Source: Parabacteroides sp. PH5-46
GTDB taxonomy: Bacteria; Bacteroidota; Bacteroidia; Bacteroidales; Tannerellaceae
NCBI RefSeq assembly: GCF_029892785.1
Contig: NZ_JARXXA010000001.1
Span: 62,001 to 126,000, forward strand
Direction of reading: 5' to 3'
Length of the DNA: 64,000 nucleotides
Shown in pieces: positions 1-64,000 of this stretch. The notes beneath the pieces are model-generated. The model worked only from the letters and a program-made list of their open reading frames with translations. It was not told the DNA's origin and made no database searches. The translations under genes were made by a program, and so were the position numbers. Numbering within the stretch: position 1 is the stretch's first letter; every line of letters starts with the position of its first letter.

Positions 1-1188
1 ATGAGACAGATAATTCTTCTATTATTTGTGTTGTGTCTTATGTTTCACTCGAAAGCGCAAAATGAAGTATCAGTCTCGCCTGAACGGTTTAACCAATACC
101 TTTCAGAGCTTCAGGAGATCGAATTACCCTCTTTCTGTTTCTTTTTTTCAGAGGGATATATAGCCTTAAAAGACGTTCCGTTCGTCCTTCTGATCTTACC
201 AATAGAAGAAGAGTTGATGGATATAGGCTGCTACACGAAAGATGGCCGTTTCGTAGACCACCTTATCGTACGCCAGCATTATTTCCGCGACCATGTGGCT
301 GTAACAGAAGATGGTACTTTAAGGGTGATAGATAATCTGTCGACAGAAGAAGACCCACAATGGGTAGAAAACCGCTACCGGGTGGATGCAAGCGGACAGA
401 TCTGTTTCATTGAGCAAATAAACTATAGAGAACTGGCGCGTCCGTGGGTAGAAGAAAACAGAAAAAGAAGAAAAGAGGAACTGGAACGGTTTACAGTCCG
501 GCTGGAACAAGCAAAGCCTGCCGAAGCCAATGAATTATACGATTATGTGTTCACCTATTTTACTCCGATAAGCTTTACCGGATGGATGAATTGCGTAGAT
601 ACATTGAATTTTTCCAATGGCGATATAACTGAGTATAATAGGGACTTCTGGTCGTCCCTGAAGTCGGATTTGTACTATTATCTTGATAGCGCCGAGTATG
701 TAAGTCTGAATCATACGTTTTATCATCAACTCTTTGCTCCTTATGTGACAGAGGATTACAAAGAAGCCCTCCGATTGTATATAATAGATGATTATGAACT
801 GGAAGGGGAGGAAGAGCTGCTTGTAGACAGAGAAGATATAGCAAATACGATTATCGAACGGGAACGCTATGCGGCACAATATCCGACAAGTAAGCATACG
901 ACCTGGCTGTTAAGAGGCTGCCCGTCCTATCTTAGAGCATTCCTGTTTAGCGAAGGAGTAAACACCTCTACCTTTGAAAATAGGGACAATCGGAAGATTA
1001 TAGATGATGTATTGGAGTTTATTCTTACGTTAGAAAAGCAATATCCGGATACCCGCTTAGGGGATGTGTTTCGCTTCTTTTTAAGTGAATTGAAAAAGAC
1101 AAATAATTGCTACATCGATGAATTAAAGGAAACGGTGATGAAATATGTTGATGAAAAATATACTGACATTAATAATTTAAAGATATGA
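1..1188 (+). CDS. secreted protein of unknown function
   Basis: I do not recognise a family. The 395-residue product begins with a hydrophobic signal peptide (about residues 1-19, ending in SKA before QNEV), so export to the periplasm or beyond is likely. The rest is rich in Tyr, Glu and Asp, with no clear catalytic motif and no further membrane segment. The ATG lies at the first base of the window, so upstream signals cannot be seen, but the signal peptide directly after it supports this start. Its stop overlaps the start of the esterase gene (ATGA), so the two are probably cotranscribed and translationally coupled. Confidence 0.7.
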   Translation: MRQIILLLFVLCLMFHSKAQNEVSVSPERFNQYLSELQEIELPSFCFFFSEGYIALKDVPFVLLILPIEEELMDIGCYTKDGRFVDHLIVRQHYFRDHVAVTEDGTLRVIDNLSTEEDPQWVENRYRVDASGQICFIEQINYRELARPWVEENRKRRKEELERFTVRLEQAKPAEANELYDYVFTYFTPISFTGWMNCVDTLNFSNGDITEYNRDFWSSLKSDLYYYLDSAEYVSLNHTFYHQLFAPYVTEDYKEALRLYIIDDYELEGEEELLVDREDIANTIIERERYAAQYPTSKHTTWLLRGCPSYLRAFLFSEGVNTSTFENRDNRKIIDDVLEFILTLEKQYPDTRLGDVFRFFLSELKKTNNCYIDELKETVMKYVDEKYTDINNLKI

Positions 1189-1991
1189 AAAGGATACACA
1201 CATTACTTTTTGTATTCCTGTTTTCTGTTTCGGTTTATGCCGCAAAGGTAGAAACGGTTGAGGTTTACAGTCAATCCATGAATAAAAACGTAAAAGTACT
1301 GGTCGTTTCCCCGGAGAAGAAGGAGATTCCGGCCTCTACTATTTATCTGTTGCATGGATACGGAGGGAATGAAAACCAATGGCCGGGAATAAAGCCGGAT
1401 CTGCCTGAAATAGCTGACAGGTACAACCTTGTTTTCGTTTGTCCCGATGCAGAAAACAGCTGGTATTGGGATAGTCCGCTCAATCCGGCATATCGTTATG
1501 AAACCTTTGTTTCCTGCGAACTTGTAAAATATATAGATACCCACTATCCTACAAAGCCTGAAAGGGAATCACGTGCCATTACCGGTTTGAGCATGGGAGG
1601 GCATGGAGCCTTGTGGATTGCTTTTCACCATAAAGAGACCTTCGGCGCCGTAGGAAGTACCAGCGGAGGAGTGGATATCCGCCCGTTCCCCCAAAACTGG
1701 GATATGAGCAAGCAACTGGGCGAAATGAAAGGAAATGAAAAAGTCTGGGATGAACATACGGTTATCAACCAGATAGATAAGTTGCAAAATGGCGATCTGT
1801 CCATCATTACAGATTGCGGGTTTGATGACTTCTTTTTTGAAGTAAATAACAACTTCCATGCGAAACTGTTAGACCGTAAAATAGACCATGATTATCTGGT
1901 ACGCCCCGGAGGGCATGACAGTAATTACTGGAGAAATTCACTTGATTATCAGATTCTTTTCTTTGTAAAGTATTTTAATAAAGACAAATAA
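1185..1991 (+). CDS. secreted esterase family protein (alpha/beta hydrolase)
   Basis: This 268-residue protein has a signal peptide (about 1-19, ending VYA) and the fold signature of the esterase D / feruloyl-esterase-like family. It shows LHGYGGNENQW near residue 57 (oxyanion-hole region), the nucleophile elbow GLSMGGHG around residue 130, and a C-terminal GGHDSNYWRNS that supplies the catalytic His. It should hydrolyse carboxyl esters in the periplasm, for example acyl groups on carbohydrates. It overlaps the upstream unknown gene by four bases and lies 13 bp before the sulfatase gene, which suggests one operon for degrading decorated glycans. The substrate cannot be read from the sequence. 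Confidence 0.85.
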   Translation: MKRIHTLLFVFLFSVSVYAAKVETVEVYSQSMNKNVKVLVVSPEKKEIPASTIYLLHGYGGNENQWPGIKPDLPEIADRYNLVFVCPDAENSWYWDSPLNPAYRYETFVSCELVKYIDTHYPTKPERESRAITGLSMGGHGALWIAFHHKETFGAVGSTSGGVDIRPFPQNWDMSKQLGEMKGNEKVWDEHTVINQIDKLQNGDLSIITDCGFDDFFFEVNNNFHAKLLDRKIDHDYLVRPGGHDSNYWRNSLDYQILFFVKYFNKDK

Positions 1992-2004
1992 GGCCGATAT
2001 TATT

Positions 2005-3414
2005 ATGAACAAAAAACTATTTTTTCTTTCAGCATTGGGCAGCCTTTCGTTTCCTGCAGTAGCTGCCGATTACACCAATATTATCCTGATTAACTTAGAC
2101 GATGTGGGATATGGCGACTTTTCGTATAACGGAGCTTATGGCTATACCACTCCGAACATAGACCGGATGGCTGCCGAAGGGATGCGGTTTACCCATTTTC
2201 TTGCCGGACAACCTATTAGCGGCGCATCACGCGCCGGGCTATTGACGGGCTGTTACCCCAACCGGATCGGCTTTGCCGGTGCTCCGGGCCCGGGTTCTGA
2301 TTATGGTATCCACCCCGACGAAATGACGATGGGGGAGTTGCTGAAGCAAAAGGGATATAATACAGCTATATATGGTAAGTGGCACTTAGGGGATGCCAAG
2401 CCTTTTTTACCTCTGCAGAATGGCTTTGACGAGTATTACGGATTGCCTTACTCCAACGATATGTGGCCTTTCCATCCGCAGCAGGGAGAGGTGTTTAATT
2501 TCCCCGATTTGCCTACTTATGATGGAAATATGATTGTAGCCTATAATACAGATCAAACCTGCTTTACGACAGACTATACCACTCGAACGGTAGACTTTAT
2601 CAAAAAGAACCGGAAAAAGCCTTTCTTTATATACCTGGCTCATTCTATGCCACATGTACCACTGGCTGTGTCGGACAAGTTTAAGAGCAAGAGCGAACAA
2701 GGCCTGTTCGGGGATGTGATGATGGAGATAGACTGGAGTGTGGGTGAGATATTAAAAACCCTGAAGGAATCAGGCCTGGAAGAGAATACATTGATTGTTC
2801 TTACGTCAGACAATGGCCCCTGGGCAAACTATGGCAACCATGCCGGATCGGCAGGTGGTTTGCGCGAAGCCAAAGCTACCACTTTCGACGGAGGAAACCG
2901 CATCCCTTGTATCATGTACTGGAAAGGAAAGATAGAATCAGGCTCTACCTGTAACAAGCTTGCTTCCAACATTGATTTGTTCCCTACGTTTGCAGAGATC
3001 ACTTCGGCTCCCTTACCCACCAGAAAGATAGACGGCGTAAGCCTTGTACCACTGATCAAAGGAGAGGAAGGAGCTAATCCGCGTGAGTCGTTTGCTTATT
3101 ACTTCCGCCAGAATGACCTGGAAGCAGTAACCGACGGCTCGTTCAAACTGGTATTCCCACACCAATATGTAACCTATGGAGCTTATGTACCGGGGAATGG
3201 CGGACAGCCCGGAAAACTAACCAATGTTGATTTAACAAAAGCGGAAATGTATGATTTGCGCCGCGATCCGGGCGAACGCTATAATGTAATAACCCAATAC
3301 CCTGATGTAGCCTCGAAATTGATGAAAATAGCAGATGGTATACGTGAAGAATTAGGCGATAACTTATTACGAATAAAGGGAAAAGAACGACGTGAGCCTG
3401 GAAAATATCTGTAA
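2005..3414 (+). CDS. Ser-type arylsulfatase (sulfatase family S1)
   Basis: The 469-residue protein has a signal peptide (ends AVAA about residue 21), the metal-binding LDD near residues 31-33 and the sulfatase signature SGASRAGLLTG. Ser72 sits where formylglycine is made (C/S-x-P/A-x-R). The second metal-site motif SDNGPWANYGNH and a C-terminal substrate region are present. It would remove sulfate esters from host or dietary glycans in the periplasm. Because the modified residue is Ser, maturation needs an anaerobic sulfatase-maturating radical SAM enzyme, which is not in this window. The gene follows the esterase by 13 bp. It resembles exo-acting arylsulfatases; the glycan is unknown. Confidence 0.92.
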   Translation: MNKKLFFLSALGSLSFPAVAADYTNIILINLDDVGYGDFSYNGAYGYTTPNIDRMAAEGMRFTHFLAGQPISGASRAGLLTGCYPNRIGFAGAPGPGSDYGIHPDEMTMGELLKQKGYNTAIYGKWHLGDAKPFLPLQNGFDEYYGLPYSNDMWPFHPQQGEVFNFPDLPTYDGNMIVAYNTDQTCFTTDYTTRTVDFIKKNRKKPFFIYLAHSMPHVPLAVSDKFKSKSEQGLFGDVMMEIDWSVGEILKTLKESGLEENTLIVLTSDNGPWANYGNHAGSAGGLREAKATTFDGGNRIPCIMYWKGKIESGSTCNKLASNIDLFPTFAEITSAPLPTRKIDGVSLVPLIKGEEGANPRESFAYYFRQNDLEAVTDGSFKLVFPHQYVTYGAYVPGNGGQPGKLTNVDLTKAEMYDLRRDPGERYNVITQYPDVASKLMKIADGIREELGDNLLRIKGKERREPGKYL

Positions 3415-3465
3415 ATTTTGTCATTTTTTCTTTAAGTATTATTTTCTTTATATTTCTTTTTAATT

Positions 3466-3473
3466 TAACTTTG
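3466..3473 (+). promoter_or_regulatory. Bacteroidota -7 promoter element
   Basis: TAACTTTG matches the TAnnTTTG consensus and lies 47 bp before the chosen ATG of the lipoprotein gene at 3521. No clear -33 TTTG is seen at the usual spacing. Confidence 0.6.
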
Positions 3474-3520
3474 CACTTTTAACAAATTCTATATTACTAA
3501 CTCATAAAAAAGTGAACAAA

Positions 3521-3895
3521 ATGAAAAAGTCTTATTTAGTACTTGCCGTTTTAACATTTACTCTGTCTTTTATCGCTTGTGGTGGAAAAACTTCAGAAAA
3601 AGCCACATCTGAAGACGCTGCTCCTAAAACAGAAGCTGCTGCTCCTGCCAAAGGAAATGATGTTTTAGATAAGTATGAAACATTAGTAAACAAAACAATC
3701 GAACTTTACGAAAGCGGAAAATTTAAAAGTGGAGATGCTGCAGCTATGCAGGAATACACAAAAATAGCTCAGGAAATGTCTGAAATGGCAGAAGAACTAC
3801 AGGAAGCTATGCAAAACTTAACTCCTGCACAAGTTCAGAAATACACCGAACTGGGACAGAAGTTGACCGATGCTGCTACAAAAGCAATGAACTAA
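3521..3895 (+). CDS. small lipoprotein of unknown function
   Basis: The product begins MKKSYLVLAV and has a lipoprotein signal with lipobox FIAC (Cys20 counted from this ATG), followed by a low-complexity Ala/Lys/Glu linker and a helical, possibly coiled-coil, C-terminal half rich in Gln, Glu and Met. I chose the ATG at 3521 rather than the in-frame GTG at 3512, because the ATG gives a normal lipoprotein signal and initiating GTG is less common. It sits 43 bp before a small membrane protein gene with the same orientation, so they are probably cotranscribed. Function is unknown; a periplasmic or outer-membrane anchored structural role is only a guess. Confidence 0.75.
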   Translation: MKKSYLVLAVLTFTLSFIACGGKTSEKATSEDAAPKTEAAAPAKGNDVLDKYETLVNKTIELYESGKFKSGDAAAMQEYTKIAQEMSEMAEELQEAMQNLTPAQVQKYTELGQKLTDAATKAMN

Positions 3896-3938
3896 TACTA
3901 TTTTCTCTACCTATTATTAACTATTTAAAGAAAAAACA

Positions 3939-4364
3939 ATGATTTACGGAATTACTCTAATCATTTTGGGACTTTTAGCAGTTCCTTCTCTCCTTTTGGA
4001 GAAAAAGCCAAATGCACAGGAATGGTTTGACAAGATTGCACCTTACCAAGGTTGGATTGGTGTTGTATTTGCCATCTGGGGACTTTGGGGAATAATCAGC
4101 TGTTTCCTCAATATCGGTTGGATTGGTCATTGGCCTATTTATTGGATTACCTGGTTATTGGTATCTGTTGTAGAGTTTGCTTTAGGCTTTATTCTTGGTT
4201 ATGGTTTGATAACAAAATATGCGTTATCGAAAAATGAGCAGGCAGCAGAAAAAGGCGAACAACTGTTGGCTAAGCTGAGACCCTGGCAAGGTAAATTAGG
4301 TATTGTAGCTATCGTTTTAGGTGTTTGGCAGATTATTTCTTCTATTCTCTGGAAAGTAGCCTGA
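3939..4364 (+). CDS. small integral membrane protein with internal repeat
   Basis: The 141-residue protein has about four hydrophobic segments. Two halves look related: residues about 28-53 (APYQGWIGVVFAIWGLWGIIS) and about 113-137 (RPWQGKLGIVAIVLGVWQIIS) share the pattern P-x-Q-G-x-x-G-V/I-V-x-x-x-x-G-x-W-x-I-I-S. This suggests an ancient duplication of a helix-turn unit. No enzymatic motif is visible and I do not recognise a named family. It follows the small lipoprotein gene and is closed by a hairpin terminator 22 bp downstream. Confidence 0.75.
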   Translation: MIYGITLIILGLLAVPSLLLEKKPNAQEWFDKIAPYQGWIGVVFAIWGLWGIISCFLNIGWIGHWPIYWITWLLVSVVEFALGFILGYGLITKYALSKNEQAAEKGEQLLAKLRPWQGKLGIVAIVLGVWQIISSILWKVA

Positions 4365-4386
4365 TATACCTGATAGATAATATACA

Positions 4387-4423
4387 AAAAGAGGCTATCC
4401 TGGATGTCGGGATAGTCTCTTTT
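4387..4423. terminator. bidirectional Rho-independent terminator
   Basis: A 14-bp stem (4387-4400 AAAAGAGGCTATCC pairing with 4410-4423, one G-U) with a 9-base loop carries A and T runs on its flanks. It separates the convergent membrane-protein gene and GH76 gene and can serve both strands. Confidence 0.85.
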
Positions 4424-4442
4424 TATTTTATGGTTCGATACT

Positions 4443-5531
4443 TTATTTTGTTAGCTGGTAGGCTTCAATAATACACTCCAAAGCGCAGGAGTTAGCTGCA
4501 GCATTCGGTTCTGTAAACGGCCCGTACCAATAATGGCCGAAGCTTTTGCTTATCGGATCGTAATTATTCTCTTTGATTGATTCTGCGTTTTTCAAGATAA
4601 AATCCTTATACGCCGGGTTCTTTGTTACCTGATACAGGAATCCCAGATGGCGGATAAATATGCCCTTAAACTGCACCCCGTCATTGCTCTTGTCAATGCC
4701 CGGATTCATTTCGCGAAGAATGCCTTCTTCCGTTACTAACTGCTTGTTTATTGTAGCCATGGCAATCTGTTCTGCCAGGTCGATATATTCCTGCTTTTTA
4801 TTTAATAGATACATTTCTGCCAATACAGCAATAGCTACCCCTTGATTGTAGGTGTAGTGCTGATTCTGGTTGGGGAGGCAGTCTTTGTTTGTCCCGTCTT
4901 CAATCTGGTATATGTCTGTATTGATCATGCCTGTCTGCATGTACCAGGCAACGTTCTTCTCAAACCAATCCTGGTATTTTTTATCATGAGTTGTTTTATA
5001 GAGGCGTGCAGCTGTTAAAGAGAATAAGTTGTTGGCGATAGAGTTTTTGTAGTGTAAAGGATTCTTTTTCCAGTAAATGCCTCCGTTACATTCATCGCTC
5101 CAGCCTCCGGTCAGGTCTTCAAATATAACTTCCGCCATGTCCAGATACTTCTTCTGTTTTGTGATTTTATATGCTTCTATCCAGGCCAATGCCCACCAGG
5201 CTTCGTCATCGTAATAATCGTTTATGAAATTCCGACAATAAAGAGGGGTGCCGGTGGAGTCGGTACCTATCTGATATTGCTTGGCTTTTGTATAGACATC
5301 TTCTATCAAGGGGTATAGATCGTCACTGTTGGTTACTTCCGAATAGCGGATAACAGCTGTTAGCAGATTGGCCGAATTCCACCAACCGGCCGATTCCCAG
5401 ATGCCTGTCGTATCATTTCTCCAACTAATGGATGTGCGCATACTGTCTTTCATGATCTCTTTATAAGGAGAGGGACGGCTACATGCTATGGCAAGTAAAG
5501 ATACCAGACTGATAACTAGTACGTTTTTCAT
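4443..5531 (-). CDS. GH76 family lipoprotein (alpha-1,6-mannanase type)
   Basis: The 362-residue protein begins with a lipoprotein signal (lipobox AIAC, Cys17). It has the glycoside hydrolase family 76 features: an alpha/alpha-barrel rich in Trp, WWNSANLLTAV near residue 50, the adjacent catalytic Asp pair D108-D109 in NDYYDDEAWW, and GGWSDECNGGIYW. Known GH76 enzymes are endo-alpha-1,6-mannanases that act on fungal mannan. A surface or periplasmic mannan-degrading role follows from the family. There is no SusC/SusD pair or other mannan-utilisation gene next to it, so it is not in a recognisable utilisation locus. The next gene on the same strand (NhaC antiporter) ends 12 bp upstream, so the two may share a transcript. 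Confidence 0.88.
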   Translation of the reverse strand: MKNVLVISLVSLLAIACSRPSPYKEIMKDSMRTSISWRNDTTGIWESAGWWNSANLLTAVIRYSEVTNSDDLYPLIEDVYTKAKQYQIGTDSTGTPLYCRNFINDYYDDEAWWALAWIEAYKITKQKKYLDMAEVIFEDLTGGWSDECNGGIYWKKNPLHYKNSIANNLFSLTAARLYKTTHDKKYQDWFEKNVAWYMQTGMINTDIYQIEDGTNKDCLPNQNQHYTYNQGVAIAVLAEMYLLNKKQEYIDLAEQIAMATINKQLVTEEGILREMNPGIDKSNDGVQFKGIFIRHLGFLYQVTKNPAYKDFILKNAESIKENNYDPISKSFGHYWYGPFTEPNAAANSCALECIIEAYQLTK

Positions 5532-5543
5532 ATTATAAAAAGA

Positions 5544-6875
5544 TTAGTTTAGTTTGTATGAATTACTGTATTTACGAGGATAAGCGAATGCTATGGCTAA
5601 CAAGGTACCTAATCCCAGCAGATAGGGATAGTAAAGGTATCCCATAATTTCAAGAGGTGAAACGGCGCTTAAACTAGCAGCCATTAATAATTGTGCACCA
5701 TATGGTATGATGCCTTGTACGGTACAGGAGAAGATATCGAGTATGCTGGCACTCCGCCTCGGATCAACCTTGTACTTATCGGCAATATCTTTGGCGATGG
5801 GGCCTGACATGATCAGGGCGATGGTATTGTTGGCTGTACAAAGGTTGGCAAAGCTAACCAATCCGGCGATGCTTACTTCTGCTCCTTTGGAGGAGCGGAT
5901 ATGGGAAGTCAGCTTCAATATAATCCAGTCGATACCTCCGTTATAGCGAATCATTTCCAGCATGCCTCCGGCCAGTAAGGTGATGATAATCAGTTCTCCC
6001 ATGCTAAGAATACCGTTTCCCATAGCAGCATTCCATCCCCAGATATCAAAACTACCGGTGAAGATACCCGTCAGACCCGATAGTATAATACCGATAAACA
6101 ATACAACCATCACATTTACACCGAATACTGCAGTTATAAGTACAATCAGGTAAGGTACTACCTTTATCCATTCGATTTTCTCCGGAGTGTAAACGTTTTG
6201 TGCTCCTAAGCCGCTTATAATATAGATAATAGCTGTAATAATAGCGACGGGGAGGGCGATACGGATGTTTACTTTGAATTTGTCCGACATCTGGCATCCC
6301 TGTGTACGGGTTGCTACAATTGTTGTATCGGAAATAAATGAAAGATTATCGCCAAACATAGCCCCACTGACAACTACCCCCAGCATCAATGCGTCCGGCA
6401 TACCTGACTTAGCCGCTATTCCTACAGCTACAGGCGCCAGGGCTACGATAGTGCCGACAGAAGTACCTACAGATATGGAGATGAAGCAGGCAGCGATAAA
6501 GATACCCGCTGCCAGCAAGTTGCCGGGCAAGACAGACATCGTCAGGTTTACCGTAGCGTCTACGGCTCCCATATCCTTGGCTGTCTGCGCAAAAGCTCCT
6601 GCCAGAATGAAAATTAATATCATCAGCATGATATTACTATTGGCCGCCCCACGACAAAACTGCTCGATACGATTGCTCAACTTCCCACCTTTCGAGATAG
6701 CTACAGCTACAATCGAAGCAATCACAAAAGCCACAGTAATAGGCATCTTGTAAAAGTCGCCCGCAATAACAGACACCACCAGATACGTAAGCAAAAACAC
6801 CGCCAAAGGTATTAACGCCCAGGGATTCGGTGTATGATTGAGAGGAGGATTTGTTTCTGTCAAGCGATCTGCCAT
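5544..6875 (-). CDS. NhaC family Na+/H+ antiporter
   Basis: This 443-residue inner-membrane protein has about eleven hydrophobic segments and the NhaC-type sequence signatures, including ISVGTSVGTIVALAPVAVG and MFGDNLSFISDTTIVATRTQGC near the middle. It would exchange external H+ for internal Na+ and contribute to pH and sodium homeostasis. Some members exchange malate and lactate or amino-acid pairs, so the substrate is not certain. The start ATG at 6875 gives a soluble N-terminal stretch before the first membrane segment, as in relatives. It lies 11 bp after the DUF5686 gene and 12 bp before GH76 on the same strand. Confidence 0.9.
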   Translation of the reverse strand: MADRLTETNPPLNHTPNPWALIPLAVFLLTYLVVSVIAGDFYKMPITVAFVIASIVAVAISKGGKLSNRIEQFCRGAANSNIMLMILIFILAGAFAQTAKDMGAVDATVNLTMSVLPGNLLAAGIFIAACFISISVGTSVGTIVALAPVAVGIAAKSGMPDALMLGVVVSGAMFGDNLSFISDTTIVATRTQGCQMSDKFKVNIRIALPVAIITAIIYIISGLGAQNVYTPEKIEWIKVVPYLIVLITAVFGVNVMVVLFIGIILSGLTGIFTGSFDIWGWNAAMGNGILSMGELIIITLLAGGMLEMIRYNGGIDWIILKLTSHIRSSKGAEVSIAGLVSFANLCTANNTIALIMSGPIAKDIADKYKVDPRRSASILDIFSCTVQGIIPYGAQLLMAASLSAVSPLEIMGYLYYPYLLGLGTLLAIAFAYPRKYSNSYKLN

Positions 6876-6886
6876 ACTTTCTTATT

Positions 6887-9469
6887 TCAGAATGAGAAGC
6901 GGAGGGCAATACGGATGCCTCCTTTTTTGATGTTGGGATTGTCCAGATAGGTCAGGCGGCGGTAGTAGTCGATGCGGAGTATCTTGAAGATGTTCTCCAG
7001 GCCGGCGCTGACTTCCATATAGGGTTTATCTCCTAAGCCCATAGTTCCGTCGGGCAGTAGGAAGAGGCCATTGCTTAATGCGGGATTATTCTTATCAGAA
7101 AGGCTTCCGTATATACCGTTGAAGGATAATACCTCGCGGAATTTCAGCCAGCGGACTCCCGGGATACGGTTCAGTATCCAACCTTTCAGGTAGTAGGTAA
7201 CATTCAGTGATACGTACTGGTCGGCTACAAACTCCAAGGCGCGCATCATGTGGAAGGCTTCCGGCTGAATGGTTATTGACTGGTTGGTGTTGGGAAGAAT
7301 CAGCAAGGGGAAAGGTACTTTGTCCCATACCTTGCCGGCTTTCAGTTGGGTATCCAGATGTCCGAAAGAAGATAGCCAGATGCGCTTTTCGGCGCTGAAC
7401 TCCGTCCGGTTATAGTTGTAGTCGCTATGGAAGATATCTTTTAATCCTGTCTGGTGGGATAGCTTGAAAATAGGAGCATCCTTCGATAAGTTGAAAGGCG
7501 ATTCCTTACCGGCACGTCCGGCATAGGAGCGTTCACCGGGAGCAAAGCGGAACTGAACCCCCAATTCTGTAGACGAGATATCTTTCCAACGCTCCAGTTC
7601 TCCTGCTTCATCTTTGTAGATGTATTCAAGTGTTCCGGCTGCTTCTTCGCTTTGAAGGCGTGCCCAGCTTTTCAGTGTAAGTCCGTTCAGCCACTCTTTT
7701 TCGTATTGTAGCATGCTTTTGCGTACATAGTTCATCTTTGTAACGGGTTCTCCTACCTTCCAGGCTACAAACATATTATCCTTACTGGTAAAGAGGAAGT
7801 CCTGACCGGGGGTATATACGTCATATTCATGTATAAACGAGAGGTTGTTTACGGGGTTCTCTCCTTCGTGGTAATCCTTTTTATTGAAACTGTAGGTGAG
7901 CTTGCCATTGTATTTAAACTTCCGGTCGTCACTACCATAAGCCAGATAACCACTGGCAAAAAGGTGTGGATGCAGGTTGGCAGTAGTCATCCCCCCTATA
8001 CGCATGCGGAAGCCTTCCAGGTGGTTGGCACTGAAAATGGTATTCATCGGACCTATGTCAAACATATTCGATTCCTTGTTTCTGCCGGTTTGAATATAGC
8101 CTGAAATCAGGATTTCCGCTGTTTTGATAATGGCATTGATTGCCGGTATTTTCCGAAGTTCAGCCAATAGCTCATTCAGTACACTTTCCTTCTCTTTCAG
8201 CGGGATATGGCGGTTGTTTATCCAGAAAGAGTCTGTCTGGGCTGTTGCCTCGGGCAAAATATGCAGTGGCCCCAGCAAACCAAAGATCGAATCCCGGTTT
8301 TCTACCTGAAGTTGGTAGTTATTATAGGTACGAAGCTGATGCGCGTATAGCTGCTGTGTCCCTTTGATCAGATAGAAGTTGATATACGTATTCTCCGAAT
8401 CTACTACCCAGGTTCCGTCCGGCATTTGCTTAAATTCCTGTTCGATACGAAGCCTGTCTACAAAATTCAGATTGATATTTTGCGGAACATTCAGCAGCAC
8501 TTTTTTGATGGAATATTTACCATCCAACGTAATATATAACCTGCCTGTAAAACCGTAACTCTGACTGTTTACAGGAACAAATGCCAGGTCTACACAAGGA
8601 TCTCCGGCTACAGTCACCGTATCCATGATATAGTATTTGTAATACGATACAGCCAGTGCAGACGACAAGGGGCTTACAAAGCGGTTCAGCAGAATATTGA
8701 TATTATTATCGAAGATATTAACGCTTTGGAAAATCTCTTCCAGGTTTGAGGTAATCCCTCCTTCATCCAAGCTTTTGTCTATCCCTTCTGTTTGCTTGCC
8801 TTTTACGAGGGTTTTTGTCGTTTTGGGGCTTTTGCGGTAATATATATCAGACAGAGTCTCACGTATCGACAGGGTAAGAATCGGTTTGCCGGTAAACTCG
8901 GAGGTATCCAGGTAGTTCTTCACAAAGTCAAGCCGCTTCATGAATTTGTTTTTCTCAAAATTGGGATTGAAGTTGTCTAAGGATAACGTGAGTTTTTCGT
9001 ACGCTTCTACCTGGTATTCGTCTTCGGACTCAATGCGGTTTTCGTCTTTGTGTTCTATTACTTTTTTTATCAATTCTACCGCCGGATTCTCCTTACGTGA
9101 ATAACGCTCCCGTTTGGGTTTTATCACAATTTCTGCAATTTCAAAAGCGGTAGGGCGTAGCTGTATGTCGAGCGCTTCATTTCTGCGTCCGGCTTTCAGT
9201 TCTAGCACTTTGTTGTCATATCCTAAAGAAGAAACCACTAGCCGGGTAAGGCCTTTGTCGTTTTGCAAAATGAATCGCCCAAAGTCGTCTGTCATAGCTC
9301 CGATAGTGGAATGTTCAAAAATAACAGAGACATACGAAAGTGGCTCACCGGTAACAGAATCGCGCACCACTCCGGATGCAGTGGTAACTGTCTGCGCATG
9401 CAAAAATGTATTTCCGGCAAACGGAAATATCAAAGATAGTAGCAATATATACTTGATAAACTCTCGCAT
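6887..9469 (-). CDS. DUF5686 / carboxypeptidase-regulatory-like outer membrane protein
   Basis: The 860-residue protein has a signal peptide (ends FLHAQ, about residue 26), then a CarboxypepD_reg-like beta-sandwich (about 28-115: ASGVVRDSVTGEPLSYVSVI and the DDFGRF turn). A long DUF5686 region follows, ending in beta-barrel-like strands with a terminal Phe (RIALRFSF), as expected for BAM-inserted outer-membrane proteins. Members are widespread in Bacteroidota and their function is not established. A minus-strand promoter lies 38 bp upstream, and the gene is divergent from GH16 across a region holding a 22-bp palindrome array. NhaC follows after 11 bp. Confidence 0.88.
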   Translation of the reverse strand: MREFIKYILLLSLIFPFAGNTFLHAQTVTTASGVVRDSVTGEPLSYVSVIFEHSTIGAMTDDFGRFILQNDKGLTRLVVSSLGYDNKVLELKAGRRNEALDIQLRPTAFEIAEIVIKPKRERYSRKENPAVELIKKVIEHKDENRIESEDEYQVEAYEKLTLSLDNFNPNFEKNKFMKRLDFVKNYLDTSEFTGKPILTLSIRETLSDIYYRKSPKTTKTLVKGKQTEGIDKSLDEGGITSNLEEIFQSVNIFDNNINILLNRFVSPLSSALAVSYYKYYIMDTVTVAGDPCVDLAFVPVNSQSYGFTGRLYITLDGKYSIKKVLLNVPQNINLNFVDRLRIEQEFKQMPDGTWVVDSENTYINFYLIKGTQQLYAHQLRTYNNYQLQVENRDSIFGLLGPLHILPEATAQTDSFWINNRHIPLKEKESVLNELLAELRKIPAINAIIKTAEILISGYIQTGRNKESNMFDIGPMNTIFSANHLEGFRMRIGGMTTANLHPHLFASGYLAYGSDDRKFKYNGKLTYSFNKKDYHEGENPVNNLSFIHEYDVYTPGQDFLFTSKDNMFVAWKVGEPVTKMNYVRKSMLQYEKEWLNGLTLKSWARLQSEEAAGTLEYIYKDEAGELERWKDISSTELGVQFRFAPGERSYAGRAGKESPFNLSKDAPIFKLSHQTGLKDIFHSDYNYNRTEFSAEKRIWLSSFGHLDTQLKAGKVWDKVPFPLLILPNTNQSITIQPEAFHMMRALEFVADQYVSLNVTYYLKGWILNRIPGVRWLKFREVLSFNGIYGSLSDKNNPALSNGLFLLPDGTMGLGDKPYMEVSAGLENIFKILRIDYYRRLTYLDNPNIKKGGIRIALRFSF

Positions 9470-9506
9470 TTAACCTTCTACAACCCAATCAGAGATATAT
9501 TGTGCG

Positions 9507-9514
9507 CAAAGGTA
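9507..9514 (-). promoter_or_regulatory. -7 promoter element for the DUF5686 gene
   Basis: Read on the minus strand the sequence is TACCTTTG, a full match to TAnnTTTG, placing transcription start near 9501 and leaving a leader of about 30 nt before the ATG at 9469. Confidence 0.75.
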
Positions 9515-9605
9515 GCATATTTTTATTATTTTTATCGGCGAATAATCGCTTGTTTAAATTTCAACCATATATTACGTGATTATGACAAATTCTAACAAGA
9601 AGCAA

Positions 9606-9693
9606 AAATAGCATGCATACTTTTCGCAAAACGCATGCATGCTATTTCGAAAACGCAGCCATGCGATTTTAAAAACGCATGGCTGCAATTTTT
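9606..9693. repeat. array A: four 22-bp imperfect palindromes
   Basis: Four consecutive 22-bp units start at 9606, 9628, 9650 and 9672. Each has a 7-bp A-rich left arm (AAAACGC in units 2-4), a 6-bp core, a 7-bp T-rich right arm and a 2-bp spacer. Cores are ATGCAT, ATGCAT, AGCCAT and ATGGCT; the last two are reverse complements, so units 3 and 4 nearly form a 42-bp cruciform. The array lies inside the 309-bp gap (9470-9778) between divergent genes. Besides the array, that gap holds the minus promoter at 9507 and a Shine-Dalgarno-like AAGGAG before the GH16 ATG. Confidence 0.85.
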
Positions 9694-9778
9694 GGATCAC
9701 TGTAATTATTTGATATATAATAAAGTATAAAAGATTATTGGGCGTTGATTTATAACTAAAGAAAATACAATAAGGAGT

Positions 9779-10615
9779 ATGAAAACAAAGAATTTTTTTC
9801 TGACGATGATTGCAGTGTCTGTATGCCTGCCGGTCTGTATGAGCGGGCAGGAGATAAAGGAGCCAACAGCCTATGTGCCGGAAGGATACACCTTGGTTTG
9901 GCAGGATGAGTTTAACGACTCTCCGTTGGATAACGGTAGGGCTGCCATGCCCGACCAGGAGCGTTGGTATTATGAAACAGGAGCACATGGCTGGGGAAAT
10001 AACGAACTGCAAAACTATATCGCTGGAATAGATGGTGCGGATACCTGCGCTTTCATCTCCGATGGCACGCTGAAGATCGTAGCCAAAAAAAGAAATGACG
10101 AAGTATTGTCCATACGCATGAATACAACAAAGGAGTGGAAGTATGGCTATTTTGAAGCTGCTCTGAAACTCCCTGCCGGAAAAGGAACCTGGCCTGCCTT
10201 CTGGATGCTTCCGAAAGACATTATTGATTGGCCACTGGATGGAGAAATAGATATTATGGAAGAAGTAGGCTATCGTCCGAATTGGGCTTCATCAGCCGTT
10301 CATTGTATGGCGTATAATCATACAATTGGTACGCAAAAGACAGGCGAACAGCTTATACCCACGGCACAAACAGCCTTTCATGTCTACGCTTTGGAATGGA
10401 CAGAAGACTACATAAAAGGCTATGTAGACGGTAAATGCCACTTTACATTTGAAAATGATAAACAAGGCTATAAAGACACCTGGCCGTTTGATGTTCCTTT
10501 CTATCTGAAACTCAACTTGGCCTGGGGAGGCAACTGGGGCGGAGCCGAAGGTGTAGACGAAAGTGCACTGCCTGCAACCTACGAAATAGACTACGTGAGG
10601 GTATATCAGAAGTAA
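9779..10615 (+). CDS. GH16 family endo-beta-glucanase / laminarinase-like
   Basis: The 278-residue protein has a signal peptide (about 1-22) and a single GH16 catalytic domain. It shows WQDEFN at 41-46, the active-site motif [11 protein letters not shown] with nucleophile Glu156, Asp158 and acid/base Glu161, and WPAFWML before it. The final strand is [11 protein letters not shown]. The beta-bulge form (E-I-D-I-M-E, with the extra Met) is typical of laminarinase, porphyranase and agarase-type members that cut beta-1,3 or beta-1,4 linkages; beta-1,3-glucan is the likeliest substrate. An unusual feature for this genome is a good Shine-Dalgarno, AAGGAG, at 9772-9777. The gene stands alone, divergent from DUF5686, with no carbohydrate-uptake genes nearby. 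Confidence 0.93.
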
Positions 10616-10633
10616 ACGTCTCGTAAGAATTCG

Positions 10634-10641
10634 TATATTTG
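10634..10641 (+). promoter_or_regulatory. -7 promoter element for recR operon
   Basis: TATATTTG fits TAnnTTTG exactly and is 20 bp before the recR ATG at 10662. It predicts a short leader of about 15 nt for recR and the genes that follow. Confidence 0.7.
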
Positions 10642-10661
10642 CGCTTTCAGAAAATAAATCA

Positions 10662-11288
10662 ATGAATCAGAAATACCCGTCAGTTCTTTTGGAAAATGCC
10701 GTGAATGAATTGGCTTCTCTTCCCGGTGTGGGACGGAAAACGGCTCTTCGACTGGCTTTGTATATGCTTCGGCGCGATCTTAAGTATACGGAAGGCTTTA
10801 CGGCTGCTTTGCTTGCCCTGCGAAAGGATGTAAAGTATTGCAAGGTATGCCATAATATATGTGATGATGAAATGTGCGGCATTTGTGCCGATTCTAGGCG
10901 AGACCATTCGCTGGTTTGTGTGGTTGAGAATATAAAAGAAGTAATGGCGATTGAGAATACCGGACAATTCAAGGGCGTTTATCATGTATTGGGAGGAATC
11001 ATATCGCCCATGGACGGGATAGGTCCCCAAGATCTGGAGATAGAGAGTTTGATAAAGCGCGTAGCCGACGGAGAAGTAAAGGAGATCATCCTGGCTTTGA
11101 GTACCACCATGGAGGGCGACACCACCAACTTCTTTATCTATCGCAAACTTTCCCCTTATGAAGACGTAAAAGTCTCTGTCATCGCTCGTGGCGTCTCTAT
11201 CGGTGACGAAATAGAATATGCCGACGAAATCACCTTGGGTCGCTCTATCGTAAACAGAACCAGTTTTAATGACTCGATAAGACAATGA
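10662..11288 (+). CDS. recR: recombination mediator protein RecR
   Basis: The 208-residue protein has the standard RecR layout: helix-hairpin-helix ([17 protein letters not shown], residues about 18-34), a C4 zinc finger with Cys60, Cys63, Cys72 and Cys75, a Toprim domain beginning LVCVVEN, and a C-terminal Walker B-like tail. With RecO and RecF it helps load RecA onto gapped DNA. Length is normal for the family. Its stop overlaps the start of a glycosyltransferase gene (ATGA), which points to coupled translation in a recR-GT2-GNAT operon. Confidence 0.97.
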
Positions 11289-12469
11289 ATGAATACGATA
11301 TAAAGATATCTATAGTTATTGTAAATTATAACGTAAAGTATTTCCTGGAGCAGTGTTTGCTTTCTGTCAGAGCAGCTGTAGGAGGTATGGATGCGGAAGT
11401 ATTTGTGATTGACAATAACTCGGAAGATGGCTCTGTAGACTATCTGAAGCCCTTATTTCCGGAAGTAATCTTTCTGGAGAATAAAGACAATCCCGGTTTT
11501 GCAGTTGCCAATAACCAGGCGATTAAGCAGTGCAAGGGAGAGTATGTTTTGTTGCTGAATCCGGATACGATCATAGGAGAGGAGTCGCTTCGTACGCTTT
11601 CCTTCTTTATGGATGAACATCCAAAGGCAGGCGGAATAGGCGTGAAGATGCTGGACGGACACGGCGTGTTTCTGCCGGAAAGCAAACGTAGTTTTCCTTC
11701 TCCCTGGGTTTCATTCTGTAAACTGTTTGGCTTGTCCAAACTCTTTCCCCAATCCAAGCTCTTTGCCCGTTACAGTCTGCCTTACCTGAATCCGAACAAG
11801 CAGCACAGGGTAGATGTATTGGCAGGTGCTTTTATGCTGATCAGGCATGAGGCACTCGACAAAGCCGGTTTATTGGACGAGTCCTTCTTTATGTATGGAG
11901 AAGATATCGACCTGTCGTACAGGCTGGTGTTGTCCGGCTATGCCAACTATTACATACCCGAACGCATCCTCCACTATAAAGGCGAAAGTACCAAGCATGA
12001 CGACATCAGCTATGTGAAACGCTTCTATGGCGCTATGCTTATTTTCTACAAAAAGTATTATGCACGTTCCGGCTGGTTGATGTCTTTCTTTATCCGTCTG
12101 GCAATTGGTCTGAAGGCCTCGCTGGCGGCATTCAGCAGAAAGTCGGGAGCCAAAAGCAAGAAGAAAGCACTCAAACATCGCCGCATCCTGATTATATGTC
12201 ACGAAGAGAACTTCGAGCAAGCCAAACAAGCCTGTGTAGACAAGATGCCGGAGTTGGAATATGTCAACATGTGGGACCTGGACGAAGAGCGGGTTATGGA
12301 TGCCATCTGCCGGAGAAATCAGATGAAAGGCTTTACCGATATAGCCTTCTGCCTGCCGGATGTTCGCTTTGAGCAGATCTTACTCTTTATCGATACAATG
12401 GTGAATAAGAAAACTACCTATCATATTTACAATAAAGCAAGTAACCGTTTAGTTTCACCGGATAAATAA
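11285..12469 (+). CDS. family 2 glycosyltransferase
   Basis: The 394-residue enzyme has an N-terminal GT-A domain: ISIVIVNYN near residue 10, [10 protein letters not shown] for nucleotide binding, and the metal-binding LLNPDT near 92-97. The acceptor region contains [33 protein letters not shown], here cited for its EDID motif, as in rhamnosyltransferase-like WbbL/RfbF relatives. A hydrophobic segment near residue 270 may attach it to the inner membrane. The last hundred residues form an additional domain that I do not recognise. It probably adds a sugar to a surface polysaccharide or lipid-linked glycan. It overlaps recR by four bases and is followed after 2 bp by an acetyltransferase. Confidence 0.9.
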
Positions 12470-12471
12470 TT

Positions 12472-13002
12472 ATGGCACTGTTGAAAAACGATACCCTGGC
12501 ACTACGGGCGCTGGAGCCTGAAGACCTTGAATACCTCTTCCGCTGGGAGAACAATTCTGCGATATGGAGTTGCTCAGGCAGTACGATATCGCCCTATTCC
12601 CGCTATGTATTAAAAGAGTATATTGCTCAGTCTCATCTGGGTATATACGAACAAAAGCAGCTACGTCTGATCATTGAGCTAATGGAAACAAAAAAACCTA
12701 TCGGCATGATCGACTTGTACGACTTCGACCCCCATAACCGAAAAGCAGGTGTCGGCATCCTACTGGATACCGAACACCAGGGAAACGGTATGGCTACCAA
12801 TGCACTTCATTTGCTGACAGACTACGCTTTCTCTTTCCTCAAAATCCATCAATTATACGCTTACGTAGCCATAAACAACGAACCAAGTAAATCACTCTTC
12901 CTGCGATGTGGCTTCACCATATCGGGTACCCTTAGCGACTGGATCTCAACCGAAAAAGGCTACTCCGATGTACTAATCATGCAATATATTCAAAAACTAT
13001 AA
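12472..13002 (+). CDS. GNAT family N-acetyltransferase (RimJ/RimL-like)
   Basis: This 176-residue protein carries the GNAT core: LALRALEPEDLEYLFRWENN at the N-terminus, the acetyl-CoA-binding stretch GVGILLDTEHQGNGMATNAL (Q/R-x-x-G-x-A form) and YAYVAINNEPSKSLFLRCGF. This pattern is typical of acetyltransferases acting on protein N-termini, polyamines or small amines. The acceptor cannot be told from the sequence. It is the third gene of the recR-GT2 run, and its 3' end overlaps the convergent VWA gene by 13 bp. Confidence 0.9.
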   Translation: MALLKNDTLALRALEPEDLEYLFRWENNSAIWSCSGSTISPYSRYVLKEYIAQSHLGIYEQKQLRLIIELMETKKPIGMIDLYDFDPHNRKAGVGILLDTEHQGNGMATNALHLLTDYAFSFLKIHQLYAYVAINNEPSKSLFLRCGFTISGTLSDWISTEKGYSDVLIMQYIQKL

Positions 13003-14111
13003 CCCTTTATCTTAGCGAAGGACAGGATGGATTCGTTGATGGCTTTGCCTAAGTCGTCACCTGAGTTGTCTTTCTTGGATTCGTTGTCGATGTAGGCTTG
13101 GCGCTTGGCGGCTAATTCGGTTATTTGCTTCTGGATAGTAGCCCGTTCTTTTTCTTTTGCTATAACGGCTTCTTTGAGTTCGGTATTGGACTTGTTCTGA
13201 TACTCTTTAGGTAGCTGTTTTTTGTCGATGGATTCGATCACTGTTTTATCTTCGCTATACTTATCTACCAAGTCCCAAGAGGTGTTTTTGTAAACGGACT
13301 TTGATTTGCTGACTACTCGCTCGGCATAGTTTGCACTGGAGATGGATTGTGCGTTTGAGTCCTGTACTCTTTGGTTGGCTTTCTTTGATTCTCCGGCGGA
13401 ACCGTAGCTGATGTAGGTGTCGTTTAGTTTTGTGTTGCAGTGGCTTATTTCGTCATCATATGGGGTAGCGATGTACCTTACTTTGGCGTTGGAGTCTATG
13501 TTGAAGAATTTGCCTCCTCCCCGTACGGCCGCGTCTTGCCAGAAGTCGCGAATGCCTGTATCCCGGTGTCCGCAATGGATAGTATTTATGTAGATATTCT
13601 TGCCGACCGCTTGTTTGATGGCTTCTTTATAAGGGATTTTGCCTTGTTCAAAGATCTCATTTCCGGCAATATAGATCAGTTTCATGTCTGCTTCATTATC
13701 TCCCCATTCCAGGTGGCGCGTTGCTTTCTGGATAACCGTTCCGCAATACTCTTCGCTACCTCCTGCCGTGAGCACAAACAACTCCTGCGATATCAGATCC
13801 AGATCAGTGGTTAAGGGTGTGATTTGGCGAATGTAATCTCCGTCGTACCGCTTAGAGCTTCCATATTCATACAGCGCTATTTCTATTTTAGGCTCTTTGC
13901 CTTTGTACTTGAGGGTTGTAAGGGTATTTACGATGTTCCACAAGCGGGATTTGGCCTGTTCTATCAGTCCCTGCATACTACCTGAGGTATCCAGCAAAAT
14001 GGCTACCTGGATCTTTTCCTGTGCTGCTGCTTCTCTCTCTGTACGAGCTGTGTCTGCCTTTACTGCTACAGCAACAAATAATACTACACAAAACAGAATA
14101 ATTCGTTTCAT
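12990..14111 (-). CDS. secreted von Willebrand factor A domain protein
   Basis: The product from the ATG at 14111 begins MKRIILFCVVLFVAVAVKA, a clear signal peptide, so I prefer it to an in-frame ATG 57 bp upstream. A VWA domain follows, with the MIDAS metal-site motif DTSGSM and the supporting Thr and Asp loops (residues about 35-230). The C-terminal third is Lys/Glu-rich and probably coiled coil. It likely acts in the periplasm as a metal-dependent protein-binding module. There is no MoxR ATPase or other Bat gene next to it, so it is not an obvious Bat-operon member. It is divergent from the TPR histidine kinase, with a 21-bp direct repeat in the shared upstream region. Confidence 0.85.
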   Translation of the reverse strand: MKRIILFCVVLFVAVAVKADTARTEREAAAQEKIQVAILLDTSGSMQGLIEQAKSRLWNIVNTLTTLKYKGKEPKIEIALYEYGSSKRYDGDYIRQITPLTTDLDLISQELFVLTAGGSEEYCGTVIQKATRHLEWGDNEADMKLIYIAGNEIFEQGKIPYKEAIKQAVGKNIYINTIHCGHRDTGIRDFWQDAAVRGGGKFFNIDSNAKVRYIATPYDDEISHCNTKLNDTYISYGSAGESKKANQRVQDSNAQSISSANYAERVVSKSKSVYKNTSWDLVDKYSEDKTVIESIDKKQLPKEYQNKSNTELKEAVIAKEKERATIQKQITELAAKRQAYIDNESKKDNSGDDLGKAINESILSFAKIKGYSF

Positions 14112-14177
14112 ATCCCAAATAATTTTAATAGGTTTATGCCTCAAAAATAGATCGTTGAAAATTAACATTCGGACAAG

Positions 14178-14208
14178 AATGGGTGAACCCCCTCTTTGAA
14201 TGGGTGAA
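14178..14208. repeat. 10-bp direct repeat with 21-bp period upstream of a LytS-like kinase
   Basis: AATGGGTGAA occurs at 14178-14187 and again at 14199-14208; a degenerate third copy, AATGGATAAG, starts 22 bp later at 14221. A pair of roughly 9-10-bp direct repeats two helical turns apart is the geometry bound by LytTR response regulators. The site is in the 164-bp region between the divergent VWA gene and the histidine kinase. A weak -7-like TTTCTTTG at 14237-14244 would place the repeats about -43 to -72 from the kinase start. Confidence 0.6.
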
Positions 14209-14275
14209 AGCTTATACCTAAATGGATAAGAAAGCTTTTCTTTGCGTTAGATAACGATTAATGGATTGATCCGGA

Positions 14276-16069
14276 ATGAAATATTGTATTTATATAATGC
14301 TCTTCCTGTTTCCCTTTATTGCTTGGGGACAGGAGTCGGTGCAGAAAAAGCAGTCGTCTAAAAGCAGTAAGAGTGCTGTGTTTGAGCTGTCCAGATCGTT
14401 GGAACAGGACTTGCCTTCGGATACGATAGCTGCTGATTATGAGAAGGTGGCGCAAGAGTATGTGGAGAAGGGAGAATATATCAAAGCAGAAGATTACTTA
14501 GTCAAAGCACGTAAGCTATATGTAAGGGATAATAACCGCCTGAAGATGGCATATATCGAACGCGAAATAGCCAGGGCACAGGAGTGGCAGGGCAATTATA
14601 CCGCTGCTATCCAAAGCTATACAAATGCTGCCGGATTATCGCAAGATACCTATCAGAAAAACCTCAACGAAAACGATGCGCTGCGGCTGAAAAACCTGAT
14701 GAATCCGGAGAAGCAATCGGTGTATATCCAACGAAACCTTGACCTTTTGAATACCATGCCTCAAAATGCAAATAAAGAAGAAAAAGTACTGGCGTATTCG
14801 CAATTGGCACAGGTAAATAAAGAGATGAAGGATAATGCTGCGGCAGTGAGTAATCTGCAATCGGCTCTGGAAGTAGCCGAGACACCCATACAGTCTCGTC
14901 AGGTACGCCGTCAGATGGCCGATGTATATGCTTCTGAAAATCAAATGGACAAGGCTATCAGTATCAATGAAAAGATACTGGAAGAAGCGGCTGAAGAACA
15001 AGATACCAAGGCACAGATAGAGCAACTGCAAACCCTGTCTACAGCCTATATCGAAACCCGGGATGTATCCAAAGGCATAGCCTCTTTGCAGCAAGCATAC
15101 GAGCTGGCGATTGAAAAAGGCCATACCCTGGATGCAAAAAACAGCCTTGAGCTGTTGGTGGCCCAATACCGGAAAGAAAACCAAAATAGGAAAGCCCTGG
15201 AGGCCTATTCCGACTTCATGGCAAAGCTGGAACCCCTGATTCGCGAAGATAGCACCCTGATAGATGAAAAGGTATTCCAAGCCCACGAAGAAAAAATAGC
15301 CCAACTAGAGAAGGAACGCGACCTGAAAGACCGCTTAATCGGTCAGCAGAAGACGCTGAATAAGCTACAAACGCTGGCTACGATCCTCTTCTTTGTGGCC
15401 TTTATCGTTGCCCTGTTTATGGTGCTGTCTATCCTCCGGAAAAACAAGAAAATAGCCCTGCAATCCCTCCGGCGCGAGATGAATCCTCACTTTATCTTCA
15501 ACAGCCTGAACAGTGTCAACCAATTTATCGCCCAAAACAATGAGTTAGAGGCCAATAAATACCTCTCTTCGTATTCCCGGCTGATGCGTAACATGATGGA
15601 AAACTCCAGCAAAGATTTCACATCCTTATCCACTGAGTTAGAGCAACTAAAAGAATACTTGGAGCTGGAACAGATGCGCTTTCACGATAAATTTACCTAC
15701 ACGATAGAGATAGACGACAGCCTGGACGCAGATGCCCTCAGGATACCCAATATGCTTATCCAACCCCAACTTGAAAACGCCATCTGGCACGGCCTCCGAT
15801 ACCGCGAAAGCAACGGCCTGCTACACCTCTCCATCCAAAAAGAAAACAAGCACCTTGCCGTAAAAATAGAAGACAACGGCATCGGCCTAAAGAAAAGCAA
15901 AGAGCTGAAAACCAAGCACCAAAAAGAACACCAATCACGCGGACTAAAAAATACCTACGAACGCATAAAACTATTAAATAGCCTCTACCACAGCAAAATA
16001 ACAATCGACATCACAGACAAAGACGGCGAAGAAACAGGCGTTATCGTACTATTCCGTTTCCCGTTATAA
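14276..16069 (+). CDS. TPR-containing LytS-type sensor histidine kinase
   Basis: The 597-residue protein has a signal peptide or N-terminal anchor (1-18), a periplasmic region of TPR-like helices (about 40-330), a coiled coil, and one membrane segment (about 362-384). A cytoplasmic His_kinase domain follows, with phosphoacceptor His405 in REMNPHFIFNSLN, and a HATPase domain with LENAIWHGLRYRE (N box) and DNGIGL (G1 box). This is the LytS/YehU class that normally signals to LytTR response regulators. No response regulator is adjacent; the nearest LytTR protein is at 19558 and lacks a receiver domain. The partner may therefore be elsewhere. Confidence 0.92.
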   Translation: MKYCIYIMLFLFPFIAWGQESVQKKQSSKSSKSAVFELSRSLEQDLPSDTIAADYEKVAQEYVEKGEYIKAEDYLVKARKLYVRDNNRLKMAYIEREIARAQEWQGNYTAAIQSYTNAAGLSQDTYQKNLNENDALRLKNLMNPEKQSVYIQRNLDLLNTMPQNANKEEKVLAYSQLAQVNKEMKDNAAAVSNLQSALEVAETPIQSRQVRRQMADVYASENQMDKAISINEKILEEAAEEQDTKAQIEQLQTLSTAYIETRDVSKGIASLQQAYELAIEKGHTLDAKNSLELLVAQYRKENQNRKALEAYSDFMAKLEPLIREDSTLIDEKVFQAHEEKIAQLEKERDLKDRLIGQQKTLNKLQTLATILFFVAFIVALFMVLSILRKNKKIALQSLRREMNPHFIFNSLNSVNQFIAQNNELEANKYLSSYSRLMRNMMENSSKDFTSLSTELEQLKEYLELEQMRFHDKFTYTIEIDDSLDADALRIPNMLIQPQLENAIWHGLRYRESNGLLHLSIQKENKHLAVKIEDNGIGLKKSKELKTKHQKEHQSRGLKNTYERIKLLNSLYHSKITIDITDKDGEETGVIVLFRFPL

Positions 16070-16147
16070 TACCTGAAGAAATAAAGTATTGTGCTGAAAA
16101 TCAGTAGATACTCTTTTCTTTTTTCATCTCCCTTTTGTCTCAAAATA

Positions 16148-16257
16148 ATTTATACCTACCTCTAAATCGATTTATACGTACCTCTAAATTTATTTACAGG
16201 TAGGTCTAAATTTATTTACACGTACCTCTAAATTATTTTTAAGGTAGCTCTATCTAA
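16148..16257. repeat. array B: five 22-bp imperfect palindromes
   Basis: Five contiguous 22-bp units start at 16148, 16170, 16192, 16214 and 16236. Each is a 7-bp arm (ATTTAtA or ATTTAcA), a 6-bp core, a 7-bp arm TCTAAAT and a 2-bp spacer; the fifth unit is degenerate. Cores are CCTACC, CGTACC, GGTAGG, CGTACC and GGTAGC. The same unit family appears as a second array of identical length at 60580-60689. It begins 78 bp after the kinase stop, in the 451-bp gap before the helicase gene. Confidence 0.9.
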
Positions 16258-16520
16258 AATAAGATGATGAACGACAAAACTTGTCATCAATGTACCTTGG
16301 GGAAACGAAGCGGCATCCTGGGTAGAATAATCTAACCATTCATAAAGTTCTTTCAGAGCATAATTGCAATATGAGCTCCTGAAATAGATAATAATTGTAA
16401 AATTGGTGGAGTGTCCGTTTTATTTTGTATCTTTGTCGCTTGAATTAACGAGTTTATGTTGTATCTTCTCTTATTGTCAAAATCCGACATCGACATCAAA
16501 AATCAATTTTTAAAAAACGT
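16258..16520. other. non-coding remainder of the gap before the helicase gene
   Basis: Apart from the promoter at 16428 I see no supported gene. On the minus strand about 60 codons (roughly 16231-16410) stay open but have no start codon near the upstream end and no recognisable family. On the plus strand a 23-codon frame starts near 16263. Neither is called. The leader from the promoter to the helicase ATG is about 80 nt and A/T rich. Confidence 0.4.
16428..16435 (+). promoter_or_regulatory. -7 promoter element for the DEAD-box helicase
   Basis: TATCTTTG matches TAnnTTTG, with TTGG about 22 bp upstream (16403-16406) as a possible -33 element. It predicts a leader of about 80 nt; cold-shock-type helicases often have long leaders. 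Confidence 0.7.
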
Positions 16521-17639
16521 ATGACATTTAAAGAATTAGAGATTATAGAGCCCGTATTGAAGGCTCTCGAAGAAAAAGAATATGTAAAACCAACTCCGAT
16601 ACAAGAACAGGCTATTCCTCCTGTATTAAGTAATAGAGATTTATTAGGTCTGGCGCAGACAGGAACAGGTAAAACCGCAGCTTTTGCGATACCTATTATC
16701 CAACAGTTATATCAAAAGAGAGTAGGGGATGTTAAGAAGAAGGAAATTAAGGCCTTAATTCTGACTCCTACACGAGAATTAGCTATACAGATTAATGAAT
16801 GTTTTCATGATTATGCTAAATATACAAATTTGCGGCATACCGTTATATTTGGGGGAGTTAATCAAAATCCTCAGGTAGAAAAACTTAAGCGCGGAGTTGA
16901 CATCTTGATTGCAACACCGGGACGTTTGCTGGATTTAATGAATCAGGGAATTATTAACCTGAACTTTATCCAACATTTTGTGCTGGATGAAGCAGACCGG
17001 ATGTTGGATATGGGTTTTATTCATGATATTAAACGCTTGTTGCCCAAGCTTCCGAAGAAAAAGCAAACCCTTTTCTTTTCGGCAACTATGCCTGCCTCTA
17101 TAGCTACTCTTTCCCGTTCTATTTTATATAAACCGGTAAGGGTAGAGGTGGCTCCTGTTTCATCGGTAATTGATACCATAGAACAGTATGTCTATTTTGT
17201 TGAAAAACAGGAGAAGAAAGATCTGCTAATCAATCTGCTGAAGAGAGACGAGGAGAAATCAGCTCTTATCTTTTCCCGGACAAAGCATGGCGCTGACAGA
17301 ATTGCACGGATCCTTTGCAAAGCAGGGATAGGAAGTGCTGCTATTCATGGGAATAAATCACAAAATGCTCGTCAGCGGGCCTTATCTGATTTCAAATCAA
17401 ACCAAATACAAGCGCTTATTGCAACAGACATTGCTGCCAGGGGAATTGATATTAATCAACTGGAATTGGTTATCAATTACGATCTGCCGGATGTACCGGA
17501 AACCTACGTACACCGTATTGGTCGTACAGGACGTGCCGGACATAGCGGTACGGCGCTTACCTTTTGTTCCAGTGAGGAATACTCGATGGTAAAAGATATC
17601 CAGAAGCTGACAGGGAAAAAGCTGGTAGTTTCAAACTAA
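16521..17639 (+). CDS. DEAD-box ATP-dependent RNA helicase (RhlE-like)
   Basis: The 372-residue protein has the full motif set: Q motif (PTPIQEQAIP, 24-33), Walker A AQTGTGKT (45-52), PTRELA (83-88), TPGR (132-135), DEAD (156-159), SAT (187-189), ARGID and HRIGRTGRAG. It ends soon after the second RecA domain, without the long basic tail found in many Bacteroidota RhlE proteins. It should unwind short RNA duplexes in ribosome assembly or RNA decay, often with greater need in the cold. It is monocistronic by its own promoter and the following gene has another promoter. Confidence 0.95.
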   Translation: MTFKELEIIEPVLKALEEKEYVKPTPIQEQAIPPVLSNRDLLGLAQTGTGKTAAFAIPIIQQLYQKRVGDVKKKEIKALILTPTRELAIQINECFHDYAKYTNLRHTVIFGGVNQNPQVEKLKRGVDILIATPGRLLDLMNQGIINLNFIQHFVLDEADRMLDMGFIHDIKRLLPKLPKKKQTLFFSATMPASIATLSRSILYKPVRVEVAPVSSVIDTIEQYVYFVEKQEKKDLLINLLKRDEEKSALIFSRTKHGADRIARILCKAGIGSAAIHGNKSQNARQRALSDFKSNQIQALIATDIAARGIDINQLELVINYDLPDVPETYVHRIGRTGRAGHSGTALTFCSSEEYSMVKDIQKLTGKKLVVSN

Positions 17640-17662
17640 CCATCATCTGACTGAAAAATCAG

Positions 17663-17670
17663 TACCTTTG
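17663..17670 (+). promoter_or_regulatory. -7 promoter element four bases before the ygiQ start codon
   Basis: TACCTTTG ends four bases before the ATG at 17675. Since Bacteroidota transcription starts only a few bases after this element, the mRNA should begin at or next to the start codon, that is, leaderless. Confidence 0.65.
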
Positions 17671-17674
17671 CCCT

Positions 17675-19507
17675 ATGAAGCAGTTGAAACCGGATGCGTG
17701 GTTGCCTACTACTAAGAAAGAGGTAGAGGCCAGGGGATGGGATTATATTGATGTGATCCTGTTTAGCGGAGATGCATATGTGGATCATCCTTCCTTTGGT
17801 GCGGCAGTTATCGGACGTATATTGGAGGCAGAGGGGCTGCGCGTGGCGATTGTTCCTCAGCCGGACTGGCGTGGCGATTTCCGCGATTTCAAGAAGTTGG
17901 GAGTACCCCGCCTTTTCTTTGGTATATCGGCCGGAGCGATGGATTCAATGGTCAATCATTATACGGCTAATAAGCGGCTTCGCAGTGATGATGCCTATAC
18001 ACCGGATCGGCGGGCAGGTATGCGTCCGGATTATCCCAGTATTGTGTATGCAAATATCCTGAAGGAGTTATACCCTGATGTTCCTGTTGTACTAGGCGGG
18101 ATTGAAGCCTCGCTACGCCGCCTGACGCATTACGACTATTGGCAAGACAAATTAAAACCCGGTATCCTGGTAGAAAGCCGTGCCGATTTACTGATTTACG
18201 GTATGGGCGAGCAGCCTATCCGGGAATTGGTTAGGCGATTGAGAAAGGGCGAGACGTTTAGGGATATAAAAGATATTAAGCAAACGGCGTATCTCACCCT
18301 CCAGCACTCTACCCCCCAACCCCCTGAAGGGGGGGGTATCACCCTTTTTTCGCATGAGGAATGTTTGAAGGATAAGCTGAAGCAGGCGAAGAATTTCAGG
18401 CATATTGAGGAAGAATCGAATAAGTATGAGTCAGCCCGTATGATACAGAGGGTAGGAGAGCAGTGTATTGTTGTCAATCCACCTTATCCCCCGATGAGTG
18501 AGAAGGAAATTGATCAGTCTTTTGATTTGCCTTATACCCGCTTGCCACATCCCAAATACAAAGGGAAGGTAATCCCTGCGTATGAGATGATTAAGTTCTC
18601 TGTAAATCTTCATCGAGGCTGCTTTGGGGGCTGTGCGTTTTGTACGATTTCGGCCCATCAGGGTAAGTTTATCGCCTCCCGGAGCAAGGAGTCTATACTG
18701 AAAGAGGTGAAAGAAGTAGCCGGATTGCCTGATTTTAAAGGATATCTGACCGATTTGGGAGGACCTTCCGCCAATATGTACCGGATGAAGGGGAAGGACG
18801 AGTCGATTTGCCGGCAGTGCAAGAAGCCATCCTGTATTTTCCCGGTAGTATGTAAAAACCTACATGCCGATCATGACCCCATGCTCGAAATGTATAATGC
18901 TGTGGACCGTCTGCCCGAAATAAAGAAATCTTTTATAGGGAGTGGGATTCGTTATGATCTGTTACTACATAAATACCCGGATGATTCACTCAATCAGTCG
19001 GCTCGAAAATATGCCGAAGAGCTGATAGCCAAGCACGTTTCCGGACGCCTGAAGGTAGCGCCTGAACATACACAGTCTGATGTGCTGAAAATCATGCGAA
19101 AACCTTCGTTTGAGCAGTTTGGCTTGTTTAAAAAGATATTCGACCGGGTGAATAAGCAAAAGGGATTGAACCAGCAACTTATACCTTATTTTATCTCCAG
19201 CCATCCCGGTTGTACGGAAATAGATATGGCGGAGTTGGCAGTTGTTACCAAAGGAATGAACTTTCACTTGGAACAGGTACAGGATTTTACGCCTACCCCT
19301 ATGACACTGGCTACGGAAATATACTACACCGGTTATCACCCTTACACCCTTGAAAAGGTTTACACCGCCCGTAGCAAGGAAGAAAAATTGGCTCAAAGAC
19401 AATACTTTTTTTGGTATAAACCCGAGTTCGGAAGATCGATCCGGCAGGCTTTGGGTCGTTTGAAACGAAACGATTTAATAAATAAATTGTTTGGGAGGTC
19501 ACAATAA
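17675..19507 (+). CDS. ygiQ: YgiQ family radical SAM protein
   Basis: The 610-residue protein has the conserved YgiQ N-terminus (WLPTTKKEVEARGWDYIDV, FSGDAYVDHPSFG), a cobalamin-binding-like region, and a radical SAM domain with the [4Fe-4S] ligands Cys316, Cys320 and Cys323 in HRGCFGGCAFC. A further Cys cluster (CRQCKKPSCIFPVVC) follows. The reaction of YgiQ is not established. The N-terminal match fixes the start at 17675 even though the promoter lies only four bases upstream. At about residues 211-222 a GC-rich palindrome has been inserted in frame (STPQPPEGGG), in a region that is normally variable between relatives. Confidence 0.92.
   Translation: MKQLKPDAWLPTTKKEVEARGWDYIDVILFSGDAYVDHPSFGAAVIGRILEAEGLRVAIVPQPDWRGDFRDFKKLGVPRLFFGISAGAMDSMVNHYTANKRLRSDDAYTPDRRAGMRPDYPSIVYANILKELYPDVPVVLGGIEASLRRLTHYDYWQDKLKPGILVESRADLLIYGMGEQPIRELVRRLRKGETFRDIKDIKQTAYLTLQHSTPQPPEGGGITLFSHEECLKDKLKQAKNFRHIEEESNKYESARMIQRVGEQCIVVNPPYPPMSEKEIDQSFDLPYTRLPHPKYKGKVIPAYEMIKFSVNLHRGCFGGCAFCTISAHQGKFIASRSKESILKEVKEVAGLPDFKGYLTDLGGPSANMYRMKGKDESICRQCKKPSCIFPVVCKNLHADHDPMLEMYNAVDRLPEIKKSFIGSGIRYDLLLHKYPDDSLNQSARKYAEELIAKHVSGRLKVAPEHTQSDVLKIMRKPSFEQFGLFKKIFDRVNKQKGLNQQLIPYFISSHPGCTEIDMAELAVVTKGMNFHLEQVQDFTPTPMTLATEIYYTGYHPYTLEKVYTARSKEEKLAQRQYFFWYKPEFGRSIRQALGRLKRNDLINKLFGRSQ
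18310..18338. repeat. in-frame GC-rich palindrome inside ygiQ
   Basis: TACCCCCC at 18310-18317 and GGGGGGTA at 18331-18338 flank CCCCC-TGAA-GG, giving nested inverted repeats of C and G runs. It encodes TPQPPEGGG without breaking the frame. Similar CCCCCTGAAGGGGG palindromes are, from memory, dispersed in Bacteroidota genomes and can sit inside genes. Confidence 0.7.
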
Positions 19508-19513
19508 AACTCC

Positions 19514-19521
19514 TATCTTTG
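19514..19521 (+). promoter_or_regulatory. -7 promoter element for the LytTR-FHA cluster
   Basis: TATCTTTG matches TAnnTTTG and is 36 bp before the LytTR gene ATG at 19558, so it probably starts the transcript that also carries the first FHA gene. Confidence 0.7.
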
Positions 19522-19557
19522 TTGTTTGATTTAAAAGGAAAAAATCAATAGCTGCCA

Positions 19558-19941
19558 ATGGAGCGATATTTAATTATTAAGACAAGGGATGAGTTGCTGC
19601 GTATCAAAATTGGTCAAATCCTTTATTTCGAGGCCGATAGAAATTATACAAAACTGCTATTGTCCAACGGTATACAGTTTACGTTTGCAATTAATATAGG
19701 GAAAATAGAGGAAATACTGGAAAAGCAAGTATCTGGCAGTAGCGATATACTGATGCGTGTAGGAAAGAGCTATATAATAAATAAAAATCATATATTGCAG
19801 ATAAATATACCCAAACAGAAGCTGCTTTTGCTTACTGCAGAAGGTAAACCCAGGGAACTGACGATTTCAAAAGACCCATTGAAAATGCTGAAAGATTCGT
19901 TTGAAAAGGAAATGGGGAAAATAGAAGAGGAGGCAAACTAA
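19558..19941 (+). CDS. stand-alone LytTR DNA-binding protein
   Basis: The 127-residue protein is almost entirely a LytTR domain: ILYFEADRNYTKLLLSNG and FAINIGKIEEIL, then MRVGKSYIINKNHILQI, which corresponds to the RxHRSxxVN strand in AgrA-type domains. There is no receiver domain, so it is not a conventional response regulator. It may be controlled by protein contact, by the adjacent FHA/kinase proteins, or constitutively active. It lies 4 bp before an FHA gene, which places it in the phospho-signalling cluster and suggests it is the transcriptional output. The C-terminal KEMGKIEEEAN tail is highly charged. Confidence 0.88.
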   Translation: MERYLIIKTRDELLRIKIGQILYFEADRNYTKLLLSNGIQFTFAINIGKIEEILEKQVSGSSDILMRVGKSYIINKNHILQINIPKQKLLLLTAEGKPRELTISKDPLKMLKDSFEKEMGKIEEEAN

Positions 19942-19945
19942 ACAT

Positions 19946-20602
19946 ATGGTTGTAAAAATTGGTAAAGCTGACGATAATGATTTTGTAGTAAACGATCCGC
20001 ATGTAAGCCGTTATCATGCACGATTGACGCGCGAAAGCGACGGATGTTTGCTATTGGAGGATCTGGGCTCTACCAACGGAACGTATGTAAATGGCGGGCA
20101 AATTGTGAAGAAACGCATTGCTCCTACCGATATTGTCAAACTGGGAGATAGCTATACACTGCATGTTCCCGAAGTCCTGAAATTCAACAACGATTATAGT
20201 GCCGAGTTTGCTCTGCTGAAGAATGTGTATACCAAGTACATGGAACAGAAAGTGCGTATTCAATCGTCTAACCAATTTAAGACAAGGCTGTTTCAGTCGC
20301 TGCCTTTTGCTCTTCCCGGTATTATCGGGGTGATGATCGGTTTTTTTGGAAAAGGAAGCCCTTCTTTGCTGGGAGTCAGCCTGTTTATTACCGTATGCGC
20401 TCCTACGATTGGTATCTATTTAGGAGCGAAGCAATCGGCCAAGATCCCTCAGCAATTGCAAGACCTGGCTAATCAGTTCAAGATAGACTACGTATGCCCC
20501 AAGTGTGGCACATTCCTGGGCGAAATACCCTGGGAATCTTTGGCAAACAGAAAGCAATGCCCATTATCTTCCTGCAAAGCCAAATGGGTGAGCGAAGATT
20601 GA
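19946..20602 (+). CDS. FHA-domain membrane protein with C-terminal zinc ribbon
   Basis: The 218-residue protein opens with an FHA domain (about 1-75: VSRYHA and LGSTNGTYVNG, the phosphothreonine-binding loops). A helical linker leads to two membrane segments (about 112-128 and 133-153). A C-terminal zinc ribbon follows, with Cys pairs in CPKCG and CPLSSC. FHA domains bind phosphothreonine peptides, so this may dock phosphorylated partners, such as a substrate of the kinase at 22340, at the inner membrane. Start is the ATG four bases after the LytTR stop. The domain order resembles zinc-ribbon FHA proteins of Bacteroidota that have no assigned function. Confidence 0.88.
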   Translation: MVVKIGKADDNDFVVNDPHVSRYHARLTRESDGCLLLEDLGSTNGTYVNGGQIVKKRIAPTDIVKLGDSYTLHVPEVLKFNNDYSAEFALLKNVYTKYMEQKVRIQSSNQFKTRLFQSLPFALPGIIGVMIGFFGKGSPSLLGVSLFITVCAPTIGIYLGAKQSAKIPQQLQDLANQFKIDYVCPKCGTFLGEIPWESLANRKQCPLSSCKAKWVSED

Positions 20603-20694
20603 GTGTTTGTATTCCAAAACCGTCCTTTTGTACAGTAAACCTTATTCTATGATTAATAGAACTTGTTTTCTTCAATTCCTGTAATTTCTTTTTC

Positions 20695-20702
20695 TACTTT
20701 TG
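20695..20702 (+). promoter_or_regulatory. -7 promoter element for the acidic protein - FHA - PP2C genes
   Basis: TACTTTTG matches TAnnTTTG and is 27 bp before the ATG at 20729. It gives the second half of the signalling cluster its own transcript start. Confidence 0.7.
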
Positions 20703-20728
20703 TATCCAGAATATAAATAATTCTCATT

Positions 20729-20968
20729 ATGCAAAAAGAGGAATATACATTCGTTACGATCGATAGCGATGATACCTTGTTCCCCGATGCAGTTGTTGTG
20801 GATATAGACAACGATCAGGACTTACAGGGAATCGTTATGATTGATGAAAGTATGGAGGCTTCCGATTTTATTACCCTTTCGGATGATACTATCATGCTTT
20901 CAGACGCTGACATGATCGATACGTTCTCGAGCGATATGGATGATCTGGATATCTCGATTATGATATGA
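20729..20968 (+). CDS. very acidic small protein of unknown function
   Basis: The 79-residue product has 23 Asp/Glu residues, one Lys and no Arg or His, together with many Ser and Thr set among the acidic residues (TIDSDDT, TLSDDT, FSSDMDD). There is no signal peptide, membrane segment or known domain. Its stop overlaps the start of the next FHA gene (ATGA), and it has a consensus promoter, so I regard it as a real gene. The repeated Ser/Thr-Asp pattern makes it a possible substrate of the cluster's Ser/Thr kinase and a ligand for the two FHA proteins. That role is inference only. Confidence 0.75.
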   Translation: MQKEEYTFVTIDSDDTLFPDAVVVDIDNDQDLQGIVMIDESMEASDFITLSDDTIMLSDADMIDTFSSDMDDLDISIMI

Positions 20969-21483
20969 TATCCGTAAGGTGTCCACATTGTGACGTGGGA
21001 CTGAAGGTGGATGAAAAGAAGTTGCCTTCCGATATCACATCTTTCAAATGTCCGAAATGCAAGCGTCTTATACCCGTCTCCATGCTTTCAAAGAAAGAAG
21101 GGGAGGGGTTTTCTTCATCTGATACGGTTCTGATACAGCCGGTGAAGAAAAGCCTGGGGAAAATAACGGTTGTAGCCGATGCAAATACCCGGGAGCAACT
21201 CTTTCCGCTGTATGAAGGTATTGCTGTTATCGGACGAAAATCATCCCAACCTACTCAAGCTACAATTGCCATTGAAACGGCTGATCGCTCGATGAGTCGG
21301 GAGCATATACGGATTGAGGTAAAAAAAGATCCAAAAGGAGGATATAAACATTATCTTTCCGACAATAATAGCAAAAACCATACGTTATATAATAGTAATT
21401 ACTTAGGAAACGGGGAAGTGGTCGTCTTGAATGATAATGACGAAATAGTTATAGGCCACACCGTTCTGAGATTTAATGTTTAA
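20965..21483 (+). CDS. zinc-ribbon FHA-domain protein
   Basis: The 172-residue cytoplasmic protein begins with an MJ0042-type zinc ribbon (VRCPHCDVGLKV and FKCPKCKRLIPV), then a linker and an FHA domain (about 70-172: VIGRKSS, SMSREHIRIEV, DNNSKNHT). The Arg and Ser-Arg-x-His loop residues that bind phosphothreonine are present. It overlaps the acidic protein gene by four bases and precedes the PP2C gene by 14 bp, so the three are probably made together. It may bind phosphorylated forms of its neighbours. Confidence 0.88.
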   Translation: MISVRCPHCDVGLKVDEKKLPSDITSFKCPKCKRLIPVSMLSKKEGEGFSSSDTVLIQPVKKSLGKITVVADANTREQLFPLYEGIAVIGRKSSQPTQATIAIETADRSMSREHIRIEVKKDPKGGYKHYLSDNNSKNHTLYNSNYLGNGEVVVLNDNDEIVIGHTVLRFNV

Positions 21484-21497
21484 ACGCAGCAGCTATT

Positions 21498-22304
21498 ATG
21501 AATATAACGATCGGTAAACCCTGTGCAATCAGCGAAAAAGGTTGCAGACAAAACAATGAAGACTCTATCTACCCGCTACCGGAAGCAGTAAGCGCAAATC
21601 AGAAGCTGTTTTTGGTTTGTGACGGAGTAGGAGGAGCCGAGAAAGGGGAAATAGCCAGTGCCTTGGCCTGCGAGTATTTCCAGACGTATTTTTCTTCCAT
21701 GCTAGACAAAGATGAACCTACGCCTGAATTTATTCATAAGGCTTTGCGTTATACAGAGGCTAATTTCGACAACTATATACTACAACACCCCGAAGCAACG
21801 GGAATGGCTACTACCTTAACCATGCTACATATCGGTAAATCAGGCATTACACTGGCACATATCGGTGATAGCCGTATTTATCAGTTCCGCAACGGGAAAA
21901 TCATAAATCGTACAGAAGACCATTCACTGGTCAATTCCTTGGTAAAACTGGGACAGATCAGTCCGGAAGAAGCGGCCCATCATCCTCAGAAGAATGTGAT
22001 TACAAGAGCTATACATGGGACAAGCCAGTCTACCTCGGCTGACGTAATGTTTGTAGACGATATTCGTCCGGGCGATTACTTTTTTATGTGTACGGACGGA
22101 GTGCTCGAAAGCTTTAGTGATGAGGAGTTGAGCTCTGTTTTCAGGGAGAAGACAGCCTCAGAAGTGATCAAAGATACGATTATGGAATCCTGCAACTCCA
22201 AAACGCGGGATAATTTTTCTTTTTATATAATTCCGATTCAAAATGTGCAGGAAACAGTCGGAGTTAAGCAAAATATTCTTTCTTTCTTTTATTCTTTTGT
22301 ATAA
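21498..22304 (+). CDS. PP2C-family Ser/Thr protein phosphatase
   Basis: The 268-residue protein has the PPM/PP2C metal-binding motifs in order: NNEDSIY near residue 20, CDGVGGAEKGEIAS near 50, TGMATTLTMLHI, AHIGDSRIYQFRNG near 125, VITRAIHG, FMCTDGVLE near 200 and the final RDNFSFY. All catalytic Asp residues seem to be kept. It removes phosphate from Ser/Thr residues and would counteract the kinase encoded next. It is cytoplasmic, with a short hydrophobic end (ILSFFYSFV) that is not clearly a membrane helix. Confidence 0.93.
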   Translation: MNITIGKPCAISEKGCRQNNEDSIYPLPEAVSANQKLFLVCDGVGGAEKGEIASALACEYFQTYFSSMLDKDEPTPEFIHKALRYTEANFDNYILQHPEATGMATTLTMLHIGKSGITLAHIGDSRIYQFRNGKIINRTEDHSLVNSLVKLGQISPEEAAHHPQKNVITRAIHGTSQSTSADVMFVDDIRPGDYFFMCTDGVLESFSDEELSSVFREKTASEVIKDTIMESCNSKTRDNFSFYIIPIQNVQETVGVKQNILSFFYSFV

Positions 22305-22310
22305 ATAACG

Positions 22311-22318
22311 TATTTTTG
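22311..22318 (+). promoter_or_regulatory. -7 promoter element for the Ser/Thr kinase gene
   Basis: TATTTTTG matches TAnnTTTG, sits just after the PP2C stop and is 22 bp before the kinase ATG at 22340. The kinase may thus also be transcribed separately. Confidence 0.6.
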
Positions 22319-22339
22319 GCGTAGAATTACGCTGCGAAT

Positions 22340-24100
22340 ATGAATTTACCTATAGGGCATTACCTCCAAAACGGAAAATACCAGCTATTGAACGTTGTTG
22401 GGCAGGGTGGTTTTGGCATCACCTATAAGGGTATATTGTTTACAGAGGTAAAGGGTCCGCTGGGTAAAATCAAGACGGAAGTCCCTATCAGCATCAAAGA
22501 ATACTTCTTTAAAGATTATTGTTACAGAGTGTCTGATACGTATGAAGTAGATGTTCATTCGGAAACCGGAAAACAACTCTTTGATAAGTTTAAAGAAAAG
22601 CTGATAAAGGAAGCTAAAATTTTATCAGATGTACATTATCCCCATATTGTAAATGTGCTGGATGTTTTTGAAGAAAACAATACCGCATATATCGCCATGG
22701 AGTATATCCAGGGGCATTCCCTGAAGTATATCCTGGAAAGAGACGGTATCCTGCCCGAGCAGAAAGTATTGAAATACATCCATCAGATCGGGAAGGCCTT
22801 GCAGTTTGTTCACGAAAAAAACATATTGCATCTTGATATCAAACCGAGCAACATCCTGATTGACAAGAATGATAACGCACGTCTGATAGACTTTGGGGTG
22901 AGCAAAAGGTATGATGTAGAAGATAAGGAGACCAGTACAACGATGCTGACCCTCTCAAAGGGCTTTGCCTCTATAGAGCAGTACGACAATGAAGGAACGC
23001 AGATATTTTCTCCCTGTCCGGATGTATATTCGCTGGGTGCTACGATGTATAACCTGCTTACCGGTAAAATACCGACGGAATCTATTTTGCGGGCTACCCG
23101 CCCGTTGCAAAACCCTTCGGAACTGAACCCTGCTATCAGCCAGAAGACAGAGGAGGTTATACTAAAGGCTATGCAAATCAGTCCGTCGGATCGTTTCCAT
23201 ACGATACATGAAATGATGGAGGCGCTGGATGACCCTCCTGAAGAAGAGCAGACCCCGAGACATACCGGTTTTTCAGATGCCGGGCATCAGTCAAACAGCG
23301 ATGAGACAACTATACTGCATAATCCATCCCTTTTAACAGGAAAAGACGACGAGCAAACTTTAGTAAATACCCCTGCCATACCCAAAACTATCACAAAAAA
23401 GAAAAGTAAAAAAACGGTATGGTTTATCACCTTAATTTGTATATTTGCATTAATCGGTTCTTCTGTTGTATTGCTCATGGGGAATAATGAACCGGTAACA
23501 GATAAATTGGATTTACCGTTGGCTGACCCTGTAGACAAAGAGTTGTCGTCCACTCAAACGGATGCAGATAGTACAATCCTGAGCGAATCTACAGAACCCA
23601 GGCATCAGATATTGCCTCAACCGGTTGTTCATTCAACAGAGAATGATGTTCCGAGTAATGAGGTTGTAGATTCCCTGATGCTTACAGAAGAGGAAATAGA
23701 ACTTCAGTATGAGGCTTTGCGTTCCTCCGGGATAACAAAGATGGATAATGGAGATTATTTCGGCGCCCGGGAAGATTTTAATAAAGCCATCGAGTTAAAG
23801 CCGACGAAAGATATTATGCGCTTAAGTATCTCTAATGACGAGAAAATAGAGCAGAAAGCAATCTCGGACAGAAAGGCTTTATATGAGGAAAAAATGTCCT
23901 TTGGGCGATTTAAAATAGTTCGTAAGATATCTTCAAGGAGATATGGCGCAATTGATGATCATGGGAATGAGAAAATACCGTGTAAGTACACGAATGTAGA
24001 GGTCGTTAGCGATGGCGAACGTGCCTTTGTTCGTGAAGATAAACTATATGATATCTATAATACGGATGGGGTGTTGGTGAGAAGTGATGTAACATTTTAA
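22340..24100 (+). CDS. membrane-anchored eukaryote-like Ser/Thr protein kinase
   Basis: The 586-residue protein has an N-terminal kinase domain (about 14-295: glycine loop VGQGGFGITYKG, IKEYF for the lysine, HLDIKPSN with catalytic Asp166, DFG at Asp184). A juxtamembrane linker, one membrane helix (about 355-377) and an exported C-terminal region follow. That region has a short TPR-like helix pair and a WG-type repeat (YGAIDDHGNEKIPCKY). The catalytic loop reads HLD rather than HRD, so it is a non-RD kinase. It is the signal-receiving enzyme of the cluster: the periplasmic end could sense a ligand, the cytoplasmic domain could phosphorylate the LytTR, FHA or acidic proteins. Confidence 0.92.
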   Translation: MNLPIGHYLQNGKYQLLNVVGQGGFGITYKGILFTEVKGPLGKIKTEVPISIKEYFFKDYCYRVSDTYEVDVHSETGKQLFDKFKEKLIKEAKILSDVHYPHIVNVLDVFEENNTAYIAMEYIQGHSLKYILERDGILPEQKVLKYIHQIGKALQFVHEKNILHLDIKPSNILIDKNDNARLIDFGVSKRYDVEDKETSTTMLTLSKGFASIEQYDNEGTQIFSPCPDVYSLGATMYNLLTGKIPTESILRATRPLQNPSELNPAISQKTEEVILKAMQISPSDRFHTIHEMMEALDDPPEEEQTPRHTGFSDAGHQSNSDETTILHNPSLLTGKDDEQTLVNTPAIPKTITKKKSKKTVWFITLICIFALIGSSVVLLMGNNEPVTDKLDLPLADPVDKELSSTQTDADSTILSESTEPRHQILPQPVVHSTENDVPSNEVVDSLMLTEEEIELQYEALRSSGITKMDNGDYFGAREDFNKAIELKPTKDIMRLSISNDEKIEQKAISDRKALYEEKMSFGRFKIVRKISSRRYGAIDDHGNEKIPCKYTNVEVVSDGERAFVREDKLYDIYNTDGVLVRSDVTF

Positions 24101-24109
24101 ATGTGATGT

Positions 24110-25027
24110 ATGAATAGACTTTACTTATTGATTATATATATTGTTTTACCTTTCTGTCTAATCGCTCAGCAGCAAACAGAATATAACCGAAAAGGGGATG
24201 AAGCCATGAAACGCCTGGACTATAGTGACGCCAGATTGTTCTATGGTGAAGGGGTGCCAAATTGTGACTTATATAGTATCAATCAGCTGACTACCATCTG
24301 GCTTGCCAATGAGCAGATGCGATCCTCTATGCATAACCAAATGAGTCGTTGCTTCAACTGTTTAAGTGTGAAAGCACTTGAAAATGATTCCATAGCTATA
24401 TCAAAACTGATTATCTATTATACGGAAGGTATTGGTACACCTAAAAGTGATGAGTGGACTACTTACTGGGAGGAGCGCTTGGAAGAGTTAAGAAACCCTC
24501 CTCAGCTGAGGGAAGACTATAGCGAAACGAAGCCTTCCCGGCCATCTATGAACTATTTTGCCGGTTATACGTATTCTACACAAATGCCGATTGGTATTAC
24601 GGTTGGAGGGGTAGGTGAGCGCTTCGGCTGGTATGCTCGTTTTAAGACAAATGCCTCTTTTCAGAGTTTTGATGAAGAATTTTCCGGAGACTCTCCGAAA
24701 GGGGCTTCTGCCATAGGTGTAAGTGACAAGAAAAGTGCCTATGCTGTAACGGCAGGTATGCTGTACAAATGTAATTCACGGCTCTATCTTTCGGCGGGTG
24801 CAGGATATGGTAAACGTGATCTGTTATGGCAATTTGCTAAAGTAGATGATAACGGTGATGCTACAAACGAAACGAAATGGTATAAAAAGACAGATGACTC
24901 CTACAATGGTGTAGCTGTTGATCTAGACTGTATGTTCCGCATTGGTGTGGTTTATCTAAGCGCCGGATGCAGTACCATTAACTTTAAATATGTCGATTTG
25001 AATGCCGGTATCGGGGTGTTTTTTTAA
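24110..25027 (+). CDS. exported protein with TPR-like N-terminus and beta-strand C-terminus
   Basis: The 305-residue protein has a signal peptide (about 1-19, ending LIAQ). Residues about 25-130 are Sel1/TPR-like helices (NRKGDEAMKRLDYSDARLFYGEG, of which RLDYSDA is the most TPR-like part). Residues about 150-305 show alternating hydrophobic strands (YFAGYTYST, LYLSAGAGYGKRD, FRIGVVYLSAG) and a terminal Phe-Phe, as in small outer-membrane beta-barrels. It starts 9 bp after the kinase gene and 10 bp before the kelch lipoprotein gene. It may be the envelope partner sensed by the kinase's exported domain. No named family recognised. Confidence 0.78.
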   Translation: MNRLYLLIIYIVLPFCLIAQQQTEYNRKGDEAMKRLDYSDARLFYGEGVPNCDLYSINQLTTIWLANEQMRSSMHNQMSRCFNCLSVKALENDSIAISKLIIYYTEGIGTPKSDEWTTYWEERLEELRNPPQLREDYSETKPSRPSMNYFAGYTYSTQMPIGITVGGVGERFGWYARFKTNASFQSFDEEFSGDSPKGASAIGVSDKKSAYAVTAGMLYKCNSRLYLSAGAGYGKRDLLWQFAKVDDNGDATNETKWYKKTDDSYNGVAVDLDCMFRIGVVYLSAGCSTINFKYVDLNAGIGVFF

Positions 25028-25037
25028 TTGAGGAAGT

Positions 25038-27182
25038 ATGAAATATTTATATACAATTATCATATCATTTGTCAGTGTGTGTTTGTTTTATGGCTGCCTG
25101 GATGATCCGGAGATGCCGGATCTGATAAACGCAGGAGCCCCTGAAATCACACTTGATACGGTTTTTGACATCAAAGCTAATTCAGTACGAATTGTAGCCA
25201 GTATCACCAAGCAAAATGCCTCACCCGTGAAGCAAAGCGGTTTTTCCTGGAAAGATGCGGCAGGTACTTCGCAAAAAATATCCGTTACCGGAAAAAAAGA
25301 AAATAGTATTATCAAGCTGGATACTGTTATTACGGGCCTTGAAAAAGCAACCCAATACACCTTTGTAGCCTTTGCAGAAAATGAGATTGGCGAGACACTA
25401 AGTCAGTCGATAACGAAAGAAACCGGGAACGGCTTAGGTACGCTTCATACATTTAAGCCTGATTCGATAAAGGGTACTTCAGTCTATGCCGGTGGCAAGA
25501 TATTGGACAAGGGTGAAGGTAAAATAGAGGCATGTGGCGTATATGTGTCTAAAAAGCAGGATATGTCTGTCATAGATTCTGTATACCTATCACCATCCGT
25601 CGCTGATTCGTTCTTCTTTAAAGTGGGTGGATTGGAGCCGAATACAACATATTATATGCAAGGGTATGCGAAGAGTAATTTCGGAACTTTTACAGGTGAT
25701 GTTAAAACGCTGACTACTATAAGTGGAAAGCCTTTGATGGGAATGTTTGAACTTACAGGTACGGGCTTTGTAGATGCCCAATTTGTGCTGGAGGTTCTGG
25801 ATGAGGGTGATAGTCCTGTTACTGCCTATGGTATATGTTGGTCTGAAACTCCTGGTTCTGAAATTAGCGGAGATACAATAGTCATCGGCTCCGGAACAGG
25901 TTCATTCACGGTACAGTTGAAAAACCTTAAACCTTATACCTCCTACTATGCTCGCGCCTATGCCACTAATAGCTTTGGAACGAAATACAGCGATGAGGTC
26001 AGTTTTAAGACAGAAAGTAACATGCCGGAGATTGAGACGCTGGAGGTTTCCTCCATGTCTAGAGGTAGTGCCCTGATTAGAGGCAATATCAAAAAGATCG
26101 GTATGGGTAAGATTGATCTCTTGGGCTTCTGTTATTCAACGACTGAAATGCCTACTGTTATGAATAAAACAGCTCCGGCTCCTGTTGATCAAGCGGAAGG
26201 ACTCTTCAGTGTCTGGATGTCCGGATTGAAAGGAGGAACTACCTATTATGCTCGGGCATACCTCAAGAATACAAGCGGTTTACTCGCTTATGGCGAGCAG
26301 GTAACGTTTACTACGCCTTCAATGTTCACCCAAATGGCAACCTTTACAGGAGGAGATGTTCGTAAGCCTAATTCAAGTGCCACATTCTCAATAGGGAATG
26401 TCGGTTATTTGTTGGGAGGTGACTTAGGCTCGGTTTATACCAATGAGTTGATGGCTTTTAATACTTCTAACAGATGGGATAAACTAGCCTCGATTCCGGA
26501 CACAGAACGGAAATGGCAAACGGCTGTAAATGTAAATGATGTAGCTTATGTATTCGGCGGTATTGACAGGAGTGGCAATCTGACAAACAAATTACATCGT
26601 TATATACCCAGTTACAATAGTTGGGAAAGTGTTTCAGCTTCAGGACCAGATCCGTTGCGTTCTGCCAGAGGTGCATCTATAGATAATGTCGCTTACTTTA
26701 TAGGAGGCGCACGCGATTCGATATTGAATGAAGTGTGGAGTTTTGATGCTGCAGCTGTCTCTTGGACCCGAAAAGCCAACTTCCCCGTCAAACAGTATGG
26801 AGGTATAGCTGTCGTTATTGATGGAGTGATATATGCCGGCCTTGGTTTGGATAATATGTCGGGAACATCCTCCCATAAGCGACTTTGGTCATCGTCTGAT
26901 AATGGAAATAGCTGGCAGGAACTGCGATCTTTATCGGCAGGTGGCCTTGCAAGGGGAGCCGTAGTATATGAAAAGTCAATTTATGTAGTAGACAATACCG
27001 GGCGTCTGTGGCAGTATCTTGTAGAAGAAAACATCTGGAAGCAAAAGTCAATCCTGCCATCTACCAATCGGGGGGATAAGCAGCATTGTATGTTCTACCT
27101 GGATGATAAGATATATATCGGGCTTGGCATATATGATAATACGCTGATAGAATACGAACCGGCTTGGGATAACGACTTATGA
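25038..27182 (+). CDS. surface lipoprotein with Fn3-like repeats and a kelch-like propeller
   Basis: The 714-residue protein has a lipoprotein signal (lipobox FYGC, Cys20). The first 430 residues contain about four Fn3-like repeats with a recurring T-x-Y-x-x-A-x-A-x-N-S/T-x-G pattern (TQYTFVAFAENEIG, TTYYMQGYAKSNFG, TSYYARAYATNSFG, TTYYARAYLKNTSG). The C-terminal part (about 440-714) has kelch-type blades (VGYLLGGDLG, VAYVFGGIDRSG, VAYFIGGARD). Such Bacteroidales lipoproteins are usually surface-exposed and may bind glycans or proteins. It overlaps the following cysE-like gene by four bases, so it ends the signalling cluster but may share a transcript with cysE. Confidence 0.88.
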   Translation: MKYLYTIIISFVSVCLFYGCLDDPEMPDLINAGAPEITLDTVFDIKANSVRIVASITKQNASPVKQSGFSWKDAAGTSQKISVTGKKENSIIKLDTVITGLEKATQYTFVAFAENEIGETLSQSITKETGNGLGTLHTFKPDSIKGTSVYAGGKILDKGEGKIEACGVYVSKKQDMSVIDSVYLSPSVADSFFFKVGGLEPNTTYYMQGYAKSNFGTFTGDVKTLTTISGKPLMGMFELTGTGFVDAQFVLEVLDEGDSPVTAYGICWSETPGSEISGDTIVIGSGTGSFTVQLKNLKPYTSYYARAYATNSFGTKYSDEVSFKTESNMPEIETLEVSSMSRGSALIRGNIKKIGMGKIDLLGFCYSTTEMPTVMNKTAPAPVDQAEGLFSVWMSGLKGGTTYYARAYLKNTSGLLAYGEQVTFTTPSMFTQMATFTGGDVRKPNSSATFSIGNVGYLLGGDLGSVYTNELMAFNTSNRWDKLASIPDTERKWQTAVNVNDVAYVFGGIDRSGNLTNKLHRYIPSYNSWESVSASGPDPLRSARGASIDNVAYFIGGARDSILNEVWSFDAAAVSWTRKANFPVKQYGGIAVVIDGVIYAGLGLDNMSGTSSHKRLWSSSDNGNSWQELRSLSAGGLARGAVVYEKSIYVVDNTGRLWQYLVEENIWKQKSILPSTNRGDKQHCMFYLDDKIYIGLGIYDNTLIEYEPAWDNDL

Positions 27183-28066
27183 ACCGATCGGAGGTATTAG
27201 AGCAGATCAGAAAGAATGTAGAGCGGCTGTCGCTAGCTGATGTACCGGAATATCAGTATATCCCGCTACATCAGAAGCCATCGCCCTCTGTTCCTATGAT
27301 CCGGAGGTTTATGCAACTTTTGAAAATGGTTGTTTTTCCGGGCTTTTTCGGTACGGAACAGGAAGCCCATCCGGACTCTATCCAATATTATACAGGTGTT
27401 TATTTGGAGCAGATCTATGATTTGCTGCAAGGGCAGGTGTATAACGGGCTTTGTTTTGAGTCGGAAAGCTGTTGCGATACCCAGGATAAATCATCCGATA
27501 TAGCTGTTGCATTTATCAATGAGATACCTCAGTTAAAGCATTTATTATCAACGGATGTTAAAGCGATATTAGACGGAGATCCGGCTGCCAATAGTGTTAG
27601 TGAAGTGATTTTTTGTTATCCGGCTGTTCAGGCCATCCTATGTCAGCGAACGGCTCATATATTGTTTAAGCTGGGGGTTCCGGTATTGCCACGTATTATA
27701 ACGGAAATGGCTCATTCGGAAACCGGTATCGATATCCATCCGGGGGCTCAGATAGGAGAGTATTTCAGTATAGATCATGGAACAGGAGTTGTTATCGGAC
27801 AAACCGCTATTATCGGAAATCACGTTCGTCTATACCAGGGAGTTACCCTTGGTGCCAAGAGCTTTACCTATGATGATGAGGGACTACCAATAGATGTTCC
27901 GCGCCACCCTATCATTGAAGATTATGTAACGATTTATTCCAATACTTCCGTACTAGGCCGGATCACGATCGGACAGGGTTCTGTTATCGGTGGAAACATC
28001 TGGCTTACACACGACGTTCCTCCTAATTCTAAGATTCTGCAAACCCGCGCTATTGAAGAAAAATAG
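27179..28066 (+). CDS. cysE: serine O-acetyltransferase (EpsC/CysE-like)
   Basis: The 295-residue enzyme has an alpha-helical N-terminal half and a left-handed beta-helix of hexapeptide repeats. It contains HSETGIDIHPGAQIG, FSIDHGTGVVIG and LYQGVTLGAKSF, which carry the catalytic His and the acetyl-CoA site. It makes O-acetylserine from serine and acetyl-CoA, the first step of cysteine synthesis. It is longer at the N-terminus than E. coli CysE, matching the Bacteroidota/plant-like SrpH-EpsC type. The ATGA overlap with the lipoprotein gene is the only sign linking it to the signalling cluster; its own role is housekeeping. Confidence 0.92.
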   Translation: MNRSEVLEQIRKNVERLSLADVPEYQYIPLHQKPSPSVPMIRRFMQLLKMVVFPGFFGTEQEAHPDSIQYYTGVYLEQIYDLLQGQVYNGLCFESESCCDTQDKSSDIAVAFINEIPQLKHLLSTDVKAILDGDPAANSVSEVIFCYPAVQAILCQRTAHILFKLGVPVLPRIITEMAHSETGIDIHPGAQIGEYFSIDHGTGVVIGQTAIIGNHVRLYQGVTLGAKSFTYDDEGLPIDVPRHPIIEDYVTIYSNTSVLGRITIGQGSVIGGNIWLTHDVPPNSKILQTRAIEEK

Positions 28067-28111
28067 CCTGTTTTTTCCTCTTAATAAGTTGGTGATTTGA
28101 ATAGATTTACG

Positions 28112-28119
28112 TATATTTG
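28112..28119 (+). promoter_or_regulatory. -7 promoter element for the hydrogenase operon
   Basis: TATATTTG matches TAnnTTTG and lies 43 bp before the hydB ATG at 28162. A TTG at 28089-28091 is near the position expected for a -33 element. Confidence 0.7.
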
Positions 28120-28161
28120 TGGATATACGCCATAGCTGTTAACCTATAAAATACACAAACG

Positions 28162-30021
28162 ATGAATGCTGTAAAAACAACTGCAGATCTGACACGTATA
28201 CGAGAATCTTTGTGTACGTCTTCCGATTTATTTGATACAAATGAAAACTCCGGGCAGGTAGAGATTAAAGTCTCCATGGCTACATGCGGGATAGCTGCCG
28301 GGGCCCGTGAGGTAAATACCTACCTCTCCGAGATTATTGAACGGGAGCAAATCAAGGCTTCTATCATCCGGACAGGATGTATGGGCTACTGTTATGCAGA
28401 GCCAACCATAGAAGTGAAAATCCCGGGTGAAGAACCCATCGTTTTCGGACATGTGAACAAGTCGAAAATAGATGATATCGTCTTTTGCTATATCCGCAAA
28501 GGGATTCTTCCGGACGATATTACCTGGATGAAGACCGGCACTGCCAAAGAGGAGGATCTTTCTTCCAAACAGTTACACATTGCCTTGAGGAATTGCGGGC
28601 ATATTGATCCGGAAAGCATTGATGAGTATATCAAGGTCGACGGATACCAGGCCTTAGGCAAGGTAGTAACGGAGATGTCTCCCGACGAGGCTATCAAGAT
28701 CATTATGGATAGCGGCTTGCGGGGGCGAGGGGGAGGAGGTTTTCCTACAGGTTTGAAATGGCAGATTACCCGTAAGTCTCAAGCCGACCAGAAATATGTA
28801 GTATGCAATGCGGATGAAGGCGATCCGGGAGCCTTTATGGATCGTTCCATACTGGAGGGTGACCCTCATTCGATTATTGAGGCTATGACCATCAACGGCT
28901 ACTGTACGGGGGCTAGCAAGGGATTGGTATACATTCGGGCGGAGTATCCGCTGGCTATCGAACGTTTGAAGATTGCCATGCAACAGGCCAGGGAGTATGG
29001 TTTGCTTGGAGAGAATATCTTCGGAACAGACTTTTCCTTTGATATAGAGATCCGCTACGGCGCCGGAGCCTTTGTCTGTGGGGAGGAAACAGCCCTGATC
29101 CACAGTATGGAAGGAAAGCGGGGCGAAGCTACTGTAAAGCCTCCGTTTCCCAGCGAGAGCGGCTTTAAAGGTTATCCTACCAATGTGAATAATGTGGAGA
29201 CCTATGCCAATATCCCGCTTATTATCCGGAAAGGGGCTGAGTGGTTCAGCCGTATCGGGACAGCAAAGAGCAAGGGTACCAAGGTGTTTGCATTAGCCGG
29301 AAAGGTGAATAAGGTAGGATTGGTAGAAGTGCCGATGGGAACTACCTTGCGGGAAGTTATTTTTGATATCGGCGGAGGGATAAAGGACGGAAAGAAGTTC
29401 AAAGCTGTACAAACCGGGGGGCCTTCCGGAGGCTGTTTAACCGAGAAGCACCTGGACTTGCCGATTGATTATGACAACCTGCTGGCTGCCGGCTCTATGA
29501 TGGGCTCCGGTGGTATGATCGTGATGGACGAGGATGACTGTATGGTAGCAATGGCTCAGTTTTACCTGGATTTCTCGGTAGAAGAGTCTTGTGGCAAATG
29601 CTCGCCCTGCCGGATCGGAAACAAGCGCTTGCACGAAATATTACAGAAAATAACATCGGGCAATGGGGAAGAGGAAGACCTGGAAAAGCTCCGCAACCTG
29701 GCTGGCGTTATCAAGGATACGGCTTTATGCGGATTGGGGCAGACTTCTCCTAATCCGGTCCTCTCTACGATGGATAACTTCTATGATGAATATATTGCGC
29801 ATGTCAACGACAAACTTTGTCCTGCTCATCAGTGCAGAAGGCTTACTCAATACTTTATCGATCCGGAGAAATGTACGGGTTGTACTTTATGTGCCCGTGC
29901 CTGCTCTGTAGATGCTATTAAGGGAGAGCGCAAGGCACCTCATGTGATCGACCCGACCCTTTGCGTCCGTTGCGGTGCATGTATCGAGAAATGTAAGTTT
30001 GATGCCGTATATGTACATTAA
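28162..30021 (+). CDS. hydB: electron-bifurcating [FeFe] hydrogenase, NADH/FMN subunit (HydB, NuoF-like)
   Basis: The 619-residue subunit combines an N-terminal thioredoxin-like [2Fe-2S] domain (about 1-125, with Cys at CGIAAG and TGCMGYC) and a NuoF-type FMN/NAD domain (GLRGRGGGGFPTGLKW). A [4Fe-4S] motif ESCGKCSPCRIG and a C-terminal two-cluster ferredoxin domain (CTGCTLCARAC, CVRCGACIEKC) follow. It binds NAD(H) through FMN and passes electrons to the HydA subunit. In the trimer, oxidation of NADH and reduced ferredoxin drives H2 formation. It is first in the operon hydB-hydA-hydC, with 18 bp to hydA. Maturation genes hydEFG are not in the window. Confidence 0.95.
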   Translation: MNAVKTTADLTRIRESLCTSSDLFDTNENSGQVEIKVSMATCGIAAGAREVNTYLSEIIEREQIKASIIRTGCMGYCYAEPTIEVKIPGEEPIVFGHVNKSKIDDIVFCYIRKGILPDDITWMKTGTAKEEDLSSKQLHIALRNCGHIDPESIDEYIKVDGYQALGKVVTEMSPDEAIKIIMDSGLRGRGGGGFPTGLKWQITRKSQADQKYVVCNADEGDPGAFMDRSILEGDPHSIIEAMTINGYCTGASKGLVYIRAEYPLAIERLKIAMQQAREYGLLGENIFGTDFSFDIEIRYGAGAFVCGEETALIHSMEGKRGEATVKPPFPSESGFKGYPTNVNNVETYANIPLIIRKGAEWFSRIGTAKSKGTKVFALAGKVNKVGLVEVPMGTTLREVIFDIGGGIKDGKKFKAVQTGGPSGGCLTEKHLDLPIDYDNLLAAGSMMGSGGMIVMDEDDCMVAMAQFYLDFSVEESCGKCSPCRIGNKRLHEILQKITSGNGEEEDLEKLRNLAGVIKDTALCGLGQTSPNPVLSTMDNFYDEYIAHVNDKLCPAHQCRRLTQYFIDPEKCTGCTLCARACSVDAIKGERKAPHVIDPTLCVRCGACIEKCKFDAVYVH

Positions 30022-30039
30022 CAACTTAAACGCTAAAAG

Positions 30040-31830
30040 ATGGAAACAGTAAAAGTAATAATAGATAGAAAAGAACTGGAAGTACCGAAAGGAACTACCA
30101 TTCTGGAAGCCGCCAAGAGTATCGGTATCCGCATCCCTACGCTTTGCCACATGAAACTGGAGGATTTGAACTATGAAAATAATCCGGGCTCGTGCCGTAT
30201 TTGTGTTGTAGAGGTAGAGGGCAGAAGAAATCTGGCACCAGCCTGTAAGACAGAATGTACGGAGGGTTTGGTGGTGAAAACCTATACCTCCCGGGTGATG
30301 AATGCCCGTCGTACGGTGATGGAGCTAATCTTGTCCAACCATCCCTTTGAGTGTCTGACGTGCAGCAAGAATGGCTATTGCGAGTTGCAGACCATCGCGC
30401 ATGATCTGGGTATCCGCGAGGTGAGATATACAGGCGAACAGTCTGTTTTTCCGATCGACAGAAGCCCGTCTATTGTGCGAAATATGAATAAATGTATCAT
30501 GTGCCGGCGCTGCGAAACCATGTGTAACGAGATACAGACAGTAGGTGCTTTGACGGCTGTTCACCGGGGATTTGAAGCGGCTGTCTCCACAGCCTTTGAA
30601 AAGGATATGACGGGAAGTACTTGCTCCTATTGCGGGCAGTGTGTTTCTATTTGTCCCGTCAATGCCCTGAGTGGACGGAACAACCAACAGGAGGTATTGA
30701 ATGCCCTGGCCGATCCCGATAAGATAGTCATTGTACAGACGGCACCGGCTGTCCGTGCGGCATTAGGTCGGGATTTCGGTTTCGAGCCGGGAACCTTGGT
30801 AACAGGGAAGATGGTGTCGGCACTTCGCTACTTAGGCTTTGATTATGTGTTTGATACCGACTTTGCCGCCGACCTTACCATCATGGAAGAGGGAACGGAA
30901 TTGCTGCATCGCCTGAGCGATTACCTGAAGGGTGATAAAGAGGTGAAAATACCGCTGATGACGAGCTGCTGCCCCGGCTGGGTGAGCTTTGTAGAGCAGC
31001 ATTACCCGGATTTGTCCAGCCATCTGTCTACTGCAAAGAGCCCACAGCAAATGTTTGGAGCGATAGCCAAGAACTATTTTGCTGAGAATCTGGGCGTTGC
31101 CCGGGATAAAATAGTGGTTGTTTCCGTGATGCCTTGCTTGGCGAAGAAGTACGAAGCCAGTCGCCCGGAATTTGCCGTAGACGGGAATCCGGATGTTGAT
31201 ATCTCCATCTATACACGCGAGTTGGCTCGTCTGATACGCTATGCCAATATTAATTTTGAGGAGCTGCCGGACAGTGATTTCGACCGTCCGCTGGGCGAGT
31301 CTACCGGTGCTGCTATTATCTTCGGAACAACCGGGGGAGTAATAGAAGCAGCTTGCCGTACGGCCTATGAACTTTATACCGGAAAGCGCTTGGAGCAGAT
31401 TGATATTGAAGAGTTGCGGGGGCTGGAAGGCATCCGTAGTGCCACCATTGATTTTAACGGCCTTCCGCTAAAGATAGGTATTGCGCATGGTTTGGGGAAT
31501 GCCCGCAAACTGATAGAAGAAGTACGAAACGGTACCTCTCCCTATCATGCGATAGAGATTATGGCTTGCCCCGGAGGTTGTATCGGAGGTGGCGGACAGC
31601 CCTTCCACAAAGGCAACATGAAGGTGTTGCGCAAACGGGCGTCGGCCTTGTATCAGGCAGACCGGGATAAGACCATCAGGCGAAGCCATGAGAATCCTTA
31701 CATTATACAGCTGTATAAAGAGTACCTGGGAGAACCCTGTGGAGCCCTCTCACACAAACTATTACATACACACTATTTCGACAGGAAGGAGATAGTAGGC
31801 ATCTTAGACGAAACCAAAAATGAAGAATGA
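30040..31830 (+). CDS. hydA: electron-bifurcating [FeFe] hydrogenase catalytic subunit (HydA/HndD)
   Basis: The 596-residue catalytic subunit has, in order, a [2Fe-2S] ferredoxin domain (CHMKLEDLN, GSCRICVVEV), a His-Cys cluster motif (HPFECLTCSKNGYCEL), two [4Fe-4S] clusters (CIMCRRCETMC, CSYCGQCVSIC) and the H-cluster domain. The H-cluster ligands are all present: Cys310 in TSCCPGW, Cys366 in MPCLAKKYE, and Cys510 and Cys514 in MACPGGCIGGGGQP; Cys311 is the expected proton-transfer residue. This is the M3-type (group A) architecture, which makes or consumes H2 in the cytoplasm. It overlaps hydC by 11 bp. Confidence 0.97.
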   Translation: METVKVIIDRKELEVPKGTTILEAAKSIGIRIPTLCHMKLEDLNYENNPGSCRICVVEVEGRRNLAPACKTECTEGLVVKTYTSRVMNARRTVMELILSNHPFECLTCSKNGYCELQTIAHDLGIREVRYTGEQSVFPIDRSPSIVRNMNKCIMCRRCETMCNEIQTVGALTAVHRGFEAAVSTAFEKDMTGSTCSYCGQCVSICPVNALSGRNNQQEVLNALADPDKIVIVQTAPAVRAALGRDFGFEPGTLVTGKMVSALRYLGFDYVFDTDFAADLTIMEEGTELLHRLSDYLKGDKEVKIPLMTSCCPGWVSFVEQHYPDLSSHLSTAKSPQQMFGAIAKNYFAENLGVARDKIVVVSVMPCLAKKYEASRPEFAVDGNPDVDISIYTRELARLIRYANINFEELPDSDFDRPLGESTGAAIIFGTTGGVIEAACRTAYELYTGKRLEQIDIEELRGLEGIRSATIDFNGLPLKIGIAHGLGNARKLIEEVRNGTSPYHAIEIMACPGGCIGGGGQPFHKGNMKVLRKRASALYQADRDKTIRRSHENPYIIQLYKEYLGEPCGALSHKLLHTHYFDRKEIVGILDETKNEE

Positions 31831-32317
31831 CATGGAAACACTCTGTTTATCTCAATCAAAAATCACGAAAATACATGATATCTGCGAAGGCTATAATAAT
31901 GATTCTGCAGAACTGATCAATATTTTACATGCCACGCAAGGAACCTTCGGTTTCCTACCGGCTGAGGTGCAGGAAGTGATTGCTTCACGCCTGGATATTC
32001 CGGTATCTAAAGTATATGGTGTAGTTACGTTCTACTCCTTCTTTACGATGACTCCGAACGGTAAATACCCCATATCGGTTTGCCTGGGAACGGCCTGCTA
32101 TGTACGTGGCGCAGAAAAAGTGCTGGAAGAGTTGGAGCGCCAACTAGACATCAAAGTAGGAGAAACCACGAACGATGGGCTCTTCTCCCTGGACTGTCTT
32201 CGTTGCGTAGGAGCCTGCGGACTGGCGCCTGTTATCTCTATTGCCGGAAAGGTGTATGGACGTGTATCACCGGACAAAGTAAAAAAAATACTATCCGAAT
32301 ACTATTATCAGGAGTAA
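31820..32317 (+). CDS. hydC: electron-bifurcating hydrogenase [2Fe-2S] subunit (HydC, NuoE-like)
   Basis: The 165-residue subunit is a NuoE-like thioredoxin fold with the four [2Fe-2S] ligands in CLGTACYVRGA and LDCLRCVGACGLAP. It shuttles electrons between HydB and HydA. Two starts are possible: the ATG at 31820, overlapping hydA by 11 bp, or the ATG at 31832 just after the hydA stop; both give an intact domain. It is the last gene of the operon and is followed by a perfect 42-bp palindrome. Confidence 0.93.
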   Translation: MKNDMETLCLSQSKITKIHDICEGYNNDSAELINILHATQGTFGFLPAEVQEVIASRLDIPVSKVYGVVTFYSFFTMTPNGKYPISVCLGTACYVRGAEKVLEELERQLDIKVGETTNDGLFSLDCLRCVGACGLAPVISIAGKVYGRVSPDKVKKILSEYYYQE

Positions 32318-32364
32318 AGCCTTCTCTGAGCAGCACATTAACAATTGCATAATCGTCCCACATA

Positions 32365-32416
32365 TGTAGAACATGAGTTCAACAATTGTTGAACTCATGT
32401 TCTACAGTTGTGAAAC
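32365..32416. repeat. array E: 22-bp-period palindrome array with a perfect 42-bp inverted repeat
   Basis: Seven-base arms alternate with four-base spacers: GTAGAAC-ATGA-GTTCAAC-AATT-GTTGAAC-TCAT-GTTCTAC-AGTT-GTGAAAC, read from 32366. The arms repeat every 22 bp in the same orientation (GTAGAAC 32366, GTTGAAC 32388, GTGAAAC 32410). Positions 32365-32406 form a perfect 42-bp palindrome centred on AATT. It lies between hydC and the glutathione peroxidase gene. As RNA it could fold as a strong hairpin and end the hydrogenase transcript, although the following T run (32417-32422) is six bases beyond the last arm only. Confidence 0.85.
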
Positions 32417-32466
32417 TTTTTTCATGTGACATTTGTTCTTAAATAAGAATATTAAAACGTATAGTT

Positions 32467-33006
32467 ATGAGAGTATTTACTTTTTTATTTATAGCAACAA
32501 TGATGTCATTTTCAGCCTTATCACAAAACAAGAATTTATATGATTTTACAGTCTGGGCGATAGACGGTAAGGAGTTTCCTTTGTCTCAACTGAAGGGTAA
32601 AAAGGTATTGATAGTGAATGTAGCCTCCAAATGCGGACTTACTCCGCAATATGATCAGTTGCAGGAACTGTTTGAAAAATATGGCGATGATACATTTACG
32701 ATCATCGGTTTTCCGGCCAATAACTTTATGGGGCAAGAACCCGGTAGCAATGAAGAAATACAGGAGTTTTGCCGTCTGAATTACGGCGTTACCTTTCCTA
32801 TGATGTCGAAAATATCCGTAGCTGGCGATGATATCGCACCTTTGTATCAATGGTTGACCCGCAAAAGCGAAAACGGCAAGGAAGATGCCGAAGTAAGCTG
32901 GAATTTTCAGAAGTTCATGATCGACGAGAATGGAAACTGGGCCGGTATGCTTCTTCCCAAAGCCAACCCAATGTCGAAAGAACTGATTTCGTGGATAGAG
33001 AAATAA
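32467..33006 (+). CDS. exported glutathione peroxidase family protein (Cys type)
   Basis: The 179-residue protein has a signal peptide (about 1-19, ending ALSQ) and the thioredoxin-fold peroxidase signature. The catalytic Cys is in NVASKCGLTPQY, the Gln in FPANNFMGQEPG and the Trp in VSWNFQKF. There is Cys, not selenocysteine. In bacteria these enzymes generally use thioredoxin rather than glutathione and remove peroxides. Export suggests action in the periplasm. A weak -7 element GACATTTG is at 32428-32435, directly after the palindrome array. Confidence 0.9.
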   Translation: MRVFTFLFIATMMSFSALSQNKNLYDFTVWAIDGKEFPLSQLKGKKVLIVNVASKCGLTPQYDQLQELFEKYGDDTFTIIGFPANNFMGQEPGSNEEIQEFCRLNYGVTFPMMSKISVAGDDIAPLYQWLTRKSENGKEDAEVSWNFQKFMIDENGNWAGMLLPKANPMSKELISWIEK

Positions 33007-33025
33007 AAAATATTTCAGATTGTGT

Positions 33026-33649
33026 TTAGAGAGAATATATGCGATTGATATAATCGATATGCCAGCCACTTGTGTCATCATATCGCAACTTGGTTAGAGA
33101 TACATTCTCAATCATTAGCTTATATGCCATTTGAGAGGATATTCCAAGAATATTTCGCAAAAGACACTTAAAAGCGACTCCATGTCCCACAATTAAGAAA
33201 TTCCCTTCTGTATATTTCTCCAATATTTCGGACGAGAGAAAAGCCAGCATCCGCTCTTCAACCTCTTTCTGTGATTCACCATTTGGTGGTTTGAAGAGCC
33301 ATTGGTTGGCATTTATTTCTGCCAACTGCTCAACTGTATAGATATCAGAACGTGGTTTTCCCTCCCAATCGCCTTGGGAGAGTTCTTGTATTTCTGTTGA
33401 ATATACAACCGGATTGTCTGTTATATTGGATTGAGAAAGGATTGTTTCTAGTGTCTCCTGCGCCCGGTTGGCTATAGAACAGAATATTTTATCAAATTGA
33501 ACACTAGAGTCACGCCATCTTTTTCCTATTTCTTTAGCTTCCTCCCTTCCTTTGTTTGACAAAGCTAAATGATTGGAGCGACCGCCAATAAACTGATTAT
33601 GGGCATTATATTCTGTTTCCGCATGGCGCAGTAGATATATAGAAAGCAT
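33026..33649 (-). CDS. histidine phosphatase family protein
   Basis: The 207-residue protein has the phosphoglycerate-mutase-like signature LLRHAETEYNAHNQ with the catalytic RHxE at the N-terminus. The second-site Glu lies in IQELSQGDWEGKP, and the C-terminal VGHG supplies the second His. The length and GDWEGKP block fit small phosphatases of the CobC/PhoE/Gpm-like group; the substrate cannot be assigned. It is convergent with glutathione peroxidase, 19 bp away, and is transcribed alone. The ATG at 33649 gives the canonical start of the first beta-strand. Confidence 0.88.
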   Translation of the reverse strand: MLSIYLLRHAETEYNAHNQFIGGRSNHLALSNKGREEAKEIGKRWRDSSVQFDKIFCSIANRAQETLETILSQSNITDNPVVYSTEIQELSQGDWEGKPRSDIYTVEQLAEINANQWLFKPPNGESQKEVEERMLAFLSSEILEKYTEGNFLIVGHGVAFKCLLRNILGISSQMAYKLMIENVSLTKLRYDDTSGWHIDYINRIYSL

Positions 33650-33809
33650 CTGATTTATGAATTAGTATACAGTTACACTCATGGATACACAAATATACGA
33701 ATTATATTCTGTGAAAGAAACGGAATGAATAATATTGAGAAAAGAACCAAGCTTCAGTAATATTTGTCAAAAAAGTTCTATCATACTATGAATTAAAAGA
33801 ATAATTTCG

Positions 33810-33817
33810 TACATTTG
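33810..33817 (+). promoter_or_regulatory. -7 promoter element for the rpmB operon
   Basis: TACATTTG matches TAnnTTTG and is followed by an unusually long leader of about 155 nt before rpmB. The 329-bp gap 33650-33978 otherwise holds only this promoter and the leader structure; 33650-33800 shows nothing I can identify. Confidence 0.7.
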
Positions 33818-33880
33818 CACCCCGTAAGACAAGAGCGGCTTGTGATGCTAGAGCCGTAAAAATGCTTATAACATGTTTTT

Positions 33881-33934
33881 ATCAGGCGAAATAGTTGCGT
33901 AAATTAATTTTTATGCTTTACTTTGCGCCCTGAT
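33881..33934 (+). promoter_or_regulatory. large hairpin in the rpmB (L28) leader
   Basis: ATCAGGCG at 33881-33888 pairs with CGCCCTGAT ending 33934, with one bulged base, and the stem can continue through AAA/TTT and GCGTAAA/TTTATGC pairs. It sits in the leader of a ribosomal-protein operon, where autoregulatory structures are common. Whether L28 or L33 binds it is unknown. Confidence 0.45.
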
Positions 33935-33978
33935 TGTGAAAATTGTATTTATTCAGCAAATAATAAAATAAGATAGAG

Positions 33979-34239
33979 ATGTCTAAGATTTGTCAGATTA
34001 CCGGAAAGAAAGCAATGGTTGGAAACAATGTTTCCCACTCAAACAAGAGGACAAAACGTAAATTCAATGTGAACCTATTTACAAAGAAATTTTACTGGGT
34101 GGAAGAAGACCAGTGGATTAGCCTAAGTATTTCGGCAGCAGGTTTACGTACAATTAATAAGCTGGGATTAGACGCAGCAATTAAAAAAGCTGTTGAAAAA
34201 GGCTATTTAAGTGAAATAAAGGTTTTGATGAACGCTTAA
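33979..34239 (+). CDS. rpmB: 50S ribosomal protein L28
   Basis: The 86-residue protein is a standard L28: [18 protein letters not shown] at the N-terminus, [15 protein letters not shown] and the basic C-terminal half. It is part of the large ribosomal subunit. It heads the cluster rpmB-rpmG-DUF4295, which is conserved in Bacteroidota, and has a long structured leader. A strong Shine-Dalgarno, AGGAGG at 34241-34246, separates it from rpmG. The zinc-ligand Cys pairs of some L28 forms are reduced here to a single Cys. Confidence 0.97.
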
Positions 34240-34254
34240 TAGGAGGAACAACAA

Positions 34255-34443
34255 ATGGCAAAGAAAGCAAAAGGCAATAGGGTTCAGGTTATTTTGGAAT
34301 GTACAGAGCATAAAGAAAGTGGTATGCCGGGCACATCAAGATACATCACTACAAAGAACAGAAAAAATACAACTCAGCGTTTGGAATTGAAAAAATACAA
34401 TCCCATCCTGAAGAAGATGACATTGCATAAAGAAATTAAGTAA
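34255..34443 (+). CDS. rpmG: 50S ribosomal protein L33
   Basis: The 62-residue protein matches L33: [27 protein letters not shown] and RLELKKYNP. Only one Cys is present in the ECTEHK region and the usual CxxC pairs are missing, so this is a zinc-free (C-minus) form, a kind often expressed under zinc limitation or used constitutively. It is preceded by an AGGAGG ribosome binding site and followed after 18 bp by DUF4295. Confidence 0.97.
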
Positions 34444-34461
34444 TATATAGGAGATTAAACA

Positions 34462-34614
34462 ATGGCAAAAAAAGCAGTTGCAACATTTAAGAAAGGCGAA
34501 GGTCGTACCTATTCAAAGGTAATCAAAATGGTGAAGTCTCCAAAAACCGGAGCTTACATTTTCCAGGAAGAAATGGTTCCTAACGATGCCGTAAAGGATT
34601 ATTTCGCAAAATAA
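34462..34614 (+). CDS. DUF4295 small protein
   Basis: This 50-residue basic protein starts MAKKAVATFKKGEG and ends VKDYFAK. It is the DUF4295 family, which in Bacteroidota is encoded directly after rpmB and rpmG and is thought to be a ribosome-associated protein; no function is proven. An AGGAG-like site lies at 34449-34453, about nine bases before the ATG. The operon ends with a hairpin terminator 34 bp downstream. Confidence 0.92.
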   Translation: MAKKAVATFKKGEGRTYSKVIKMVKSPKTGAYIFQEEMVPNDAVKDYFAK

Positions 34615-34648
34615 GCAAACAGAAAACAAACTGTCATAAAATAAACGG

Positions 34649-34684
34649 AAAACTTCTCTTCATCTGATGGAGGGAAGTTTTTTT
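34649..34684 (+). terminator. Rho-independent terminator of the rpmB operon
   Basis: Arm 34649-34663 (AAAACTTCTCTTCAT) pairs with 34667-34681 across a three-base loop, using G-U pairs, and runs into seven T residues. It separates the ribosomal operon from dnaN. Confidence 0.85.
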
Positions 34685-34727
34685 ATGCCTTTTTGGAAAG
34701 CCTCTACGTTTAATAGAAATTATTTCT

Positions 34728-34735
34728 TATTTTTG
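34728..34735 (+). promoter_or_regulatory. -7 promoter element for dnaN
   Basis: TATTTTTG matches TAnnTTTG and lies 51 bp before the dnaN ATG at 34786. Confidence 0.7.
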
Positions 34736-34785
34736 TTCAGCTTAAAAATAGTAACAAAAGTAACAAACAAAATAAATAAAGATTT

Positions 34786-35910
34786 ATGAAATTCGATGTA
34801 TCAAGCACCGCGTTGCTATCTCGTTTGCAGTCAATCAGTAAAGTTATTGCTTCGAAAAATTCGTTGCCTATTTTGGATAGCTTCCTTTTTGATCTGGAGG
34901 GAACCAAACTTACCATAACCGCCTCGGATGCAGAGACACGTATGGTAACTTCTGTGGATGTAATTAATGCTGAAGGTGTTGGTAAATTTGCAGTAACTGC
35001 AAAGTTGTTGCTTGAGCCATTGAAAGATCTTCCGGAACAGCCCCTGAACTTTGTGATTAATGATAACAACCTGGCGATTGATGTACATTTCGAGAATGGG
35101 GTGTATAATTTTATCGGCCAACCGGGGGATGCTTATCCGCAACAAAAGCCGCTGAGCGATACGTTTACTTCTATTTCAATTGATGCGCAAATCTTGTTGA
35201 GTGGTATCGGACGTTCTTTGTTTGCAACAGCCGACGATGAACTGCGTCCGGTGATGAACGGGGTTTATTTTGATATCTATCCTGAAAATCTGACGTTTGT
35301 TGCTTCCGATGGACACAAGCTGGTTCGTTTGCGCAACTTGTCTATCCAATCTCCGGCCAAAGCAGCATTCATTCTGCCCAAGAAACCGGCTACTCTTTTG
35401 CGGAATATTTTAGCGAAGGAGACAGAAGCGGTTGAAATTAAGTTTGATGACAATAACGCATACGTGGTTGCTCCCAACTTTGAAATGATCTGCCGCTTGA
35501 TAGAAGGGCGCTATCCCAACTATAACAGTGTCATTCCGCAGGAAAACCCGTATAAAGTTACCATAGACCGCATATCGTTGCTGAATGCCTTGAGACGTGT
35601 GTCAAACTTCTCTAATGCAGCCAGCAGTTTGATCAAGTTACAGGTACAGGAAAACCTGATGATTGTATCGGCTCAGGATATCGATTTTTCTATCTCAGCG
35701 GAAGAAAAAATCGCCTGCCAGTATGATGGAGCAGAACTGAAGATCGGTTTTAAAGCTACCTTCTTGATTGAAATCCTGACTAATATGGCTTCGGAAGAGG
35801 TGATACTTGAATTAGCTGATCCTTCACGTGCCGGAGTGATTGTTCCGACTTCAAATGATGAAGGTGAAGAAGTGCTGATGCTGTTGATGCCCATGATGTT
35901 AAACGACTAA
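34786..35910 (+). CDS. dnaN: DNA polymerase III subunit beta (sliding clamp)
   Basis: The 374-residue protein has the three clamp domains and typical stretches such as KNSLPILDSFLF near residue 26, DELRPVMNGVYFD near 150, the GRYPNYNSVIP block and a C-terminal VLMLLMPMML. It encircles DNA and tethers polymerase III. In this genome dnaN is not next to dnaA or recF but heads a run with an exonuclease gene (10 bp), alcohol dehydrogenase and coaBC. Confidence 0.97.
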   Translation: MKFDVSSTALLSRLQSISKVIASKNSLPILDSFLFDLEGTKLTITASDAETRMVTSVDVINAEGVGKFAVTAKLLLEPLKDLPEQPLNFVINDNNLAIDVHFENGVYNFIGQPGDAYPQQKPLSDTFTSISIDAQILLSGIGRSLFATADDELRPVMNGVYFDIYPENLTFVASDGHKLVRLRNLSIQSPAKAAFILPKKPATLLRNILAKETEAVEIKFDDNNAYVVAPNFEMICRLIEGRYPNYNSVIPQENPYKVTIDRISLLNALRRVSNFSNAASSLIKLQVQENLMIVSAQDIDFSISAEEKIACQYDGAELKIGFKATFLIEILTNMASEEVILELADPSRAGVIVPTSNDEGEEVLMLLMPMMLND

Positions 35911-35920
35911 TTAACAATAC

Positions 35921-36691
35921 ATGCAGTTAAACCTGAAAAACCCGTTGGTCTTCTTTGATTTGGAGACAACGGGTATTAATATTGCCAAAGACCGTATCAT
36001 AGAGATATCTTATGTAAAGGTATTTCCGAACGGTAAGGAAGAGACCAAAACCAGGCGTATCCATCCGGAAATGCCAATCCCTCCCGAGTCGACAGCTATC
36101 CATGGTATCACGGATGAAGACGTAAAGGATTGTCCTACCTTCAAGTCGATAGCCAAATCGCTGGCTACACAGATAGAGGGTTGCGACCTGGCCGGTTATA
36201 ACTCCAACCGTTTTGATATCCCCATGCTGGCGGAAGAATTTTTACGTGCCGATGTGGATATAGAACTAAACCGTCGCAAGTTTATAGACGTACAAACCAT
36301 CTTTCATAAGATGGAACAGCGTACGTTGTCTGCTGCTTACAAATTTTACTGCCAGAAGGAGTTGGAAAATGCTCATACGGCAGAGGCTGATACAATGGCC
36401 ACGTATGAGATACTGAAAGCCCAGCTGGACAGGTATCCCGATCTGCAAAATGATGTTAATTTCCTGTCGCAATACTCCAGCTTCACAAATAATGTGGATT
36501 TTGCGGGACGGATGGTGTATAATGACAAAGGCGAAGAAGTAATCAACTTCGGCAAATACAAAGGCCAGTTGGTAACAGAGGTACTGCAGAAAGATCCCAG
36601 CTATTATGCCTGGATTATGAACGGAGACTTTACGTTGAATACGAAGAAGATACTTACTGAAATTAAGCTGAGAAGTTTTAATTCCAAATAA
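35921..36691 (+). CDS. DnaQ-like 3'-5' exonuclease
   Basis: The 256-residue protein is a DEDDh exonuclease: VFFDLETTGIN with Asp13 and Glu15, AGYNSNRFDIPML for the second Asp, and AHTAEAD with the catalytic His. The C-terminal 65 residues form a small extra domain (INFGKYKGQLVTEVL, YYAWIMNGDF), seen in other Bacteroidota copies and related to DUF3820. It may proofread for polymerase III or act as a separate nuclease. The position directly after dnaN supports a replication role. Confidence 0.92.
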   Translation: MQLNLKNPLVFFDLETTGINIAKDRIIEISYVKVFPNGKEETKTRRIHPEMPIPPESTAIHGITDEDVKDCPTFKSIAKSLATQIEGCDLAGYNSNRFDIPMLAEEFLRADVDIELNRRKFIDVQTIFHKMEQRTLSAAYKFYCQKELENAHTAEADTMATYEILKAQLDRYPDLQNDVNFLSQYSSFTNNVDFAGRMVYNDKGEEVINFGKYKGQLVTEVLQKDPSYYAWIMNGDFTLNTKKILTEIKLRSFNSK

Positions 36692-36692
36692 G

Positions 36693-37844
36693 ATGAATAA
36701 TTTTGAATTCTGCAATCCCGTAAAAGTTGTCTTTGGTAAAGAGACGATCTCCCGCTTGCCCTTTCTGATTCCGGAAGGGAGCCGGGTATTGATGCTTTAT
36801 GGGGGTGGCAGCATAAAGAAGAACGGTATTTACGAGCAGGTTACAGCTGCTTTGAAAGCATATACGCTGCTGGAGTTTTCCGGCATCGAAGCCAATCCGC
36901 ATTACGAAACCTGTATGCAGGCTGTAGAGCTTGTAAAAAAAGAAAAGGTAGACTTCCTGCTTGCCGTAGGTGGAGGGTCGGTGATAGATGCAACCAAATT
37001 CATTGCTTCGGCGGTTTACTTTGAGGGAGATCCCTGGGATATCCTCGCAAAAGGAGCCCCGATAAAGAAGGTGATGCCTCTGGGGGCAGTACTTACCTTA
37101 GCCGCTACAGGGTCTGAGATGAACGAGCGGGCAGTTATCTCCCGTGTTTCCCTGCAAAAGAAGCTGAATTTTTCCAGTCCACTGGTCTTTCCTCGCTTTG
37201 CGGTGATGGATCCGGAGGTTACGTATTCGCTGCCTGCTCATCAGGTAGCCAATGGGGTAGTAGATTCTTTCATTCATGTAATAGAGCAGTACCTTACCTA
37301 TCCGGTCAATGCGCAGGTGCAAGACCTCTTTGCCGAAAGCCTGATGAAAGTGATTGTTTCGGAAGGGCTCAAGGTGTTGGACAATCCGCGCGACTATGAC
37401 ATTCGCGCCAATCTGATGTGGGCTGCTACCAATGCCCTGAACGGCTGGATCGGGCAGGGTGTGCCGCAAGACTGGTCGTCTCATCGTATCGGCTATGCCT
37501 TAACGGCTCAGTTTGGACTGGATCATGCCGAAACACTGGTGGTTATTCTTCCCGGTGTAATGCGCTATTTGCAAAAAGAAAAACAAGAGAAAATACTCCG
37601 TATGGGAGCTGTTGTATTTGGTATCACGGAAGGAAGTGTTCAGGAAAGGTTGGAGAAATCCATAGAGGCTACAGAAGGCTTCTTCCGTAACATGGGACTT
37701 AAAACCCGCTTAAGCGAATACGGCATAAAAGAATCAGACCTGGACAAACTGGTAGAGCCGATCACCCAAATGGGTTGGAAGCTAGGCGAACATGCCAACA
37801 TAGACGCCAGGGTAGCCCGTGAGATTTTATCGTTGCGTTTGTAA
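36693..37844 (+). CDS. iron-containing alcohol dehydrogenase (YqhD/BdhA-like)
   Basis: The 383-residue enzyme has the group III ADH features: NAD(P)-binding VLMLYGGGSIKKNG and AVGGGSVIDATKFIA, and the metal ligands in ANGVVDSFIHVIEQYL and FGLDHAETLVVILPGVM. GGGSIKKNG is characteristic of NADPH-dependent butanol dehydrogenase/YqhD types that reduce aldehydes. It starts one base after the exonuclease stop and is followed by coaBC after 24 bp. Substrate range is likely broad. Confidence 0.93.
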   Translation: MNNFEFCNPVKVVFGKETISRLPFLIPEGSRVLMLYGGGSIKKNGIYEQVTAALKAYTLLEFSGIEANPHYETCMQAVELVKKEKVDFLLAVGGGSVIDATKFIASAVYFEGDPWDILAKGAPIKKVMPLGAVLTLAATGSEMNERAVISRVSLQKKLNFSSPLVFPRFAVMDPEVTYSLPAHQVANGVVDSFIHVIEQYLTYPVNAQVQDLFAESLMKVIVSEGLKVLDNPRDYDIRANLMWAATNALNGWIGQGVPQDWSSHRIGYALTAQFGLDHAETLVVILPGVMRYLQKEKQEKILRMGAVVFGITEGSVQERLEKSIEATEGFFRNMGLKTRLSEYGIKESDLDKLVEPITQMGWKLGEHANIDARVAREILSLRL

Positions 37845-37868
37845 TAAAATGCAGGGCAGACACGTTTT

Positions 37869-39077
37869 ATGAATACTATGTTAGAAGGTAAAAAGATCAT
37901 ATTAGGTATAACAGGTAGTATTGCAGCCTACAAAGCTGCGTCTATCATCCGGGACTTGGTAAAGAAGGGAGCAGAGGTGCAGGTAGTAATCACGCCTTCG
38001 GGTAAAGAGTTCATTACTCCGCTTACGCTTTCCACCTTGAGCCGGAATCCGGTAATCAGTGAATTTTTCTCGAATCGTGACGGAACCTGGAACAGTCACG
38101 TAGACCTGGGGCTTTGGGCGGATGCTATGCTGATCGCTCCCGCTACGGCTTCTACGATTGGAAAGATGGCCAATGGTATTGCAGATAATATGTTGGTAAC
38201 GACATACATGTCATGCAAGGCTCCGGTGTTTGTCGCTCCGGCTATGGACCTGGATATGTTTGCCCATCCCGCTATGCAGCAGAATATGGACACGCTCCGT
38301 TCGTTTGGCAATTATATCATAGAACCAGCCGAAGGCGAGCTGGCCAGCCAGTTGATAGGTAAAGGCCGTATGGAAGAGCCGGACGTTATTGTCCGCTACC
38401 TGGAAGATTTTTTTGCTTCCCAAAGCGACCTTCAAAAAAAAAAGATTCTTATAACGGCTGGTCCTACGTATGAAAAGATTGATCCGGTACGTTTTATCGG
38501 TAATTACTCTTCCGGAAAGATGGGTTTTGCCCTGGCTGAAGCCTGTGCCCACCGGGGTGCCGAGGTAACCTTGGTTTCAGGTCCGGTGTCCTTATCCGTA
38601 GATCATCCCTCTATTCAGCGTATCAATGTGGAGTCTGCCGAAGAAATGTACCAGGCAGCAATGGATGCTTTTCCGCAGATGGATGCTGCTATCCTTTGTG
38701 CCGCAGTGGCCGACTACCGTCCGGAAACAGTAGGAGAGGAGAAGATTAAACGAGAATCTACAGGCGAAATGATGCTTCGTCTGGTGCCGAATAAAGATAT
38801 TGCCGCTTCGCTTGGCCAGATCAAGCAAGCCGGGCAGAAGTTGGTCGGTTTTGCTTTGGAAACCAACAACGAGTTGGAGCATGCGGAAAGGAAGCTGAAG
38901 AAAAAGAACCTAGATTTTATCGTCTTGAATTCTTTGCGCGAGCCGGGAGCTGGTTTTCAGGTAAGCACGAACCGCATTACGATTATCGACCATACAGGTG
39001 AAGTAACCGATTACCCCTTGAAGACAAAGCAAGAGGTAGCTTCGGATATTGTAAACAAACTGGTATCCTTGTTATGA
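37869..39077 (+). CDS. coaBC: bifunctional phosphopantothenoylcysteine decarboxylase / phosphopantothenate-cysteine ligase
   Basis: The 402-residue protein joins an N-terminal FMN-dependent CoaC decarboxylase (GSIAAYKA, catalytic His in WNSHVDLGLWAD, PATASTIGKMANGIADN) to a C-terminal CoaB ligase (ITAGPTYEKIDPVRFIGNYSSGKMG, AAVADYRP, K-[RE]-S-T-G near 295). It makes 4'-phosphopantetheine from phosphopantothenate and cysteine in coenzyme A synthesis. The start could also be the second ATG three codons in. It overlaps the DUF4835 gene by four bases, an arrangement kept across Bacteroidota. Confidence 0.96.
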   Translation: MNTMLEGKKIILGITGSIAAYKAASIIRDLVKKGAEVQVVITPSGKEFITPLTLSTLSRNPVISEFFSNRDGTWNSHVDLGLWADAMLIAPATASTIGKMANGIADNMLVTTYMSCKAPVFVAPAMDLDMFAHPAMQQNMDTLRSFGNYIIEPAEGELASQLIGKGRMEEPDVIVRYLEDFFASQSDLQKKKILITAGPTYEKIDPVRFIGNYSSGKMGFALAEACAHRGAEVTLVSGPVSLSVDHPSIQRINVESAEEMYQAAMDAFPQMDAAILCAAVADYRPETVGEEKIKRESTGEMMLRLVPNKDIAASLGQIKQAGQKLVGFALETNNELEHAERKLKKKNLDFIVLNSLREPGAGFQVSTNRITIIDHTGEVTDYPLKTKQEVASDIVNKLVSLL

Positions 39078-39970
39078 TGCGAACGAAAATAATACTATTC
39101 CTCCTTTCTTTTATTTCTGTATATGCGGCAGATGCACAGGAAATCAACGCCCGTATTACTGTCAATAGCGATAAAATACAAGGAAGCAAGGAGATTTATA
39201 CCTCTTTACAAACGGCGCTAACTGAGTTTGTAAACACCCGCAAATGGACAGATGCCACCTTTGCTGTGAATGAGAAGATAGATTGTACCATGACTCTCAT
39301 CATAAATGAGCGGAACGGCGACAATTTCAAGTCGGAGATCCAGATACAGGCACGCCGCCCGGTATATAACTCCAGTTACATGACTACTACACTGAATTTC
39401 CGCGATGTGCAGCTCGATTTCGAGTATATAGAATTCTCTCCCCTGGAATATACGGAGAATACCTTGCAGAGTAACCTGACGGCCACGATTGTGTATTACA
39501 TCTATGTGATACTCGGTCTCGATTTTGATACGTTCTCGCCCAAAGGGGGGACAGCCTTTCTGCAACAGGCCCAGCAGATTGTAAACCTATGCCAGTCTCA
39601 GATGGGATGGAACGGCTGGAAGGCTTTTGAAAACACTCGCAACCGCCACGCGCTTATTACTGCTTTGACGGAGAATCAGGCGGAATCTTTCCGTAACCTG
39701 TGGTACACCTACCACCGGAAAGGACTGGACGAAATGGCCGCCAATGCCGATAGGGGGCGAACCACTATCCTGGAAGCGCTGCCTGTCATGGAAGAGTATA
39801 AGAGTTCACGCCCCAATTCCGTCTTGCTGCAAGCATTTTCTGATGCCAAGCTGGACGAGATCGTTGCCATGTATTCCAAAGCTAATTCGCAGGAGAAGCA
39901 AGCTGGCTACAAGCTGCTTTCCAATCTTTTCCCGGCGGAATCGAGCCGTTTGGAATCCTTAAAAAAATGA
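39074..39970 (+). CDS. DUF4835 exported protein (PorD-like)
   Basis: The 298-residue protein has a signal peptide (about 1-22, ending ADAQ) and matches DUF4835, including FRDVQLDFEYIEFSPLEYT, YYIYVILGLDFDTFSPKGG and NRHALITALTENQAESFRNLWY. This family is encoded between coaBC and recN in many Bacteroidota. From memory it has been linked to the type IX secretion system under the name PorD; I cannot confirm that here, and no other type IX gene is in the window. It is probably periplasmic or outer-membrane associated. Confidence 0.85.
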   Translation: MMRTKIILFLLSFISVYAADAQEINARITVNSDKIQGSKEIYTSLQTALTEFVNTRKWTDATFAVNEKIDCTMTLIINERNGDNFKSEIQIQARRPVYNSSYMTTTLNFRDVQLDFEYIEFSPLEYTENTLQSNLTATIVYYIYVILGLDFDTFSPKGGTAFLQQAQQIVNLCQSQMGWNGWKAFENTRNRHALITALTENQAESFRNLWYTYHRKGLDEMAANADRGRTTILEALPVMEEYKSSRPNSVLLQAFSDAKLDEIVAMYSKANSQEKQAGYKLLSNLFPAESSRLESLKK

Positions 39971-39976
39971 TTTGTC

Positions 39977-41644
39977 ATGTTGAAATCCTTATATATACAA
40001 AACTACGTACTGATTGATAGCCTGGACATACGGTTTGCAGACTCGTTTACTGTAATTACCGGTGAGACAGGTGCCGGTAAGTCTATAATACTGGGCGCTT
40101 TGGGCCTGGTGCTTGGACAGCGGGCCGATAGTAAAAGCATTAAGAGTGGCGAAGAAAAATGTGTGATTGAAGCGGTATTTGATGTGTCAAAGTACCAATT
40201 GCAGGCTTTCTTTCAGGAAAATGAACTGGAGTACGACTCCGAAACCTGCATTCTTCGCCGGGAATTATTTGCTTCGGGGAAATCCCGTGCTTTTGTGAAT
40301 GATTCTCCTGCTTCCCTAACGGCTGTGAAGGAGTTGGGCAACCGCCTGATTGATATCCACTCCCAACATCAGAACCTATTGCTGGCAGACAATAAATTCC
40401 AGCTGAGGGTAGTTGACGTAATGGCCCAGAACGACGGGCTGCTTGCTCAGTACAAAAAAGAATACAGCTCCTGGCAGCAATCCAAAAGAGAGCTGAAAGA
40501 GGTAATGGAGAAGGCTTCGCAAGCCAAACAAGACGAGGACTATCTCCGTTTTCAACTGACTCAGCTACAAGAAGCCAAGCTATTGGGAGGCGAACAGGAA
40601 ACCTTGGAACAGGAACTGGAAACGCTCTCGCATGCAGAAGACATTAAAGGAGGACTTTACAAGATAACCGACTTGCTGAATGGTGATGAGCAAGGCAGCG
40701 TTCAGTTACTGAAAGACGCCCTGGCGTCGGCTACGGCACTGGAGCTTTACTATCCCAGGGCAAAAGAGATAAGCGAACGCTTGCGTACCGCCTATATCGA
40801 CCTGAACGACCTGGCTTCTGAAACAGATACCTTAAAGGAAGATATAGACTTTGATCCCGAGCGCCTGCAATGGGTGAACGAACGCCTGAATATGATTTAC
40901 ACCCTGCAGCAGAAGCATCGCCTGGATACGATTGACGAGTTGCTGGCTTTGCAGAATACCTACCAACAGCAACTGACAGAGATAGACTCCTTTGACGAAC
41001 AGATCGAACAGCTTCAGAAGCAAACCGACACCCTGCATAAAGAACTACTCAAGCAAGCAGAACATCTGAGTAAACAGCGCAAAAAGGCCTCGGAAGCGAT
41101 TGCTGCCGAGTTGATCAGTAAACTATCTTTGCTCGGGATGCCGAATACCCGCTTTCGGATTGATTTTGTGCCGAGAGCAGAGCCGGAAAACGACGGGATG
41201 GATGATATCCGCTTTATGTTTTCGGCCAATAAAAGCGGCGACCTGGAACGGGTGGCCCAGACAGCTTCGGGAGGTGAAATTTCCCGTTTGATGCTCTGTA
41301 TCAAAGCTATGATTGCAGGCTTTACAGCCCTTCCGGCTATAATCTTCGACGAGGTAGATATGGGCGTTTCCGGTGATATAGCTGACAAGATGGGAGCTAT
41401 CATGCAGGAGCTGGGAAGTAAAATGCAGGTGATGGCTATCACGCACTTGCCTCAGATAGCTTCCAAAGGCAAAGAACACTACTTTGTATATAAGCAAGAT
41501 ACGGCAGATCAAACCGTTACCCAGATACGAAAACTCACCAACGAGGAACGGATACAGGAAGTAGCACGTATGCTGAGCGGGGCTACTCTGACGGAAGCAT
41601 CTGTAGCCAACGCCAAAGAGCTACTGAAGACCATTCTGAATTAG
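39977..41644 (+). CDS. recN: DNA repair protein RecN
   Basis: The 555-residue SMC-like ATPase starts LKSLYIQNYVLIDSLDI and has Walker A GETGAGKS (about 31-38), Q-loop HQNLLLAD, long coiled coils (about 155-370), the signature TASGGEISRLMLCIKA and Walker B AIIFDEVDMGVSGD. The His switch is in MAITHLPQIA. It takes part in double-strand break repair. Length is normal. It follows DUF4835 after 6 bp and precedes a degenerate 21-bp-period array. Confidence 0.96.
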   Translation: MLKSLYIQNYVLIDSLDIRFADSFTVITGETGAGKSIILGALGLVLGQRADSKSIKSGEEKCVIEAVFDVSKYQLQAFFQENELEYDSETCILRRELFASGKSRAFVNDSPASLTAVKELGNRLIDIHSQHQNLLLADNKFQLRVVDVMAQNDGLLAQYKKEYSSWQQSKRELKEVMEKASQAKQDEDYLRFQLTQLQEAKLLGGEQETLEQELETLSHAEDIKGGLYKITDLLNGDEQGSVQLLKDALASATALELYYPRAKEISERLRTAYIDLNDLASETDTLKEDIDFDPERLQWVNERLNMIYTLQQKHRLDTIDELLALQNTYQQQLTEIDSFDEQIEQLQKQTDTLHKELLKQAEHLSKQRKKASEAIAAELISKLSLLGMPNTRFRIDFVPRAEPENDGMDDIRFMFSANKSGDLERVAQTASGGEISRLMLCIKAMIAGFTALPAIIFDEVDMGVSGDIADKMGAIMQELGSKMQVMAITHLPQIASKGKEHYFVYKQDTADQTVTQIRKLTNEERIQEVARMLSGATLTEASVANAKELLKTILN

Positions 41645-41660
41645 GGCGGGAGCAAAAATA

Positions 41661-41724
41661 AATCGTCCGCGTCTTATTTAAAACGGCTCGTGTCCTATTA
41701 AAAATAGCTTACGTCCTGTATGGT
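41661..41724. repeat. array D: degenerate 21-bp-period repeat
   Basis: GTC-C/T-T-A/G motifs recur at 41671, 41692 and 41713 (GTCTTATT, GTCCTATT, GTCCTGTA), exactly 21 bp apart, separated by A-rich runs. The first unit also carries arms AAATAA/TTATTT. It lies between recN and rlmB and resembles arrays A, B, C and E in period and composition, but it is shorter and less regular. Confidence 0.55.
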
Positions 41725-41742
41725 TAATTGTCGTTTAATCCG

Positions 41743-41750
41743 TACTTTTG
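41743..41750 (+). promoter_or_regulatory. -7 promoter element for rlmB
   Basis: TACTTTTG matches TAnnTTTG and lies 23 bp before the rlmB ATG at 41773, just after array D. Confidence 0.7.
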
Positions 41751-41772
41751 TGGCTAAAGAAAAGAGTAATAA

Positions 41773-42522
41773 ATGAAAGAAAACGAGATGATCTTCGGCA
41801 TCCGTGCCGTAATAGAGGCTATCCAGTCTGATAAAGAAATCGACAAAATTTTGATAAAAAGGGACCTGCAAGGGGATCTTTCCAAAGAGCTTTTTGACGT
41901 GATGAAAGGAAGAGATCTGCCGGTGCAGCGTGTTCCGGGCGAGCGCCTGGATCGTATTACCCGTAAAAACCACCAAGGGGTTATTGCCTTTATCTCGGCA
42001 GTTACTTATCATCGGCTGGAAGACATCGTTCCTTTTGTTTACGAACAGGGGAAAAGCCCTTTTATTGTTTTGCTGGACGGTGTGACGGATGTGCGCAACT
42101 TCGGAGCTATCGCCCGTACGTGCGAATGTGCTGGGGTAGATGCCATTGTAATACCGGCCAAAGGCAGCGTAACAGTGAATGCCGATGCCGTGAAGACTTC
42201 GGCGGGAGCCTTGCACGTTTTACCGGTGTGCAAAGAGAAAAGCATTCAGCAATCAATTCGTTTTCTGAAGGAAAGCGGTGTGATGGTAGTAGCAGCCACG
42301 GAAAAAGCGGTCGATAACTATACCCAGGTAGCTTACAACGGACCGATAGCCATAGTAGTAGGAGCAGAAGATACAGGCGTGTCGATGGAAAATCTGCGCA
42401 TCTGCGATGCCATGGTAAAGATACCCCAGTTCGGAACAATCGGCTCCCTGAACGTTTCGGTAGCGTCCTCTATTATGATCTATGAAGTGATTCGCCAACG
42501 CATGAACGAACAAAATACATAA
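41773..42522 (+). CDS. rlmB: 23S rRNA 2'-O-methyltransferase RlmB (TrmH/SpoU family)
   Basis: The 249-residue protein has a small N-terminal L30e-like substrate domain (IFGIRAVIEAI) and a SPOUT methyltransferase domain with motif 1 LLDGVTDVRNFGAIARTCE, motif 2 IAIVVGAEDTGVS and motif 3 IPQFGTIGSLNVSVASSI. It methylates the ribose of G2251 in 23S rRNA (E. coli numbering) in most bacteria. A related tRNA target cannot be excluded. ridA follows after 12 bp. Confidence 0.93.
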   Translation: MKENEMIFGIRAVIEAIQSDKEIDKILIKRDLQGDLSKELFDVMKGRDLPVQRVPGERLDRITRKNHQGVIAFISAVTYHRLEDIVPFVYEQGKSPFIVLLDGVTDVRNFGAIARTCECAGVDAIVIPAKGSVTVNADAVKTSAGALHVLPVCKEKSIQQSIRFLKESGVMVVAATEKAVDNYTQVAYNGPIAIVVGAEDTGVSMENLRICDAMVKIPQFGTIGSLNVSVASSIMIYEVIRQRMNEQNT

Positions 42523-42534
42523 AATCATTATCTT

Positions 42535-42915
42535 ATGAAGAAAGTAATATCAACAACTGATGCTCCGGCAGCAATCGGACCGTACAGCCAGGCTGTGCAA
42601 GTAGGTAACATGTTATTTATGTCCGGACAATTAGGCATCGATCCGGCAACGGGTAACTTTGTAGAAGGTGGCGTGAAGGAACAATCAGTCCAGGTGTTTA
42701 AGAACATCCATGCTATCTTGAAAGCGGCAGGATGTAGCATTAATGACGTAGTGAAAACGACCGTATTCTTAGCCGACATGGCAGACTTCGCCGCCATGAA
42801 TGAGGTGTATGCTTCTCAGTTTGAAGGCAGTTTCCCGGCACGTTCGGCCGTTGCCGTAAAAACATTGCCCAAGAACGGATTGGTGGAAATAGAAGTGCTG
42901 GTGGTAAAAGAGTAG
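42535..42915 (+). CDS. ridA: RidA family enamine/imine deaminase
   Basis: The 126-residue protein is a full-length RidA: DAPAAIGPYSQAVQVGNMLFMSGQLGIDP at the N-terminus, cited for its IGPYSQ motif, the conserved Arg in PARSAVAVKTLP and the final VEIEVLVVKE. It hydrolyses reactive 2-aminoacrylate and similar enamines produced by PLP enzymes. Its last 100 bp overlap, on the opposite strand, the 3' end of the GT39 gene. Confidence 0.95.
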   Translation: MKKVISTTDAPAAIGPYSQAVQVGNMLFMSGQLGIDPATGNFVEGGVKEQSVQVFKNIHAILKAAGCSINDVVKTTVFLADMADFAAMNEVYASQFEGSFPARSAVAVKTLPKNGLVEIEVLVVKE

Positions 42916-44303
42916 TTTGAGGTTTCAACCGACTTGATGTTGCGAATAAATATGCCGTCAACCATCAGATTGACCGCGAAGGCCAGAAATATGGTGGCAT
43001 AAAGCATCTTCAGGTTGATCTTCTTGAACATCTGATAGATCACAGTAACCAAAGCTGCCAATACGATCAGAACAATACCTGTTGTAATCAGATCCGGCGA
43101 CTGTACGGCCGACTTTACCAAAGTAGCATTATTTAATATAAGCGGATTACTTGTAAACTGAGCCGTAATGCTTACCGGATCGATCACATGGGTGATCGTC
43201 AGTACAAATGTAGTGAGGATAACCAACGTTATAAGGCTCAGAAAACCGACAAATATACGTGTTACAAGCATTCGGTACTCGGTAATATAGATTGTGTACT
43301 GCGCCAGGAACACAGCGATGAAAGGGTAGGCGGGTAGGAGGAAAGCACTTTTCTTGCCGGACGGAATGAAATAAAAGAAGAAGATACAGACCAGAGCTAC
43401 CAGACTGAACATTTTGATTTTATCCAACGACCGTATGTTAAACTTCTGAGGCCAACGCAGTTTTAGCCCGAACAGAGAGAAGAAAAAGAAGAGTGTCCAA
43501 GGCATAAATCCGCCGAGCAATGCCCCAAAGTAATACCATATACCATGCACATGTTCCGAGCTTTCAACAAACAATACATTGAAGAATTGATCTCCCGCTT
43601 GTCTCCAAACGGCAGCATACCATATTAATGGTAGGAATGAGGAAGCTACACCTGCATATATCAAGGCCTTTATAATGGTGAGCGTCCGGTGTTTTTTCAA
43701 GATAACCAGATAAACCCCAAAGACAAGCAAGGGAAGAAGAATACCTGTCAGTCCTTTTGTCAGTACAGCACATCCTATCAGTATCGGAATACTAATGGGC
43801 AAACCTTTCAACTCCAACTTATTCTCCCATCGATACAACATATATAGCGCTATCACGATAAAGGCTGTGAATAGCATGTCGGTGCCGGCAATCATCCCCG
43901 CTTTGTGAACCTCAATACAGGTGAGCAACAAAAAAGTGCAAATGAATGCCTCCTGAAACTTAATCCGCTCGCCAAAAAAGAACAAGGTGAAACCTATCAA
44001 AACAATTAGTGCCAGAGCAGACGGGAGACGGGCTGTAAACTCGGACACATGCCCTTGCGGAAGAGAGAAAGCGGCTATCAGCCAGTGGAGCATGGGCGGA
44101 GTGTATGCCAATTCGCCCTCGGCATCCGTAGGAAGCACACAGTTTCCGGTTTCAAGTATGGAAGCCGCTATGCCTGCCTCACGGGATTCGTTTGCAGAAA
44201 AGTCCCACAAGCCAATCCAGGGCAAAACGGAAATGGCGCAGATTATAATAGCCATCGTTACAGGCTTCTGCAAGTATAAATATTGAAGGAATGGTGTACG
44301 CAT
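42816..44303 (-). CDS. ArnT-like GT39 glycosyltransferase with altered C-terminus
   Basis: The 495-residue inner-membrane protein has about eleven hydrophobic segments and ArnT-like features. These include LWDFSANESREAGIAASILETG, used here for the acidic pair in the first periplasmic loop, PPMLHWLIAAFSLPQG, and EVHKAGMIAGTDMLFTAFI. It would transfer a sugar from an undecaprenyl-phosphate donor to lipid A or another envelope acceptor. The last 33 or so residues (after about IKSVETS) are encoded entirely antisense to ridA and are Ser/Thr rich. Relatives normally continue with a soluble periplasmic tail here, so the original 3' end seems to have been lost and replaced. Confidence 0.85.
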   Translation of the reverse strand: MRTPFLQYLYLQKPVTMAIIICAISVLPWIGLWDFSANESREAGIAASILETGNCVLPTDAEGELAYTPPMLHWLIAAFSLPQGHVSEFTARLPSALALIVLIGFTLFFFGERIKFQEAFICTFLLLTCIEVHKAGMIAGTDMLFTAFIVIALYMLYRWENKLELKGLPISIPILIGCAVLTKGLTGILLPLLVFGVYLVILKKHRTLTIIKALIYAGVASSFLPLIWYAAVWRQAGDQFFNVLFVESSEHVHGIWYYFGALLGGFMPWTLFFFFSLFGLKLRWPQKFNIRSLDKIKMFSLVALVCIFFFYFIPSGKKSAFLLPAYPFIAVFLAQYTIYITEYRMLVTRIFVGFLSLITLVILTTFVLTITHVIDPVSITAQFTSNPLILNNATLVKSAVQSPDLITTGIVLIVLAALVTVIYQMFKKINLKMLYATIFLAFAVNLMVDGIFIRNIKSVETSNYSFTTSTSISTNPFLGNVFTATAERAGKLPSN

Positions 44304-44320
44304 ATATCGTTTTGTTTTCT

Positions 44321-45910
44321 TTATACCCCCAACGATTCTTTAATCGTTGAGCGGATTATTTCAGCATCTACCTGGTTTTCTTTCAGAATAGACAGTACCA
44401 GATTCAGATAGCTTTCCTTGTTACTTATCCCGCAAATTTTGCACAACTGGCTTTGCGGTAAAATTCCCTTTTGGTTATAAACGAGAAGTACCTTCTCATA
44501 ATTGTATGAATCGACGTATTGTAGGAATTTTTCTTTAATACCTATATATATGTCGTGTACATGAATAGAGTCGCGCAGGCTATCTACATGCTCTGCCAGC
44601 TCTTCAATAGTTGCTATTTTACGGTTTAAAGCTGTTTCCAGCTTTTTGCGTACACGATGCTTGGCATGCAGCATCACCTGGCTTTCCAGATCTTTTTCAA
44701 ACAATCGGATCACGTTTTCTTTTACCTGCGCGAACACGGTTTCAGGATCTTTCATCATCCGTCGGGCTACCGTTTTGATAACAGGCTCAAGCATCAGAAG
44801 GTTCTCTACTTCGGCTACGTCCGGCACGTAGATACGTTGATCATACAGATAGTCTATTTCATTTTGTGTCCGGCGGTCGCGATCCACAATACCCATCGAG
44901 TCCAGCAAATGAAAATCGTTCAACTGGCGGAAAGCCTTGGTTGTCTCGATTACTTTCTGGCAACCACCCATTGGCTTTACCATGTAGTCGGGGAAGATCA
45001 GCGGGTATAAGCGGTAATCTATACTGTTTGTGTCTGTTCCTTCGATAAACAGAATAGGTTTGCGGCTGCCCAGCAATTCGATATATAATTCTTCCGGGAA
45101 GCTGTCGTTACTCTCGATAAATTCATAGTCCCATATATGCTCGTCTCCATTATAAGAGCGGATCCACAGGCAGTTGCTTCCTTCCCGTGATGTGGCAAAA
45201 TGAATATCGTGTGTGAGATAGACAAACGTACAGTCCGGACGCATGGCTTCTATCTCGTTCCAAAGTACGCTTTTGATGGAGTCGTGTAGTAATACTTCCG
45301 GCTCTTCTATAATGAGCAATGCCTCGGGTTTGGCACATAAAATAGCGCCAATGAGGTAGAATACCACTTTTTCGCCGTCGCTCATCCGCTCAGGAGTATA
45401 AACTTCCCCTTTTCTGCTGGAAGATGTGATTTCTATGAAACCGGATTTGCGTATCAGACAGTTTTGAGGGAACATTTTTTCCCAAATAAGCTGTATCTGA
45501 TCTATTTTAGTAGTCGGAGGAGGTAAATCAGGCGTTACCTTGCAAGCTTCCTTATAATCCACGGCAACGTCAAACTCTTCTTTCTGCAATTGAAGGATCA
45601 ACCGCTCATAAGCAGAAAGACGAGGCGTAAAAAGACGCTTAGCAATGATATCCTGTAAATGGTTGAGCTCTACTGTTTCTATCAACTGATCGTTTTGTGT
45701 TGTCAGAAACAAAGAATGCATGCCGGAAATGTATTCTGCTTTCCCGTTATAGCGCTCCAGCATATCTTTGCCGAACGAGCTTTTTCCCGCACCATTAGCC
45801 CCGATAACCACTAATATGTCAGTATCCAGGATGACAGGCGAGTTTGCATTCAGTTTGTTAGGAAGTATAAGCTCCATATTAGAAAAACGGCTTGCTATAT
45901 TAATCCTCAA
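44321..45910 (-). CDS. OLD-like AAA ATPase with DUF4435 (TOPRIM-like) domain
   Basis: The 529-residue protein has an ABC/AAA ATPase N-terminal half: Walker A GANGAGKS (37-44), signature MSDGEKVVFYLIGA, Walker B ALLIIEEPEVLLHD and switch YLTHDIHFA. A DUF4435 region follows (ILFIEGTDTNSIDYRLYP and MGIVDRDRRT), with the acidic residues expected of a TOPRIM-like nuclease, then a helical C-terminal domain. This ATPase-plus-TOPRIM layout is that of OLD-family nucleases, several of which (GajA, PtuA-type systems) act in phage defence. It is a single gene here, without a helicase or HNH partner. The gene lies 17 bp upstream of the GT39 gene on the same strand. Confidence 0.85.
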   Translation of the reverse strand: MRINIASRFSNMELILPNKLNANSPVILDTDILVVIGANGAGKSSFGKDMLERYNGKAEYISGMHSLFLTTQNDQLIETVELNHLQDIIAKRLFTPRLSAYERLILQLQKEEFDVAVDYKEACKVTPDLPPPTTKIDQIQLIWEKMFPQNCLIRKSGFIEITSSSRKGEVYTPERMSDGEKVVFYLIGAILCAKPEALLIIEEPEVLLHDSIKSVLWNEIEAMRPDCTFVYLTHDIHFATSREGSNCLWIRSYNGDEHIWDYEFIESNDSFPEELYIELLGSRKPILFIEGTDTNSIDYRLYPLIFPDYMVKPMGGCQKVIETTKAFRQLNDFHLLDSMGIVDRDRRTQNEIDYLYDQRIYVPDVAEVENLLMLEPVIKTVARRMMKDPETVFAQVKENVIRLFEKDLESQVMLHAKHRVRKKLETALNRKIATIEELAEHVDSLRDSIHVHDIYIGIKEKFLQYVDSYNYEKVLLVYNQKGILPQSQLCKICGISNKESYLNLVLSILKENQVDAEIIRSTIKESLGV

Positions 45911-45927
45911 AGATAACTAATTTTTTC

Positions 45928-45935
45928 TATTTTTG
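45928..45935 (+). promoter_or_regulatory. -7 promoter element for the nuclease gene
   Basis: TATTTTTG matches TAnnTTTG and lies 28 bp before the ATG at 45963. Confidence 0.7.
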
Positions 45936-45962
45936 CAGGACATATAGAGATCTCAATCAGTT

Positions 45963-46781
45963 ATGACAAAAGGAAAGAGAAAAATAAAGACTTATTTATC
46001 AGCAATTATAGCCTGTTTGGTCGGAGGAATATCATTTTTGGTAGCATGTTTTGCTCCGGCAGACAAGATGTCTTATCCGGAAGGGGCGGAGATTCCTCGT
46101 TTGCAAAACAACAGGAAGGAACAGATTATCAATCACGACGGATTTACGCTTTCATATAATGCCGATTTTAAAATAGCCAACTGGGTTGCTTATGAACTAA
46201 CAGCCGATGAAGTGAGAAGCAACGAAGTAGGACGCACCAACCAGTTTTTCCCGGATCCCAAAGTGAAAGGAGCTACAGCTACCGACAGAGATTACCGCCG
46301 CTCAGGCTATGATCGTGGACATCTGGTACCCGCCGGCGATATGAGGTGGTCTGTTGAAGGAATGCAGGCTTCCTTCTATTTCAGCAACATCTGCCCGCAA
46401 AACAGAGACCTAAATGCCGGACTTTGGAATGACCTGGAAAAACAAAGCCGGAAATGGGCCACCCACTATAGTGCTGTATTGATTGTCTCAGGCCCTGTAA
46501 TAGAAGATGATATGGAACGCTTAGGAGAGAATAAAGTAGGAGTTCCCCGGATGTTCTATAAAGTGGTTTGCTCAATGGAAGATGACAAACCGCGAGCTAT
46601 CGCATTTCTGGTAGAGAACAGAGAATACAAAAATCGCTCGATGAAGCAAGTGGCTGTAACAGTAGACAGCGTAGAAAAAGTGACAGGAATTGATTTTTTT
46701 CCATCCTTCTCGAATGATGTGCAAAAAGAAATGGAATCATCCATTGATTGGGGATATTGGAAATTCAACAGGTTCAATTAA
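45963..46781 (+). CDS. exported DNA/RNA non-specific endonuclease (NucA family)
   Basis: The 272-residue protein has a basic N-terminus and a hydrophobic anchor or signal (about 10-30) that may end in a lipobox-like VAC. A beta-beta-alpha-Me nuclease domain follows. The catalytic motif is DRGH at 117-120 (His120 as general base) in SGYDRGHLVPAGD, with the metal-binding Asn in SNICPQNRDLNAGLWNDLE; here NRDLNAG is the key part. It would degrade extracellular or periplasmic nucleic acid. It is transcribed alone and divergent from the ATPase gene. Confidence 0.92.
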   Translation: MTKGKRKIKTYLSAIIACLVGGISFLVACFAPADKMSYPEGAEIPRLQNNRKEQIINHDGFTLSYNADFKIANWVAYELTADEVRSNEVGRTNQFFPDPKVKGATATDRDYRRSGYDRGHLVPAGDMRWSVEGMQASFYFSNICPQNRDLNAGLWNDLEKQSRKWATHYSAVLIVSGPVIEDDMERLGENKVGVPRMFYKVVCSMEDDKPRAIAFLVENREYKNRSMKQVAVTVDSVEKVTGIDFFPSFSNDVQKEMESSIDWGYWKFNRFN

Positions 46782-47001
46782 CATTATTTTGCGCATTTCG
46801 TAACTCTCAGTAATCTTGAATTTAGGAGTGTTTTTAACGAAATATTTATAGAAGTACGTTTTTAGTTGCAAATTGTTTTTAAAAGAAGGAAAATCTGTCA
46901 TTTTTCTATTATATCTAATTCGGCACAAGTGTTAAAAAACGAAACAAGCTGCAAACAAATTACCAAAAACTAAAAAATATGTTGTAAAATATCTTTTTTT
47001 A

Positions 47002-47033
47002 TTTGCCCAATATCATTTATTCGAGCATCTTTG
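47002..47033 (+). promoter_or_regulatory. two-part promoter inside the gene-free region
   Basis: TTTG at 47002-47005 and CATCTTTG at 47026-47033 are separated by 20 bp, the ideal Bacteroidota -33/-7 spacing, with one mismatch in the -7 element. It points along the plus strand into a stretch with no gene. Confidence 0.6.
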
Positions 47034-47038
47034 TAAGC

Positions 47039-47125
47039 AGATAACCTAAACAATCTTTTTGCCTTAAAGACTAATACCTATTAAAACCTATAAAGAGGGA
47101 CTTTGAGAAAAGTCCCTCTTTATGA
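47039..47125 (+). ncRNA. candidate small RNA
   Basis: The promoter at 47002-47033 would start RNA near 47039, and a perfect 13-bp hairpin at 47091-47122 would end it, giving about 85 nt with no open frame of note. The hairpin's T tail on this strand is poor (TTTAT), so termination here is uncertain, and the hairpin may instead serve the AraC gene on the other strand. The rest of the 355-bp gap (46782-47001) is A/T rich and shows nothing I can identify. Confidence 0.4.
47091..47122. terminator. perfect 13-bp hairpin terminator
   Basis: TAAAGAGGGACTT at 47091-47103 and its exact complement at 47110-47122 enclose the loop TGAGAA. It lies 14 bp after the stop of the AraC-family gene on the minus strand and can act on both strands. 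Confidence 0.8.
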
Positions 47126-47136
47126 TTATAGGGACA

Positions 47137-48060
47137 TTATACAGCCTGTGGAGTGTATTGAAGTTTTCTATATTCTACAGGCGAAACTCCATGATACTTT
47201 TTGAAGAATTTACCGAATGTAGACTGGTCTGAAAAGTTTAGTTGGTCGGCAATCTGCTGAATGGTGGTCTGAGTTGTTTTTAGCAGTTTCCGAGCTTCCA
47301 GAATCAGGCTTTCATCAATCCATTTGTTAGTTGTTTTTCCTGTTAGTTTTTTAATAATCAACGTCAGGTATTGTGGAGTTACAAATAGCTTTTCAGCATA
47401 AAAAGCTACCTCATGTTGTTCTTTATAATGATCGGAAAGCAGGTTTATAAATCTGTAGAATAACTCTTCTTTTCGTGTAAATTTACGGAATACCTGATTT
47501 TCTTCCACATTATTCAGAATATGTGAAAGCTCCAGTAATAAAGATGTAAAAGAGGTGCACACCAATTCATTGTAGAAAGAATGTGTTGTTGCCTTGATTT
47601 TATCTTTAATATCGTTGAAATTCTTATTAAGGATGTCCGTTTCGGAAGATGTCAGCTTTGTTTGCAAAACACGTTTAATTAGCAGGTAATTAAAGAAAGA
47701 TATTATTTGCTTATTCGTGACACATTCGTCCATAAAGGTCTTTTCGGCTATAAATGCCTTGGCTTCAAAATCTGAACTGCAGGAATAAAAAGTCAGATAT
47801 TCGGAAGAAGGTATAAGAAATAAATTTTGTTTTTGAAGTGAATAAGAAACTTCATCTACAACAATTGTGCATTCTCCTTTCGTTACCCATATCAAACCTA
47901 TTTTATTCGATTCGGATAATGAGTAAGGTTTCCCAATTTTTTCCACTTCATCAATAGAAAGGCTATCTATTTCTGCAAGTCCCAAAACATCATTATATCT
48001 CCAAAATGGATTGTTCCGGCTCGTTAATTTGTCAGTTTCTAAAATAGCTTGTTCTTTCAT
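47137..48060 (-). CDS. AraC-family transcriptional regulator
   Basis: The 307-residue protein has a cupin-like sensor half (about 30-190: GLIWVTKGECTIVVDEVSY, of which KGECTIVVD is typical) and a C-terminal two-helix-turn-helix AraC domain (about 205-305: VAFYAEKLFVTPQYLTLIIKKLTG and IQQIADQLNFSDQSTFGKFFKKYHGVSPVEYRK, key part LNFSDQSTFGKFFK). It should activate transcription in response to an unknown ligand. It is the last gene in an apparent operon kinase - LytTR regulator - AraC (1-bp and 11-bp gaps), an unusual pairing of a two-component system with an AraC protein. Confidence 0.9.
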   Translation of the reverse strand: MKEQAILETDKLTSRNNPFWRYNDVLGLAEIDSLSIDEVEKIGKPYSLSESNKIGLIWVTKGECTIVVDEVSYSLQKQNLFLIPSSEYLTFYSCSSDFEAKAFIAEKTFMDECVTNKQIISFFNYLLIKRVLQTKLTSSETDILNKNFNDIKDKIKATTHSFYNELVCTSFTSLLLELSHILNNVEENQVFRKFTRKEELFYRFINLLSDHYKEQHEVAFYAEKLFVTPQYLTLIIKKLTGKTTNKWIDESLILEARKLLKTTQTTIQQIADQLNFSDQSTFGKFFKKYHGVSPVEYRKLQYTPQAV

Positions 48061-48071
48061 CTTTTCTACAT

Positions 48072-48821
48072 TTACTTGTTAATTAATTTTTGAGATATAA
48101 CACTGTTAAACAATTCCTCTTTCCTGTGTTTGGAAAGGGGCAGTTCTATATCTCCAACAAAAACTCTTCCTCCGCTTACCATATCAATATGGGATATATT
48201 AACCAAGTATGATTTGTGAATACGGAAAAAGGCATCTTTAGGTAAAATCTCTTCCAGAGAAGCCATCGTTTGATGTATAACGTATTGTTTATCTTTAAAG
48301 TGTAGTTTTAAGTAATTTTGCATAGATTCAACAAAAAGGATATCTTCCCAAACGATCTTTACAAATGAATCATTCTGCTTTATATACATTTCAGAGGCGG
48401 TATTCCCCTCATTTTTCAACATATGATTAGAGCGATACATCTCCAAAGCCTTTTGTGTAGCTTGAAAAAAACGCTGAAAACCGATAGGTTTCAACAGATA
48501 ATCAACAACATTGAGGCGAAAACCCTCCAGTGCATACTCGGAGTAGGCTGTTGTGATAATTGTCAGAGGCGCTTTGTCCAGCGATTCCAAAAACTCCACC
48601 CCTGTGAGCTCTGGCATGTTAATATCGAGAAACATAAGATCGATCTCGGTTTCTTTCAACACATTGGTTGCTTCGAGGGCAGAAGAGCAGGTAGCAGTTG
48701 CTTCCAGAAAATCCAATTTCTGAATATAGTTTAGGATACCTTCAATAGCAAACGATTCATCATCTACAACCAGACATCTCAAGGGGTGGGACTTTTTATA
48801 TTTGATTTCTTCTGTATTCAT
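48072..48821 (-). CDS. LytTR response regulator (system 1)
   Basis: The 249-residue protein has a receiver domain (CLVVDDESFA at the start, phosphoacceptor Asp66 in DLMFLDINMPELTG, and Lys in YLLKPIGFQRF) and a LytTR DNA-binding domain (FVKIVWEDILFVESMQNYLKLHF and FRIHKSYLVNISHID, key part RIHKSYLVN). It binds paired direct repeats and alters transcription when phosphorylated by the kinase encoded 1 bp upstream. It is strongly similar in order and motif wording to the regulator at 57717, so the two are paralogues. Confidence 0.95.
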   Translation of the reverse strand: MNTEEIKYKKSHPLRCLVVDDESFAIEGILNYIQKLDFLEATATCSSALEATNVLKETEIDLMFLDINMPELTGVEFLESLDKAPLTIITTAYSEYALEGFRLNVVDYLLKPIGFQRFFQATQKALEMYRSNHMLKNEGNTASEMYIKQNDSFVKIVWEDILFVESMQNYLKLHFKDKQYVIHQTMASLEEILPKDAFFRIHKSYLVNISHIDMVSGGRVFVGDIELPLSKHRKEELFNSVISQKLINK

Positions 48822-48822
48822 A

Positions 48823-49839
48823 TTAAATAAAAATAGTTAGTTGCGAAAAATAAACATTGTCAGTTTCCTTAGTATTCAGCAAATAGCGCTCTCCGTACAG
48901 TATTTTTAGTCGTTTTTTTACGTTTTTCAATCCAATACCACTCTCTTTCTCTTTCTTTACAGAAGGGCTGGATACTGAATTTTCAACTTTAAGAGAGATA
49001 ACCTTTTTCTTCTGTTCCAGTAATATATGGATATATCCTTTCTCTTCTTTAGAACGCGCCACATGCTTAAAAGCGTTTTCAATAAATGGAATAAACAGTA
49101 GGGGAGGGATATTAATATTTCCGGATTCTATTTGCCAGTTACAACTTACATCCAGTTTGTCTTCCCATCGAAATTTTTCCACATCAATGAAATTTTTGAG
49201 AAACTGGACTTCCTGTTCCAACTTCACATATTCCTTTTGCCCACTATATAGTTGGTAGCGCAGTGTGTCGGAATATTTTAATAACAGTTCGGAAGCCAGT
49301 TCTACATCTTTTTGCATTAAGACATAAATATAGTTCAATACATTAAACATGAAATGCGGATTGATTTGTGCATGTAATATCTGTAATTGTGATTCCAGGT
49401 GATTTTTCTGTAAATCGGAATACTCGTAATATAATAAGATAGCACATAACATGAAACTGGCAGACATGGTACCAGGAAGACCTGCTAACATTTTTGAGAG
49501 TATATGATTTTGTCCCGAATCGAATTCTTTCATTGTAAAGAAACCTTCGATATTCAAATAATGAAACAACTCGGATATTAAGGTGTAAAAAATAGTCAGA
49601 AATAAACTCATCAAAACAAACTTCACTAAGAAAGATACAGTCTTATGATGACTCAATGTTGGGATAAAAAGCTTGTTGCTGAACGGAAGGGTTACCAGAA
49701 TGGAACCAAGCGTGAAAACTCCGAAATTCAGTAATTTCAGATAAAATGAATCGCTTCCATTATATCCGAATCTAATCAGACAGGCAATTGCAATCCAAAA
49801 GACTACAACAATCAAATATTGGGGAGTTCTCTTTTTCAT
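48823..49839 (-). CDS. LytS-type sensor histidine kinase (system 1)
   Basis: The 338-residue protein has four membrane segments in the first 140 residues with almost no periplasmic domain. A His_kinase domain follows, with His162 in AQINPHFMFNVLN, and a HATPase domain with FIENAFKHVARS and GIGLKNVKKRL. Kinases of this form probably sense signals within or near the membrane. It pairs with the LytTR regulator one base downstream. A two-part promoter lies 51-82 bp upstream. Confidence 0.94.
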   Translation of the reverse strand: MKKRTPQYLIVVVFWIAIACLIRFGYNGSDSFYLKLLNFGVFTLGSILVTLPFSNKLFIPTLSHHKTVSFLVKFVLMSLFLTIFYTLISELFHYLNIEGFFTMKEFDSGQNHILSKMLAGLPGTMSASFMLCAILLYYEYSDLQKNHLESQLQILHAQINPHFMFNVLNYIYVLMQKDVELASELLLKYSDTLRYQLYSGQKEYVKLEQEVQFLKNFIDVEKFRWEDKLDVSCNWQIESGNINIPPLLFIPFIENAFKHVARSKEEKGYIHILLEQKKKVISLKVENSVSSPSVKKEKESGIGLKNVKKRLKILYGERYLLNTKETDNVYFSQLTIFI

Positions 49840-49889
49840 ATCAACATGATATATACTTTCTTCCTATTATGTAGTTACATTACTGAAAG

Positions 49890-49921
49890 CAAATATCGAA
49901 TATGAAAACGAAACTATCAAA
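49890..49921 (-). promoter_or_regulatory. two-part promoter for kinase system 1
   Basis: On the minus strand TTTG (49921-49918) and GATATTTG (49897-49890) are separated by 20 bp. Start of transcription near 49884 leaves a leader of about 45 nt before the kinase ATG. This means the RNA hairpin at 49983-50006 belongs to a separate transcript. Confidence 0.65.
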
Positions 49922-49972
49922 TCTTTTTGACAACAGGGCTATTTCCTTTGATATGTGGATTGTAATGGGATG

Positions 49973-50044
49973 AAAAAAAAGCGCCAGTACTTTCACAAGC
50001 ACTGACACTCCCAAACCTTAACTATGAAAACTTGGTGTTTTCGG
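49973..50044 (-). ncRNA. candidate small RNA with FNR-type box and intrinsic terminator
   Basis: On the minus strand a perfect -7 element TATCTTTG (50055-50048) would start RNA near 50044. About 40 nt later comes a 10-bp stem (50006-49997 with 49992-49983, two G-U pairs) capped by a GUGA tetraloop, then eight T residues (49980-49973). The product is about 72 nt with no open frame. A perfect FNR-type palindrome is centred about -41.5. These four signals in the right order make a strong case for a regulated small RNA. It occupies most of the 351-bp gap 49840-50190. Confidence 0.72.
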
Positions 50045-50047
50045 ATG

Positions 50048-50055
50048 CAAAGATA
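50048..50055 (-). promoter_or_regulatory. -7 promoter element of the candidate small RNA
   Basis: Read on the minus strand the element is TATCTTTG, a full TAnnTTTG match. No -33 TTTG is seen upstream; the FNR-type box takes that place, as in class II activator-dependent promoters. Confidence 0.7.
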
Positions 50056-50077
50056 GATTATTGATATTATAATTGGT

Positions 50078-50093
50078 CTTGATATACATCAAG
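50078..50093. promoter_or_regulatory. FNR/CRP-type operator
   Basis: CTTGATATACATCAAG is a perfect palindrome that contains the exact FNR consensus TTGAT-N4-ATCAA. Its centre at 50085.5 is about 41.5 bp before the predicted start of the minus-strand small RNA, the standard class II activation position. Confidence 0.7.
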
Positions 50094-50141
50094 TAATTAT
50101 GAAAAACGGAAAAAGTAAACAGATTTGGCGATTTTTGACAA

Positions 50142-50170
50142 AAAAAGCCCGGCCAAAGGACCGGACTTTT
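50142..50170. terminator. hairpin terminator after the DUF1080 gene
   Basis: AGCCCGG and CCGGACT arms around CCAAAGGA, flanked by A and T runs, form a hairpin 21 bp after the minus-strand stop at 50191. Confidence 0.65.
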
Positions 50171-50190
50171 GCTTTTTATGAATTGCTTCG

Positions 50191-51570
50191 TTATTTTAGT
50201 TCTCTGATTTTTATACTTCGAAAAGCTACTTCATCTCCGTGATCCTGTAATAGAATACGTCCTTTAGGAGCTTCTCCGAACAGAATGGGATCATTATACG
50301 ACTTGGCGGCATATTTACTTCCTTTCACCAACTCACGGTATGCGTCGGTTCCACGTTCGTATTCAAGTGTTTTAAAGCCGTTCAACCAATGCTCTACGTG
50401 ATTGTTGGGATATACTTTAACTACAGCCAGATTCCACTGTCCGATTCCGTTAAAGCGTTTGTTTTTTGCCGGTATCAGGTCATATAGACTCGCAAGGGTA
50501 CGTGATCCGGGGAATGAGGTGTATAGTTTGGCATCGGGGTGCCTGCTATCATCTAAAATCTGATATTCCAAGCCATAAGCGGATCCTTTTTGTTTTTCCA
50601 TTTCTGTTACAAAATATTTGATTCCACTATTGGCTCCTTCAGTGATTTTAAATTCCAACGACAGTTCAAAGGCGGCGAACTCTTCTTCGCCATATACGAT
50701 GTCACCACCATTTGTAGATTCTCCACCTCCGGCTTTAAGTACAATTAATTCGCCGTTTTCTATTTTCCAGCCGTGTTCGGGGAATGTTTCTTTATGGGCT
50801 CCTCTCCATCCGTCTGTTGATTTTCCGTCAAACATCAGCTTCCAACCATCTGTTTTTTCCTGACTTGTAAGTTTGTTGGGGATACGGTTCACTTCAGGAG
50901 CCAAAGCGCCTTGCATCCGTTCGACTTCCAGATTCTCAGTCTTTATACGGATATTGCGCCACTTGATCTCTTTTCCCTCCTGTTCCTTGTTATTTCCTAT
51001 TCCGTGTACCTGGAAAGCGATAAATCCACTGAGTGTTTCATTATCATATAGGTTAGCCGTATTAACACCGTTTAGCCATATTCTGATGTTATCTCCGATG
51101 GCTTCTATGCGATATTTGTTCCAGTCGTCTTTTTTGTAGGCAGCACGGCCTGCTTCATTATCCGCTAGTGTTACCAGCCATCCCTTGCGTGCTTCGTCGT
51201 AAATACCACCGCTCCAGGCTCTGTCTGAGGGGTCTATTTCAGCTTGGTATCCATGTACGCGTCCATTATTATAATCCGCTTTACTCAGACTACGGAACTG
51301 TACGCCGGAGTTTAATGTCGGATCACAAAGTGTTTCAAATTCGAGAATAAAATCCCCAAAATCCTTTTCAGTAGCCAGGAAACTGTTAGGCTGTCCGCTA
51401 ACAGATGTACCGATAATACATCCGTCTTCTACGCGATAAGGAGCTTCTCCATTCAGTTGTTTAAAACCTGTCAGGTCTTTTCCGTTGAATAACTTTTGCC
51501 ATCCGTCATTAGGTTGGCAAGCTGTAAGGAATAAAACAAAAAGCAGTGATAGTTTGAAATACGTTTTCAT
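50191..51570 (-). CDS. DUF1080 lipoprotein with two concanavalin-like domains
   Basis: From the ATG at 51570 the product begins MKTYFKLSLLFVLFLTAC, a lipoprotein signal with lipobox LTAC. I prefer this to the in-frame ATG at 51606, since a promoter at 51606-51613 would start RNA near 51600. Two DUF1080 domains follow: the first begins WQKLFNGKDLTGFKQLNG and the second WKLMFDGKSTDGWRG. Such proteins adopt a concanavalin-like fold, and some are 3-keto-disaccharide hydrolases. It is probably periplasmic or surface-attached and acts on or binds glycosides. No dehydrogenase partner is nearby. Confidence 0.87.
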   Translation of the reverse strand: MKTYFKLSLLFVLFLTACQPNDGWQKLFNGKDLTGFKQLNGEAPYRVEDGCIIGTSVSGQPNSFLATEKDFGDFILEFETLCDPTLNSGVQFRSLSKADYNNGRVHGYQAEIDPSDRAWSGGIYDEARKGWLVTLADNEAGRAAYKKDDWNKYRIEAIGDNIRIWLNGVNTANLYDNETLSGFIAFQVHGIGNNKEQEGKEIKWRNIRIKTENLEVERMQGALAPEVNRIPNKLTSQEKTDGWKLMFDGKSTDGWRGAHKETFPEHGWKIENGELIVLKAGGGESTNGGDIVYGEEEFAAFELSLEFKITEGANSGIKYFVTEMEKQKGSAYGLEYQILDDSRHPDAKLYTSFPGSRTLASLYDLIPAKNKRFNGIGQWNLAVVKVYPNNHVEHWLNGFKTLEYERGTDAYRELVKGSKYAAKSYNDPILFGEAPKGRILLQDHGDEVAFRSIKIRELK

Positions 51571-51605
51571 GCTATTATAATGTGTTAGATATGTGTTCGA
51601 GCACA

Positions 51606-51613
51606 CAAAAATA
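51606..51613 (-). promoter_or_regulatory. -7 promoter element for the DUF1080 gene
   Basis: Read on the minus strand it is TATTTTTG, a TAnnTTTG match 36 bp before the chosen ATG at 51570. Confidence 0.6.
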
Positions 51614-51620
51614 ATAAATA

Positions 51621-51650
51621 AAAAGAGATAACCAAACGGCTATCTCTTTT
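51621..51650 (-). terminator. terminator of the tRNA transcript
   Basis: AAAAGAGATA (51621-51630) and TATCTCTTTT (51641-51650) form a perfect 10-bp stem, with T runs on the minus strand, directly after tRNA-Gly. Confidence 0.85.
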
Positions 51651-51656
51651 TTTAAG

Positions 51657-51729
51657 AGCGGAAGACGGGGCTCAAACCCGCGACCCTCAGCTTGGAAGGC
51701 TAATGCTCTATCAACTGAGCTACTTCCGC
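51657..51729 (-). tRNA. tRNA-Gly (anticodon TCC)
   Basis: The minus-strand sequence begins GCGGAAGTAGCTCAGTTGA and folds as a 73-nt cloverleaf. The 7-bp acceptor stem is GCGGAAG/CTTCCGC, the anticodon loop is CTTCCAA with anticodon TCC, and the T loop is in GGGTTTGAGCCCC. CCA is not encoded. It lies 9 bp downstream of tRNA-Tyr and is transcribed with it. Confidence 0.96.
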
Positions 51730-51738
51730 AAATTATTG

Positions 51739-51821
51739 TGGGCAGTGATGGATTCGAACCACCGTAGGCGTAAGCCAGCTGAGTTACAGTCAGCCCCATT
51801 TGGCCACTCTGGTAACTGCCC
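51739..51821 (-). tRNA. tRNA-Tyr (anticodon GTA)
   Basis: The minus-strand sequence begins GGGCAGTTACCAGAGTGG and folds as a class II tRNA of about 83 nt with a long variable arm. The acceptor stem is GGGCAGT/ACTGCCC with discriminator A. The anticodon stem-loop is GCTGA-CTGTAAC-TCAGC, giving anticodon GTA. CCA is not encoded. Confidence 0.96.
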
Positions 51822-51836
51822 CAATTATTTCGTGTG

Positions 51837-51844
51837 CAAAGGTA
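51837..51844 (-). promoter_or_regulatory. -7 promoter element for the tRNA pair
   Basis: Read on the minus strand it is TACCTTTG, 15 bp before tRNA-Tyr. It lies only 10 bp beyond the end of ribH. Confidence 0.75.
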
Positions 51845-51853
51845 GGAATAATT

Positions 51854-52342
51854 TTATAAATTGCAAGAAAAATCAATCATTTTTATTGCAGTAATTGCTG
51901 CTTCATCCCCTTTGTTGCCATATTTTCCTCCGGCTCTGTCTTCTGCCTGCTCCATAGTGCTGGTGGTTAATAGACCGAAGATGAATGGTATATCATACAT
52001 GAGGTTCAATTCGGTAATACCTTGTGTTACGCCGGAACACACATAATCAAAATGTGGAGTTTCTCCCTGTACAACACATCCTAAAATGATGGCAGCATCT
52101 AATTCTTGATTTTCTGCCAGTTTCCGGGCACCGAAAACGAGCTCAAAACTTCCGGGTACGCGTTTAACGATGATGTTTTCTTGTTTAACGCCATGTTTCT
52201 CCAAGGTGTTACAGGCACCTTCCAATAACTTTTCAGTTATGTTTTTATTCCATTCGGATACAACGATCCCTATGCACATGTCGGAAGCCTCCGGAACACT
52301 GTTGAAATCGTAATCTGATAAATTTTGATATGCTGTAGCCAT
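51854..52342 (-). CDS. ribH: 6,7-dimethyl-8-ribityllumazine synthase
   Basis: The 162-residue protein is a normal lumazine synthase: [52 protein letters not shown] with the catalytic His, and [17 protein letters not shown]. It condenses 3,4-dihydroxy-2-butanone 4-phosphate with the ribitylaminouracil to make the riboflavin precursor and usually forms a 60-mer or pentamer. A strong hairpin ends 16 bp before its ATG, between it and the TPR gene. Confidence 0.96.
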
Positions 52343-52358
52343 AGCTGATAGAAAATAA

Positions 52359-52384
52359 AAGGATGCTTTTTAAGGAGCATCCTT
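52359..52384 (-). terminator. hairpin terminator or attenuator between the TPR gene and ribH
   Basis: AAGGATGCT (52359-52367) and AGCATCCTT (52376-52384) form a perfect 9-bp stem. On the minus strand it is followed by TTTTATTTTC. It ends the TPR gene transcript but also lies just 16 bp before the ribH start with no promoter seen in between. Confidence 0.75.
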
Positions 52385-52408
52385 GTTACATTTATATAAT
52401 GTGAAATA

Positions 52409-53092
52409 TTATTTGTTTGCTAACTCAGATGCGCGTGTGATATATTTATCTATATCGGATGCTTCCATTGAGTTGTTGTATTTTTCTTTAATGCTGGTAT
52501 ATGCTTTTTCAGCATCTTTGTATTGCTTCAGTTCTTCATAAGCAACACCTGCTTTTTTCAGATAAAGAGGGCTGATAACCGGATTGTTGGCCGCTTTAGC
52601 TGCTTTTTCAAAATAGTTTATACCTTCTTTTATATTACCTGCATTTACATAGCAGTCACCTATCAAGCCGGTAAGAGCAGGTGAAATCATATTATCTTTT
52701 CCGTTGAATGATTTCAATAATTTCATGGCTTTATCATTTTCACCCAGTTTGAAGTAGCAAACTCCTGCATAGGCTTTGGCCAGGTTACCTGATTTTGTGC
52801 TTCCGAAATCATCCATGATGGATTCAAAGCCGATATAGTCAGCTCCATTACCATTGAGTGCAAGCGCAAAAGAATCTTTTGCAAAATATTGTTCACCCTT
52901 GAATAGGGCAGCCGCAGCTTTCTTTTCTTTAGGAATTAGATAACCATGTCTGATTCCCAAAACGGCTCCGACAACAAGTATTACGGCAATAATCCCGTAA
53001 ATAATATTTTTTTGATGTTTTTCCAAAAACTGTTCTGACCTGGAAACAATTTCGCCAACCTCTAGTTCTTTGCTCTTTTCTTTAGTAGCCAT
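52409..53092 (-). CDS. membrane-anchored TPR protein (YfgM-like)
   Basis: The 227-residue protein has a cytoplasmic N-terminus, one membrane helix (about 33-50: IIYGIIAVILVVGAVLGI) and three to four TPR-type helix pairs (LAKAYAGVCYFKLGENDKAMKLL, TGLIGDCYVNAGNIKEGINYF, LKKAGVAYEELKQYKDAEKAY; the recurring parts are GVCYFKLGE and GDCYVNAGN). The form matches YfgM, which binds the SecYEG translocon and periplasmic chaperones. It has a consensus promoter and its own terminator. Confidence 0.85.
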   Translation of the reverse strand: MATKEKSKELEVGEIVSRSEQFLEKHQKNIIYGIIAVILVVGAVLGIRHGYLIPKEKKAAAALFKGEQYFAKDSFALALNGNGADYIGFESIMDDFGSTKSGNLAKAYAGVCYFKLGENDKAMKLLKSFNGKDNMISPALTGLIGDCYVNAGNIKEGINYFEKAAKAANNPVISPLYLKKAGVAYEELKQYKDAEKAYTSIKEKYNNSMEASDIDKYITRASELANK

Positions 53093-53151
53093 AATATATT
53101 TATACGTTTATTAATTTACATCAAAAAAATTGCATTCTGCAATTCAAAGCG

Positions 53152-53159
53152 CAAAAATA
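53152..53159 (-). promoter_or_regulatory. -7 promoter element for the TPR gene
   Basis: Read on the minus strand it is TATTTTTG, 59 bp before the ATG at 53092. Confidence 0.65.
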
Positions 53160-53201
53160 GTTTTTTTTACTGATATAATCTACACTTCAAAGTATATTTT
53201 T

Positions 53202-53209
53202 TAAATTTG
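53202..53209 (+). promoter_or_regulatory. -7 promoter element for recF
   Basis: TAAATTTG matches TAnnTTTG and is 19 bp before the recF ATG at 53229. Confidence 0.7.
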
Positions 53210-53228
53210 TACAATTAATCTGGCATGG

Positions 53229-54329
53229 ATGATACTGAATAAACTTTCTGTTCTCAACTACAAGAATATACAGCAGGCTGAAATAGCCTTTTCTCATAAA
53301 ATGAATTGTTTTTTCGGCAATAACGGCATGGGGAAAACCAATTTGCTGGATGCTATATACTACCTTTCATTTTGTAAGAGTCATATCAATACCCCCGACA
53401 ATCAGATCATATATACTACCGAAGATATGTGTGTGATACAGGGTGAGTATGATTACGAGGGGAGGGAAGAAGAGATTTTTTGTGCCATCCGCCGCAGGCA
53501 GCGAAAACAGTTCAAACGCAATAAGAAAGAGTACGATAAGCTGTCGGAACATATTGGCTTGCTGCCTCTTGTCATGGTGTCGCCAGCAGATTCTAACCTG
53601 ATACAGGGGGGGAGTGACGAACGACGCCGTTTTCTCGACTTGATTATTTCTCAGCATGATAGCCAATACCTGCATGCTTTAATACAATATAATAAGGCGT
53701 TGACGCAACGGAATATCCTGCTGAAAAACCAGTCGAAGGACAATTCTTTATACGAGGTGCTGGAAATGCAGTTGGATATGTACGGCAAGTCGATTTACGA
53801 AAAAAGATTGCTTCTGGCTGAAGAACTTACCCCTATCTTCAATAATTATTATCAAATCATCTGCCAGTCGTCCGAAGAGGTCGGTTTACGCTATATTTCT
53901 CCACTTGAAAAAGCATCTTTGCAGGAAATGCTTGCCCAGAACAGGGAACGCGACAGTATTTTGGGGTATACCTCTGTCGGTATCCATAAAGACGAGTTAG
54001 AGATGACCTTGAGCCACTCGTTAATTCGCCGCGTAGGTTCGCAAGGGCAAAACAAAACCTACCTGATTGCTCTAAAGCTGGCACAGTTTGCATTCCTCCT
54101 GCAGAAAGGACAAACGACTCCGATGTTATTGCTGGATGATATTTTTGATAAGCTGGATGCCAATCGGGTAGAGCAGATCATTCAATTAGTGAGTGGAAAT
54201 ACCTTTGGACAGATATTTATTACAGATACAAACCGTAAATACCTCGATGAGATATTATCGGCCATGAAGCACGATTATGCGTTGTTCCAGGTAGAGCAAG
54301 GGCAGGTACAAGCGATGGAAAAAATATGA
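53229..54329 (+). CDS. recF: DNA replication/repair protein RecF
   Basis: The 366-residue SMC-like ATPase starts LNKLSVLNYKNIQQAEIAFS and has Walker A FGNNGMGKTN, VMVSPADSNLIQGGSDERRRFLD (key part GGSDERRRFLD), the ABC signature VGSQGQNKTYLIALKL, and Walker B PMLLLDDIFDKLD. It loads RecA at gaps with RecO and RecR. An ATG four bases upstream at 53225 is in another frame and hits a stop after five codons, so 53229 is the start. The DUF721 gene overlaps by four bases. Confidence 0.96.
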   Translation: MILNKLSVLNYKNIQQAEIAFSHKMNCFFGNNGMGKTNLLDAIYYLSFCKSHINTPDNQIIYTTEDMCVIQGEYDYEGREEEIFCAIRRRQRKQFKRNKKEYDKLSEHIGLLPLVMVSPADSNLIQGGSDERRRFLDLIISQHDSQYLHALIQYNKALTQRNILLKNQSKDNSLYEVLEMQLDMYGKSIYEKRLLLAEELTPIFNNYYQIICQSSEEVGLRYISPLEKASLQEMLAQNRERDSILGYTSVGIHKDELEMTLSHSLIRRVGSQGQNKTYLIALKLAQFAFLLQKGQTTPMLLLDDIFDKLDANRVEQIIQLVSGNTFGQIFITDTNRKYLDEILSAMKHDYALFQVEQGQVQAMEKI

Positions 54330-54619
54330 GAAGGCGAAACACACAAAGCATTGGCGAAGTATTAAAAGACTTTCTGGCGGATAATGCCGAACTACACAAG
54401 CAAGTACTCGAAATCCGGATACAACGTGCATGGGGCGAAGTCTTGGGCCCCATGATCAAACAATATACACGTAATCTTTATGTGAAAAATGGCGTACTAT
54501 ATGTATCCCTTACCTCTTCCGTATTGCGTAATGAACTAATCCTGAATCGTGAAAAGCTGATGAAAAGCCTGAACGATTATGCCGGGTCAAACGTTATCCG
54601 CGACATCGTTATCCGGTAA
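54326..54619 (+). CDS. DUF721 (DciA-like) protein
   Basis: The 97-residue protein matches DUF721: IGEVLKDFLADNAELHKQ, AWGEVLGPMIKQYTRNLYVKNGVLYV and LRNELILNREKLMKSLN, cited for the WGEVLGP and RNELIL motifs. The family includes DciA, which helps load the replicative helicase in bacteria without DnaC. Its pairing with recF by a four-base overlap is common in Bacteroidota and fits a replication role. Confidence 0.9.
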   Translation: MRRRNTQSIGEVLKDFLADNAELHKQVLEIRIQRAWGEVLGPMIKQYTRNLYVKNGVLYVSLTSSVLRNELILNREKLMKSLNDYAGSNVIRDIVIR

Positions 54620-54630
54620 GGGTTACACAT

Positions 54631-55173
54631 TTATACCTTTTGGATGATCTCCATTCCTTTTTTTATGGCGGCTTCGTTTACGGGAAGCAGTTTGTGGTGG
54701 CGCTCGGGAAGTGATTTTTTCAATCCCAGAAGAACACTCTCTAATGTTACCATAGGTTCTACTTTTAATAGACCACCCAGGATCAGCATATTGAATACTT
54801 TCTCGTTCTTCAGTTCTGTGGCGGCATCCATCGCATCAATCCGGTATACGTTAATATCCGTACGTTTGACTTTACCGTGAATTCCGTATCCGTCATAAAT
54901 CAAAATTCCTCCGGGTTTTACTTTGCTTTCAAACTTATCCAGTGAAGGTTGATTCAATATAATAGCAATGTCATATTGGTTTAAGATGGGAGAACTGATG
55001 GGATCGTCGCTCAGGATTACCGTTACATTCGCAGTTCCTCCGCGTTGTTCCGGACCATAAGAAGGCATCCAGCTTACTTCTTTCCCTTCCATCAGGCCTG
55101 AGTATGCCAATATCTTACCCATAGACAATACACCTTGTCCGCCAAAACCGGCTATAATAATTTCCTGTTTCAT
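54631..55173 (-). CDS. 2-oxoacid:ferredoxin oxidoreductase gamma subunit
   Basis: The 180-residue protein has the gamma-domain signature EIIIAGFGGQGVLSMGKILA and the following MPSYGPEQRGGTANV. It completes the catalytic complex for oxidative decarboxylation of a 2-oxoacid to acyl-CoA with reduction of ferredoxin. It is the last gene of the operon on the minus strand and follows the beta subunit after 14 bp. Subunit organisation and length resemble 2-oxoglutarate (Kor) or 2-oxoisovalerate (Vor) enzymes; which substrate is used is not clear. Confidence 0.92.
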   Translation of the reverse strand: MKQEIIIAGFGGQGVLSMGKILAYSGLMEGKEVSWMPSYGPEQRGGTANVTVILSDDPISSPILNQYDIAIILNQPSLDKFESKVKPGGILIYDGYGIHGKVKRTDINVYRIDAMDAATELKNEKVFNMLILGGLLKVEPMVTLESVLLGLKKSLPERHHKLLPVNEAAIKKGMEIIQKV

Positions 55174-55187
55174 TTCTTCATCTGTTA

Positions 55188-55952
55188 TTATTCAACATTC
55201 TTTATATCGCCCAGCGGATAGAACGGGAACATGTTTTGTTCCATCCAGGTATTGGATTGTGCGGGAGTCATTTTCCATCCGGAAGAGCAGGTAGAAACAA
55301 ATTCTACAACAGAGGTTCCTTTTCCGGCCATGGAATTTTCAAACGCTTTACGGAGCGATTTCTTTGCTTTCCTTACGGCAGCAGCGGTTTGTACACTTTG
55401 GCGGGTAACATAGCAGGTACCTTCCAGCAATGCAAGTATGTTCGATATCTTCAGTGGGTGGCCATGCAGTTCCGTATCCCGTCCGTAAGGGCAGGTAGCG
55501 GTAGGCATATTTTCAAGTGTAGTAGGAGCCATCTGGCCTCCTGTCATACCATAAATGGCATTGTTTACAAAGACAATTACGATATTTTCGCCCCTGTTGG
55601 CAGCATGTATTGTTTCGGCTGTTCCAATGGCGGCCAGGTCACCATCTCCCTGGTATGTAAAGACCATCTTATCCTTGTTCAGGCGTTTTAAAGCTGTGGC
55701 AACAGCCGGAGCACGTCCGTGTGCGGCTTCTACCCAGTCGATATTCAGATAATTGTAAGCAAATACGGCACATCCCACAGGAGATACTCCAAGGGTCTTT
55801 TCTTCCATGCCCATATCTTCAATCACCTCAGCTATCAGTTTATGAATCACGCCATGGCTGCATCCCGGGCAATAGTGCATGGGATTGTCGTTCATCAATG
55901 CCGGTTTATCGTATACCAGATTTTCCGGTTTTATTATATCGATTAATTCCAT
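55188..55952 (-). CDS. 2-oxoacid:ferredoxin oxidoreductase beta subunit (TPP-binding)
   Basis: The 254-residue subunit binds thiamine diphosphate through GDGDLAAIGTAETIHAANRGENI and the metal-site NNAIYGMTGGQMAPTT (key parts GDGDLAAIG and NNAIYGMTGGQ). CPGCSHG near the start is the conserved Cys-containing motif. It forms the active site with the alpha subunit. The beta subunit has no [4Fe-4S] ferredoxin domain of its own; that is supplied by the delta subunit at 57254. A 56-residue membrane protein gene separates it from alpha. Confidence 0.93.
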   Translation of the reverse strand: MELIDIIKPENLVYDKPALMNDNPMHYCPGCSHGVIHKLIAEVIEDMGMEEKTLGVSPVGCAVFAYNYLNIDWVEAAHGRAPAVATALKRLNKDKMVFTYQGDGDLAAIGTAETIHAANRGENIVIVFVNNAIYGMTGGQMAPTTLENMPTATCPYGRDTELHGHPLKISNILALLEGTCYVTRQSVQTAAAVRKAKKSLRKAFENSMAGKGTSVVEFVSTCSSGWKMTPAQSNTWMEQNMFPFYPLGDIKNVE

Positions 55953-55987
55953 ATTTTTTGAAAGTTGAATGGTTAAAAATAAGTCTG

Positions 55988-56158
55988 TTACTTGAAGTAC
56001 CTCATGAGGTATTGTACAATTCGCATGATAACGGCTACCCCGGCTACAGCCAGGAATACTCCCCGGTTACTTACTGCAAAATAGCAAACGATTGCTCCAA
56101 TAGCAAGTAACATGAATAACAGTGTCAATACCTCGTCAGCTTTACTTCCCCGAAACAT
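55988..56158 (-). CDS. small membrane protein within the oxidoreductase operon
   Basis: This 56-residue frame runs from the ATG at 56158 to a TAA at 55990-55988. It begins MFRGSKADEVL, has two hydrophobic helices (about 11-29 and 33-47) and ends VQYLMRYFK, with positive charges at both ends as in an inner-membrane hairpin. It starts 4 bp after the alpha subunit stop and ends 35 bp before beta, so it is almost certainly translated from the same mRNA. I know of no function; it might tether the soluble oxidoreductase to the membrane. Confidence 0.8.
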   Translation of the reverse strand: MFRGSKADEVLTLLFMLLAIGAIVCYFAVSNRGVFLAVAGVAVIMRIVQYLMRYFK

Positions 56159-56162
56159 ACAA

Positions 56163-57257
56163 TTACTTATTTATAATTTTTTCTTTTAATGCTACCAGTA
56201 TTTCATCCGGTGTGAATACAATACCACCCAGGCGGCCAAAGTGTTCTACCGGTATCTTGCCGTTTACAGCAAGTCGTACATCTTCCACCATCTGTCCGGC
56301 ATTCAGTTCCACCGATAGCATCCCTTTCACCTTGTTGGCATAAGTTGCGATTGCATCTTTAGGGAACGGCCATAAGGTAATAGGTCTCAACAAGCCCAGT
56401 TTTATCCCTTCCTGCCGTGCCAGCTCTACTACTTTCTGGCAGATACGGGCTGAAGAACCAAAGGCTATCAGCAGATACTCCGCATCTTCACAATGGAACT
56501 CTTCGTATCGTACTTCAGCTTCTTCTATCTTTTTATATTTGGCTTGGAAACGGATGTTGTTTTCTTCCATGATGGCCGGATCCAACTCTAATGATGTGAC
56601 AATATTCGGCTTACGGCTTTTAAGCTTACCTTGTGTAGCCCAGGGAGATTCTTCGCGAATTTCCGCTTCCGTTTTCCGTTTCTTATAAGGAGGTAAAACT
56701 ACCTTTTCCATCATCTGCCCGATGATACCGTCAGACAGGATCATACAGGGATTGGAATATTTGAAGGCCAGATCAAAACCCAGAGATACAAAGTCTGCCA
56801 TCTCCTGAACGGATGAAGGAGCCAGTGTAATTAAGCGGTAGTCACCATGTCCGCCACCTTTTACTGTCTGGAAATAATCGGCCTGGCTTGGCTGTATAGT
56901 ACCCAGTCCGGGGCCACCACGCATCACATTCACGATAAGGCAAGGCAGGTCTGCACCGGCCAGATAAGAAATACCTTCCTGCTTGAGGCTGATACCGGGG
57001 CTAGATGACGAAGTCATTACCCGCTTTCCGCTTGCAGCGCCACCATATACCATATTGATGGCTGCTACTTCGCTTTCAGCCTGCAATACAACCATACCGG
57101 TTGTTTCCCAAGGCTTTTCTACCATCAATGTTTCCATTATCTCAGATTGGGGAGTAATCGGATATCCAAAATATCCGTCTGCACCGCAACGTATGGCTGC
57201 ATACGCTACTGCTTCATTACCCTTCATCAAACTTACTTCTTCTGCCATATCTTTCAA
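56163..57257 (-). CDS. 2-oxoacid:ferredoxin oxidoreductase alpha subunit (VorB/KorA-like)
   Basis: The 364-residue subunit has the pyrimidine-binding domain start LMKGNEAVAYAAIRCGADGYFGYPITPQSEI, of which GYPITPQSEI is diagnostic, then VMTSSSSPGISLKQEG and MRGGPGLGTIQPSQADY, and a transketolase C-like domain ending in LNAGQMVEDVRLAV. The length and ITPQSEI motif fit 2-oxoglutarate or branched-chain 2-oxoacid enzymes rather than pyruvate:ferredoxin oxidoreductase. It overlaps the ferredoxin-like subunit gene by four bases. Confidence 0.93.
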   Translation of the reverse strand: MKDMAEEVSLMKGNEAVAYAAIRCGADGYFGYPITPQSEIMETLMVEKPWETTGMVVLQAESEVAAINMVYGGAASGKRVMTSSSSPGISLKQEGISYLAGADLPCLIVNVMRGGPGLGTIQPSQADYFQTVKGGGHGDYRLITLAPSSVQEMADFVSLGFDLAFKYSNPCMILSDGIIGQMMEKVVLPPYKKRKTEAEIREESPWATQGKLKSRKPNIVTSLELDPAIMEENNIRFQAKYKKIEEAEVRYEEFHCEDAEYLLIAFGSSARICQKVVELARQEGIKLGLLRPITLWPFPKDAIATYANKVKGMLSVELNAGQMVEDVRLAVNGKIPVEHFGRLGGIVFTPDEILVALKEKIINK

Positions 57258-57487
57258 CTGGTTAACTTCACCTTATAAATTGTTAAACAACCGTCCGGAC
57301 ATACCAAACCGCAATTGGCACAACCAATACAGTCTTCCGGATTCTTCATATACACGTAGTGATATCCTTTGTTGTTGACTTCTCGGGGATGTAACTCCAG
57401 CACATCCGAAGGGCAGGCTACTACACAAAGATCACACCCTTTGCAGCGTTCTGTGTTCACAACAACAGCACCTTTTACTTTCGCCAT
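57254..57487 (-). CDS. 2-oxoacid:ferredoxin oxidoreductase delta subunit (two [4Fe-4S] ferredoxin)
   Basis: From the ATG at 57487 the protein is 77 residues with two CxxCxxCxxxC(P) clusters: CKGCDLCVVACP (Cys15-25) and CIGCANCGLVCP (about Cys53-63). It carries electrons from the catalytic subunits to ferredoxin. A longer reading from 57559 is rejected because the promoter at 57548-57555 would start RNA near 57541. It is the first gene of the operon. Confidence 0.93.
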   Translation of the reverse strand: MAKVKGAVVVNTERCKGCDLCVVACPSDVLELHPREVNNKGYHYVYMKNPEDCIGCANCGLVCPDGCLTIYKVKLTS

Positions 57488-57547
57488 ATCTATAATTTTA
57501 AAAAAGTGTTTCCCACTAATTAGCAATTTGACATCTAAGTGAGGCTT

Positions 57548-57555
57548 CAAAGGTA
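57548..57555 (-). promoter_or_regulatory. -7 promoter element for the 2-oxoacid oxidoreductase operon
   Basis: Read on the minus strand it is TACCTTTG. Start near 57541 leaves a leader of about 55 nt before the ATG at 57487. Confidence 0.75.
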
Positions 57556-57716
57556 ACAAAAAAATGGAATACCACTAAAAAACTCCCCATTTTTTTGTAC
57601 CGCAATATAAAAATGACAGATTCAATTGTTAAAACAGAAGAATAGGTAATATTATATATGCTGTGTTCTACTCTTTTATGAGAAAATATCGTATAATTTT
57701 TCTGTTAAAAACCATC

Positions 57717-58469
57717 CTACTTGCTAATAAGGTTTTTGTAGACTACGGAGTTGAGGAAGGCATCTTTTCTGTGTTTGGAGATAGGGAGTTCTTGTCCGTT
57801 GATGAAGAGGCGGCCTCCGGATACTGTTTCTATCCGGCTGACGTTCACCAGGAAGGAGTTGTGTATTCTGAAAAAATACTCCTTGGGTAGGATGTCTTCC
57901 AGGGAGCTCATCGTTTGGTGTATGACAAAGGTTTTGTCTCTAAAGTGCAGTTTTACATAGTTTTGCATGGCTTCGGCAAACAAGATGTCTTCCCAGTTAA
58001 TCCGCTGGAAGGCATCTCCCTGGCGTATATACATGTCGATATTCTTGTTGCTGTCTTCTTTTTCCAGTATGAGGCGTGATTGAAACAGCTCTACGGCTTT
58101 TTGGGTTGCCTGTATGAAGCGCTGAAAGGTGTAAGGCTTTAACAGATAGTCTACAACATGCAGTCTGAAGCCATCCAGGGCGTATTCGGAATAGGCGGTA
58201 GTCAGGATGGTTAGCGGTGGCTTTTCCAGTGATTCCAATAGCTCCAATCCGCTTAGCCGAGGCATATTTATATCCAGAAACATTAAGTCTATCTCTTTGT
58301 TTTTCAGTATCTCCATAGCTTCGATGGCCGATGCACACGAATCTGCCAGCTGAAGATATTCCAGGTCTTCCATATAGTCTATTATGCCGTCGATGGCAAT
58401 TTCTTCATCATCGACTATTAAACACTTTAAAAGCTGGGTATTCGTTGGTGTTGAAATAAAATTTGCCAT
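57717..58469 (-). CDS. LytTR response regulator (system 2)
   Basis: The protein from the ATG at 58469 is 250 residues; a GTG one codon earlier overlaps the kinase stop and is less likely. The receiver domain has CLIVDDEE, phosphoacceptor Asp66 in DLMFLDINMPRLSG and Lys in YLLKPYTFQRF. The LytTR domain has ILFAEAMQNYVKLHF and FRIHNSFLVNVSRIE. It closely parallels the regulator at 48072. A candidate binding site, two direct repeats 21 bp apart, lies upstream of the kinase gene at 59534-59564. Confidence 0.94.
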   Translation of the reverse strand: MANFISTPTNTQLLKCLIVDDEEIAIDGIIDYMEDLEYLQLADSCASAIEAMEILKNKEIDLMFLDINMPRLSGLELLESLEKPPLTILTTAYSEYALDGFRLHVVDYLLKPYTFQRFIQATQKAVELFQSRLILEKEDSNKNIDMYIRQGDAFQRINWEDILFAEAMQNYVKLHFRDKTFVIHQTMSSLEDILPKEYFFRIHNSFLVNVSRIETVSGGRLFINGQELPISKHRKDAFLNSVVYKNLISK

Positions 58470-58471
58470 CA

Positions 58472-59497
58472 CTATGTATTAATTATAAGTTTCACAGAAT
58501 ATGTAACATCATTATACTTTACTTCCAGACTGTATTTATCGGGGAATATGATATCCAGGCGTTTTTTTATATTCGTCAATCCTATACCCGAATCGCTTTT
58601 TTCTGTTGGTTTAATTCCTGAGTTAGAGTTTTCTACCTCCAGACGTACCTGCTTGTCTTTTTGCTCAAAATCAATCATTACATAGCCTTTTTCGCTACTT
58701 GAACGCGATACATGCTTAAAGGCATTTTCTATAAAGGTAATCAGCAGTAAGGGAGGAAACTCCATCGTAGGGTCTTCCACCTTCCAGGTGCACTGAATAT
58801 CCAGTTTGTTTTTCCATCTAACCTTCTCTACATCAATGAAATTTTTAAGAAATTGCACCTCTTTTTCAATGCTGATATACTCTTTTTTTCCATTGTATAA
58901 CTGGTAGCGTAAGATATCGGTATATTGTAACAGCAGCGAATCAGCCAGTTCCGGTTCTTTCCTGATCAGTACATGTACGTGGTTCAATACGTTGAACATA
59001 AAGTGAGGATTGATCTGTTCCTGAAGTATTTGCAACTGGGATTCGAGCAATTCCTTTTGCAGTTTCAAATTCAGCTCATAAAACCTGAGTCCGCAAAAGC
59101 CAAAGTTGATCAGTGTTGATGTAACCATTGCACCGATAGATTCTCGTAAGATGGAGCTGTTTTTTTCGATAATAAAATAAGGTGACAGGATTTCTTGTTT
59201 TGCCAGATAAGAAAAAAGCAAAAGCCAGGCAGTAATCAGCACCGATATCGTGATTGTAGTAAGAATGAACTGAAAAGCAAATTTCTTCATTTTCTTTTTC
59301 TTTATTGCATTTTGCAACAAAGTAGTACTCAGGTAGGTAGTGAAGAAATAAGATATAGAGACAATCCCCATAGATAATAAAGCTGCCTCAGCTGCAACTG
59401 CAGAACCATAGGCGAATTGAACGAAAAACACAATGAATATTGCCACCCAAACAGCAATAATAAAGCGATTATAGTCTTTGAACAGGTATTTTATCAT
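58472..59497 (-). CDS. LytS-type sensor histidine kinase (system 2)
   Basis: The 341-residue protein has four membrane segments (within about 12-135), a coiled linker, a His_kinase domain with His165 in EQINPHFMFNVLN, and a HATPase domain with FIENAFKHVSRSSSEKG and GIGLTNIKKRLD. It is paralogous to the kinase at 48823. The promoter element ends four bases before the ATG, so the transcript is probably leaderless. It is divergent from an outer-membrane protein gene that may be its target. Confidence 0.94.
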   Translation of the reverse strand: MIKYLFKDYNRFIIAVWVAIFIVFFVQFAYGSAVAAEAALLSMGIVSISYFFTTYLSTTLLQNAIKKKKMKKFAFQFILTTITISVLITAWLLLFSYLAKQEILSPYFIIEKNSSILRESIGAMVTSTLINFGFCGLRFYELNLKLQKELLESQLQILQEQINPHFMFNVLNHVHVLIRKEPELADSLLLQYTDILRYQLYNGKKEYISIEKEVQFLKNFIDVEKVRWKNKLDIQCTWKVEDPTMEFPPLLLITFIENAFKHVSRSSSEKGYVMIDFEQKDKQVRLEVENSNSGIKPTEKSDSGIGLTNIKKRLDIIFPDKYSLEVKYNDVTYSVKLIINT

Positions 59498-59501
59498 GCT
59501 G

Positions 59502-59509
59502 CAAAGGTA
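59502..59509 (-). promoter_or_regulatory. -7 promoter element four bases before the kinase start codon
   Basis: Read on the minus strand it is TACCTTTG followed by CAGC and the ATG at 59497. Transcription should begin at or beside the start codon, as at ygiQ. Confidence 0.65.
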
Positions 59510-59533
59510 ATTGTTTAATTCAGAAGGCTGTTG

Positions 59534-59564
59534 CCAACCGTCATAACGTATCTCCCAACCGTCA
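59534..59564. promoter_or_regulatory. candidate LytTR operator: 10-bp direct repeats, 21-bp period
   Basis: CCAACCGTCA occurs at 59534-59543 and 59555-59564. On the minus strand this is TGACGGTTGG, whose ACGGTTGGG/C part fits the known LytTR 9-mer [TA][AC][CA]GTTN[AG][TG] at 8 of 9 and 7 of 9 positions. The 21-bp spacing is that bound by AgrA-type LytTR dimers. It lies about 38-68 bp upstream of the kinase start and about 44-74 bp before a weak plus-strand start for the divergent outer-membrane protein gene (-7-like GACTTTTG at 59595). Confidence 0.65.
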
Positions 59565-59644
59565 AAATCTTTTCATAACATCAGACTATTCTCTGACTTT
59601 TGTCTTGCAAAAAACGGAAAAATTTATCCAATAATAACAAACGT

Positions 59645-60559
59645 ATGAATGTAAAAATCGTATTCGCAGCTGCTATATCCTTACTTGTATCTACGGGCTT
59701 ATCCGCGCAGTTATCCATTAAAACAGAGTGTTTTGGGAGCTCAAGCTACTGGCTTGATAAAGGCGAAGATCCCCGCGAAAAGATCGGTAATGCCGAAGGG
59801 TCTGCCAAGGTTTTTCAGGCAAATCTGAATATCCCTGTCTCTGTAAAAACCAATAAAAACGGAAAGCCCATCATATGGGGTGTTGGCGTGGGTGGCTCGT
59901 ACGTTTCTCTTGACAATAAGAATTTTACGGAAAACCTGGTGATCTCCGAAATTGTAAATATAGAGCTGGGAATACAGCATATCCGCCCGATTAGTGATAA
60001 ATGGTCCTTAATGGCAGGAATAGGAGGTGGGATATATACCTCGTCTTCCGAATTTTCCAGAATTTCCTGGAAGCATGTGCTGGGTAGTATGCATGCAATA
60101 TTTGTCTGCCAGGTAAGGCCCAATATGGAGTTGGGAGGTGGTATCGCTGTCAACAGTACATTCGGTTACCCGATGGCATTCCCCGCCATGTATCTGAACT
60201 GGAGGCTGCAAGGTAAATTTGACTTCAATCTGTCAATGACCAATGGCTTGAATATCGGACTAGGCCTGAAGCTGAATAACTTCCTGAGCTTATCCTTAAT
60301 TGGAGAAATGAATGGACAGATGGCCCTATTAGAGAAAGACGAAAAGGATGTCATGTTCACCCACCAATATATGGTAACCGGATTACGGCCTGAAATAAAG
60401 ATAGGCAAAACAGTATCTATCCCCCTGACAGCCGGAATAAACGCCATGCGCTCTGCCTATTACTCCGACCGTACGCTGAAAGCCATGTTTAAATCGGATA
60501 ACAACTACTATTTTCAGATATCGCCCTATGTATCAGCCGGATTAACTGTCAACTTTTGA
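59645..60559 (+). CDS. exported outer-membrane beta-barrel-like protein
   Basis: From the ATG at 59645 the 304-residue product starts MNVKIVFAAAISLLVSTGLSAQ, a signal peptide; a longer in-frame start at 59600 would spoil it and is rejected. The mature part is made of alternating-hydrophobicity strands with Gly and aromatic ends (IWGVGVGGSYVSL, WSLMAGIGGGIYTS, LNIGLGLKLNNFLSLSLIGEM) and ends in YVSAGLTVNF, a BAM-type terminal strand with Phe. A beta-barrel of 10-14 strands is likely. It is divergent from LytTR system 2 across the candidate operator, so it may be regulated by it. Confidence 0.82.
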   Translation: MNVKIVFAAAISLLVSTGLSAQLSIKTECFGSSSYWLDKGEDPREKIGNAEGSAKVFQANLNIPVSVKTNKNGKPIIWGVGVGGSYVSLDNKNFTENLVISEIVNIELGIQHIRPISDKWSLMAGIGGGIYTSSSEFSRISWKHVLGSMHAIFVCQVRPNMELGGGIAVNSTFGYPMAFPAMYLNWRLQGKFDFNLSMTNGLNIGLGLKLNNFLSLSLIGEMNGQMALLEKDEKDVMFTHQYMVTGLRPEIKIGKTVSIPLTAGINAMRSAYYSDRTLKAMFKSDNNYYFQISPYVSAGLTVNF

Positions 60560-60579
60560 GAATTTGGCGGGCAAAAAAT

Positions 60580-60689
60580 ATTTAGAGGTAGGTCTAAATT
60601 GATTTAGACCTACCTCTAAATTATTTTACACCTACCTCTAATTGGATTTAGACGTACCTCTAAATTATTTTTGAAGTACCTCCAACTAA
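60580..60689. repeat. array C: five 22-bp imperfect palindromes, same family as array B
   Basis: Units start at 60580, 60602, 60624, 60646 and 60668. Unit 2 is ATTTAGA-CCTACC-TCTAAAT plus TA; unit 1 is its exact reverse complement (core GGTAGG), so 60580-60621 is a perfect inverted repeat of 20-bp arms around TG. Units 3 and 4 have cores CCTACC and CGTACC, and unit 5 is degenerate (AGTACC). Array length is 110 bp, as in array B. The rest of the 316-bp gap 60560-60875 shows nothing I can identify and no clear promoter. Confidence 0.9.
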
Positions 60690-60875
60690 AAACGAAATTC
60701 GCAAGACGAAAAAAAGCAAAACAGGCTGTTGGAAAAAGAACGGCACTTGCAGCATCGTTTAAAAAAGAGGCTGGAATAAACAAAAACTACTCTTGTTGTA
60801 ATACTTATTATAATATATGATGTAAGTTGGCGTTAGTGAATAGCTACATGTACCCACTAATGAACAAAAAAAAAT

Positions 60876-61745
60876 ATGAATCGACTATTTGGTAATGTCC
60901 TGTTTGGACTTCTTTTTGTGAGCATATATGCTGTAAGCTTGTTTCCTATGCGGGTATTGTACGCGCTTTCATCTATTACATCATTGATGATACTCTATCT
61001 TTTTTCTTATCGGAAGCAAACGGTGGTTCAGAATCTTTCCCGCTCATTTCCCGACAAGAATTATAGAGAGATAGACCATATCATGAAAGGGTTCTATCTT
61101 TCTTTTACAGATAATGTGGCAGAAATACTTAAATCACTCTCTATTTCCCATAGTAATCAGATGGATAAACTTACAGTAAGCGGGATGGAGTTGATTAAAG
61201 AACAGCTATCGGAAGGTAAGAATGTAATCGTATGTATGGGACATTGCGGCAACTGGGAAATACTGAATACCCTGCCCATTCATATCGATACCCATATGTA
61301 TGCCATCTATAAACCTTTGAGAAATAAATCGGTAGACCGTTTGTTTATAAAGCTCAGAGGTCGCTTTGGTATGGGCTTGGTGCCGGCAAGGTCAATTGTA
61401 AGGCATATCCTCACACATACGCATCAGCCGTCTGTCTATTTCTTTATTGCCGACCAATGTCCGAAGTTGATAGAAGAGCAATATAAGGTTCATTTTCTCA
61501 ACCAACAGACAAGTATGTTTTCAGGAACAGAAAAACTGGCTCACTCCACCAATGCGGCAGTCATGTATATGCACGTAACACGTTCCGAACGAGGAAAATA
61601 CCAGGCAACCTGCAAACCAATCTGCCTGAATCCGAAAGAAACAGCTCCCGTCGAAATTATCCAACGCTATTCCGAACTTCTGGAACAAAATATCCTCGAG
61701 AGCCCCAGCGATTGGCTATGGACTCATAAACGATGGAAAAGATAA
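60876..61745 (+). CDS. lysophospholipid / lipid A acyltransferase (LpxL/HtrB family)
   Basis: The 289-residue protein has an N-terminal hydrophobic anchor (about 5-47) and the LpxL-type acyltransferase motif with HCGNWE (His and Glu of the HxxxxE pair) in VIVCMGHCGNWEILN. A second block is YAIYKPLRNKSVDRLF and the third FIADQCPK. It ends with WLWTHKRWKR, typical of the family. It would add a secondary acyl chain to lipid A in the inner membrane. It stands alone between array C and a gene run with its own promoter. Confidence 0.92.
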   Translation: MNRLFGNVLFGLLFVSIYAVSLFPMRVLYALSSITSLMILYLFSYRKQTVVQNLSRSFPDKNYREIDHIMKGFYLSFTDNVAEILKSLSISHSNQMDKLTVSGMELIKEQLSEGKNVIVCMGHCGNWEILNTLPIHIDTHMYAIYKPLRNKSVDRLFIKLRGRFGMGLVPARSIVRHILTHTHQPSVYFFIADQCPKLIEEQYKVHFLNQQTSMFSGTEKLAHSTNAAVMYMHVTRSERGKYQATCKPICLNPKETAPVEIIQRYSELLEQNILESPSDWLWTHKRWKR

Positions 61746-61782
61746 TAAGTTTCTTGTTCTTCTCATTATGTAATTAATTTAC

Positions 61783-61790
61783 TACTTTTG
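61783..61790 (+). promoter_or_regulatory. -7 promoter element for the DUF5063 gene run
   Basis: TACTTTTG matches TAnnTTTG and lies 25 bp before the ATG at 61815. Confidence 0.7.
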
Positions 61791-61814
61791 CATACTAAAC
61801 AAAGGAAGTAAATA

Positions 61815-62360
61815 ATGGATAAGAGCGATAATCCTATATATGAACGGAATACGCTGGAATTTGTAACAGTAGCATTGGAATATTGTTCGTTGATGGAATC
61901 AGTCGGGCAATTATCTATGTTTTCATTCGTAGACAAAACAACAAAGATGTTACCTTTGTTATATGTGAAGGCTACCTTGTTGCCTGAAATATTGTTAGAT
62001 GATGATGCAGAGCCCGAATATACCGTAACGGAAGAAATGTATGAGTCCGTACGAAACAAAATAGCTGATCTGTTGGGAGAACAAGATTCTTTTCTGGAAA
62101 CATTTCATCCGGATATGCAATACAGTGACACCCCTATAGCTGCCTTTATTTCCGAAAATCTGGCAGACGTTTATCAGGATACCGGCAATTTCGTTTCTAT
62201 GTTCAGGCAAGGAAATGAGGAAGTGATGCGCAATGCGATAGCCTTGTGCCAGATAAACTTTTGCGAGTATTGGGGACAACGACTGCTGAATGCCTTGAAA
62301 GCGCTTCATGCAGTGCGTTATAGTGATGATAATCTGATGAAAATGAACGAAGAGGAATGA
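61815..62360 (+). CDS. DUF5063 protein
   Basis: The 181-residue acidic, helical, cytoplasmic protein fits DUF5063 (FVTVALEYCSLMES, LPLLYVKATLLPE, SENLADVYQDTGNFVSMFRQG). Function is not known. In Bacteroidota it is regularly encoded just before an RNase D-like exonuclease and an rRNA methyltransferase, as here, which hints at an RNA-related job. It overlaps the next gene by four bases. Confidence 0.82.
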   Translation: MDKSDNPIYERNTLEFVTVALEYCSLMESVGQLSMFSFVDKTTKMLPLLYVKATLLPEILLDDDAEPEYTVTEEMYESVRNKIADLLGEQDSFLETFHPDMQYSDTPIAAFISENLADVYQDTGNFVSMFRQGNEEVMRNAIALCQINFCEYWGQRLLNALKALHAVRYSDDNLMKMNEEE

Positions 62361-62938
62361 TAGAATATTCACATTCGATAACAAAAGAGCAGATGGCTCT
62401 TCTTCCCGTAGAAGAATACAAAGGACGTGTCATTGTAGTAGATACAAAAAAGGATGCCTCCCGTGCCGTTGAATACCTTTCGAAATTTACACAGGTAGGT
62501 TTCGATACGGAAACCCGTCCCAGCTTCAAAAAAGGACAACGTTTTAAGATTGCCCTGATGCAGATATCAACCGATGAGGTTTGCTTCCTTTTTCGGCTGA
62601 ACCGCATAGGCATTCCGGCAGACCTCGAAGCCTTTCTGTCTAATAAAGATATCTTGAAAATAGGCCTTTCACTGCGTGACGATTTTGGGGCAATAAAGAA
62701 GCGTACAGATATTGAACCGGCTAACTTCCTGGACTTGCAGAACTATGTTAAACAGTTTGCTATAGAAGATGCTAGCCTGCAAAAGATTTATGCCATTTTG
62801 TTTGGTAAGAAGATCTCGAAAGGGCAGCGCCTGACCAACTGGGAGGCTGATGCACTGTCGGATTCCCAGAAAAAATACGCAGCACTGGATGCCTGGGCAT
62901 GCCTTAAGATATATAATCAATTGAATCAGAATAAATGA
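62357..62938 (+). CDS. RNase D-like 3'-5' exonuclease (DEDDy)
   Basis: The 193-residue protein is a single DEDD exonuclease domain: VGFDTETRPSFKKGQ carries the first Asp and Glu, GLSLRDDFGAIKK the second-site Asp, and LSDSQKKYAALDAWACLKIY the Tyr and Asp of the DEDDy class. There is no HRDC domain, so it is much shorter than RNase D. It may trim structured RNAs. It overlaps both neighbours by four bases (ATGA), indicating coupled translation of DUF5063, exonuclease and methyltransferase. Confidence 0.92.
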   Translation: MIEYSHSITKEQMALLPVEEYKGRVIVVDTKKDASRAVEYLSKFTQVGFDTETRPSFKKGQRFKIALMQISTDEVCFLFRLNRIGIPADLEAFLSNKDILKIGLSLRDDFGAIKKRTDIEPANFLDLQNYVKQFAIEDASLQKIYAILFGKKISKGQRLTNWEADALSDSQKKYAALDAWACLKIYNQLNQNK

Positions 62939-64000
62939 GTTATTATAAGGTTATTCTGAAACCTAAAAAGGAAGAATCCCTTTTACGTTTCCACCCCTGG
63001 ATATTTTCGGGAGCGATACAATCCATTGACGGAAAGCCTCAGGAGGGGGATGTGGTTGATGTATACAGTTCAGATAAACGTTTTTTGGCTACAGGCCATT
63101 ACCAGATAGGCAGTATTGCCGTAAGGGTACTCTCTTTCACGCAGATTGAGATAGATAATGCCTTTTGGCAGGAGCGTATACAGGCGGCTTATACGATGCG
63201 TTTAGCATTAAGGCTGGCCGGAACCGAGGAGAATAACACCTACCGGCTGATACACGGAGAAGGGGATAGCCTGCCCGGCTTAATCATTGATATATACGCC
63301 GGTACGGCGGTGATGCAGGCTCATTCGGTGGGTATGCACCATGCCCGGCATCAGATAGCCGACGCTTTGCGGGCTGTATTGGGCGATACGATACAAAACA
63401 TATACTACAAATCAGATACTACTTTACCCTTCAAAGCTAATCTGGACAACGAAGCCGGCTATTTATACGGCGGCGAAGCGGATGACACGGCTCTGGAAAA
63501 CGGCCTGAAGTTTCATGTAGACTGGCAGAAGGGGCAAAAGACCGGCTTTTTCGTAGATCAGCGGGACAATCGCTCCCTGCTGGAGCATTACGCCAAAGGC
63601 CGTTCAGTATTGAATATGTTCTGCTATACAGGCGGCTTTTCTTTCTACGCCATGCGTGGAGGAGCCAAGCTGGTTCATTCGGTAGATAGCTCATCCAAGG
63701 CTATTTACCTGACCAAGCAGAATGTAGAACTGAATTTTCCGGCCGATCCCCGGCATGAAGCCTTTGCCGAAGATGCCTTTAAATATTTAGACAAGATGGG
63801 GGATCAATACAACCTGATTGTCCTGGATCCTCCTGCTTTTGCCAAGCATAAGAATGTGCTTCGCAATGCCCTGCAAGGTTATCGCAAATTAAATGCCATC
63901 GCTTTTGAAAAGATACAACCCGGCGGTATTCTGTTTACCTTCTCCTGTTCGCAGGTAGTAAGCCGTGAAAACTTCCGCCTGGCAGTATTCAGCGCCGCTG
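62935..64000 (+). CDS. rlmI: class I SAM-dependent rRNA methyltransferase (RlmI-like), 3' end outside window
   Basis: The reading frame from the ATG at 62935 stays open to the window end (355 complete codons). It begins with a PUA-type RNA-binding domain (ILKPKKEESLLRFHPWIFSGAI), followed by a linker domain with GEGDSLPGLIIDIY and a Rossmann methyltransferase domain (KTGFFVDQRDNR, VLNMFCYTGGFSFYAM for SAM binding, and the catalytic LVILDPPAFAK-type motif, here LIVLDPPAFAKHK). RlmI makes m5C1962 in E. coli 23S rRNA. About 40 residues seem to be missing at the 3' end. Confidence 0.93.
   Translation, partial: MSYYKVILKPKKEESLLRFHPWIFSGAIQSIDGKPQEGDVVDVYSSDKRFLATGHYQIGSIAVRVLSFTQIEIDNAFWQERIQAAYTMRLALRLAGTEENNTYRLIHGEGDSLPGLIIDIYAGTAVMQAHSVGMHHARHQIADALRAVLGDTIQNIYYKSDTTLPFKANLDNEAGYLYGGEADDTALENGLKFHVDWQKGQKTGFFVDQRDNRSLLEHYAKGRSVLNMFCYTGGFSFYAMRGGAKLVHSVDSSSKAIYLTKQNVELNFPADPRHEAFAEDAFKYLDKMGDQYNLIVLDPPAFAKHKNVLRNALQGYRKLNAIAFEKIQPGGILFTFSCSQVVSRENFRLAVFSAA

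Follow-up and report, generated by a model that had tools for sequence, protein, structure and literature searches.

Introduction

The closest known system to the locus described here is the LytTR Regulatory Systems (LRS), such as HdrRM and BrsRM. In the portion of the LRS source considered here, a membrane protein inhibits the regulator, and repeats of ~9-11 bp, spaced by 11-13 bp, lie a short way upstream of the promoter of the regulator's own operon, resulting in autoregulation (PMC6193735). The 'LRS-like' Bacteroides operons in that portion have another membrane protein and another gene order than the present cluster (PMC6193735). More distant comparisons are provided by two phosphorylation-based modules. 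The ArnA-ArnB archaellum repression module of Sulfolobus shares with the cluster a protein with a zinc finger and an FHA domain, Ser/Thr kinases, a phosphatase, and control of expression by phosphorylation-dependent binding, the last as proposed below for the cluster (PMC6509490). It differs in that the Arn partner is a vWA protein, and the part of the source considered here includes no LytTR, membrane FHA or envelope genes (PMC6509490). The kinase-kinase-phosphatase (KKP) systems, which consist of two kinases, one with a cold-shock domain, and a PP2C phosphatase, share the Ser/Thr kinase, PP2C and FHA domain; they differ in having two kinases, with the FHA domain fused to a kinase, and in their location in prophages, and LytTR is not mentioned in the part of the source considered here (PMC11341870).

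Results

The cluster occupies positions 19558-27182 on the + strand of the window, the 64,000-nucleotide stretch of Parabacteroides sp. PH5-46 DNA that was analyzed (Table 1). In agreement with an earlier note on this DNA, eight co-directional genes are present, all as open reading frames, with domains identified by Pfam. Their order is LytTR, FHA-membrane-zinc ribbon (FHA1), a 79-aa acidic protein, zinc ribbon-FHA (FHA2), PP2C, membrane Ser/Thr kinase, exported helical/beta protein and Fn3-kelch lipoprotein. The single cluster of the earlier note stands as a conserved unit but comprises two transcription units rather than one: lytTR-FHA1, and the six genes from the acidic protein to the lipoprotein. 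The two are separated by an intergenic gap (20603-20728) that holds three half-sites 21 bp apart, with a promoter 3' of them.

Table 1 Features of the eight-gene cluster and its promoters (window positions).
Feature	Positions	Strand	Basis
-7 box TATCTTTG of lytTR-FHA1 unit	19514..19521	+	sequence; TTTG 20 bp upstream
DNA-binding LytTR protein of 127 aa without a receiver domain	19558..19941	+	Pfam LytTR 40 bits
FHA1: N-terminal FHA, two membrane segments, C-terminal zinc ribbon	19946..20602	+	Pfam, hydropathy, alignment
Putative operator half-site R1 TTTGTATTCCAAA	20606..20618	+	sequence
Putative operator half-site R2 TTTGTACAGTAAA, offset from R1 by exactly 21 bp	20627..20639	+	sequence
Putative operator half-site R3 TATGATTAATAG, offset from R2 by exactly 21 bp	20648..20659	+	sequence
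-7 box TACTTTTG of second unit, at 69 bp from R2	20695..20702	+	sequence
Small acidic protein, 79 aa, F[IV][TS][LIMV]xD motifs at residues 8 and 47	20729..20968	+	ORF, sequence comparison
FHA2: zinc ribbon at the N-terminus, FHA domain at the C-terminus, invariant Thr54 in the linker between them	20965..21483	+	Pfam, alignment
PP2C-type protein phosphatase	21498..22304	+	Pfam, family profiles, motif conservation
Membrane Ser/Thr kinase with kinase domain, Thr motifs in the juxtamembrane region, a single membrane segment and, on its far side, a TPR/WG region	22340..24100	+	Pfam, hydropathy
Exported protein: helical TPR/Sel1-like domain and C-terminal beta domain resembling an outer-membrane barrel	24110..25027	+	weak Sel1 matches, structure model, signal segment
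Fn3-kelch lipoprotein; Cys then LDDPE	25038..27182	+	Pfam, sequence

In the LytTR protein, the LytTR domain is the sole Pfam match over its cut-off (22.6 bits) and no receiver domain was found by Pfam, consistent with the output without receiver that had been proposed. The TTTG upstream of its -7 box fits the Bacteroidales -33 element consensus, and TAnnTTTG occurs within the last 75 bp 5' of lytTR in 77/78 loci. The two FHA proteins score 68.1 and 46.5 bits (Pfam; cut-off 20.7); the membrane segments of FHA1 start at residues 115 and 139, and the four cysteines of its zinc ribbon are invariant in a 12-protein alignment, so that the description of two FHA readers with zinc ribbons, one of them in the membrane, is upheld. 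The small acidic Ser/Thr-rich protein is likewise recovered as a conserved open reading frame with its own promoter directly upstream (23 Asp/Glu, one Lys/Arg, eight Ser and six Thr; pI about 4.05). Both the PP2C assignment (PP2C_2, 62.8 bits; cut-off 24) and the transmembrane kinase assignment (Pkinase, 138.1 bits; cut-off 31.7) hold; the kinase also has a WG repeat (28.4 bits; cut-off 25.6), a weak TPR match and one membrane segment from residue 358 by hydropathy. Hydropathy places an N-terminal signal segment in each of the last two proteins. For the first, this agrees with the claimed export of a TPR/beta-strand protein, the fold of which is corrected by a structure model (pLDDT 90.8, pTM 0.53) to a helical domain followed by ~10 beta strands that run to the C-terminus. 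The lipoprotein has the Fn3-like and kelch-like domains ascribed to it (kelch 107.8 bits, cut-off 50; fn3 43.9 bits, cut-off 25), and we take its Cys-LDDPE to be like a surface-export signal. A crude lipobox pattern is present in 52/63 orthologs, 37 of which have at least two acidic residues in the next six.

To assess conservation, 80 Tannerellaceae loci were fetched by FHA1, 62 with enough sequence to test for all eight genes and 18 too short; in a second set of 51 loci, 4 were too short. All eight genes lie in order on one strand in 58 of the 62 testable loci, and FHA1 matches were found in 107/123 Tannerellaceae genomes (58/61 of the high-quality ones). The flanks vary, with YgiQ upstream in 2/50 and a serine acetyltransferase downstream in 30/53. 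Among the Tannerellaceae, a family of gut and mouth bacteria, the cluster is conserved as a unit, far beyond chance; the scattered or strain-restricted arrangement that the earlier note had named as contrary to its proposal was not found. The lytTR gene adjoins FHA1 in 80/80 of these FHA1-fetched loci (median gap 4 bp), and LytTR usually has the highest between-locus identity of the eight proteins. A few loci are broken up. Where the cluster is without a kinase, an ortholog lies elsewhere in 5/6 searched genomes; G374 keeps five cluster genes, and no kinase was found in its genome search. Three high-quality genomes are without FHA1: G352 and G413 are also without the kinase, and in G345 the contig runs out next to FHA2-PP2C-kinase, at the position expected for lytTR-FHA1. 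The lytTR-FHA1 pair stands alone at this place in L117, L075 and L012, and also in L146, one of the 18 short loci, whose contig extends 5.8 kb past FHA1.

Beyond the family, FHA1, FHA2, PP2C and the kinase are parts of a broader Bacteroidota module that frequently includes a caspase-like peptidase (Peptidase_C14 scores: L060, 64 bits; L014, 81.5 bits). LytTR lies beside FHA1 in L013, L060, L077 and L080, weakly in L017 and L269, and not in L014-L016, L018, L020, L078, L079 or 5/6 stretches of a further set. In G280, a genome of a different family, an unlinked FHA2-PP2C-kinase operon is accompanied by the acidic gene and by an operator-like site (score 4.9, barely above the maximum of 4.3 among 40 shuffles), again with a -7 box at 69 bp. 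The caspase domains of the sister clusters would suit a domesticated conflict or programmed-death module, in which an ancestral FHA1-X-FHA2-PP2C-kinase set with a caspase-like peptidase lost the peptidase and the larger protein X in Tannerellaceae and was turned to envelope regulation. This origin is distinctly unlikely, as a peptidase gene would not fit between the genes of the Tannerellaceae cluster (median gaps of at most 133 bp), PADLOC matches in the cluster are to kinase and PP2C models only, and homology of the acidic protein to X was rejected (hhalign probability 0.6%, with scrambled columns scoring higher). By eye, similar caspase-like proteins are also seen in L020, L270 and L273.

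The gap between the two transcription units was aligned in 74 of 81 sequences (the window and the 80 loci; the remainder have no alignable acidic-gene or FHA1 end), which are relatives rather than 74 independent observations. The array scores above the 99th percentile of shuffles in 74/74 loci (leave-one-out scoring), and its self-similarity peaks at -21/-22 and +21. The spacing from R2 to the -7 box is 68-70 bp in 64/74 loci and 80-81 bp in 9, and the box was not found in 1 (half-sites chosen by matrix; chosen by seed, the classes are 62/8/3/1). In the 9 loci, the spacing is thus shifted by 11 bp, or one helical turn. R3 ends ~11 bp 5' of the -33 position expected for the second promoter from the Bacteroidales consensus. 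Because three 21-bp-phased half-sites upstream of a promoter are the geometry expected of a LytTR operator, LytTR probably drives the kinase operon by binding this array. The same scoring finds operator-like repeats in just 1/78 regions upstream of lytTR, and autoregulation of lytTR was rejected. Feedback on the kinase does not extend to all genomes, since the relocated kinases (G298, G370, G351 and G315) have no upstream operator in a matrix scan; in addition, a strict operator pattern gave no operators in the split loci, and the four lytTR-FHA1-only pairs have no nearby operator above shuffles by matrix scan.

These features resemble LRS, which share a receiver-less LytTR gene followed directly by a membrane-protein gene and direct repeats approximately two helical turns apart shortly upstream of a promoter; the 21-bp period agrees with the repeat spacing of LRS (PMC6193735). 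The cluster differs in that its membrane partner carries an FHA domain and a zinc ribbon, its repeats precede the second operon rather than lytTR, and the unit includes kinase, phosphatase and envelope genes (PMC6193735). The cluster would work like an LRS and, given the location of the repeats, is not classed as a member. Binding of the array by another LytTR regulator, with other targets for the cluster LytTR, has to be considered, as several LytTR domains are encoded per genome (cluster one included: 16 in G000, 6 in G335, 4 in G338, 14 in G205, 18 in G361 and 9 in G326). It is highly unlikely, since the array lies directly 3' of the lytTR-FHA1 pair in 74/74 scored loci and the PH5-46 genome has no other site at ≤2 mismatches: the R1-R2 pattern matches once, at 0 mismatches, and its reversed control also has 1 match.

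Catalytic motifs and FHA phosphate-binding motifs are conserved among the cluster proteins by sequence comparison. Thr motifs are present at 1.96 per acidic protein versus 0.017 after shuffling, in the kinase juxtamembrane region of 59/67 orthologs versus 16.7 expected and in the FHA2 linker of 57/75 orthologs versus 20.0 expected; six control stretches show no excess over chance. Thr54 of FHA2 is found in 74/74 orthologs having a residue there (1 gap). These conserved threonines are phosphosite-like and would be phosphorylated, and the acidic protein is predicted to be a phospho-scaffold. The FHA switch proteins GarA and OdhI have a phosphorylated Thr before the FHA domain and inhibit metabolic enzymes. 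The likeness of FHA2 to them is in layout only. GarA and OdhI are matches of FHA1 and not of FHA2; the PDB matches of FHA1 also include ArnA, and the only PDB matches of FHA2 are CHK2 FHA domains. The motif excess is absent in LytTR (26/80) and FHA1 (17/80), which, along with the two transcription units and the lytTR-FHA1 pairs that occur without other cluster genes nearby, would suit two side-by-side devices: LytTR would control expression of the kinase operon, and kinase, PP2C and FHA would act post-translationally on envelope proteins with no signal back to LytTR. Such a separation is somewhat unlikely, as the constant presence of FHA1, a phosphopeptide-reader type, beside lytTR is hard to explain without phosphothreonine input.

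In part of Parabacteroides, operator-like sites in the same helical register are found upstream of genes of an MNKKF surface-protein family, the promoters of which are possibly invertible. A pattern search of 14 genomes at 2 mismatches is noisy (34 matches versus 26 for the reversed control, 12 of these in G325), so the argument rests on a stricter search, which gave 11 matches outside the cluster and MNKKF genes (5 of the 11 were fetched). A second class of matches (L163-L171, 5' of an ECF sigma factor gene) was set aside as an apparent terminator hairpin. The surface-gene sites were not found in 8 Tannerella genomes, where the cluster site is present in 8/8 and the two further 3-mismatch matches equal the two of the reversed control. 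The MNKKF proteins scanned (1 in one scan and 3 in another) gained no family name from Pfam and NCBIfam, and one compared with the PDB had no match. From the placement of these sites, the cluster regulator probably also controls the surface-protein family in part of Parabacteroides.

Discussion

The complete surface-to-DNA phosphothreonine path of the earlier note is supported in part, as a conserved unit with conserved catalytic and FHA phosphate-binding motifs; we infer the steps that would link its parts. The reading preferred here, to which we give an even chance, is a phosphothreonine signaling line with built-in positive feedback, running from the envelope through the kinase and LytTR to the kinase operon. 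The lipoprotein and the exported barrel-like protein would signal the state of the envelope to the kinase's outer region. The kinase may autophosphorylate its juxtamembrane threonines and phosphorylate the acidic protein and the FHA2 linker; the two FHA proteins would read these sites. By analogy with LRS and from the tight lytTR-FHA1 linkage, membrane FHA1 is proposed to hold back or release LytTR according to phosphothreonine occupancy, a regulation of which we infer the polarity. Free LytTR would bind the conserved array and turn on the second operon, PP2C would reset the phosphorylation state, and in part of Parabacteroides the regulator would probably also control the surface-protein family.

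A named system of this composition was not found in the open-access literature searched, in line with the earlier note. The PpkA-PppA-Fha module of type VI secretion likewise combines a kinase, a PP2C phosphatase and an FHA reader. The note had set the cluster apart from it by gene content, and indeed no secretion genes are present among the scanned cluster proteins and VI_FHA (NCBIfam) scores 28.1 and 18.9 bits against a cut-off of 120.25. PknB/PASTA kinase with Stp1 was also rejected (kinase 188 bits, cut-off 450; PP2C 194.2, cut-off 230; no PASTA domain), as was KKP membership (one kinase, no cold-shock domain by Pfam). More tentatively, and at less than even odds, this may be the first bacterial line from an envelope sensor, through phosphothreonine writing, reading by a membrane FHA protein and erasing, to a receiver-less LytTR activator with positive phased-operator feedback, with a phase-variable Parabacteroides surface family gated by that regulator, such that one promoter cassette would combine inversion at random with phosphothreonine signaling.

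To our knowledge, few Bacteroidota Ser/Thr kinases have a known output, and no paper with both 'Parabacteroides' and 'serine threonine kinase' was found in the open-access literature searched. Here the kinase output is readable: the conserved, fixed-geometry array lends itself to use as a reporter, and the conserved threonines point to candidate sites. Should the Parabacteroides sites prove to be genuine targets, the phase-variable surface coat of gut commensals would be under a kinase pathway, and control of the coat could be tested directly.

The cluster is a conserved eight-gene unit

An earlier note on this DNA had described eight co-directional genes (lytTR, FHA1, an acidic gene, FHA2, PP2C, kinase, exported protein, lipoprotein), and all eight open reading frames, the acidic one of 79 aa, were found on the same strand. 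Pfam backs the claimed LytTR, PP2C, Ser/Thr kinase and two FHA domains, as well as fn3 and kelch in the lipoprotein, and also detects a WG repeat in the kinase. In agreement with the proposed membrane FHA protein and transmembrane kinase, two membrane segments were seen in FHA1 and a single one in the kinase. The zinc ribbon of FHA2 scores below the Pfam cut-off (27.9 vs 30.3) and above that of NCBIfam (22.4 vs 20.9); that of FHA1 is deduced from four invariant cysteines in the alignment. The exported protein, previously labelled TPR/beta-strand, is predicted (mean pLDDT 90.8, pTM 0.53) to have a helical domain up to about residue 128 and, from there to the C-terminus, about 10 strands. Its sole PDB matches, to Sel1/TPR structures, are weak.

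Features discussed in the text
Feature	Position	Strand	Remark
Eight-gene cluster	19558-27182	+	
Half-site R1	20606		
Half-site R2	20627		
Half-site R3	20648		
Serine acetyltransferase gene	27179-28066		overlaps lipoprotein stop
TPR-histidine kinase, LytS-like type	14276-16069	+	His_kinase PF06580
vWA-like protein	12990-14168	-	judged by eye; strand opposite to TPR-histidine kinase
Third FHA protein, a lone zinc ribbon-FHA	L162:9159-9686	-	in this genome but beyond the window; adjoining ORFs show no evident kinase or phosphatase

The gene neighbourhood is conserved well beyond one strain. FHA1 has a match in 107/123 Tannerellaceae genomes, including 58 of the 61 high-quality ones. In the main set (the best 80 of 107 relatives from a separate scan over named genomes, almost all of which bear the label Parabacteroides, Tannerella or Tannerellaceae), lytTR adjoins FHA1 in 80/80 loci, and all eight genes are present, ordered and on the same strand in 58 of the 62 loci long enough to test. 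A second, overlapping genome set (51 loci) gave this order in 41/47 testable loci. Because the flanks vary, with YgiQ upstream in 2/50 testable loci and the serine acetyltransferase gene downstream in 30/53, the unit is limited to eight genes. In three genomes where the cluster is split (L234, L235, L236), the latter gene has remained with the kinase half. Across the order, 23/295 drawn genomes have an FHA1 match (E up to 1e-8), five of them close (at least 55% identity): four Tannerellaceae and G280, of another family.

Incomplete loci retain lytTR-FHA1 alone (L117, L075, L012) or lytTR-FHA1-acidic-FHA2-PP2C with the kinase absent from the locus (L126, which shares a contig with L056; L134, L030, L066). 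The locus search found no match for the acidic gene in L161, and L060 is rearranged. Among six searched genomes with a kinase-less cluster, five have a kinase ortholog elsewhere (G298, G351, G370, G280, G315), near the lipoprotein gene in 5/5 and the exported-protein gene in 4/5; none was found in G374. Of the three high-quality Tannerellaceae genomes without an FHA1 match, G352 and G413 also gave no kinase, and G345 carries FHA2-PP2C-kinase at a contig end.

A candidate operator lies between FHA1 and the acidic gene

The eight genes are organised as two transcription units. Only between FHA1 and the acidic gene is there a long gap (133 bp in the median, n=75); at the six other junctions the medians run from -4 to 42 bp. 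The long gap contains three half-sites; counting from R2, guanines stand at -17, +4 and +25. Over 74 loci, self-similarity of the gap peaks at distances of -21, -22 and +21 (6.3, 6.2 and 6.8 of 13 identities), against a mean of 3.95 (s.d. 0.97) over 38 distances. By leave-one-out scoring, the array exceeds the 99th percentile of shuffles in 74/74 loci, and only 1/78 regions upstream of lytTR scores above shuffles. R2 lies 68-70 bp from the -7 box in 64/74 loci and 80-81 bp in 9/74 (no box found in 1/74), classes that differ by one helical turn. In the whole window genome, the sole match at up to 2 mismatches is the operator itself, with 0 mismatches; the reversed control also gave one. Outside Tannerellaceae, locus L077 has an operator-like site between FHA1 and the kinase gene (score 9.6 vs a shuffle maximum of 1.0).

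Threonine motifs are enriched in three proteins

The acidic protein carries F[IV][TS][LIMV]xD 1.96 times per protein (n=76) vs 0.017 after shuffling. Elsewhere, [DE]xT[VIL] (x optional) was scored. It is found in the kinase juxtamembrane region of 59/67 orthologs (16.7 expected) and in the FHA2 linker of 57/75 (20.0 expected), where Thr54 is kept in all 74 orthologs with a residue there, amid variable sequence. No excess was seen in the kinase domain (22/70, 47.4 expected), outer kinase region (35/65, 38.8), PP2C (42/73, 46.3), LytTR (26/80, 27.5), FHA1 (17/80, 28.6) or the FHA domain of FHA2 (7/74, 18.9). The kinase, PP2C and FHA motifs are conserved among orthologs. Phosphorylation would take place on such threonines.

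Related clusters occur in other Bacteroidota

A phylum-wide search matched 19/395 genomes, G000 and G105 included. In other Bacteroidota, an FHA1 homolog is accompanied by a larger protein, X, a zinc-FHA2, PP2C and kinases, frequently together with a caspase-like peptidase. lytTR adjoins FHA1 in 1/6 stretches read after this search (L269, weak), and also in L013, L060, L077 and L080. FHA-X-FHA-PP2C-kinase clusters with the peptidase lie outside Tannerellaceae in L060, L014, L020, L270 and L273; no description of them was found in the literature searched. In many cases protein X shows [DE]xT motifs close to its N-terminus as well as DxDxDG repeats.

Operator-like sites precede surface-protein genes

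A stricter operator pattern, run on 27 Tannerellaceae genomes and G280, gave 45 matches, and its reversed control 15. Of the 45, 13 lie at the cluster and 11 elsewhere, and 21 precede genes with a product that starts MNKKFSTL or similar. The remaining order gave 56 matches in 147 genomes (~0.38 each) vs 52 for the control; based on this background, the 11 are at chance level and the 21 are an excess. The pattern undercounts, since in 8 of the Tannerellaceae genomes the cluster site is too diverged for it or there are zero matches. A point against these further sites is that the MNKKF type is absent from 8 Tannerella genomes by pattern search and from the window genome at up to 2 mismatches. 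Of nine genomes in which FHA1 has no match, three carry an operator-like site, two resembling MNKKF-type promoters (G343, 82% complete; G345); pattern search found none in G352 or G413. In L163-L171, an ECF sigma factor gene is preceded by a conserved, terminator-like hairpin whose loop is rich in GTAC and which likewise resembles the pattern.

At all 21 MNKKF sites the -7 box lies at R2 + 91 or 92, two turns past the usual cluster spacing. The cassette promoter faces away from the gene in 18/21 and towards it in 3/21; a separate pattern search added two facing towards (L172, L179) and two away (L173, L181). The cassette lies between exact inverted repeats 11 bp or longer in 13/23 upstream regions scanned, all away-facing; no such repeats were found in the other 10, among them all five towards-facing. 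This arrangement is compatible with invertible promoters, short of proof. P. distasonis reportedly has a phase-variable glycoprotein family (Fletcher et al. 2007), of which the MNKKF proteins are the likely counterpart. Large MNKKFSTL-type proteins of Parabacteroides (L172-L179, L181-L194, L196, L197, L200), for those tested without a name in Pfam or NCBIfam, are candidate phase-variable coat proteins.

The cluster resembles a LytTR Regulatory System

No system of this gene composition was found in print within the open-access literature searched. The LytTR Regulatory System (LRS; PMC6193735) combines a LytTR regulator without receiver, a membrane partner and repeats at the regulator's own promoter. 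The cluster shares the receiver-less LytTR, a membrane partner (FHA1) and repeats, but differs in that these do not lie at lytTR's own promoter. In the best-supported reading, with a polarity and an input signal that we infer, the cluster would be an LRS-like pair, LytTR and a membrane partner of phosphothreonine-reader type, tied to a kinase, a phosphatase and envelope proteins of its own. The operator, a conserved array that LytTR would bind, then belongs to the kinase operon.
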